From the NCBI GenBank assembly GCA_024693345.1, contig JAILLB010000122.1:1-38522 (forward strand): 38,522 nucleotides of DNA. The letters are read 5' to 3'. Under the pieces are notes generated by a model. The model was not told the DNA's origin. It did not search any database and saw only the letters and a list, made by a program, of their open reading frames with translations. Position 1 is the first letter of the stretch, and each line of letters opens with the position of its first letter. Position numbers and translations under genes: made by a program. Source of the DNA: Clostridiales bacterium. GTDB taxonomy: Bacteria > Bacillota > Clostridia > Oscillospirales > CAG-272. Below are positions 1 through 38,522 of this stretch, in pieces.

Positions 1-2223
1 ATAGGAAGATCTCTCAAGAACAATCTGCAGAATCTCGGTCTTGAAAATACATTCAGAGATGCTTTAAAAGACATGGGATATGACATTGACGAGATTTATG
101 CTGCTGAACCGGATCCAGGTCTCGGAAACGGTGGTCTAGGAAGACTTGCAGCCTGCTTAATGGATTCACTTACAACAGGAAACTATCCTGCAACAGGTTT
201 TTCTCTGTGCTATGAGTATGGCATATTCAAACAGAAAATAGTTGACGGCAACCAGGTGGAGACACCGGATAACTGGCTTCCGATGGGTGAAACATGGCTT
301 ATTCCGAGAACAGATAAAACATTCCCTGTAAGATTCGGCGGAAGAATTGAAGAAGACTGGTCTAACGGAAGACTTGAAATAAAGAACGTTGACTATACTG
401 AAGTAGAAGCAGTTCCTTACGATATGATGATATCCGGATACGACTGTGACGCAGTAAACAATCTCAGACTGTGGAAAGCTCATGATTTGAAGAACTTCAA
501 CATGAAACTCTTCACACAGGGAGAGTACATGAAAGCTGTTGAAGAAAACACTTTTGCAGAAACACTGACAAGAGTTCTTTATCCTTCCGATGATCATACC
601 GAGGGAAAGATACTCAGACTCAGCCAGCAGTACTTCCTCGTGTCTGCTTCAATCCAGAACATACTTGCCGACCATATTCATGTATATGGCACACTGAGCA
701 ATCTTCCGGATAAGGTTTCAATTCATATAAACGATACACATCCTGCACTTGTTATACCGGAACTGATGAGAATACTGCTCGACCAGTACTCATATTCATG
801 GGAAACAGCATGGGATATCGTAAAGAGAACTGTTTCGTACACAAACCATACAGTTATGCCCGAAGCTCTTGAAACATGGAATGAAGAGCTGTTCAGACTC
901 AGACTGCCAAGAATATATCAGATTGTTTGCGAGATAAACAAGAGATATTGTGCAGAACTTTGGAATATGTTCCCGGGAGACTGGAACAGAATTTCCAGAA
1001 TGTCCGTCATTTCTGACGGCAGAGTAAAGATGGCAAATCTGTCTGTTTGCGGTTCACACATGGTTAATGGTGTATCCAAACTCCATTCCCAGATTCTAAA
1101 AGATTCTGTATTCCATGATTTCTATAAAGCTGAACCGGAACAGTTCACAAATGTTACCAATGGTATAGCACACAGAAGATGGCTTTGCCTGTCTAACCCC
1201 GAACTGGCATCACTCTTGGATGAAACAATAGGACCTGAATACAGAAAGCATCCGATTGAACTCAATCGTTTTGCTTCATATGCAAATGATCCCGCAATAA
1301 TTGACAGAGTTCGTGCAATCAAACACGAGAATAAGATCAAATTTGCAAATCAGTACGCAAACAAATTCGGCAAGACAATTGACGCTCACTCTTTATTCGA
1401 TTCTCAGGTAAAGAGAATCCACGAATACAAGAGACAGCTTATGAATGTTCTTAAGATAATTGCACTGTACAACGAAATAAAAGAAAACCCGAATATTGAA
1501 ATGAGACCTCAGACATTCATATTCGGCGGAAAAGCAGCACCCGGTTATTACAGAGCTAAAGAGATAATCAAACTCATCTGTTGCCTCGGAAAAGAAATAG
1601 ATGAAGATCCCGATGTAAAGGGAAGACTCAAAGTCGTATTCCTAGAAGAATACAATGTATCAACCGCTCAGGTTCTTATGCCTGCAACTGACATAAGTGA
1701 ACAGATTTCACTTGCAGGTAAAGAGGCAAGCGGAACAGGATGCATGAAGTTCATGATCAATGGTGCAATGACTGTAGGAACACTTGACGGCGCCAATGTT
1801 GAAATGGCAGAAGCTGTCGGCAACGACAACATCTACATCTTCGGTTTGACAGCAAAAGAAGTTGATGAACTCTGGAAGAGCGGTTACAATGCAAATCTCT
1901 TCCTTCACAACAGTCCTAGACTGACTAACGTCATGAAGAGACTGGAAAAAGGATTTGCAGGCGAAGATTTTACAGACTTTGTCAATTACTTCCTCTACGA
2001 TAAAAACGTACCGGATCCGTATATGTGTCTTGCTGACTTCGAGTCATACTTCAGCACATACAACAGAGCTCTTACGGATTATGACGATAGAGACAGCTGG
2101 ACAAAGAAGGCAATTATCAACATCGCCGGAGCAGGATATTTCGGTTCAGACAGAAGCGTTGATGAATATGCTCAGAACATCTGGAATATTACACCATGTA
2201 AGGTTAGGAAATTGAAGAAATAA
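1..2223 (+). CDS. glgP: Glycogen/starch phosphorylase, 5'-truncated by the window edge
   Basis: Frame is open from base 1 (IGRSLKNNLQNLGLENTFRDALKDMGYDIDEIYAAEPDPGLGNGGLGRLAACLMDS). Phosphorylase motifs present: NDTHPAL, VKRIHEYKRQLMN, and the PLP-site region EASGTGCMKFMINGAMTVGTLDGANVE. Confidence 0.97.
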   Translation: MGRSLKNNLQNLGLENTFRDALKDMGYDIDEIYAAEPDPGLGNGGLGRLAACLMDSLTTGNYPATGFSLCYEYGIFKQKIVDGNQVETPDNWLPMGETWLIPRTDKTFPVRFGGRIEEDWSNGRLEIKNVDYTEVEAVPYDMMISGYDCDAVNNLRLWKAHDLKNFNMKLFTQGEYMKAVEENTFAETLTRVLYPSDDHTEGKILRLSQQYFLVSASIQNILADHIHVYGTLSNLPDKVSIHINDTHPALVIPELMRILLDQYSYSWETAWDIVKRTVSYTNHTVMPEALETWNEELFRLRLPRIYQIVCEINKRYCAELWNMFPGDWNRISRMSVISDGRVKMANLSVCGSHMVNGVSKLHSQILKDSVFHDFYKAEPEQFTNVTNGIAHRRWLCLSNPELASLLDETIGPEYRKHPIELNRFASYANDPAIIDRVRAIKHENKIKFANQYANKFGKTIDAHSLFDSQVKRIHEYKRQLMNVLKIIALYNEIKENPNIEMRPQTFIFGGKAAPGYYRAKEIIKLICCLGKEIDEDPDVKGRLKVVFLEEYNVSTAQVLMPATDISEQISLAGKEASGTGCMKFMINGAMTVGTLDGANVEMAEAVGNDNIYIFGLTAKEVDELWKSGYNANLFLHNSPRLTNVMKRLEKGFAGEDFTDFVNYFLYDKNVPDPYMCLADFESYFSTYNRALTDYDDRDSWTKKAIINIAGAGYFGSDRSVDEYAQNIWNITPCKVRKLKK

Positions 2224-2225
2224 TT

Positions 2226-4169
2226 ATGGCAGGATTCACAAGTAGGGTTATATCAAGAACACTATTACATGAATGCGTCATTTACAAAGGCAGAGATATC
2301 GCTTTTAACGGTAGAACGGGAGCGTTTCCATTTGGCTGCAAAGTCGATTTGAAAATGAAACTTCCCACTGAAACACGTGAAGCGGTAATCTGCTTTTTGG
2401 ATGTTGACGACAATACTGAACACATTTTTAAAATGCAAAATGAAGGCAGTGATTTTGTTTTACATGTGCCAATGGAAAAACTGGCACATCAGGATAGCAC
2501 TGCTTTGCTGGTATACAAGTGTGTCTTTGAAACTCCTAACGGAAGTTTTGAAATTATCGGCAAAGGCGATGGTCTTTCCGATATAGTCAGAGATAAAACA
2601 GACACATACAAGAATGCTTTCAGATTTCTCATTTACATAGAACGCGAAATAAAGCCTGATTGGTTTTATGGCGGCGTAATGTACCAGATATTCCCAGACA
2701 GATTCTGCAGAGGACGTGAAGAACCTGTAAGAGAAGATGCGGTTTTGAACAAAGACTGGTATGAAGGTATTCCTCCATATGTAAGTAGACATGGACAACA
2801 TCTTGAAAACAATGTGTTTTTCGGAGGAGACCTGTACGGAGTAATAGATAAACTCGACTATCTCAAATCACTGGGGATCACATGCATTTATCTCAACCCT
2901 ATCTTTGAGGCATACTCAAATCACAAGTACGATACCGGAGACTACAACAATGTAGACAAAATGTTCGGTGGAAACGAAGCTTTCGAAAAACTAATAAGTG
3001 CATGCAAAAAGCGTGATATCAGGATTATTCTCGACGGCGTTTTCAACCATACAGGCAATGACAGCGTATATTTTGATGCCAAAGGCAGGTATGGCGGACA
3101 TGGTGCCTACACAGACCCGGATTCGAAATACAGGGAATGGTACAATTTCACTTCTTACCCGGATAAATATGAATCATGGTGGGGAATAGGCATACTTCCG
3201 AGAGTCATGAGCGACACACCATCTTACAGAGAGTTTCTCTTTGGTAAAAACGGTGTTGTAAGAAAGTACATCAAACTAGGCATCAGCGGATGGCGACTCG
3301 ATGTGGCGGATGAACTTTCAGATGATTTTCTCAAGAATCTCAAGACAACAGTCCTCGAAGAAAACAGTAAGGGCCTTGTGATAGGAGAAGTATGGGAAAA
3401 CGCTGTCACCAAAGAATCATATGGTGTCAGAAGAAAGTATTTCAGAGGATACGAACTTGACTCTGTAATGAATTACCCGATGAGAAAAGCTATCATCGCA
3501 TACGTTAAAAACAGAGATTACCTCTCATTTTTGAAAACTTCCGTTGATATATATGAAAGCTATCCGACATATATTTCCAACATGCTGATGAACATCGTCG
3601 GAACACATGACACAGAGAGAATATGCACGGCTCTTGCTGCGGAAGATGAGAAAAAACTCTCTAAAGATGAACAGGCTGTTTATGTCATGCCTCCTGAGAC
3701 CAAGGAAAAAGGCATAAAAATGTCTGAACTCGCCTATGTCATATCCTATATGCTTCCAGGTGTTCCATGCCTTTATTACGGCGATGAGACCGGAATGGAA
3801 GGCTATTCCGATCCGTTCAACAGAAGACCATATCCCTGGGGCAGAGAGAATCAGGACATGATCAAGTTCTTCAAAAAGCTTGGTGAAATCCGCAAAAATC
3901 ATAATGTTTTCAAACAGGGAAACTACAGAATCGTTCACATAGACAAAGACATATTGTGTATCGAGAGAAAGAATAAAAAAGAAACAATAATATCGATTGT
4001 CAATGTAAGTGATGAAGAATACAAAGTAAATTTCGACAAACCTCAAAAAGAATTGCTTACAGAAGAAAAAATGGATACCGGTGTGATTCAACCATTATCC
4101 GCCCGGATTTATTCTGTCTCAAGCGATGCCTTTTACAGCGTTAACAAATGTATAAAAATAGATCATTAA
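2226..4169 (+). CDS. Alpha-amylase family (GH13) glycosidase, neopullulanase/cyclomaltodextrinase-like
   Basis: GH13 motifs: DGVFNHTG, GWRLDVADEL, GEVWE, NIVGTHDTER. An N-terminal beta-domain precedes the barrel. Confidence 0.9.
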   Translation: MAGFTSRVISRTLLHECVIYKGRDIAFNGRTGAFPFGCKVDLKMKLPTETREAVICFLDVDDNTEHIFKMQNEGSDFVLHVPMEKLAHQDSTALLVYKCVFETPNGSFEIIGKGDGLSDIVRDKTDTYKNAFRFLIYIEREIKPDWFYGGVMYQIFPDRFCRGREEPVREDAVLNKDWYEGIPPYVSRHGQHLENNVFFGGDLYGVIDKLDYLKSLGITCIYLNPIFEAYSNHKYDTGDYNNVDKMFGGNEAFEKLISACKKRDIRIILDGVFNHTGNDSVYFDAKGRYGGHGAYTDPDSKYREWYNFTSYPDKYESWWGIGILPRVMSDTPSYREFLFGKNGVVRKYIKLGISGWRLDVADELSDDFLKNLKTTVLEENSKGLVIGEVWENAVTKESYGVRRKYFRGYELDSVMNYPMRKAIIAYVKNRDYLSFLKTSVDIYESYPTYISNMLMNIVGTHDTERICTALAAEDEKKLSKDEQAVYVMPPETKEKGIKMSELAYVISYMLPGVPCLYYGDETGMEGYSDPFNRRPYPWGRENQDMIKFFKKLGEIRKNHNVFKQGNYRIVHIDKDILCIERKNKKETIISIVNVSDEEYKVNFDKPQKELLTEEKMDTGVIQPLSARIYSVSSDAFYSVNKCIKIDH

Positions 4170-4185
4170 AGTGTCAGGGGGACAT

Positions 4186-6390
4186 ATGACAAGCACTCTA
4201 ATTGAATTCAAGGACAAAAAAATACAATTGTCCGTCTATTCAGAAAATATTGTAAGAATCAGGGTGGGAAAGAGTTTTGAGCCGACCCTCTTCGAAAGAT
4301 ATGGTGTCTGGAAAGAAGCAGAAAATACAGGAGAAATAACAAAAGATGGAGTCAAGGCAGGAAAGCTTTCCGCAATTGCCTCATCCGAAGGTATTGTCAC
4401 TATAAAATCAGACAAATTTGAGAGGTCTTTCAATTTCAACCAGAACGGTGTGAAGAATGTAAAGACGTATTTCAACAAAGAACTGAGAGAACTCAGGCCT
4501 GACAGAAAGCATATTATCGGTGACGAAGAAGAGTGGAAACAGACACTGAGAGATTTTCATCTCAATCCCAAATATGTCACATTCAACGCTGAAAACGACA
4601 GATTCTACGGTCTTGGCGAGAGCAATGAAGACCGACTTATATTGAACGGAAAGACCTACATGATGAGGGTTGTATACCAGGACTGCGAGATTCCTGTTCC
4701 GTTCCTCATGACAAAGTCCGGATACGGAATTCTTGATGCTTCAACATTCTGGCACGGCATTGATGTATGCAAAAGGAAACAGGATGAAATCTGCTGGTAT
4801 TTCCCGGATGGAGAATTGGATTTCTTCGTATTCGCAGGCAATAATCTGGCCGAAATTGAAGAGAGATATACATACCTCACCGGAAGACCCATTCTTCTTC
4901 CGAAGTGGGCTTATGGTCTGACATTTGTTGAACAAGACAAGGCTAATCAGTTCAACATCATGGATGATGCGGCAAAATTCAGGGAACTGAAGATTCCGTG
5001 TGACATGATTAGTCTTGAACCGGGCTGGATGAGCAAGAGATATGACTTTTCAACCGAGAAAAAGTGGAATGTTGAGCGTTTTTACATATGCGACTGGATG
5101 AGTAAACCATATCGTTCGGGGTTTATTTCGACTCTGGCAAGATTTGGATTCAAATTACAATTGTGGCTCTGCTGCAAACATGATTTTACTGCAAATGAAG
5201 AGCGCAAACTCGGTAATGATGTGGCTCCGGAAATTCCAGGCTGGTATGAGCATCTGGAAAGATTCAGAAAAGATGGCGCGGCTTCGTTTAAGGTTGATCC
5301 GTGTCATGTTGTCGATGCTGTAGACGAAAAAAGAGTATATGCAAACGGAAAAGAAGAACCCGAGATGCACAACATGATGCAAACCCTGTTGGTCAAAGAA
5401 ATGTATCAGGGTGGTGTCGGTTACAACGGCATGAGACCTATGCATCACTATTGCGGCGGATACACCAGTGCAGGCGCATATTCTGCATTTACGACAGGCG
5501 ACTCAGGCGGAAGACTGAAAACACTTGCGTGGATATTGAACTGCGGTTTATCCGGTGTTCCGACAATCACTTGCGACATGGATATTTTCGCAAAACACAC
5601 AATCCACTACTGTTTCTTCACAGCATGGATTCAGCTCAACAGCTGGGCGGGTTTCTGCCATCCATGGTGGGTCGGAGAAGATCTTCAAAACACATTTACA
5701 TTCTACGACAAACTAAGGTACAGACTTCTCCCGTACATTTACTCATCAGCAATTCAAACCAGCATGACCGGTATGCCTGAGTGCAGAGCTATGCCTTTTA
5801 TGTTTGATGATGAAGAGGTTCAGGACAGTGTGTACGAATACATGTTCGGAGAAAATTTGCTTGTCGGTGCTTTCTCAGATAAGATTTATCTGCCCAAAGG
5901 CTCGAAATGGATTAATTATTGGACCAAAAAAGAATATAAATGCGGTCAGTACCTGGATGTAAATACACAGTTTTCCGATTTGCAAGGCGGCGTACTCTTT
6001 GTAAAAGAAGGATCGATTATTCCTACAGAAGAACCTCAGATTTATACTGATTGCAAAGACCACAAAGATATAACACTCGAAGTATATCCCGGAAACGGAA
6101 CTTATACTTTCTACGAAGATGACGGCGTCTCACTTGATTACAAGAACGGAAAGCGTGCTGAAACCGTTATCAGCGTGCACAAAGAAGATGAAGATGTAAT
6201 TGTTGAAGTCGGCAAGAGAAAAGGATCATTTGACGGAATGAACAAGGACAGAACTTACAGACTTGACATTCTTTCATCAAAGAAACCTTCTTCTGTCCTT
6301 ATCGGAAACAAGAAAGTGGATTTTAAGTACGAAAACAAGTTTGTAAAGATCAATGGCGTGACATCGGGTAAGGTAGTTGTCAAATACTGA
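4186..6390 (+). CDS. GH31 alpha-glucosidase/alpha-xylosidase family protein
   Basis: GH31 layout: RPILLPKWAYG, FKVDP nucleophile region, TTGDSGG...LSGVPTITCDMD. ATG at 4186 is preceded by aggggg, so it is preferred over the GTG at 4171 in the ORF track. Confidence 0.85.
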   Translation: MTSTLIEFKDKKIQLSVYSENIVRIRVGKSFEPTLFERYGVWKEAENTGEITKDGVKAGKLSAIASSEGIVTIKSDKFERSFNFNQNGVKNVKTYFNKELRELRPDRKHIIGDEEEWKQTLRDFHLNPKYVTFNAENDRFYGLGESNEDRLILNGKTYMMRVVYQDCEIPVPFLMTKSGYGILDASTFWHGIDVCKRKQDEICWYFPDGELDFFVFAGNNLAEIEERYTYLTGRPILLPKWAYGLTFVEQDKANQFNIMDDAAKFRELKIPCDMISLEPGWMSKRYDFSTEKKWNVERFYICDWMSKPYRSGFISTLARFGFKLQLWLCCKHDFTANEERKLGNDVAPEIPGWYEHLERFRKDGAASFKVDPCHVVDAVDEKRVYANGKEEPEMHNMMQTLLVKEMYQGGVGYNGMRPMHHYCGGYTSAGAYSAFTTGDSGGRLKTLAWILNCGLSGVPTITCDMDIFAKHTIHYCFFTAWIQLNSWAGFCHPWWVGEDLQNTFTFYDKLRYRLLPYIYSSAIQTSMTGMPECRAMPFMFDDEEVQDSVYEYMFGENLLVGAFSDKIYLPKGSKWINYWTKKEYKCGQYLDVNTQFSDLQGGVLFVKEGSIIPTEEPQIYTDCKDHKDITLEVYPGNGTYTFYEDDGVSLDYKNGKRAETVISVHKEDEDVIVEVGKRKGSFDGMNKDRTYRLDILSSKKPSSVLIGNKKVDFKYENKFVKINGVTSGKVVVKY

Positions 6391-6406
6391 TATATAAGGA
6401 TTGTCT

Positions 6407-7708
6407 ATGATAACCAGAGAAGAATACGATGTATTTACATCGTCGACTAGGAACAAAAGGCTTGAATGGTTTAAAGATGCAAGATTCGGTATGTTCATTC
6501 ATTACGGCCCATACAGTGTCAGTGGAATGGGTGAATGGGCCATGTACACCCAGAACATGGATGTTAAAGATTACGAAAAACTTGCAATGCAGTTCAAACC
6601 TGCAGAAAACTGCACTGATTTATGGTGTCAGACTGCAAAAAATGCCGGTGCGAAATATGTAGTGATGACAACCAGACATCACGATGGTTTTTCACTGTGG
6701 AACAGCAAAACAAACCCATATAATCTGTACAATTACACAGGCAGAGACCTCGTAAAGGAATTTGTGGAATCCTGCAGAAAATACGGGCTTAAAATCGGTC
6801 TGTATTCATCGCTAATGGACTGGCATCATCCTGATGGCTGGAAATGCGCAACAGATGAAGAAGCAAGAAAGCGTTTTACCAAGTACATTGAGGACCTAAA
6901 TGTCGAACTTCTTTCCAACTACGGAAAAATTGACATTCTTTGGTATGATATGTCGTATCCATTAAAAACATCAACACTCTGGGATTCAGTAAACAGGAAT
7001 TATAAGTTGCGTCAGATCCAGCCGGATTTACTGATCAATAACAGAAGCAAGATGCCTGAAGATTTCTTTACACCCGAAGAATCAAATGACCCAAAGCCTG
7101 ATGATCCGGGCGGGTATTTTGAAGCATGCATGACATTTAATAAAATCTCCTGGGGATATATCAACGAAGAACAGGCCAAAAAGTTCAACTATACTTCTCA
7201 GCAGATTGTTAGAATGCTCACCATCTGTGCCAAAAAAGGCGGAAACTTCCTGTTGAATATTGGTCCAAGACCTGACGGAACACTTCCTGATGATGACAAA
7301 CGAGAAATCGAAAGAGTCGGAGAATGGCTTAAAAAGAACGGGAGTGCCATTTACGGAGACAGTGTCAGAAATCCCGATGTACAGGCGTGCGGAAACTGTG
7401 TCACCATAGGCTCAAGCACAAAAGATGGAAAGTCTGCTTACTTATACAACTTAATCTGGCCTAACAACGGCGAAATAGTGATTGGCGGATACATTAATCA
7501 GCCTTCTAAGATTACGTGTATAAGCGACGGAAGGGAAATCAAGTTCAGAAAAGAAAACCACAGATTTGTGATGTACGATCTTCCAACAAAACCTATAGAT
7601 GATGTATTGGGAATTACAGTTTTCAAACTTGAATTTGATGAACCGATAAAGTGTTGTCCCGCTTCACATTACCCGCACATGAGAGAAGGAATACCTTTCC
7701 AAGAATAA
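6407..7708 (+). CDS. GH29 alpha-L-fucosidase family protein
   Basis: RFGMFIHYGPYSV, TTRHHDGFSLWNSK, IDILWYDM and NFLLNIGPRPDGTLP are hallmarks of GH29. RBS AAGGA lies just upstream of ATG 6407. Confidence 0.9.
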   Translation: MITREEYDVFTSSTRNKRLEWFKDARFGMFIHYGPYSVSGMGEWAMYTQNMDVKDYEKLAMQFKPAENCTDLWCQTAKNAGAKYVVMTTRHHDGFSLWNSKTNPYNLYNYTGRDLVKEFVESCRKYGLKIGLYSSLMDWHHPDGWKCATDEEARKRFTKYIEDLNVELLSNYGKIDILWYDMSYPLKTSTLWDSVNRNYKLRQIQPDLLINNRSKMPEDFFTPEESNDPKPDDPGGYFEACMTFNKISWGYINEEQAKKFNYTSQQIVRMLTICAKKGGNFLLNIGPRPDGTLPDDDKREIERVGEWLKKNGSAIYGDSVRNPDVQACGNCVTIGSSTKDGKSAYLYNLIWPNNGEIVIGGYINQPSKITCISDGREIKFRKENHRFVMYDLPTKPIDDVLGITVFKLEFDEPIKCCPASHYPHMREGIPFQE

Positions 7709-7714
7709 AGAATC

Positions 7715-7745
7715 ACGCGTACCATTTAACCGGTACGCGTTTTGA
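7715..7745. terminator. Hairpin terminator between convergent genes
   Basis: Perfect 9-bp stem ACGCGTACC / GGTACGCGT with an 8-nt loop, followed by a short T-rich stretch. Confidence 0.7.
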
Positions 7746-7750
7746 TTTGG

Positions 7751-8659
7751 CTATTTGCTTTTCTTTTCCTTTTTGAAATGTTCAGATAATCCTTCAAATT
7801 CATAGTCCACTTTGACATTTTCCGGAGGGAGCTCGAGCAACTCGGGATTTTTCAGATACTTAGATATTCTGTCAAAAGCGTGTGCGTAATAACAACCGGA
7901 TGCAATTCTCTCATCCATAACAATTCCAAGAGGAATCATCTTTTTAAGTTTAACCTGATCTCCGTCCTGATAAGGCTCTTCGACATTGACCCCCATGGAA
8001 ACGAGCATGCTTGTCGTGCCGAATCCGTATACGTGGTGGTAAATATGATTTGTCCTAATACTTGCAAGATTGGTTATTGTAAATGTATTGTGGAATGGCG
8101 ACAAATCAATAATCTTCTTTGGAAGAATTCCATGTCTGTCCAAAAATCTGAACAACGCCATTAAAGGTCTTACAAGGAAAGATAATCCAACAAGTTTTCT
8201 GAACAGTTTATCTGAATCGTTATTTGACGTTGCTTTGTTATTTTCTTCTATGTACGATGTCATTTTGTCATTGACGTCAAACACTGTGTCATAGAGATCA
8301 AACTTCATTTTGCTCATTGAAGGGTCTGCATCATCTCCCGGACGGAGAACAACCATTCCGACAGTCAACTCGTTTCTAGCATAAATTCTGTTGTGCACAA
8401 CAAATCTGTTGAGCTTTGGATATTCTGCAATTCCTCTTATCATTGCAGCCGTGACAACAGACAAATGACTCAGTTTGTGTCCTTTTTTTCTTGCCTCAAG
8501 CACATAATCGTGAATAGGATCATAAGGAACCTTAACGGTAATCATATTTTGTGCGTCATATCTCTCCTGCATGAAGTAAGCGGCAAGCGAGTACATTGGA
8601 TCTACATTTTTAAGTAGTTTTCCATCTTTTCTCATTTTTTTCATCACCTCGAATGCCAT
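7751..8659 (-). CDS. Stand-alone 2-oxoacid dehydrogenase acyltransferase (E2/CAT-like) catalytic-domain protein without a lipoyl domain; active-site motif degenerate
   Basis: Overall E2-like C-terminal fold pattern (NTFTITNLASIRTNHIYHHVYGFGTTSMLVSMG...LGIVMDERIASGCYYAHAFDRISKYLKNPE), with DERIASG where DHRxxDG is expected. Confidence 0.75.
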   Translation of the reverse strand: MAFEVMKKMRKDGKLLKNVDPMYSLAAYFMQERYDAQNMITVKVPYDPIHDYVLEARKKGHKLSHLSVVTAAMIRGIAEYPKLNRFVVHNRIYARNELTVGMVVLRPGDDADPSMSKMKFDLYDTVFDVNDKMTSYIEENNKATSNNDSDKLFRKLVGLSFLVRPLMALFRFLDRHGILPKKIIDLSPFHNTFTITNLASIRTNHIYHHVYGFGTTSMLVSMGVNVEEPYQDGDQVKLKKMIPLGIVMDERIASGCYYAHAFDRISKYLKNPELLELPPENVKVDYEFEGLSEHFKKEKKSK

Positions 8660-8784
8660 TATATTGATTTGTTAACTTTTAGATATAGACAAAAATAGTG
8701 CAGTGTTTAATTACTAGGCACCGGGCTGAATTTGTATGGTTTATTACTGATGTTTTGTATAGCAAAAATATTAAAATAAAAGTG

Positions 8785-8813
8785 TTGACAATAAAAATGG
8801 TAAATGTTAAAAT
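8785..8813 (+). promoter_or_regulatory. Sigma-A type promoter for the tRNA pair
   Basis: TTGACA (8785-8790), 17-nt spacer, TAAAAT (8808-8813). Confidence 0.8.
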
Positions 8814-8831
8814 AATGTGCGTTCTGCAAAC

Positions 8832-8908
8832 GGGCCTTTAGCTCAGTTGGTTAGAGCAACCGGCTCATAACCGGTTGGTCTGGGGTTCGAGTCCCTAAAG
8901 GCCCACCA
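8832..8908 (+). tRNA. tRNA with CAU anticodon (elongator Met, or Ile2 if modified by TilS); CCA encoded
   Basis: Acceptor gggcctt/aaggccc, D-loop agctcagttggttagagc, anticodon loop ctCATaa, T-loop ttcgagt, encoded CCA at 8906-8908. Confidence 0.93.
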
Positions 8909-8913
8909 TTTAT

Positions 8914-8989
8914 AGGGGCATAGCTCAGTTGGTAGAGCAGCGGTCTCCAAAACCGCGTGTCGTGAGTTCGAATCTTACTACCCCTGCCA
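8914..8989 (+). tRNA. tRNA-Trp (CCA anticodon); CCA encoded
   Basis: Acceptor aggggca/tacccct (one C-A mismatch), anticodon loop ctCCAaa, T-arm gtgag-ttcgaat-cttac, encoded CCA. Confidence 0.93.
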
Positions 8990-8994
8990 CAATC

Positions 8995-9036
8995 ATGACT
9001 TTGATACAACTCAGTTTGTTATCAAGGTCATTTTTG
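8995..9036 (+). terminator. Rho-independent terminator of the tRNA operon
   Basis: ATGACTTTGATA...TATCAAGGTCAT stem with one G-U pair, followed by TTTTTGTTT. Confidence 0.8.
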
Positions 9037-9087
9037 TTTATTGATATTTTTATATTGAAATATTATAATTAATGTGAAGAATTATGT

Positions 9088-10815
9088 TTGATACGCAGAA
9101 GCACAATTAAGTCTAAACAGGAGCCATCAAAGGAAAACATCAACATTATTTCGAAAATTAAAAGAACAGTTTTGATAGTTGACGATGAGATAATCAATCA
9201 GGAAATACTTAAAGAAATACTGGGAACTGAATATGATATTCTTGTGGCGGACAATGGTCTTGATGCACTCCACAAAGTTCAAACAAATTGTGCCACCAAT
9301 TTCCTTGATTTTGCTGGACATCAACATGCCTATCATGGGTGGACTCAAGTTTCTTGAGATTATCAAAACCGACGAGAAATATAAGAGAATACCAGTAATA
9401 GTTCTCACACTATTGAAAAAGAGAATGAACTTAAGAGTTTGGAACTAGGTGCAGCAGATTTCATCAAGAAACCTTATGAGGCACCTGAAATCATTCGTGC
9501 CAGAGTCAAGAGAACGATTGAACTGTCTGAAGACAGAATGATTATTCAGGCTGCGGAAAGAGATGAACTGACCGACACATATAACAAGGATGTATTCGTC
9601 GAATATGTGAACAAGATGGATCAGTACAACAGATCTCACATGAACAATATGCTTGTTTTCAATGTAGACAAATTCCATATTTTCAACGAGATATACGGAA
9701 GAGAAGAAGGCGACAATCTTCTGAGGAATCTCGCAGAATCTTTGAAAGATATAGCAAGAATGAACGATGGTATCGTAGGAAGACTGCAGTCTGACTATTT
9801 TGTTATGTACCTGAATCATCAGTCGGATTATGACAAACTATACAGTTCTATTCATGAAGAACTTGTAGATCACCACATTGAAGATAATGTGAGACTGAGA
9901 ATGGGTATTTATCGGGTGGTCGACATTCATGAAACCGTCGACAGCAGAATCGACAGAGCTAAACTTGTATGTGATGAATTGAGATCGACACCACTTGTCA
10001 ATTACCATATATATGACAAAGAATCGCAGGACAAATTAATTTTCCACGAAAGACTTGTCATTGACCTTCCTAAAGCCATATCAGAAAGGCAACTGGAAGT
10101 ATACTACCAGCCCAAATACAGAGTGACAGGAGATAAACCGGTATTGGCATCTGCTGAAGCATTGATAAGATGGAATCATCCGGAATATGGTTTTCTCTCT
10201 CCGGGAGTTTTTATTCCTCTGTTTGAAGAAAACTTTTCCATCAAATTCCTTGGCCATTTTGTTTGGAATGAAGCGGCCGAGAGAATTGCAATATGGAAAA
10301 AGAAATATGGAAAATCCATCCCAATTTCTGTCAATGTATCAAGAGTAGACATGTACGAAACCAATATGGTTTCAATGCTTGAAGACATTGTTAAAAGAAA
10401 TGGAATAGATCCAAGTGAATTATATTTGGAAATCACAGAATCTGCATACAGCGCAGATCCGGATCAGCTCACGGAAACTGTACGCACACTGACTGAATTG
10501 GGATTCAAAATCGAAATAGATGACTTTGGAAGTGGCTATTCATCTTTGAACACACTCGCTTCGCTCCCGTTCGATATTTTAAAGCTTGACATGCAGTTTG
10601 TCAGAAATATGAATAAAAATGACAAAACCAAAAAGATGGTTCAGATTGTTGCTAACATCGCAAAATTCATGGATGTTCCGCTCGTCGCTGAGGGCGTTGA
10701 AACAGAAGATCAGATGAATCAGCTTAAAGAACTGGGGTATCAGATAATCCAGGGTTATTACTTCTCAAAGCCAGTGAATGCAGAAGAGTTCGAGAAATTT
10801 TTGAAAGAGGAATAA
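9088..10815 (+). pseudogene. REC-(degenerate GGDEF)-EAL response regulator/c-di-GMP phosphodiesterase, interrupted by two compensating frameshifts in the REC domain
   Basis: REC start in frame 1 (TVLIVDDEIINQEILKEIL), REC centre in frame 2 (ISLILLDINMPIMGGLKFLEIIKTDEKYKRIPVIVLT), REC end onward in frame 1 (ELKSLELGAADFIKKPY). Frame-1 stops at 9355 and 9382. EAL motifs intact: AEALIRW, EITES, DDFGSGYSSL, KLD, AEGVET, QGYYFSKP. Confidence 0.8.
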
Positions 10816-10816
10816 T

Positions 10817-11161
10817 ATGTTGACTATCCAATACTTAAAAGAATACGGCGCTGATGTTGAAACCGGTCTGTCCAGATTTGTCAATAATGAAGCTCTTTAT
10901 CTTCGTCTGGTAAAAATGGTTCCTTCTCTTGATGGTTTTGCAAAACTTGAGCAAGCCACAATAGACAAGGATTATGAGACCGCTTTTGAGGCTGCTCATG
11001 GTTTAAAAGGAGCTATAGGGAACCTTTCTCTTACTCCTCTTTACACACCTATTGTAACTATCACAGAACTGCTCAGAGCAAAAACTGACATGGACTATTC
11101 TACCTTAGTCGCGGAGATAATGACTCAGAGAGGAATTCTCGAAGTAATCTGCAGCGAGTGA
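10817..11161 (+). CDS. HPt (histidine phosphotransfer) domain protein
   Basis: About 110 aa helical protein with AAHGLKGAIGNLSL matching the HPt AHxLKGxxxxLG core; starts 1 nt after the EAL gene's stop codon. Confidence 0.85.
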   Translation: MLTIQYLKEYGADVETGLSRFVNNEALYLRLVKMVPSLDGFAKLEQATIDKDYETAFEAAHGLKGAIGNLSLTPLYTPIVTITELLRAKTDMDYSTLVAEIMTQRGILEVICSE

Positions 11162-11173
11162 ATACAAAAATAT

Positions 11174-11209
11174 ATGACTCGCATCTATGCTATGCGGGTC
11201 ATTTGTATT
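11174..11209 (+). terminator. Likely terminator after the EAL-HPt unit
   Basis: ATGACTCGCAT / ATGCGGGTCAT stem (one G-U) with a 7-nt loop, then TTGTATT; weak U-tract. Confidence 0.55.
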
Positions 11210-11242
11210 ATATGACAAACCTGAAAGTGGGGACAAAAAACA

Positions 11243-12973
11243 GTGATTATACGACCTGTATTTGATGACAACTCTAATATTCCGCTGTCAGAATACCCTC
11301 GTCCTCAGTTTAAAAGAGACAGCTACTATCCTCTCAATGGACGATGGTACTATGATATCACAAAAGCAGAAGACAAACCCGATTTTAGAAGTGAAATAAT
11401 CGTTCCATATTCTCCAGAATCAAAACTATCTGAAGTTGGGCATGTTCTTCAAAAAGATGAGGTGTTATGGTATAAAAGAACCTTCTCGCTGGACAAAGAA
11501 TTTGTTTCAAGCCATGTTTTTCTTAACATAGGTGCATGTGACCAGATTTCAGAGGTGTGTTTGAACGGCAACTTTGTTGGAAAGCATCTGGGAGGGTATA
11601 ACTCCTTTTCGTTTGAAATAAGCCGTTTTTTGAGTCAGGAGAATGAACTCATAATAAAAGTTACCGACAATGCCACTTCAGACATATACGGAAGGGGAAA
11701 ACAGAAGTACAAAAATGGTGGAATATGGTATACGCCTATAAGCGGTATATGGCAGTCCATCTGGCTTGAGTCAGTTCCGGAAGAATACATTCATGATCTC
11801 CAATACATTATTGATTCAAATAAGAAAGAACTCAGAATAATAGTTGACAATGTAGGAATATCAGACCGAATCTATGTTAAGGTTGTCGACGGAGAGACAG
11901 TTAAATCGGATAAAGAGTATCCCGTGTCAGACGTCATAGTCGACATTTCATCTTTAAAAGAATGGAGTCCGGATAATCCGGAATTATATGGACTTGTACT
12001 GGATTATTCCGATGACCACGTTGAATCATATTTCGGAATAAGATCCTTTTCAAGAAAAACAGTCAACTCAAGGGAGTATTTTGCACTTAATGATAAGCCA
12101 TACTTCCAGAATGGTATTCTTGACCAGGGATATTTTGAAGACGGGATCTATACATGCAAAAGCAACAAGGCAATGTATGATGAACTCAGCAGTATAAAGG
12201 AACTTGGCTTTAACATGCTGAGAAAACACATCAAAGTTGAACCGATGCTCTGGTATTACTACTGCGATGTGCTTGGAATCCTCGTCTGGCAGGACATGAT
12301 TAACGGAGGAAAGCCATATAATCCATTGAGAATTGCTGCTGGAGCAATAAGGCCTTTAAGATTTGATGACACAAAAAACGCATTGACGGGACGAAGTGAA
12401 GAATCAAAAAGATTCTTCCTGCAAGAGGCCGGCGAAACAATTAAACAACTGTATAATACCGTGTGCATTTCTACGTGGACCATCTTCAATGAAGGATGGG
12501 GACAGTTCGATTCATTGATTGTAGCTGAAAAGTTGAAAAGCTTGGACAATACAAGACTTTTTGACAACGCATCGGGCTGGGTCGATACCGGAAAAGGAGA
12601 TTATTCGAGCCACCATATCTATTTCAGAACAATCAGACTTACAAATGACAGGAACAGAATACTTGCACTCACAGAATTTGGCGGTTATTCATTCAAGGAT
12701 CAATCAGATAATGGCAAAGCATTCGGTTACAGAATGTATAAGGACAGAAATAAACTTGAAAAAGCCATTTCCGATCTTTTCCATAAGGAAGTCATTCCGA
12801 TGATAGAGAGTGAAGGTATGTCAGTTTCGGTGTATACGCAATTAACTGATGTCGAAGGAGAAGTCAACGGGATTTTTACCGCTGACAGAAAACTGAAAAT
12901 AAGTAAAGATACGTGGAAAGAGATAAACAAATCGATATATGAGTCTTTTGAAAGGAGTATTGCCAATGAATAA
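11243..12973 (+). CDS. GH2-family glycoside hydrolase (beta-galactosidase/glucuronidase-like)
   Basis: N-terminal sandwich LNGRWYYDI...VLWYKRTF, acid/base TWTIFNEGWGQ, nucleophile region ALTEFGGYSFKD. GTG start with upstream GTGGGG. Confidence 0.88.
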   Translation: MIIRPVFDDNSNIPLSEYPRPQFKRDSYYPLNGRWYYDITKAEDKPDFRSEIIVPYSPESKLSEVGHVLQKDEVLWYKRTFSLDKEFVSSHVFLNIGACDQISEVCLNGNFVGKHLGGYNSFSFEISRFLSQENELIIKVTDNATSDIYGRGKQKYKNGGIWYTPISGIWQSIWLESVPEEYIHDLQYIIDSNKKELRIIVDNVGISDRIYVKVVDGETVKSDKEYPVSDVIVDISSLKEWSPDNPELYGLVLDYSDDHVESYFGIRSFSRKTVNSREYFALNDKPYFQNGILDQGYFEDGIYTCKSNKAMYDELSSIKELGFNMLRKHIKVEPMLWYYYCDVLGILVWQDMINGGKPYNPLRIAAGAIRPLRFDDTKNALTGRSEESKRFFLQEAGETIKQLYNTVCISTWTIFNEGWGQFDSLIVAEKLKSLDNTRLFDNASGWVDTGKGDYSSHHIYFRTIRLTNDRNRILALTEFGGYSFKDQSDNGKAFGYRMYKDRNKLEKAISDLFHKEVIPMIESEGMSVSVYTQLTDVEGEVNGIFTADRKLKISKDTWKEINKSIYESFERSIANE

Positions 12974-14300
12974 AAAGATTTCTGCCCGCCAGTGGCTGGT
13001 TTACATTATCATCGGACTAATCGGGCAAATAGCATGGGTAATAGAAAACATGTATTTGAACACATACATTTTTTCCTTTGGAGTAGGTGAGTCATACTCG
13101 ACATACATATCAATCACAAATGCTGCCAGTGCAATAGTGGCTGTGCTTACAACCATATTACTGGGAACATTGAGTGACAAGATAGGAAAGAGGAAATTCT
13201 TTATATCCATAGGATACATTCTCTGGGGCATCTCAACATTATCCTTTGGCTTTATTAAGGTTACGACAATTCAGAGTTTGTTCAGCCTGGAAGCCCTGAG
13301 CGCAGCAAAAACCGCTGCAATACTCGTTATTGTACTTGACTGTATCATGACATTCTTTGGATCAACTTCAAACGATGCAGCATTCAATGCATATGTCACG
13401 GAGACAACAGACACAGGAACTGTCAGTAAGGTGCAGGGTGTATTGGCAACATTCCCGATTCTTGCAATGCTGATTGTGTTTGGACTTTTAAATCCGCTGA
13501 CTGAAAACGGCAACTGGGATCTGTTCTTTTACATTATAGGAGGGCTTACTCTGGTTGCAGGTATTTCCGGTTTGTTCCTGATTCCGAAAGAAGAAAAAAA
13601 GCCCGAAAACACAGATGGATTTGTCAAGAGGATGATAAGTGGATTTCTACCGCAAAATATCAAGACAAACCCAAGTTTGTACATCGGATTGATAGCATTC
13701 TTGATTTACTGCATAGCAACCAACATTTTTATGCCGTATCTGATGATTTATGTTCAGTATACGATGGAGATAACGGGATTTGAATTCATACTTGCACTTG
13801 GTATCGCACTCATCGTCGGCGCAATAGTAACCATCATTTTGGGATTTGTGCAGAATAAAGTGGGTATTAACAAAATGCTTGTTCCTACTGCATTGCTGTT
13901 TGCTGTCGGATGTATCCTTCTATCCTTGGTACAGAAAGGTCAGCTTCTCCTTTTTATATTGTTCGCAACAATTATGATGTCAGGATTCATGTCTCAGAGT
14001 TCATCTTTAAACGCACTCATTAGGGAGCATACACCAAATGGTCAAGAGGGAAGTTACCAGGGCCTGAGAATGATTTTCCAGGTTGCAATACCAATGTGTA
14101 CAGGTCCTTTCATAGGCGAAGCAATAGTCAGAGGAATGTCAAATTCCACTTACGTGGATTCCCTCACAAAAGAGGTATCTCCTCTCCCGCCTAACTACAT
14201 ATTCCTGTTTGCCGGAATCGTTGGTCTATTGTCGTTGATTCCGTCAATAATCATGATAATAAAAAACAAAAATGCAGGTAAGAAAGAAGGTCAAGAATAA
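12966..14300 (+). CDS. MFS transporter (sugar/glycoside-type)
   Basis: About 12 hydrophobic segments; [15 protein letters not shown] matches the MFS loop 2-3 signature. ATG 12966 overlaps the GH2 stop, indicating translational coupling. Confidence 0.82.
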
Positions 14301-14959
14301 TGGATATCAGAGAAATACTTTCAAAAGTTGATCACACACTGCTCAAGGTGGATGCACCATGGGAAGAATATGTCAAACTATTTGATGATGCCGTCAAATA
14401 CAAAACTGCTTCTGTTTGTATTCCGTGTTGTTATGTAAAGAGAGCAAAAGAATACCTTAAAAATTCCATGAAAATTTGCACTGTTGTCGGTTTTCCCAAC
14501 GGATATTCAACCACTTCGTCAAAGGTATTTGAAACAGAAGAAGCAATCAAAAACGGTGCAGACGAGATAGATATGGTAATTAATATCGGGATGCTTAAGG
14601 CAAAAGAATATGACTTCGTCGAGAATGAAATAAGATTGCTCAAAAAAGCATGTGGTAACAGAATACTTAAAGTCATCATAGAAACATGTCTTCTTACAAC
14701 TGAAGAGAAGATAAAAATGTGCGAACTTGTGACCAAGGCAGGCGCAGATTATATAAAGACGAGCACAGGTTTCTCAACTGATGGTGCAACCCCTGAAGAT
14801 GTAAGGATTTTTGCTAAGCATGTAGGAAAGAACGTAAAAATAAAAGCCGCAGGCGGAATTAAGACAATTGAAGATGCAGAAGAGTTCATAAGACTCGGTG
14901 CATCCAGACTCGGCACCAGCAGAATTGTTAAAATAGTAAAGGAAAAACAGCTATTATGA
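14300..14959 (+). CDS. deoC: Deoxyribose-phosphate aldolase
   Basis: [68 protein letters not shown]. Confidence 0.97.
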
Positions 14960-16254
14960 GAATGTACGATATTATCTCCAAGAAAAGAGATAAACAGGAA
15001 CTGACAAAAGAAGAGATATCCTATTTTATTAAAAATCTGGTGTCGGGTGAAATACCTGATTATCAGACGTCAGCATTACTGATGGCTATATGCATTAATG
15101 GCATGAGCGACAGGGAAACACTTGATCTGACAATTGAAATGGAACATTCGGGTGACTGTGTCGATCTTTCCTCTCTAAAGAATACTGTGGATAAACACAG
15201 CACCGGCGGAGTAGGCGACAAGACTTCACTGATTATCGTTCCGATTGCTGCCGCATGCGGCGGAACAGTTGCAAAAATGTCCGGAAGAGGACTCGGTCAT
15301 ACAGGAGGAACAATTGACAAACTTGAATCAATTCCGGGATTTAAAACCGAGCTCAGTCCCGATGTTTTCATGAAGTTGTCAAAAGAAAATGGACTTGCAT
15401 TAGTCGGTCAGTCCGGAAATATGGCTCCTGCAGATAAAAAACTGTATGCCATAAGAGATGTTACAGCTACTGTCAGTTGCATGCCGTTGATAGTATCAAG
15501 CATAATGAGCAAAAAACTTGCTGCAGGTGCACAAAACATTGTTCTCGATGTCACAGTCGGATCCGGAGCCTTCATACCTGATATAAATGACGCAAGAGTT
15601 CTGGCACAGACAATGGTTAATGTTGGAAAAGGCGCAGGTAGAAATGTTGCCGCAGTCCTTACTGATATGGATGAACCTCTTGGCTATTCAATAGGCAATA
15701 ATCTTGAAGTGATAGAGGCAGTTGATGTACTGAAAAACAAAGGGCCAGAAGACTTAACATTTGTTGCTTTAACATTGGCATCAGAAATGGTATCACTTTT
15801 TTCCGGGAAGCCGTCTGAAGAATGTTTTGAAGAATGCAAGAAAGTAATTCAAAACGGCAAAGCTCTGGAGAAGTTCAGACAAATGGTAATTGCACAGGGC
15901 GGAGATGTATCATATATCGATGACACAACCAAGTTCAAAAAAGCCGATTATTCTTGTGAAATAAAAGCAGCTCAGTCTGGATATATATCCAAAATCAATA
16001 CTGAAGCCATAGGAGTTTCAAGCGTAATGCTTGGGGCAGGAAGAGAGAAGAAGAGTGACTCGATAGACTTTTCTGCAGGAATAAGAATGGTTAAGAAACT
16101 CGGCGATAAGGTTTCTCCTCAAGATACGATTGCTGTTCTGTATACAAGCGATGAATCAAGAATTAAAGATGCAAAAGCTAAATTTGAATCAGCAATATCT
16201 TATGCAGACAGCTACTCGGGAGAAAGAAAACTTGTGTATGGTGTTATAAGATAA
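14956..16254 (+). CDS. pdp: Pyrimidine-nucleoside phosphorylase
   Basis: [54 protein letters not shown]-type overlap with deoC. Confidence 0.96.
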
Positions 16255-16261
16255 AACAAAG

Positions 16262-16300
16262 GCGTCAAAAGGAAAAATGTCCTTTTGACGCTCTATTTAT
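16262..16300. terminator. Strong hairpin terminator between convergent pdp and glyS
   Basis: 12-bp perfect stem GCGTCAAAAGGA / TCCTTTTGACGC with loop AAAATG, then CTCTATTTAT. Confidence 0.8.
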
Positions 16301-16314
16301 ACGTTCGTTAATTA

Positions 16315-17724
16315 TTAGAAATCGATTCTTGTTTCAATGTATTCCTTAAGATCTTCAATCTTGATTCTTTCTTGTTTCATAGAATCTCTTTCACGAACCG
16401 TGACACAGCCATCGCCATCTTTTGTTTCATCTCCGACTGTATCAAAATCTATTGTAATACAATATGGCGTTCCTATTTCATCCTGTCTGCGGTAACGCTT
16501 ACCAATGCTTCCGGTCTCATCATATTCTACGCGGAAATATTTTGAGAGTTCCTGAGCAATCTCCTGTGCCTTGTCGCCCAGTTTCTTAGACAGAGGCAAA
16601 ATGGCAGCTTTGATTGGAGCAAGATATGGGTGCAGGTGGAGAACTGTTCTGACATCATTGTCACCGACAGCTTCCTCATCATAAGCATCAATCAGGAATG
16701 CAAGCATTACACGGTCTGCACCGAGAGAAGGTTCAATAACATAAGGAATATATTTTTCATTTGTTGCATCATCAAAGTAATCCATTGGCTCACCGGAATG
16801 ATCCTGATGCTGTTTAAGGTCATAATCTGTTCTGTCAGCAACACCCCAGAGCTCGCCCCAGCCGAACGGGAACAAGTACTCAAAGTCAGTTGTTGCCTTT
16901 GAATAGAATGCAAGTTCTTCTTTTTCGTGATCTCTCAGGCGAAGATATTCTTTGTTCATGCCAAGAGAATACAGGAAGTTTGCACAATAATCTTTCCAAT
17001 AACTGAACCAATCCAAATCCGTTCCAGGTTTGCAGAAGAATTCGAGTTCCATCTGTTCAAATTCTCTAATTCTGAATGTGAAGTTTCCGGGAGTTATCTC
17101 ATTTCTGAATGACTTACCAACTTGAGCAATTCCGAAAGGAACTTTTTTTCTTGTCGTTCTCTGAACATTTTTGAAGTTGACAAATATACCCTGAGCTGTT
17201 TCAGGACGGAGATATACTTCGTTCTGAGAATCTTCGGTAACACCCTGGAAAGTCTTAAACATCATGTTAAACTTTCTGATTGGTGTAAAATCAGATTTGC
17301 CGCATCCCGGGCAGGGAATCTTCTTTTCTGTGATGTAAGCGGACAACTCATCGTTTGTCATGGCTTCTACATTGCATTCAACCTTGTTTTCTTCACACCA
17401 TGCTTCGACAAGTTTATCTGCTCTGTGTCTCATCTTGCAGCTCTTGCAGTCAATTAAAGGGTCATTGAAGTTAACAACGTGACCTGAAGCAACCCATACT
17501 TCGCGGTTCATTATGATCGCGGAATCCAAACCAACATTGTACTTGTTTTCCTGGACGAATTTCTTCCACCATGCCTTCTTTACGTTGTTTTTCATTTCAA
17601 CGCCCAATGGGCCGTAGTCCCAGCTGTTTGCCAGTCCGCCGTAAATCTCGGAACCGGCATATATAAAGCCTCTGTTTTTGCACAAAGCTACAATTTTATC
17701 CATTGTTTTTTCGTTTTGATTCAT
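16315..17724 (-). CDS. glyS: Glycyl-tRNA synthetase (single-chain, alpha2 type)
   Basis: [81 protein letters not shown]. Confidence 0.97.
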
Positions 17725-17727
17725 CTT

Positions 17728-18162
17728 TTAATCCTCGTAATTTCTTTTATTTTTATCCATATAAGATTGCAATATTAATTCCGCAGACAGTGTATCTATT
17801 GCGGCTTTTCTTTTCTTTCCGTATGTTCCGAGTTCGTCGAGTATCCCGTATGCTTGAATAGTAGTACGTCTTTCATCAATAAACTCGATTTTTATATTGG
17901 TTACTTTTTTTAGCTCTTCTGCAAACTGCATGACATGTTCAACTCTGAACCCTTCGGTTCCGTCCATATTCAACGGCTTGCCTATGACTATAATGTCTGC
18001 GTTTATTTCTTTTGCCTTTTCAGCAACACTTGCGGCGGTTTTTACCATGTCATAAGACTTCAGTGTTCCGGCACCCACAGATGTAATCCAAAGGTCATCC
18101 GAATATGCAAGACCTGTTCTGGCGTCTCCAAAGTCAACCCCCAATAGTTTCGGTTTCTTCAT
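17728..18162 (-). CDS. ruvX: YqgF/RuvX-family putative Holliday junction resolvase / pre-16S rRNA nuclease
   Basis: LLGVDFGDARTGLA, IVIGKPLNMDGTEG, FIDERRTTIQA, KKRKAAIDTLSAELILQSYMD. ATG 18162 preferred over the ORF start at 18171. Confidence 0.93.
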   Translation of the reverse strand: MKKPKLLGVDFGDARTGLAYSDDLWITSVGAGTLKSYDMVKTAASVAEKAKEINADIIVIGKPLNMDGTEGFRVEHVMQFAEELKKVTNIKIEFIDERRTTIQAYGILDELGTYGKKRKAAIDTLSAELILQSYMDKNKRNYED

Positions 18163-18164
18163 TA

Positions 18165-19253
18165 TTACCACCTTGAAACATCAATTCTGTTGGACTTAAT
18201 GAACTGTTCTATTTCTTCACTTGTGGGAACGTGTTCCAAAACTCCGTCTCTGGATTTTGTCAGAATGCTCGATACAACTCCATACACGCTTGCTCTTGTT
18301 ACATTTTTGCTTTCCATATAGTCTGCAACAACTGCTCCAAGGAAGGTTTCATTCATCTTTTTTGACATCGAATTGTAATCAGGAATCATGGATCCCGGAA
18401 TACCAATCTTTTTGTAATTGTCTCCGTCGTACACAAATGCCATGTTGTTTCCGGATTGAACGATGTAATGCTTTGCGTTAATCCTGTCTTTTATCATGGA
18501 AAGGGACTTCATGATTGCGTCGTTTGAATTCATGTAAAAACCGGTAAGATCGTGCAGTGCTTCATCGGATATTACAAGAATTTTGATTCCGGAATAATCC
18601 GACAAAGGCAGAGAAGACGTGAACTGGTTATATTCGACAACAAGCCCGATTTCATGGTCGATTGCTGATTCACATGCATATGCGACCAGACTTTTGTATC
18701 CTCTTGAATCCTCGGTCTGAACAACTTCTGGCTCGTATGGAGTGTTTCTGTCAATTTGAATGGTTTCATTCAAGATCTGTTCGTCATTGTTTTCTACAAC
18801 AACTTCATCCTTTTTTGACTCCATGAACGTGATTTCTTCCTGAGGAACGATAAACAGATCAGGGAGATATGAGAAAACTTCATCAACATCCTCTTTGGTG
18901 AAGGTGACATTTACGCCGTTTGATACATAATGAGTACACTCATCTGTGTCATCGTATAAAGTAATAGACTGACCTGTCTGATACTCCTTTGTCATCTCTC
19001 CGACGTGAAGATCTATGTTGCAGTTTGTGTAGTAATCTCTTAATCTGTTTCCGTTTGAATCATCGGATAGTTTTGTACAGAAAATGCAGTTGCCTCCCAT
19101 TTTTGCAATAGTGATGGCAGAAGCAGCGCTCTTGCCATAAGGATGGAAGCTGTACCTGTCGCCAAACTCAACATTGCCACGTCTTTTGAGCCTGTTGAGT
19201 TTCATCTCGAGATTCATGTAGCTGTTTCCCAAAACCAATGCTTTCTTGTTCAT
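18165..19253 (-). CDS. PfkB/ribokinase-like fold protein with divergent catalytic motif
   Basis: N-terminal YGKSAASAITIAKMGGNCIFCTKLSDDSNGNRLRDY resembles the PfkB signature. The C-terminal GAGD(T/S)F position reads KMNETFLGA. Confidence 0.75.
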   Translation of the reverse strand: MNKKALVLGNSYMNLEMKLNRLKRRGNVEFGDRYSFHPYGKSAASAITIAKMGGNCIFCTKLSDDSNGNRLRDYYTNCNIDLHVGEMTKEYQTGQSITLYDDTDECTHYVSNGVNVTFTKEDVDEVFSYLPDLFIVPQEEITFMESKKDEVVVENNDEQILNETIQIDRNTPYEPEVVQTEDSRGYKSLVAYACESAIDHEIGLVVEYNQFTSSLPLSDYSGIKILVISDEALHDLTGFYMNSNDAIMKSLSMIKDRINAKHYIVQSGNNMAFVYDGDNYKKIGIPGSMIPDYNSMSKKMNETFLGAVVADYMESKNVTRASVYGVVSSILTKSRDGVLEHVPTSEEIEQFIKSNRIDVSRW

Positions 19254-19304
19254 TTTGTCCTCACATTCTGCAATATTTTATATCAAGTCACTTGTAAAGT
19301 AAAG

Positions 19305-20045
19305 TTATATTTTCTGATTTGCCTTTGCCTGTTTTTTAATTCTTCTCATAAACTTTGGAAGGGCAGTCATTCTCTTGAATCTGGATGGGTTCTTTATCAG
19401 TCTATAAAGCCATTCGAGATGCAAGTCAATGAAGATTTTCGGAGCTCGTTTGGCTGTTCCCGCAAATATGTCTACAGTTCCACCCAGACCAGCAAGAAGC
19501 TTAACATTTTTAAGCCGACCTCTGTTGTCAAAAATCCATTTTTCCTGTTTTGGAAATCCGATGCACACAAGTATAACATCAGCTCCACTATCGTTAATGT
19601 CATCAATAAGTCGTTGGTTGTCTTCGTCGGAAATGTATCCGTTGTGAACTCCGCATATATCAAGATTTGGATGAACTGTTTTCAGATTGTCTCTTGCTTT
19701 TTCTGCAACCCCTTCACGTCCTCCGAATATGTACACCTTTTTATCGAGTCTTTCACATGACTCCATAAGTCGAAATCCGAATTCGACACCTGCAACTTTT
19801 TCCTTTAACGGGGTGCCCAGAATTTTGGCTGCCTTGATTATACCTATTCCATCAGGAAGAGTTAATTCGGAGCTGTTGTATATTTTAAGCAATGAAGGTT
19901 CTTTGTGGCACAGCTGGCACATTTCCGGATTTGGAGTAAACACGGCTATCTGTCTGTTTTCAAGAATTGACTGTTCACTGAATGCAATTGCTTCGTCAAG
20001 TGTAACATTGTCAAAATATATATTGTCAACGTTGATTCTTTCCAT
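19305..20045 (-). CDS. WecG/TagA/CpsF-family glycosyltransferase
   Basis: TPNPEMCQLCHKEPSL, LTLPDGIGIIKAAKILGTPL, GGREGVAEKARDNL, VCIGFPKQEKWI, LLAGLGGTVDIFAGTAKRAPKIFIDLHLEWLYRLIKNPSRFKRM. ATG 20045 behind GGAGGA. Confidence 0.93.
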   Translation of the reverse strand: MERINVDNIYFDNVTLDEAIAFSEQSILENRQIAVFTPNPEMCQLCHKEPSLLKIYNSSELTLPDGIGIIKAAKILGTPLKEKVAGVEFGFRLMESCERLDKKVYIFGGREGVAEKARDNLKTVHPNLDICGVHNGYISDEDNQRLIDDINDSGADVILVCIGFPKQEKWIFDNRGRLKNVKLLAGLGGTVDIFAGTAKRAPKIFIDLHLEWLYRLIKNPSRFKRMTALPKFMRRIKKQAKANQKI

Positions 20046-20110
20046 GGCTCCTCCTCGATTTATATCTATTATGAAATTGTACCACAATGCAAAAGATTTT
20101 TCTATATTTA

Positions 20111-20139
20111 TTGACTCTACTTGCTTGAAATGATATTAT
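20111..20139 (+). promoter_or_regulatory. Sigma-A type promoter for the MBL-gltX-glnS unit
   Basis: TTGACT, 17-nt spacer, TATTAT (20134-20139). Confidence 0.75.
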
Positions 20140-20179
20140 ATACGCGTTTATATTAGACAAAAATGAATTGGGAACAGAT

Positions 20180-20791
20180 ATGATTGAAGTTTTTAAATTG
20201 TCTCTTCCTCCTATAGACACAAACTGTTATGTTCTTGCTGACAGCAAAACAAAAGAATGCATTGTTATTGATCCTGCATCAAACGGCAAATATGTCAATG
20301 ACTGGTGCCAAAGCCATGGTTACAAAGTAAAATCCATTCTTCTTACACATGGACATTTTGATCACATTGGAGGAGTTGATGAACTTGTCAAGCTATCTGG
20401 TGCGACTCTGTTCATTCACAAAGAAGATGCCGAGATGCTAAATGATACATGTAAAAACGCATTCGGATATTTCTTTGCGGGTGAAGACATTGTATCAACA
20501 AGCTCGTACACAACAATCGAAGATGGCCAAACATTTGATTTAGGCGGCGAAACAATTACGACAATTCACACACCGGGCCACACAAAAGGATCTGTTGTCT
20601 ATTTGACAGACAAATATGCATTCACCGGCGACACTATAATGCAAGGCGGCATGGGAAGAACAGATTTATACGGCGGTGACGATTTTGAACTGGGACAATC
20701 CGTGAGAAAACTGATTCCACTGATAAGGACAAAAATAATATATCCGGGCCACGGACCCGAATTTGATTGGAGAAGTACATATGAATTATGA
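20180..20791 (+). CDS. MBL-fold metallo-hydrolase (glyoxalase II-like)
   Basis: LLTHGHFDHIGG, HTPGHTKGSVVY, AFTGDTIMQGGMGRTDL, YPGHGPE. Confidence 0.92.
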   Translation: MIEVFKLSLPPIDTNCYVLADSKTKECIVIDPASNGKYVNDWCQSHGYKVKSILLTHGHFDHIGGVDELVKLSGATLFIHKEDAEMLNDTCKNAFGYFFAGEDIVSTSSYTTIEDGQTFDLGGETITTIHTPGHTKGSVVYLTDKYAFTGDTIMQGGMGRTDLYGGDDFELGQSVRKLIPLIRTKIIYPGHGPEFDWRSTYEL

Positions 20792-22439
20792 AGAATTGGC
20801 GGAGTTGGTACTCCCGAATATAAAAACAACTCCTGAAGATATAGAGAAAAAATATCCTCCGAGAAATCTCCCTGAAGGAGCAAGGGTAACCAGATTTGCA
20901 CCCAGTCCCACAGGATTTCTGCATGTAGGAGGTCTTTTCGGATGTCTAACCGATGAAAGACTTGCTCATCAGTCAGGCGGCATAGTATATCTCAGAATCG
21001 AAGACACAGACAGCAAGAGAGAAGTTACGGGTGCTGCAGAATTGTTTATTGAAAACCTGAATCATTACGGCATTCAGTTTGATGAAGGAGCCGTAGTAGG
21101 CGGAGACAAAGGCAATTACGGTCCATACAGACAGAGCGAGCGTGCTGAGATATACCAGACATATGCAAAACAGCTTATAAAGGAAGGAAAAGCGTATCCT
21201 TGTTTCTGCACTGCTGAAGAGATAGACGAAATCAGAAAAAAACAGGAAGAACAGAAACTCGTTCCAGGCATTTACGGAGAATGGTCAAAGTGGAGAGATG
21301 CTTCAATTGACGAAGTTAAAGAAGCCCTTGCACAAAACAAGGAATTCGTTGTCAGACTCAGATCGGCAGGAGATCCTTCAAACCATTTCAAGTTTACCGA
21401 CATGATAAAAGGAACAATCGATGTGACTGAAAACAACATTGATGAAGTTCTTCTTAAATCCGATGGCATTCCGACATATCACTTTGCTCACGCAGTTGAT
21501 GACCATTTGATGGGAACAACACATGTTGTCAGAGGCGATGAATGGCTGCCTTCTTTGCCAAAACACATTGAGATCTTCAAGGCTCTTGGATTCAGACTTC
21601 CTAAGTACTGCCACACCGCAGCGCTCCTGAAAATGGATGGTCCGGATTCAAAGCGTAAACTCTCTAAGAGAAAAGACCCCGAAGCTGATGTCGCATTCTT
21701 CACAAAAGAAGGTTATTCTGCAGAAGCTTTGCTTGAATATCTCATGACATTGCTTAACTCCAATTTTGAAGACTGGAGAATGGCAAATCCGACAGCAAGC
21801 ATCAATGATTTCCCGTTCTCGCTCAAGAAGATGAGCGTCTCCGGAGCATTATTTGATATCGTCAAATTGTATGACGTTTGTAAGAATGTACTTTGCAAAA
21901 AGACTGCAGAAGAAATATACAATGAAACAACTGAATGGGCAAAAACATATTCACCTGAGTTTTATGAAGTATTTACAAAGGATCCCGATTATACAAAGGC
22001 TTTCCTCGCAATCGGAAGAGGAACACAGAAACCGAGAAAAGATTTCGGGCTTTACAGCGAAGTACAGGATTATTCAGGATTCATGTTCGATGAATACTAC
22101 AATGTCGATGGCGAATATGATGAAAGATTTGACAAGACCCTGATCAAAGATGTGCTTTCAGAATATCTCAAGGTATATGACTTTAACGATGAGCAACAGG
22201 ATTGGTTCGAAAGAATAAAGGATGTTTCTGAAAAGTTCGGATTTGCAAGAGAGACTAAACAATTCAAAGCAACACCCGATGCATTCAAGGGACATGTCGG
22301 AGATATAAGCGGATTTATCCGTGTTGCTGTTACCGGAAAACAGAATTCTCCTGATATGTACTCAGTCATGAAAACACTCGGATACAACAAGGTTGTTGAG
22401 AGAATAAACAAACAGATATCTAGATTATCGAAGAGGTAA
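20781..22439 (+). CDS. gltX: Glutamyl-tRNA synthetase family (GltX)
   Basis: RFAPSPTGFLHVGGLFGCL, YLRIEDTDSKRE, YPCFCTAEEID, KRKLSKRKDPEADV. ATG 20781 overlaps the MBL stop. Confidence 0.92.
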   Translation: MNYEELAELVLPNIKTTPEDIEKKYPPRNLPEGARVTRFAPSPTGFLHVGGLFGCLTDERLAHQSGGIVYLRIEDTDSKREVTGAAELFIENLNHYGIQFDEGAVVGGDKGNYGPYRQSERAEIYQTYAKQLIKEGKAYPCFCTAEEIDEIRKKQEEQKLVPGIYGEWSKWRDASIDEVKEALAQNKEFVVRLRSAGDPSNHFKFTDMIKGTIDVTENNIDEVLLKSDGIPTYHFAHAVDDHLMGTTHVVRGDEWLPSLPKHIEIFKALGFRLPKYCHTAALLKMDGPDSKRKLSKRKDPEADVAFFTKEGYSAEALLEYLMTLLNSNFEDWRMANPTASINDFPFSLKKMSVSGALFDIVKLYDVCKNVLCKKTAEEIYNETTEWAKTYSPEFYEVFTKDPDYTKAFLAIGRGTQKPRKDFGLYSEVQDYSGFMFDEYYNVDGEYDERFDKTLIKDVLSEYLKVYDFNDEQQDWFERIKDVSEKFGFARETKQFKATPDAFKGHVGDISGFIRVAVTGKQNSPDMYSVMKTLGYNKVVERINKQISRLSKR

Positions 22440-22441
22440 AT

Positions 22442-24100
22442 ATGAGCGACAATACAGAAAAATTCAATGGAAATTTTATAGACGATATCATTGCTGACGA
22501 CCTGAAGGAAGGCCGTGTTGATGAAATACACACCAGATTTCCTCCAGAGCCCAATGGATATCTTCATATCGGCTCCGCAAAGGCAATCTGGATCAATTCA
22601 ACAGCAGCTAAGAAATACGGCGGCAAGTTCAATCTCAGATACGATGACACTAACCCTGTAAAAGAGGGTGATGAATTTGTCAAAAGCATCTATGAGGATC
22701 TCTGCTGGCTTGGTGCTGAACCAACAGGCGGAGTATTCTATGGTTCCGACTACTTTGAAAAGTGCTACGAATATGCTGTAAAACTTATCAAAGACGGAAA
22801 GGCATATGTATGCGATTTGTCAAAAGAAGATTTGGTTGATTATAAAGGAACCGACAGATCAGAGGCGAGCAAACCATCTCCTTACAGAGACCGTTCTGTT
22901 GAGGAAAACCTTGATTTGTTCGAAAGAATGAAAAATGGCGAATTCCCGGATGGTGCAAGAACCCTGAGAGCTAAGATTGACCCATCATCAGACAACACAT
23001 ATCTTCGTGATCCTGTAATATACAGGATTCGTCACGTCACGCATCAAAGACAGGGAAGCAAGTGGTGTATTTATCCGATGTATGACTTTGCTCATCCCAT
23101 CCAGGATGCTACAGAAGGAATATCCCATTCTTTGTGCTCAATAGAATTCAGAAACCACAGACCTCTTTATGACTGGGTTATAGATAATATTGGATTTGAA
23201 AAGAAACCACATCAGTATGAATTTGCCAGACTTAATGTTACGCATACAGTAATGAGCAAAAGATATTTGAGATATCTCGTGGAGAACAAGATTGTTGATG
23301 GCTGGGATGACCCTAGAATGCCCACCATTTGCGCTTTAAGAAGAAGGGGCTATACTCCTGAGGCTATTTTTGATTTCGTTGAAAGAGCGGGCGTTTCTAC
23401 TACTTATAGTGTTGTAGATATCAATTTGCTTGAGCACTGCATCCGCGAAGAACTGAACCAGAAAGCACAAAGAAGGGTGGCAGTTGTCAAACCAATCAAA
23501 CTCATTGTAGATAACTATCCTGAAGACAAAGTTGAGTATTTTGATTTACCCAACAATCCCAATGATGAAAACGCAGGCACGAGAAAAGTTCCTTTTACAA
23601 AGGAATTATATATTGATGAAGAAGATTTTGCAGAAGATGCTCCACCTAAATTTTTCAGACTTAAACCGGATGGCGAAGTCAGACTTATGGGTGCATATAT
23701 AGTGAAATGTACAAACATAGTAAAGAATGAAGATGGAAGCATTAAAGAAATCCATTGTGAAGCAGATATTGAGACCGGCAACGGCGTTCCGACAGACAGA
23801 AAAGTAAAGGGAACCATTCACTGGCTTTCAGCGAAATACTGCCTTGACACAACAGCAGTGTATTACGATAATCTGTTCACTCTTGAAGATGTTTCAGAAA
23901 TTACAGAAGAAACATTTGTTCAGTACATAAATCCCGAATCTGAAGTTAAATACGAGAATGTCAAGGTCGAAATGTCTTTGGCAGATGCAAAACCGGGAGA
24001 TAGATTCCAGTTTGTCAGAGTCGGTTATTTCACACCGGATTCAAAATATCCAAACAGATTCAACAGGATTGTATCACTGAAGGATGGATACAAAATCTGA
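22442..24100 (+). CDS. glnS: Glutaminyl-tRNA synthetase (GlnRS)
   Basis: FPPEPNGYLHIGSAKAIWIN, NLRYDDTNPVKE, YPMYDFAHPIQDATEGISHSLCSIEFRNHRPLYDWV, VMSKRYL, and a C-terminal anticodon-binding beta-barrel. Confidence 0.95.
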   Translation: MSDNTEKFNGNFIDDIIADDLKEGRVDEIHTRFPPEPNGYLHIGSAKAIWINSTAAKKYGGKFNLRYDDTNPVKEGDEFVKSIYEDLCWLGAEPTGGVFYGSDYFEKCYEYAVKLIKDGKAYVCDLSKEDLVDYKGTDRSEASKPSPYRDRSVEENLDLFERMKNGEFPDGARTLRAKIDPSSDNTYLRDPVIYRIRHVTHQRQGSKWCIYPMYDFAHPIQDATEGISHSLCSIEFRNHRPLYDWVIDNIGFEKKPHQYEFARLNVTHTVMSKRYLRYLVENKIVDGWDDPRMPTICALRRRGYTPEAIFDFVERAGVSTTYSVVDINLLEHCIREELNQKAQRRVAVVKPIKLIVDNYPEDKVEYFDLPNNPNDENAGTRKVPFTKELYIDEEDFAEDAPPKFFRLKPDGEVRLMGAYIVKCTNIVKNEDGSIKEIHCEADIETGNGVPTDRKVKGTIHWLSAKYCLDTTAVYYDNLFTLEDVSEITEETFVQYINPESEVKYENVKVEMSLADAKPGDRFQFVRVGYFTPDSKYPNRFNRIVSLKDGYKI

Positions 24101-24116
24101 TTCGGAGGAATTCATT

Positions 24117-25025
24117 TTGAGCAACGCTAATATTTTCCAAAGCGACAGACTTAGAAACGTACTGGCACTGTTGTTATGTGTTGTCATCATAGTCGCCGTG
24201 TTGGTTTCGCAAGTTCAGGGAGTATTAAGAGCCAAGAGTATTTATGAACATGAAGAATCATATTTCAGATTGTTCACGACACTGTCAAACATATTCGCAC
24301 TATTATGCAACCTTGTTATGCTTTCATATGCGATTGATGGCTTGAGAAAGAAGAGATTCAAACTTCCAAAATGGGTTGTTCTTGTATACTTCTCAGGAAC
24401 TCTGTGTCTCTTTATAACAATGCTTGTCACTCTGATATTTATACTCCCGGTTAGAGGAACTGTCGCTGTAACAGGTGTTCTGTTCTGGCAACACATATTT
24501 ATTCCGGTTTGTACATTGTTGATGTTCGTGTTCACATGCAACGAGAGAATGCTCAAACTGAATGAAATGATTCTCACGACAATTCCATATTTCATATACT
24601 CAATTTTATATGGAGTCCTGGTCAAGCTTGTCGGTGCAGAGAATGGCGGGTGGTATGATGAATATCAACTGTTCAGCAGATTCAACTGGTATGTAGTTGT
24701 ATTGTTCTGTGCACTGGTTGGTTTTCTCACGGCAGGTATTCTTCTTTTGATTCACAACGTTTCCACTCAGATAAGATATAAAAATCTGATCAACTGCATA
24801 AACAAAAGTCTTGAAGGCAAGGACAAAGAAAGCATAGAAACCGAAGTGTTCGAGCATGGAATATCCCAACAGTTTAGATCGGATAGATTCGACATTACTA
24901 TTCCAATAGATGAACTGAAACTAATATCCGAAAAGAGTGATGATTATTCACTTGAGCAGCTGGCAGAAATCTATGTAAAAGGTGCAATGAAAGAATTCAT
25001 CGAAGGTAAAGATAGGGAACAATAA
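24117..25025 (+). CDS. Polytopic integral membrane protein; faint resemblance to Pr6Pr/AIG1-like proteins
   Basis: About six hydrophobic segments (e.g. VLALLLCVVIIVAVLVSQV, WVVLVYFSGTLCLFITMLVTLIFIL). TTG 24117 sits 8 nt after GGAGG and is preferred over ATG 24084. Family assignment is weak. Confidence 0.6.
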   Translation: MSNANIFQSDRLRNVLALLLCVVIIVAVLVSQVQGVLRAKSIYEHEESYFRLFTTLSNIFALLCNLVMLSYAIDGLRKKRFKLPKWVVLVYFSGTLCLFITMLVTLIFILPVRGTVAVTGVLFWQHIFIPVCTLLMFVFTCNERMLKLNEMILTTIPYFIYSILYGVLVKLVGAENGGWYDEYQLFSRFNWYVVVLFCALVGFLTAGILLLIHNVSTQIRYKNLINCINKSLEGKDKESIETEVFEHGISQQFRSDRFDITIPIDELKLISEKSDDYSLEQLAEIYVKGAMKEFIEGKDREQ

Positions 25026-25064
25026 AAAAATGGTATAGCAAGGAACTTAATCCGAGCTATACCA
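25024..25064 (-). terminator. Rho-independent terminator for the minus-strand ABC ATPase gene (also between convergent genes)
   Basis: 9-bp stem TGGTATAGC / GCTATACCA. Read on the minus strand it is followed by TTTTTTTATT. Confidence 0.75.
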
Positions 25065-25081
25065 TACTTATTTGTTCAAAC

Positions 25082-26437
25082 TTATTCTGTTACTGATTCA
25101 TCTGTTACGGAAGTATCTGTTGTTGATTCCTCAACAGGTGCTTCTGTTTCAACTGCTTCAGCTTCAACTGTCTCAGTTTCTTCAGTGCCTTGTTCTTCAG
25201 CCTCAGCTGCTGCTTTTTCAGCTTCTGCAACTCTTGCTGCTTTCTTCTTTTCTTCTTCAGTAAGGAATACAATTGCTTTTTCTGTTTCTTTGTCGAAGAG
25301 GTGCATTCTTGTTGTATCGATAGCAAGTGTAACTGTATCTCCTGCGCGAACGGTAGAACGAGGTGATACACGTGCGATGAGTTTCTGCTCGCCGCTCTTG
25401 TCTATAACAACATTCTTTCTCTCTGCGAGTTTTTCATCAACTTCTACTTTGTTGGCAATGAGATAGAGGTAAATCTCAGCGCCCATGAGTTCTGTTACGT
25501 CACAATAAGCATCAAATGAAGCTTCCTGCATTGCAGCAATCTGCATAGGAGTATCAACGATACATTCAGGACGGACACCGGCAATAACTTCTTTTTCGAT
25601 ATAAGGCTTAATTTCATCAGCATTGCCTTTTTCTTCAGGAAGTCTGATTCTGATTTCGCCGAAGTGGAGATATACGAATCCGTCATCATCTCTTTCAAGA
25701 GTACCATTGATGAAGTTCATCTGAGGAGTTCCGATAAATCCGGCAACAAAGAGGTTAACAGGATTATCATAGAGAGACTGAGGAGAGTCAACCTGCTGGA
25801 TGACACCATCTTTCATAACAACGATTCTGGTAGCCATTGTCATAGCTTCTACCTGGTCGTGGGTAACGTAAATAAATGTTGCCTGCAAGCTGTTATGAAG
25901 TTTTGTGATTTCAGTTCTCATGGCTGCACGAAGTTTAGCATCCAAGTTTGAAAGAGGTTCGTCAAGCAAGAACACTTTAGGATCACGAACGATAGCTCTA
26001 CCTAAAGCAACACGCTGTTTCTGACCACCTGACAAAGCCTTCGGGAGTCTGTCGAGAAGGTGAGAGATGTCAAGGATTCTTGCTGCTTCTTCAACTTTAC
26101 GTTTGATTGTCTCTTTCGGAACTTTACGAAGTTTAAGACCGAATGCCATGTTATCAAACACTGTCATGTGCGGATAAAGAGCATAGTTCTGGAACACCAT
26201 TGCAATGTCTCTGTCCTTAGGAGCTACATCGTTTACGAGTCTATCACCAATGTACAACTCACCTTCAGTAATTTCTTCAAGGCCGGCAATCATTCTCAGT
26301 GTGGTAGATTTACCACATCCGGAAGGTCCAACGAAAATAATAAATTCTGTATCTTTTACTTCGAGACAGAAGTCAGATACCGCAGTAACACCGCCAGGGT
26401 ATTTTTTGTAAATGTGTCTAAGTGATAAACTTGCCAT
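25082..26437 (-). CDS. Sugar ABC transporter ATP-binding protein, MsmK/UgpC type, with long acidic C-terminal tail
   Basis: Walker A GPSGCGKSTTLRMIAGLE, signature LSGGQKQRVALGRAIVRDPKVFLLDEPLSNLDAKLR, FIYVTHDQVEAMTMATRI, then a MOBE/TOBE-type domain and an Ala/Glu/Thr-rich tail. Confidence 0.95.
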   Translation of the reverse strand: MASLSLRHIYKKYPGGVTAVSDFCLEVKDTEFIIFVGPSGCGKSTTLRMIAGLEEITEGELYIGDRLVNDVAPKDRDIAMVFQNYALYPHMTVFDNMAFGLKLRKVPKETIKRKVEEAARILDISHLLDRLPKALSGGQKQRVALGRAIVRDPKVFLLDEPLSNLDAKLRAAMRTEITKLHNSLQATFIYVTHDQVEAMTMATRIVVMKDGVIQQVDSPQSLYDNPVNLFVAGFIGTPQMNFINGTLERDDDGFVYLHFGEIRIRLPEEKGNADEIKPYIEKEVIAGVRPECIVDTPMQIAAMQEASFDAYCDVTELMGAEIYLYLIANKVEVDEKLAERKNVVIDKSGEQKLIARVSPRSTVRAGDTVTLAIDTTRMHLFDKETEKAIVFLTEEEKKKAARVAEAEKAAAEAEEQGTEETETVEAEAVETEAPVEESTTDTSVTDESVTE

Positions 26438-26565
26438 TTTTTACTCCGTTCTTTTGGCTGAAATATACCCAATCTGTGCGCCATTTTTTCAGAATTGGGG
26501 ATGATCTCTTAAATGAGAACACCAGAGATGAACAAACATTATATGGATATGTTTTACACCGAATA

Positions 26566-26574
26566 ATTATAACA
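26566..26574 (-). promoter_or_regulatory. Candidate extended -10 element for the ABC ATPase gene
   Basis: Minus strand reads TGTTATAAT (TGnTATAAT); no good -35 at 17 bp. Confidence 0.45.
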
Positions 26575-26688
26575 AAACAACTTATTAAAAAAAAGATGTC
26601 AACATTCCAAAAAAATATTTTTTTGATTGTGCAAATTATACAAATATGCCTAGCCTGTTTTTAAGTGAACAGAAAAGTCCCTGAAATC

Positions 26689-27405
26689 TTAATTATTTGA
26701 GCCTATACTCGTTAATATTTCGGTTTCTTTCTCAGTCAATGGACGCCATTCACCTTCTTTGAGGGAATAGTCAAGTTCTATATCTGCAAATTTGATTCGT
26801 CTTAATATGAGTATTTTGCTTCCGACCTGTTCAAACATTCTCTTAATTTGATGAAACTTGCCTTCGGTGATTGCTATGGTTCCGCTTGACAAATTATCAT
26901 CGGGACAGAGAACTGCAGGTTTTGTTATTTCTTTCTCTCCTATGTCAACCCCGGTTTCAAGATGTCTTACCGATTCATCTGTCAAACTCGGACTGCACTC
27001 AAAGAAGTAAGTTTTGTAAACGTGGTGTTTAGGGGACAGAAGTCTGTGTGCCAATTGTCCGTCGTTTGTAAGTATCAACAAGCCTGTTGTGTCTATATCC
27101 AGTCTGCCGCATGGAAAAAGTCCCATAGACCTGTAATTATCGGGCAGCAATTCGAGTACAGTTTTCTTTCGGGGATCATCCGTTGAACTTATGTATCCGA
27201 CAGGTTTATTCAGCATCAGGTACGTAAACTTTTTGTAGTTGACAACAACACCATTGTATTCAATGACGTCAATGTATTCGTCTATCTTTACAGATGTATC
27301 TTTGAACACAACACCGTTTACTTTTATACGGCCTTCCTTGGCTGCTTTTTTACAATCAGTTCGGGACACAAAGTTGTTGTTTGAAAGGAATTTATCCAGT
27401 CTCAT
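26689..27405 (-). CDS. rsuA: RsuA-family 16S rRNA pseudouridine synthase
   Basis: MRLDKFLSNNNFVSRTDCKKAAKEGRIKVNG (S4-like), LMLNKPVGYISSTDDP, PCGRLDIDTTGLLILTNDG, EGKFHQIKRMF. ATG 27405 begins the conserved region; the upstream ORF extension is spurious. Confidence 0.93.
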   Translation of the reverse strand: MRLDKFLSNNNFVSRTDCKKAAKEGRIKVNGVVFKDTSVKIDEYIDVIEYNGVVVNYKKFTYLMLNKPVGYISSTDDPRKKTVLELLPDNYRSMGLFPCGRLDIDTTGLLILTNDGQLAHRLLSPKHHVYKTYFFECSPSLTDESVRHLETGVDIGEKEITKPAVLCPDDNLSSGTIAITEGKFHQIKRMFEQVGSKILILRRIKFADIELDYSLKEGEWRPLTEKETEILTSIGSNN

Positions 27406-27433
27406 CGGGAGCTCCTTTGAATGATATAAACAT

Positions 27434-27462
27434 AGTTTAAACAAACTTGTGAACAAAGTCAA
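27434..27462 (-). promoter_or_regulatory. Sigma-A type promoter for rsuA
   Basis: Minus strand TTGACT, 17-nt spacer, TAAACT. Confidence 0.65.
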
Positions 27463-27481
27463 CAAATCGTTTGTGTAAGTA

Positions 27482-27510
27482 TTGAAAAGGAGGCCCCGAT
27501 TTGATAAGAT
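27482..27510 (+). promoter_or_regulatory. Sigma-A type promoter for the ttcA-like gene
   Basis: TTGAAA, 17-nt spacer, TAAGAT (27505-27510). Confidence 0.65.
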
Positions 27511-27541
27511 ATATGAAAATTGTTCGGAAGAGTGATGCTCT

Positions 27542-28279
27542 ATGAATGGAACAAAAAGACTTCTCGGAGACGTTAGAAAAGCCTGTGAGAAATACGACAT
27601 GATTGAGGACGGCGACACTATCCTGGTCGGTGTATCCGGAGGAAAAGATTCCGTTTCGTTGCTCTATGCCATGTGTGAACTCAGAAGGTTTTATCCAAAG
27701 CGTTTTGATGTTCAGGCAATTGCCGTAGACATGCAGTTTCAATCAATTGGAAGAGATTCAATGGATTTCTCCGGAATTGAAGCCATTTGCAATGGATACA
27801 AAGTTCCTTTTCACGTTGAAAAGACAGATATTGCCGAGATTATCTTCAAAGAGAGAAAAGAGAGCAATCCTTGTTCTTTGTGCTCACGAATGAGGCGCGG
27901 TGCACTTTGTTCATATGCGGAGAAGAATGGAATAAAAAAACTGGCTTTGGGACATCATTTCGACGACGCTGTCGAAACATTCATTCTCAATCTGTTTTTT
28001 GAGGGAAGGCTGGGGTGCTTTTCCCCTGTTTCAAAGATGGAAGATACAGGAGTCACAGTAATAAGACCTCTGATTGAGACAAAGGAGTCAACAATAAAGT
28101 ATTTCATTTCCTCAAATGACATAGAGGTATTGAAAAACAGTTGTCCTGAAGACAAAAACAGCGAGAGGGAAAACATAAAAAGGCTTCTGAACAGCCTGGA
28201 AAAGAACAACAAAGGCTTAAAGCACAGAATAATGCTCGCCATGGAAAAAGGCAGCATTGACGGGCTGAAATTGCAATAA
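27542..28279 (+). CDS. TtcA/TilS-type PP-loop ATPase, probable tRNA thiolation enzyme
   Basis: GVSGGKDSVSLL PP-loop, CSLCSRMRRGALCSYA, LGHHFDDAVETFILNLFFEGRLGCFSP. Confidence 0.88.
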   Translation: MNGTKRLLGDVRKACEKYDMIEDGDTILVGVSGGKDSVSLLYAMCELRRFYPKRFDVQAIAVDMQFQSIGRDSMDFSGIEAICNGYKVPFHVEKTDIAEIIFKERKESNPCSLCSRMRRGALCSYAEKNGIKKLALGHHFDDAVETFILNLFFEGRLGCFSPVSKMEDTGVTVIRPLIETKESTIKYFISSNDIEVLKNSCPEDKNSERENIKRLLNSLEKNNKGLKHRIMLAMEKGSIDGLKLQ

Positions 28280-28316
28280 TACGGTTGTATATAACCGATA
28301 ATAATAGAGGTGTAAA

Positions 28317-29660
28317 ATGGCATTTTCATTTTCAGACAGATACTTGGGCAAATTCATTTCAAGTTTCGATTATGCTGCAGTCATTGACGAAGCAAAATAC
28401 GCGTTTGATCTTGTAAAAAACAAAAACGGTCAGGGATCAGACTTTTTAGGATGGGTTAATCTTCCATATGACCATGACATGGAAGAGTATGAAAGAATCA
28501 AAAAGGCTGCCAAAAAGATTCAGGATACATGCGATGTGTTCCTTGTAATCGGAATAGGCGGTTCATATCTCGGAGCAAGAGCTGCCGTTGAGTTTGTAAA
28601 AGGAAATCTTTATAACGAAAAGAAAAAAGATACCCCAAACATATATTTCATTGGTAACGACATCAGTTCTTCTCACATGAGAGATGTAATTGAGCTCTGT
28701 GAAGGAAAAGATGTTTGCATTAACGTCATATCTAAGTCAGGAACTACCACTGAACCCGGAATTGCCTTCAGAGTACTGAGAAGCATGCTTGAAAAGAAGT
28801 ATGGTGCAGCTGCAAACGAAAGAATATTTGTAACCACCGATGCTAAAAAAGGAGCTCTCAGACCGCAGGCTGAAGAATATAAATACGAAAGCTTCGTAGT
28901 ACCGGATGATATCGGAGGCAGATATTCAGTACTCAGTGCTGTGGGCCTTCTACCGATAGCTGTTGCAGGAATTGATCTTGATGAGATGTTTGAAGGTGCA
29001 AAAGCCGCTGCTGACAAATATTCCAAGAACTTTAATGAAACGAACGAATGCGTTAAGTACGCTTGTATCAGAAATCTCCTTCTGAGAAAAGGCAAGAACA
29101 TTGAACTTCTTGCATCAAACGATCCTTCTATGACAATGTTCTGTGAATGGTGGAAACAGTTGTACGGAGAAAGCGAAGGAAAAGACGGAAAAGGATTGTA
29201 TCCAGCATCCGTTATTTACTCAACAGATCTTCACTCGCTGGGCCAGTACATTCAGGAAGGACAGAGAACTCTTTTCGAAACTGTAATTAATGTCAACATC
29301 GAAGACAACTTTGTTATAGAAGCGGACAAAACAAATGCTGACGGACTCAATTTCGTTGCAGGAAAGACAATCAACTATGTTAACCAGCAGGCAGTACTTG
29401 GAACAGCACTTGCTCATGTTGACGGAAATGTTCCTAACATTGCAATAGAAATAACATCCAGAAACGCATATGATTTCGGTTATCTGGTTTACTTCTTTGA
29501 GTTTGCATGTGCAGTGTCCGGATACATGCTCGGCATCAATCCGTTCAACCAGCCCGGAGTTGAAGCATACAAGAAAAACATGTTTGCACTCCTTGGAAAA
29601 CCAGGTTATGAAGAGGCAACAAAATCTATAAACGAAAGACTGGAAAAGTTATCCAAATAA
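28317..29660 (+). CDS. pgi: Glucose-6-phosphate isomerase
   Basis: [97 protein letters not shown]. Confidence 0.97.
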
Positions 29661-29678
29661 TTACTCAAAGGAATCCAC

Positions 29679-30734
29679 ATGAGATATCTTTCATTTGACA
29701 TAGAGTGTTCGGATGGAGGAAAAGGTGCAATTTGCTCATTTGGCTATATCATTGCCGATGAGGAGTTGAACATTGTGGAAAAGAGGGATATCCTGGTTAA
29801 CCCGGAATACCGATTCTTCCTGGTTGGACGGAGAAAACGTCCGGACATACAACTGTCTTATGCCATAGAAGAATTCACACAATCTCCCTCGTTTCCGAAT
29901 GTTTACGAAGAGATAAAAGAACTGCTTGAAAATCCGGATCATGTTGTCATGGGATACGCCGTGTCAAATGATGCGGATTTTATCCGAAAGGACTGTGTCA
30001 GGTATAATCTCCCGTGCATCAATTTCACATATTTCGATATTCAAAAAATACTGAAAATTTTGTCTGAAGACCCGAACCAGTCATCTCTGGAAAAAGCTTG
30101 TGACAAGTTCGGAATAAGTATGGATATGGAACTTCACAAGAGCGACAACGATGCACTTTTGACATTTAAGCTATTCAAAAAAATCGCTGAAGAGTATGGT
30201 AAAGAACCATATGATCTGCTTAACACTTATCCAAACTGCAAAGGCTCTCTCAAGAACTATATAAGCAGATTTTCTGATGAGACAGAGCACAAAAAGAACA
30301 TCATTAAGCCCAATCCAAAAGGCAAAAACAATTGTATAATAAACGGCACCATAAACAAAATGCTGTTCACCAGATTCTGCAGATATGTTTATCCAACAGA
30401 TCCATCAAGCGAAGAAAAGCCTTTGAGAGGAAAAAAAGTCTGTATATCTGACAGATACGAGAGATACCACTTTAAAGAAATGATTCACATTGTCCAGCTG
30501 ATATGCGACCTCGGCGGACGTTATACAATTATGGCTTCCGAAGCGGATTTGTTTCTGACTTTTAACGATATCGAAGGCAATGGCAGAATGAAGTACTTAA
30601 AAGAAGACACAACAATAGTTTCTTTGGAATCATTTCTGAAATTCAACGGAACATCTTTCGAGACAATAGAAAAAATGCGGCCAAAGGACATTGTTTACTT
30701 GGAAAACGACAAGTATTCCATTGGCAGGTATTAG
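29679..30734 (+). CDS. DEDDh-type 3'-5' exonuclease with C-terminal BRCT-like domain
   Basis: YLSFDIECSDGG, VVMGYAVSNDADFIRKDC, HKSDNDALLTFKLF match DnaQ-type Exo motifs. The C-terminus LRGKKVCISDRY...LICDLGGRYTIMASEADLFLTF...TTIVSLESFLKF fits the BRCT pattern. Confidence 0.75.
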   Translation: MRYLSFDIECSDGGKGAICSFGYIIADEELNIVEKRDILVNPEYRFFLVGRRKRPDIQLSYAIEEFTQSPSFPNVYEEIKELLENPDHVVMGYAVSNDADFIRKDCVRYNLPCINFTYFDIQKILKILSEDPNQSSLEKACDKFGISMDMELHKSDNDALLTFKLFKKIAEEYGKEPYDLLNTYPNCKGSLKNYISRFSDETEHKKNIIKPNPKGKNNCIINGTINKMLFTRFCRYVYPTDPSSEEKPLRGKKVCISDRYERYHFKEMIHIVQLICDLGGRYTIMASEADLFLTFNDIEGNGRMKYLKEDTTIVSLESFLKFNGTSFETIEKMRPKDIVYLENDKYSIGRY

Positions 30735-30742
30735 GAGGATTC

Positions 30743-30937
30743 ATGAACCCGGTAAAATTTTCTGTGGGAGATATCATTGAACTGAAAAAGAATCACCCAT
30801 GCGGCGGTAACACTATGACGGTTCTTTACGCGGGTTCCGACATTAAACTCAAGTGCAACAAGTGTGGACATGAAATGACCGTTGAGAGAATAAAAATAGA
30901 GAAGCGAATCAAAAAAGTGATTTCTCCGTTAAGTTGA
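30743..30937 (+). CDS. DUF951-family small protein
   Basis: FSVGDIIELKKNHPCGG...DIKLKCNKCGHEMTVER, about 64 aa, with CxxC motif. Confidence 0.88.
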   Translation: MNPVKFSVGDIIELKKNHPCGGNTMTVLYAGSDIKLKCNKCGHEMTVERIKIEKRIKKVISPLS

Positions 30938-30955
30938 GAGTAATTGTTTTTTCAC

Positions 30956-30984
30956 TTGAAAAGTTCGCGCGGATATTGTATTAT
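30956..30984 (+). promoter_or_regulatory. Sigma-A type promoter for the P-loop / sigma-like gene pair
   Basis: TTGAAA (30956-30961), 17-nt spacer, TATTAT (30979-30984). Confidence 0.7.
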
Positions 30985-31005
30985 CAATTTAGAGATTATT
31001 AACAT

Positions 31006-31027
31006 GGAATCGAATCAAATCGATTCC
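31006..31027 (+). repeat. Perfect inverted repeat / leader hairpin abutting the RBS
   Basis: GGAATCGA-atcaaa-TCGATTCC, immediately followed by GGAAAGAG and ATG 31044. Confidence 0.8.
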
Positions 31028-31043
31028 GGAAAGAGTGACTGAT

Positions 31044-31451
31044 ATGATAAAGCTAATTGCCGGCCTTAAAGGATCCGGAAAAACAAAAACTCTGATTGAA
31101 ATGGTTAATTCAGCTGCAGAACAATCCGAAGGATCTGTCATCTGCATCGAAAAAGGAGACAAACTCCGTTATGACATTTCATATCGTGCAAGATTAGTCA
31201 ATGTTCAGGAGTATTCAGTTGAAAGCGGTGAAGCACTGTACGGATTTGTAACTGGTGTTTGCGCATCCAACTATGATATAAAGCACGTATTCATTGATTC
31301 AGCTCTCAAAATTTGTCAAAACAATGTATCTTCATTCGAAGAATTCGTTAACAAAGCAGCTGAATTTGCAGCAAAAGATTCCATCGATCTGGTCATTACA
31401 GCATCAATTGATGAAGCTGACCTTCCGGATGGTTTGAAGAAGTATCTTTGA
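31044..31451 (+). CDS. Small P-loop nucleotide-binding protein of unknown function
   Basis: MIKLIAGLKGSGKTKTLIEMV contains Walker A GLKGSGKT; weak Walker B HVFIDSAL. ATG 31044 rather than GTG 31035. Confidence 0.75.
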   Translation: MIKLIAGLKGSGKTKTLIEMVNSAAEQSEGSVICIEKGDKLRYDISYRARLVNVQEYSVESGEALYGFVTGVCASNYDIKHVFIDSALKICQNNVSSFEEFVNKAAEFAAKDSIDLVITASIDEADLPDGLKKYL

Positions 31452-31468
31452 TAGAATAGGAGCATCAT

Positions 31469-32815
31469 GTGAACAAAGAGAGACTCAATGATTTATTGAA
31501 AGAGATGCACACTTGTGATGACACTCGCAAGGAAGAAATAAAGAAAGAAATTTACAATGCTTACGTAAAGCCAGTTTTGTATGTGTGCAAAAATGTACTG
31601 TCAGATGATTATGACTATGAGCAGTATGCCGATGATTCATTTACAATGGCTTTCGGAAACGTTGAAAAGAACAATATCGAACTTGGTGCAGATTTTGTAA
31701 AAATGCTGAACATTGCAACGATATACACCTGTTCTATGAAATTGTCATCATCTCCCGAATATCTCGACTGGACCAAATCAAAAGCTACAAATGTCGCTGG
31801 TGTTACAGAGGCAGATCCGGATGAAATGATAGATTCTGCTGTATACAGCGAAACAGTCAAGATGGCTATCCCGTCAATGCTCAGAGAATTGCCCGCACAG
31901 GAAAAGATTTGTGCTTATGCTTATTACTTCCTATATATGAAACCGAGCATGATTGCATGGGCAGTTAACCATGCAGAAAATGTCATTGAAGATAAATTGA
32001 ATTCAGTAAGAAGCTGCATAATGATGAGCATAAGGTATTATGCCGGTTCAAATGATAAAGAGGATTTATCCTTCACAAGACAAATCATTCATGACTTTTT
32101 GGTTTATGACTCAACAAGAACAATTCTGAGAGGCGATGCTTCAGCTGACCTGCATCCCGAGACATACACTGCAAGAGACCATGCAATGACCCAGAAATCC
32201 AGGCCGAAACCTGCTCAGGAAAAGAAACAGAACCTCGAAGATACCAATCTTCTTGCTGCGGCAGAGATTATTAATCTTGGCGGCGCCGGTGGTGAAGATG
32301 ATGGAGCACCAAAGGACGAAAACAGACCTTCAAACGATGTACCCGATCGCGATCCATCTGTAATAGATTTCGATGAACCCGACGATGAACCTCAAAAGAA
32401 AAAGAAGAGTACACTTGCAACAAACAAGACGCTCCTTATCGTGGTCATAGCCCTGGCTGTGACACTTGTTGTTGCTCTCGTTGTAATTGCATTCACCACA
32501 CCTCTGTTTAAGAATCTGTTCAATTCCAGCCCGACGGTTGTTGAATCCATTGAAACTGTTCAAACCACCATAAACATTAAAGTCGGACAAACTGTTGATT
32601 ATACAAGTTATTTTTCCGTGAAACCTTTAAATGTGACTTATTCGACAGATTTTAAAGATTCAGGCGTTTGGTATGTATCTTCATCAGACTCAGCAATAGC
32701 CATTGTCAATCAAGCTGACGGAACAGTCACAGGGGTTGCAGTTGGCGAAACAACAATCAATGTTCTGGACAAAACAACAGTAAAGTCTGCAACAATAAAC
32801 GTTGTTGTTTCATAA
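31469..32815 (+). CDS. Membrane-anchored protein: sigma-70/ECF-like cytoplasmic region, linker, one TM segment, C-terminal Ig-like (Big2-type) domain
   Basis: N-term YNAYVKPVLYVCKNVLSDDYDYEQYADDSFTMAF (sigma2-like) and LRELPAQEKICAYAYYFLYMKPSMIAWAVNHAENVIEDKLNSVRSCIM (sigma4-like); charged/Pro linker; TM TLLIVVIALAVTLVVALVVIAF; C-term SSDSAIAIVNQADGTVTGVAVGETTINV is Big2-like. GTG start behind AGGAG. Confidence 0.65.
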   Translation: MNKERLNDLLKEMHTCDDTRKEEIKKEIYNAYVKPVLYVCKNVLSDDYDYEQYADDSFTMAFGNVEKNNIELGADFVKMLNIATIYTCSMKLSSSPEYLDWTKSKATNVAGVTEADPDEMIDSAVYSETVKMAIPSMLRELPAQEKICAYAYYFLYMKPSMIAWAVNHAENVIEDKLNSVRSCIMMSIRYYAGSNDKEDLSFTRQIIHDFLVYDSTRTILRGDASADLHPETYTARDHAMTQKSRPKPAQEKKQNLEDTNLLAAAEIINLGGAGGEDDGAPKDENRPSNDVPDRDPSVIDFDEPDDEPQKKKKSTLATNKTLLIVVIALAVTLVVALVVIAFTTPLFKNLFNSSPTVVESIETVQTTINIKVGQTVDYTSYFSVKPLNVTYSTDFKDSGVWYVSSSDSAIAIVNQADGTVTGVAVGETTINVLDKTTVKSATINVVVS

Positions 32816-32830
32816 CAAGCATAAATAATT

Positions 32831-32870
32831 ATCCGGTACCATGAATTTGGTACCGGATTTATTTTATCCT
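32831..32870. terminator. Hairpin terminator between convergent genes
   Basis: 11-bp perfect stem ATCCGGTACCA / TGGTACCGGAT with 6-nt loop, then TTATTTTAT. Confidence 0.8.
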
Positions 32871-33700
32871 TTGTATTTATTCCTCAAGAGTTCAATCTCT
32901 TGTTTATATCCATCAAGTTCATTTGGAGTTTCAAGAATGAAGGGAATACCTCTTGTGGCTTCGTGGTTTATCACGTTGGACAATATATCTAAACCTATAT
33001 AGCCCTGCCCAATCTTTTCGTGTCTGTCCTTGTGAGCACCTATTGGATTCTTGCTGTCATTAATGTGAATTGCTTTCAGTCTTTCAAGACCGACAACATC
33101 ATCAAATTCATGGAATACTTTGTCAAGATCATGAAGGTCATATCCCGCATCCCATATATGGCATGTGTCCATGCACACTCCAAGATTGGAGTTGTTTTTT
33201 ACCCTGCGTATAATCTCGGCCAACTCCTCGAATCTTCCGCCCACTTCTGATCCTTTTCCCGCCATTGTTTCCAATAATACAGTTGTATTTTTGGCGGTTG
33301 GAAGTACTTCGTCAAGCAGTTCGACTATTTCCTGAATTCCGATTTCAAGTCCTTGACCAGTATGACTGCCGGGATGAAAATTGTAATAGTTTCCGGGGGT
33401 ATATTCCATTCTTTTCATGTCATCAAGCATCATCTCTTTGGCATACTCACGGGTGCTGTCTGTTGAAGAGCACGGGTTCAGGGTATATGGTGCGTGGGCA
33501 ACAAGATTCTTTATGTCATTTGCTTTCGCAATTGCAATGAACTTATCCACATCTTCAGCTTCAATTTCTTTTGCAGCTCCACCTCTCGGGTTTCTTGTGA
33601 AGAATGCAAAAGTATTGGCATTTATACTGACTGCGTCATTTCCCATCTGGGCATAACCGCCTGATGTTGAGAGGTGACAGCCTATTCTTAGTTTTTCCAT
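32864..33700 (-). CDS. nfo: Deoxyribonuclease IV (AP endonuclease, endonuclease IV)
   Basis: IGCHLSTSGG, LVAHAPYTLNPCSS, NFHPGSHTGQG, LLETMAGKGSEVG, GVCMDTCHIWDAGYD, HINDSKNPIGAHKDRHEKIGQG. Confidence 0.97.
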   Translation of the reverse strand: MEKLRIGCHLSTSGGYAQMGNDAVSINANTFAFFTRNPRGGAAKEIEAEDVDKFIAIAKANDIKNLVAHAPYTLNPCSSTDSTREYAKEMMLDDMKRMEYTPGNYYNFHPGSHTGQGLEIGIQEIVELLDEVLPTAKNTTVLLETMAGKGSEVGGRFEELAEIIRRVKNNSNLGVCMDTCHIWDAGYDLHDLDKVFHEFDDVVGLERLKAIHINDSKNPIGAHKDRHEKIGQGYIGLDILSNVINHEATRGIPFILETPNELDGYKQEIELLRNKYKG

Positions 33701-33701
33701 A

Positions 33702-34796
33702 TCAAACGTTAAACCTTATAAGAACGATATCTCCGTCCTGCATCACGTAATCTTTGCCCTCGCTTCTTACGAGGCCTTTTTCTTTAGCGGCATTCATCGA
33801 ACCACAATTGACAAGATCATCAAATGATACAACTTCTGCTCTTATAAAGCCCCTTTCCATATCCGAGTGTATTTTTCCTGCTGCCTGAGGAGCTTTTGTT
33901 CCTCTGACAATAGTCCATGCTCTGACTTCTTTCGGTCCTGCTGTCAGGAAACTGATATAACCGAGAAGGTGATAGCTTGCTCTGATAAGAGCATTTAATC
34001 CGCTCTCCTGAATTCCGTAATCTTCTAGGAATGACTGCTTGTCTTCTGGCGAAAGTTCTGCTAGTTCAGCCTCAACCTGAGCACATACAGATATTACTTC
34101 TGAACCTTCACTTGCCGCAAATTCTTTAATCTTCTTGAACATCTCACTGTCTTCAAATCCGCCAGACAGCATGCTCTCGCTTATGTTTGCCAGATAAATG
34201 ATAGGCTTAAGTGTCAAGAGGTTCACATCGGACAACAATTCTTTGTCATCTTCTGAAAGATCTATTGTTCTTGCGGATTTTCCGCTGTTGAGAACATCTT
34301 TGATGTGGTTGAGAGTGTCAATGGCAGAGAGGAGTTTCTTGTCACCTTTGGCAAGTTTTTCAGTTCTTGCAATCTTTTTTTCAATCTGTTCGAGATCAGC
34401 ATAAATCAGCTCGAGGTTGATTATTTCTATATCTCTCATCGGATCGACAGAACCTTCAACATGGATGACATCTGTATCGCTGAAACATCTCACCACATGA
34501 ACTATTGCATCTACTTCACGAATGTGTGAAAGGAACATATTACCAAGGCCCTCGCCTTTAGAAGCACCCGCAACCAATCCGGCAATATCGACAAATTCAA
34601 TAACTGCAGGAGTATATTTTTCCGGGTGGTACATATCAGCAAGTACATCAAGCCTCTTGTCCGGAACAGTTACCATTCCTATGTTAGGATCGATAGTGCA
34701 GAAAGGGTAATTTGCCGAAGCAGCACCTGCGTTTGTGATTGCATTAAACAATGTGCTTTTTCCAACATTCGGAAGACCGACAATTCCTAATTTCAT
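33702..34796 (-). CDS. ychF: YchF/OLA1-type GTP/ATP-binding protein
   Basis: MKLGIVGLPNVGKSTLFNAITNAGAASANYPFCTIDPNIGMVTVPD, FVDIAGLVAGASKGEGLGNMFLSHIREVDAIVHVVRCF. ATG 34796 preferred over upstream ORF extension. Confidence 0.96.
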   Translation of the reverse strand: MKLGIVGLPNVGKSTLFNAITNAGAASANYPFCTIDPNIGMVTVPDKRLDVLADMYHPEKYTPAVIEFVDIAGLVAGASKGEGLGNMFLSHIREVDAIVHVVRCFSDTDVIHVEGSVDPMRDIEIINLELIYADLEQIEKKIARTEKLAKGDKKLLSAIDTLNHIKDVLNSGKSARTIDLSEDDKELLSDVNLLTLKPIIYLANISESMLSGGFEDSEMFKKIKEFAASEGSEVISVCAQVEAELAELSPEDKQSFLEDYGIQESGLNALIRASYHLLGYISFLTAGPKEVRAWTIVRGTKAPQAAGKIHSDMERGFIRAEVVSFDDLVNCGSMNAAKEKGLVRSEGKDYVMQDGDIVLIRFNV

Positions 34797-34863
34797 ATTA
34801 TTATTTCTCCTTGTGAATAGTTGTGAATATAGTATTCCGCAACATCCTGTATTTTTCACATTC

Positions 34864-34892
34864 ATTATATCATGTCGGATTATCATTCTCAA
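34864..34892 (-). promoter_or_regulatory. Sigma-A type promoter for ychF
   Basis: Minus strand TTGAGA, 17-nt spacer, TATAAT. Confidence 0.75.
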
Positions 34893-34944
34893 CATTTCCG
34901 CATTATTAATGCACAAATTCGCCACATTGAGTTCATAACATATT

Positions 34945-34997
34945 TACACGTATGCGCATGTGCGCCCTTTACTTTACGTGTACTGCTATGATATAAT
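34945..34997 (+). promoter_or_regulatory. Promoter and inverted-repeat operator candidate for the two-component system
   Basis: TATAAT at 34992-34997 with TTTACT 18 nt upstream. Perfect 8-bp inverted repeat TACACGTA (34945-34952) / TACGTGTA (34975-34982). Confidence 0.55.
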
Positions 34998-35043
34998 ACA
35001 AAAAGCAAAACGCTCCCAATCCAATAAAACGAGAGGATATATC

Positions 35044-35733
35044 ATGAGCACGAAGATTCTAACAATCGATGATGATAGAAATATATGCGAGGCAATCAAG
35101 CTTTATCTGGAAAACGAGGGATATGATGTAGCTACAGCAAATGACGGAGCTGCAGGCATATCGACATTCAAGAGTTATGACCCGGATTTAGTATTGCTCG
35201 ACATAATGATGCCACAAAAAGACGGATGGCAGGTTTGCAGAGAAATAAGAGAAATCTCATCCAAACCAATAATTATGCTCAGTGCTAAAGGTGAAGTAAT
35301 AGACAGAGTGGTCGGTCTTGAACTCGGTGCAGATGACTATATGGAAAAGCCATTCGACATGAAAGAACTTCTCGCCAGAATCAGAGTGGTTTTGAGAAGA
35401 TGTCAGAACAATAAATCAAGCAATGAGGAAAAGACAGTCAAGTTTGACAAAATTGAGATTTCGCTTGACAAATATGTTCTCATTCTTGACGGACAGTCTC
35501 TGGATATTCCTCCAAAGGAATTGGAACTTTTGTATTTTCTTGCATCAAACTACAATCACGTTTTTACGAGAGATCAGCTTCTTGACAAAGTTTGGGGATT
35601 TGATTTTCTCGGTGATTCGAGAACGGTTGATGTTCATGTAAAAAGACTGAGAGAGAAACTCGAAGGTATCAGCGACAAATGGCAACTCAAAACAGTCTGG
35701 GGTGTTGGTTACAAATTCGAAGTCAATGAATAA
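35044..35733 (+). CDS. OmpR/PhoB-family response regulator
   Basis: REC domain KILTIDDDRNICEAIKLYLENEGYDV...LVLLDIMMPQKDGW...GADDYMEKPFDMKELLARIR plus winged-helix GDSRTVDVHVKRLREKL. ATG 35044. Confidence 0.95.
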   Translation: MSTKILTIDDDRNICEAIKLYLENEGYDVATANDGAAGISTFKSYDPDLVLLDIMMPQKDGWQVCREIREISSKPIIMLSAKGEVIDRVVGLELGADDYMEKPFDMKELLARIRVVLRRCQNNKSSNEEKTVKFDKIEISLDKYVLILDGQSLDIPPKELELLYFLASNYNHVFTRDQLLDKVWGFDFLGDSRTVDVHVKRLREKLEGISDKWQLKTVWGVGYKFEVNE

Positions 35734-35760
35734 TGCCAGGCAAAATATGAGGTAAGCATT

Positions 35761-37230
35761 TTGAAAAAAAGCATTTTTAAAAGATACTTGACGGCTTTTC
35801 TGGTGATAAATTTTGTTAGTTTTCTTATTCTAACAATAGTACTGACATCGATGACAATAAGATCATCAAGAATGCAGAAAGACCAGATAGTTCAAAACAC
35901 AAGCAATCTTTGTAAAGACTACATAATGGCAGAGATCAAGGATTATTATCCAAGATCGACAAGCCTTGAAAAGTTTGTGTTTGAAAACAAGAATGATCTG
36001 TACGGAATGATAAACATCATCTCAAAGAACAATGAAAGAATGATAATTTTTATCACGGATGCAGAGGGAACTGTTCTTCTTTCCACAGATAGGATGTTTG
36101 AAGGCAAAATCGAGGACAGCAAGATTATTGAGAAGATTGGTTCGGATGATGCTTTCGTTATGTCGACTGATCTTAACGGGGTGCTTGGAAAAATCAATGT
36201 TGCTCATGTGTCATCCATAAAACAGCCATCAGGTGAAACAGTTGGTTCTCTCATAATCTGTTTTGAGAGAGAAAGTATTGATAATCTGACAGCCACAACT
36301 ATTAAGACAATTATTTTTGTAAGCTTGGGAGTCATGATAGCAAGTTTTGTCGCTGTCTACTTTATAAGTGAAAGAATATCCGCTCCTTTGAAACAAATGA
36401 GAATAGCGACCAAAAACTATTCTGAAGGAAATTTCGATCAGAGAATCCCTGTCAAAGGTGAAGATGAAGTTGCTGAATTGGCAAAAGCATTTAACTCCAT
36501 GGCAGACTCCTTGTCTGATTTGGAATACATGCGAAGCAGTTTTCTTGCAAACGTATCCCACGATCTGCGCTCGCCTATGACAACTATATCAGGCTTTATT
36601 GACGGCATTCTTGACGGCGCAATCCCGCCGGAGAAACAATCATACTACCTTGGACTGATTCAACAGGAAGTCAAGCGTCTTTCAAGGCTGGTTACTGACT
36701 TGCTGGATATTTCTAGACTTGAATCTGGAACCAAGAAATTTGATTATTCGCAGTTTGATATAACCGAGACAGCCAGAGTCATTCTTTTGACTTTTGAGAC
36801 GAGGATAGACGCAAAGAAACTTGATATCGAATTCAATGCTCCTGATGACAAGTTATTCGTCTATTCCGACAAGGATGCTATATACAGGGTTCTGTACAAC
36901 CTTTGTGACAATGCAGTAAAGTTTTCAAAAGACAATGGCAAATACATCATTACAATCAAAGATGAAAAGGAATACGTTTCAGTTTCTGTATACAACGAAG
37001 GCATAGGAATATCTGTAGAAGACCTACCTCATGTTTTTGACAGATTCTATAAGAGTGACAAGAGCAGGGGCCTGGACAAATCAGGAACAGGTCTTGGACT
37101 TTACATAGCAAAAACAATCACTGAAGCTCTCGGCGGAAGCATAAAAGCAGAGAGCGAATATAACAAATATTGCCGATTCACCATCAGACTCAAAAAACAG
37201 TCAGGCAATGACAATCAGGGGGTAAAATGA
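35761..37230 (+). CDS. Sensor histidine kinase with HAMP domain
   Basis: Two TM segments; HAMP ISAPLKQMRIATKNYSEGNFDQRIPVKGEDEVAELAKAFNSMADSL; H-box FLANVSHDLRSPMTTISGFI; N/G boxes LCDNAVKFSKDNG, SGTGLGLYIAK. TTG start with upstream GAGGT. Confidence 0.94.
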   Translation: MKKSIFKRYLTAFLVINFVSFLILTIVLTSMTIRSSRMQKDQIVQNTSNLCKDYIMAEIKDYYPRSTSLEKFVFENKNDLYGMINIISKNNERMIIFITDAEGTVLLSTDRMFEGKIEDSKIIEKIGSDDAFVMSTDLNGVLGKINVAHVSSIKQPSGETVGSLIICFERESIDNLTATTIKTIIFVSLGVMIASFVAVYFISERISAPLKQMRIATKNYSEGNFDQRIPVKGEDEVAELAKAFNSMADSLSDLEYMRSSFLANVSHDLRSPMTTISGFIDGILDGAIPPEKQSYYLGLIQQEVKRLSRLVTDLLDISRLESGTKKFDYSQFDITETARVILLTFETRIDAKKLDIEFNAPDDKLFVYSDKDAIYRVLYNLCDNAVKFSKDNGKYIITIKDEKEYVSVSVYNEGIGISVEDLPHVFDRFYKSDKSRGLDKSGTGLGLYIAKTITEALGGSIKAESEYNKYCRFTIRLKKQSGNDNQGVK

Positions 37231-37880
37231 GTAATCTTGTTGCACCATCGCTTTTAGCTGCGGATTTCTCCAATCTTGCTCATGAAATAGAGCGGGTTGA
37301 GAAGGCGGGAGCAGACATGCTTCATCTAGATATAATGGACGGAGTATTCGTAAAGAATATCTCTTTCGGCTTGCCCGTTGTCAAATCAATACGCAAGTGT
37401 ACCAAGCTGCCTTTTGATGTCCATTTGATGATAATTGACCCGATAAAATACATAGACCAGTTTGTTGATGCGGGTGCTGATTCAATATCTTTCCATTACG
37501 AATCTTGCAAGAACCACATGGAAGTTATTGACAGGATAAAATCTCATGGCATAAAAGCATGTATGGCGGTAAGTCCCGAGACTTCTGCCGAAGTTCTCAG
37601 AGAATTCAAAGACAAACTGGACATGTTCCTGATTATGACAGTACATCCCGGCTTTGGCGGGCAGAAACTTGTTGAGAGCACACTGGACAGCATAAGAACA
37701 GCTCATGAGATTTCAAGAGAGACAGGATTCAGAGTACCGATTGAAGTTGACGGCGGAATAAACAGAGAAACGCTCAAACTCGTAACAGATGCAGGTGCTG
37801 ACATAATAGTCATGGGAAATGCCATATTCACGTCAGATGACCCGAAATCCATGATAGACTTTTTAAGAGAAGGAAAATAA
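37227..37880 (+). CDS. rpe: Ribulose-phosphate 3-epimerase
   Basis: VAPSLLAADFSNLAHEIERVEKAGADMLHLDIMDGVFVKNISFG, DVHLMI, MTVHPGFGGQKLVEST, EVDGGINRETLKLVTDAGADIIVMGNAIF. ATGA overlap with the kinase gene. Confidence 0.96.
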   Translation: MSNLVAPSLLAADFSNLAHEIERVEKAGADMLHLDIMDGVFVKNISFGLPVVKSIRKCTKLPFDVHLMIIDPIKYIDQFVDAGADSISFHYESCKNHMEVIDRIKSHGIKACMAVSPETSAEVLREFKDKLDMFLIMTVHPGFGGQKLVESTLDSIRTAHEISRETGFRVPIEVDGGINRETLKLVTDAGADIIVMGNAIFTSDDPKSMIDFLREGK

Positions 37881-37886
37881 GAACCG

Positions 37887-38522
37887 ATGTTTAATGATTT
37901 GGATGAGGTTATCAAGAACACTTCATCGGAATTGAAGCAAAACTGCAAAACTCAGGATATATTCGAAAAGAGTTGTCACAACAATTATCCATCAAGGGAA
38001 GAGATTATTTCGATTATCAAGGATTTAAGAAGATTGCTTTTCCCTGGATACTTTGGGAAAGAAACTCTGTCTTCATACGATGATTATTCACAGAACCTCC
38101 TATATGAAATCTCAGAAAAGCTGAATGAACAGATTGTTGTTGCACTCAGATTTGAAGGCGTTTTGCCAGAAGACAAAATAAAAGAAAAAGCTGATAAAAC
38201 TTGTAAGTTGTTTGTTTCAAAACTTCCGGCTCTTCAGAAAATACTTTTTACCGATGTTGAGGCCATATACCAGGGGGACCCGGCTGCGCAATCAAAAGCA
38301 GAAGTCGTAACCTCATATCCGGGCGCATTGGCAATATTCGTGTACAGACTGGCACATGTTCTTTATGGCGAGAATATACCTGCGATTCCGAGACTCATGA
38401 CAGAATATGCTCACAGCAGAACAGGCATAGATATAAACGCGGGTGCAGTCATCGGAGAGTATTTCTTCATCGACCACGGAACCGGAATAGTTATCGGTGA
38501 AACTACAGTAATAGGTAACCAT
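37887..38522 (+). CDS. cysE: Serine O-acetyltransferase, 3'-truncated by the window edge
   Basis: Open from ATG 37887 to the end: YPGALAIFVYRLAHVLYGENIPAIPRLMTEYAHSRTGIDINAGAVIGEYFFIDHGTGIVIGETTVIGN, typical SAT hexapeptide region. Not in the supplied ORF track because it lacks a stop. Confidence 0.93.
   Translation, partial: MFNDLDEVIKNTSSELKQNCKTQDIFEKSCHNNYPSREEIISIIKDLRRLLFPGYFGKETLSSYDDYSQNLLYEISEKLNEQIVVALRFEGVLPEDKIKEKADKTCKLFVSKLPALQKILFTDVEAIYQGDPAAQSKAEVVTSYPGALAIFVYRLAHVLYGENIPAIPRLMTEYAHSRTGIDINAGAVIGEYFFIDHGTGIVIGETTVIGNH

Follow-up and report, generated by a model that had tools for sequence, protein, structure and literature searches.

ECF sigma factors that are fused to a transmembrane (TM) segment are known from Actinobacteria (ECF48, ECF52 and ECF53; SCO4117) and from Pseudomonas putida (IutY, ECF243) (PMC8999054; PMC5826349). 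IutY has been shown to be freed by proteolysis, a step that was also proposed for ECF52 and inferred for ECF48/52/53 (PMC8999054). In PhyR of Alphaproteobacteria, a sigma-like domain acts by binding an anti-sigma factor (PMC4598750). The SigW-RsiW/RsgI-type systems of Firmicutes consist of two proteins.

We compared these systems with a gene in a 38,522-nucleotide stretch of DNA from a Clostridiales bacterium (the window). Like ECF48/52/53 and IutY, its product carries a sigma2-sigma4 module, a TM segment and an extracytoplasmic part in one polypeptide, and no separate anti-sigma gene adjoins it. Since one-piece TM ECFs (ECF48/52/53, IutY) are already known, the kind is not new and the novelty implied by the original prediction of a one-piece transmembrane sigma factor does not hold (PMC8999054); moreover, the order of the host bacterium contains a whole group of such proteins. 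The window protein differs from the described examples in several respects. The fused ZAS domain that is typical of ECF48/52/53 is absent; the ectodomains found here are others (Big_2, LRR, SH3) and the lineage is a different one; and, unlike ECF48/52/53 and IutY, the clade of the window protein is without the DNA-reading residues. With PhyR it shares a domain that resembles an ECF sigma but has another role (shown for PhyR, presumed here) and is fused to a signal-receiving part (PMC4598750). However, PhyR is soluble and has a receiver domain, whereas the window protein has a TM helix and an Ig-like ectodomain. The SigW-RsiW/RsgI-type systems provide the nearest solved structure (SigW), and their anti-sigma factors share the N-in/C-out topology, but the two proteins of those systems are matched here by one, in which no anti-sigma domain was recognised.

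Searching the literature on Ruminococcus-like bacteria for sigma factors tethered to the membrane returned nothing pertinent, the main ECF re-classification being outside its scope. The literature searched seems to contain no description of the order's TM-ECF group, although the group may have been named before. The unusual part is a clade that is degenerate yet strictly conserved.

Gene layout, topology and conservation

The predicted 448-aa reading frame is present and is preceded by a good ribosome-binding site. A single polypeptide carries the sigma domain, the TM helix and the ectodomain:

31035..31451, + strand: upstream gene for a small protein with a P-loop (GxKGxGKT), 17 nt ahead of the sigma-like gene
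31458..31462, + strand: ribosome-binding site AGGAG, read in the sequence, 6 nt before the GTG
31469..32815, + strand: whole gene, 448 codons with a GTG start (sigma-like domain, TM helix, Big_2)
31469..31747, + strand: sigma2-like region, residues 1-93
31844..32041, + strand: sigma4-like helix-turn-helix, residues 126-191, which superposes on sigmaE region 4 (2h27)
31988..31993, + strand: E174-D175, aligned with sigmaE R171-S172 of the -35 recognition helix
32042..32254, + strand: post-sigma4 segment, putatively cytosolic, residues about 192-262, with a predicted helix at 197-220
32255..32422, + strand: variable acidic linker, residues 263-318, without cysteine and without a ZAS motif
32426..32503, + strand: TM helix, residues about 320-345, preceded by KKKK
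32540..32800, + strand: Big_2 domain, putatively extracellular, residues 358-444 (Pfam, AlphaFold)

The TM helix and the Big2-like C-terminal domain of the original prediction were both confirmed. The best 19-residue hydropathy window lies at residues 322-340 (score 3.51), the AlphaFold model predicts a helix at residues 319-351, and the Big_2 match at residues 358-444 exceeds the Pfam cut-off (28 versus 22.8 bits), with pLDDT values mostly of 76-95. Because KKKK stands on the N-terminal side of the TM helix, an N-in/C-out orientation is expected, which would place the N-terminal half in the cytosol and Big_2 outside the cell. A search of the window protein for the ZAS anti-sigma motif (HxxxCxxC) found none, and there is no cysteine after residue 195. 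A DUF4179 match (E 0.013) was rejected, as it covers mostly the TM region and is under the cut-off.

Orthologues of 444-451 aa that are 75-77% identical occur in two congeners (G002, G003). A further orthologue (G001; 664 aa, 25% identical overall and 28% in the N-terminal domain) lies at the same locus beside the same P-loop gene and contains three Big_2 domains. The open frame is kept in all four genomes under purifying selection, and the homologue search found the TM plus Ig-like architecture in the orthologues and across the wider group, which bears out a conserved domain order. Among the window protein, G002 and G003, identity is 93-94% in the sigma-like region and 96-99% in the post-sigma4 segment, against 42-55% in the linker and 35-42% in the ectodomain; the upstream P-loop proteins of the two congeners share 81-82% identity with that of the window. 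In the cytosolic regions of these three, dN is 0.02-0.04 and dS ranges from 1.8 to saturated, with some values undefined. The strict conservation of the cytosolic part, set against the diverging linker and ectodomain, suggests that the function held fixed is cytosolic. By the same comparison the ectodomain is evolving fast.

The P-loop gene is present in 52 of 59 relatives, few of which have the sigma gene beside it, and is probably a mere neighbour because it is conserved over the order without the sigma gene. At the corresponding place in the congener G004 (L042), a lipoprotein-like gene sits downstream of the P-loop gene and replaces the sigma gene, which points to gain or loss of the latter inside the genus. 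Given the 52/59 pattern and this replacement, a functional link between the two genes was rejected as evidence. The P-loop proteins themselves (31035-31451; L038-L067) are 135-138 aa long, share the motifs GxKGxGKTKTLI and ASNxDIxHIFIDSA, and are often encoded beside a glucose-6-phosphate isomerase-like gene; searches of the P-loop protein against Pfam and NCBIfam gave no function match above cut-off.

Sigma ancestry and the DNA-reading surface

The N-terminal region (residues 1-190) had been read as an ECF-like sigma2/sigma4 pair. Curated models do not find this in the window sequence itself: Pfam gave no sigma domain, and NCBIfam TIGR02985 scored 17-20 bits, where its cut-off is 126.4. The reading was instead borne out through the G001 orthologue and through profile and structure comparison. 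For the N-terminus of the G001 orthologue, models of RNA polymerase sigma factors gave a match at 1.8e-9 and Sigma70_r4_2 one at 1.4e-4. Against curated sigma models this orthologue falls just short of the cut-off (21.9 versus 25.7 bits). A profile of the four orthologues aligned with a profile of eight transmembrane ECF sigmas at 99% probability over 185 columns, and its only PDB sequence match was SigW (E 0.016). ECF sigmas also dominate the Foldseek matches to the N-terminal half, with SigW first (E 3.8e-4 with the full-length model; TM-score by target 0.63-0.66). The sigma4 part superposes on DNA-bound sigmaE region 4 (2h27) over 64 residues with an rmsd of 1.1 and a TM-score by target of 0.83-0.86, but at an E of 0.36. 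Profile comparison and Foldseek thus place sigma2 and sigma4 folds in order, on models of low confidence (pLDDT about 50-80 in the N-terminal helices) because the AlphaFold alignment for the window protein had only four rows. The sigma ancestry of the N-terminal part is secure; its fine structure is not.

Residues were compared with 91-93 ECF domains from the collected loci, using sigmaE numbering checked against the PDB sequence; these ECFs were picked by similarity to canonical profiles, so the contrast with them is exaggerated. Of the 47 hydrophobic consensus positions, 41 are kept in the window protein (baseline mean 0.94), but none of the five polar (S/T/N/Q) ones (baseline 0.90, lowest 0.40). 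We take R171, S172 and R176 of sigmaE to be the residues that contact -35 DNA in the 2h27 structure. Glu-Asp (E174-D175) replaces the R171-S172 pair in the window protein, whereas position 171 is K or R in 84 of the 93 comparison ECFs and both positions are acidic in just one of them. The recognition helix, which had been described as not basic, carries a net charge of -1, compared with +1 to +9 in all 93. In the region 2.2 motif of the window protein (D49-Y-E-Q-Y-A-D55-D-S-F58), rightly called degenerate, D49 and E51 of the acidic/Gln motif that serves RNA polymerase binding are kept, and the near-invariant D48 and Q51 have Gln and Asp as equivalents; the equivalent of the near-invariant N80 is Tyr.

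The loss of -35 contact residues and the negative recognition helix support the suspected loss of promoter binding. The window protein's own DNA-reading surface is probably largely gone and promoter reading with it. DNA contact may persist in at least one orthologue, since that of G001 keeps Q-S-R and a recognition helix of +2; it also keeps all five polar positions, but only one of the seven acidic consensus positions.

A wider group of TM-fused ECF proteins

A profile of the N-terminal part, searched against 295 genomes of the order, recovered long proteins, most of them with full sigma2 and sigma4 (Pfam, NCBIfam). Their single TM helix lies mostly at residues 250-330, and their ectodomains are Big_2, LRR (BspA type), SH3_3, WG-repeat-like, Cu_amine_oxidN1 or unassigned. 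The ZAS zinc-finger motif is absent from the 19 relatives checked. The group profile found 19 such genes in 13 of 197 genomes of the order (E 1e-58 or better); 300 genomes across the phylum, few of them from this order, gave one near match, a 660-codon frame from the same class (E 2e-52). The MAG records of the relatives include two assemblies of the RUG series, which we take to be a rumen assembly series, and one from goat reticulum. One-piece TM ECFs are thus not limited to Actinobacteria and pseudomonads: an order of rumen-associated Clostridia has a group of its own, in which the ectodomains are of many kinds.

A maximum-likelihood tree built from 96 sigma domains joins the window clade to G001 (support 100/96). 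A degenerate TM clade (L017, L020, L022; 92/93) is the next neighbour, and the window clade lies among the TM rows. Three changes suffice to explain the TM label on this tree, against 23.8 in shuffles. A single origin of the TM-ECF group is likely but not proven, because support at its base is weak (38/64), the tree has long branches and similarity guided the choice of rows. The stem leading to the window clade is long (1.81 changes per site) and distances within the clade are only 0.01-0.04; read from these branch lengths, the history of the clade is one of change first and freezing after. Divergence has probably carried the sigma part past promoter reading in one clade and perhaps in two, yet in the window clade this part is conserved more strictly than the neighbouring gene.

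L017, L020 and L022 (428-449 aa) make up a second TM-ECF clade with degenerate sigma domains. N80 is replaced by Tyr, the net charge of the recognition helix is 0 to +1, and one of the three has a weak C-terminal SH3_3 match.

Another set of proteins, L151-L159, was considered for membership of the TM-ECF group and rejected, as they have no TM helix and are placed elsewhere in the tree. They are soluble ECF sigmas with very large C-terminal extensions (e.g. L151:1007-4147 and L154:1049-3679) that fall into two tight size classes of about 867-890 and 1046-1106 aa and show just a weak DUF3108_like match at the C-terminus. They are common in the order and family of the window and form one tree clade (98/85). 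The genome of the window also encodes an ECF sigma of 543 aa (L075:346-1974) whose long C-terminal part is mostly soluble; in the tree it groups with L023 and L026, which come from other genomes (100/99).

Possible modes of action

The original prediction offered two functions, a transcription switch or a scaffold that no longer binds DNA. The evidence leans to the second in the sense that -35 reading is absent; sequence cannot settle the matter. Computation establishes the gene, its layout, sigma ancestry and relatives, the selection pattern and the residue loss; the membrane topology, the loss of promoter reading, the partner and any signal are inferences. The best explanation, in which we place about as much belief as doubt, is a membrane-anchored pseudo-sigma that acts by protein contact and is derived from one-piece TM ECF sigmas. 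The ectodomain and the TM helix (N-in, C-out) would connect a condition outside the cell to the cytosolic sigma2-sigma4 module, which seems to have retained its fold while losing the surface that reads -35 and most of the polar consensus residues in sigma2. The module may then attach to RNA polymerase or, in the manner of PhyR, capture an anti-sigma factor, and such binding would alter the activity of another sigma factor. Protein contact is preferred over promoter reading because the DNA-reading surface is lost, although the loss of contact residues could instead reflect a changed promoter specificity. A partner could exist, since the genome carries several ordinary ECF genes directly followed by genes for TM proteins (L072, L073, L074, L076); these look like sigma/anti-sigma pairs. 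By analogy we tentatively suggest a transmembrane counterpart of PhyR, with the promoter-reading surface abolished and the capture of an anti-sigma factor or of core RNA polymerase controlled by the ectodomain. If the mimic reading is true, sigma-factor mimicry would have been invented a second time, here in a membrane-based form.

The main rival, an ECF sigma that is tethered to the membrane and still works, is somewhat doubtful. In this model a signal would trigger site-1 cleavage and then site-2 (RasP/RseP-type) cleavage within the TM helix, and the freed cytosolic sigma domain would read promoters of its own, with altered sequence. The layout is that of ECF52 and IutY (PMC8999054), the N-in/C-out topology is as in RIP substrates of the RsiW/RsgI type, the cytosolic part is strictly conserved, and other members of the group have well-formed sigma2/sigma4. 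Two M50 proteases are encoded in the genome, but this says little because M50 proteases are universal (present in all 14 control genomes). Against this model are the acidic residues at two central -35 contacts, the negative recognition helix, the lost equivalents of N80, D48 and Q51, and the missing ZAS motif.

It is unlikely that the protein is a sigma-derived membrane scaffold without a link to transcription, such as a cell-surface adaptor. The lost functional residues, the fast-evolving ectodomain and the weak remaining similarity to sigma models would fit this role; however, a pure scaffold need not hold the sigma core so strictly, and its relatives in the TM-ECF group look like active sigmas. 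That the sigma similarity is spurious, as any small helical bundle might produce, or that the gene is decaying is highly improbable: the window protein passes no curated sigma model and its N-terminal models are of low confidence, but the intermediate G001 orthologue, the 99% profile match and the ECF-dominated Foldseek lists speak against the former, and the frame held open in four genomes by purifying selection against the latter.
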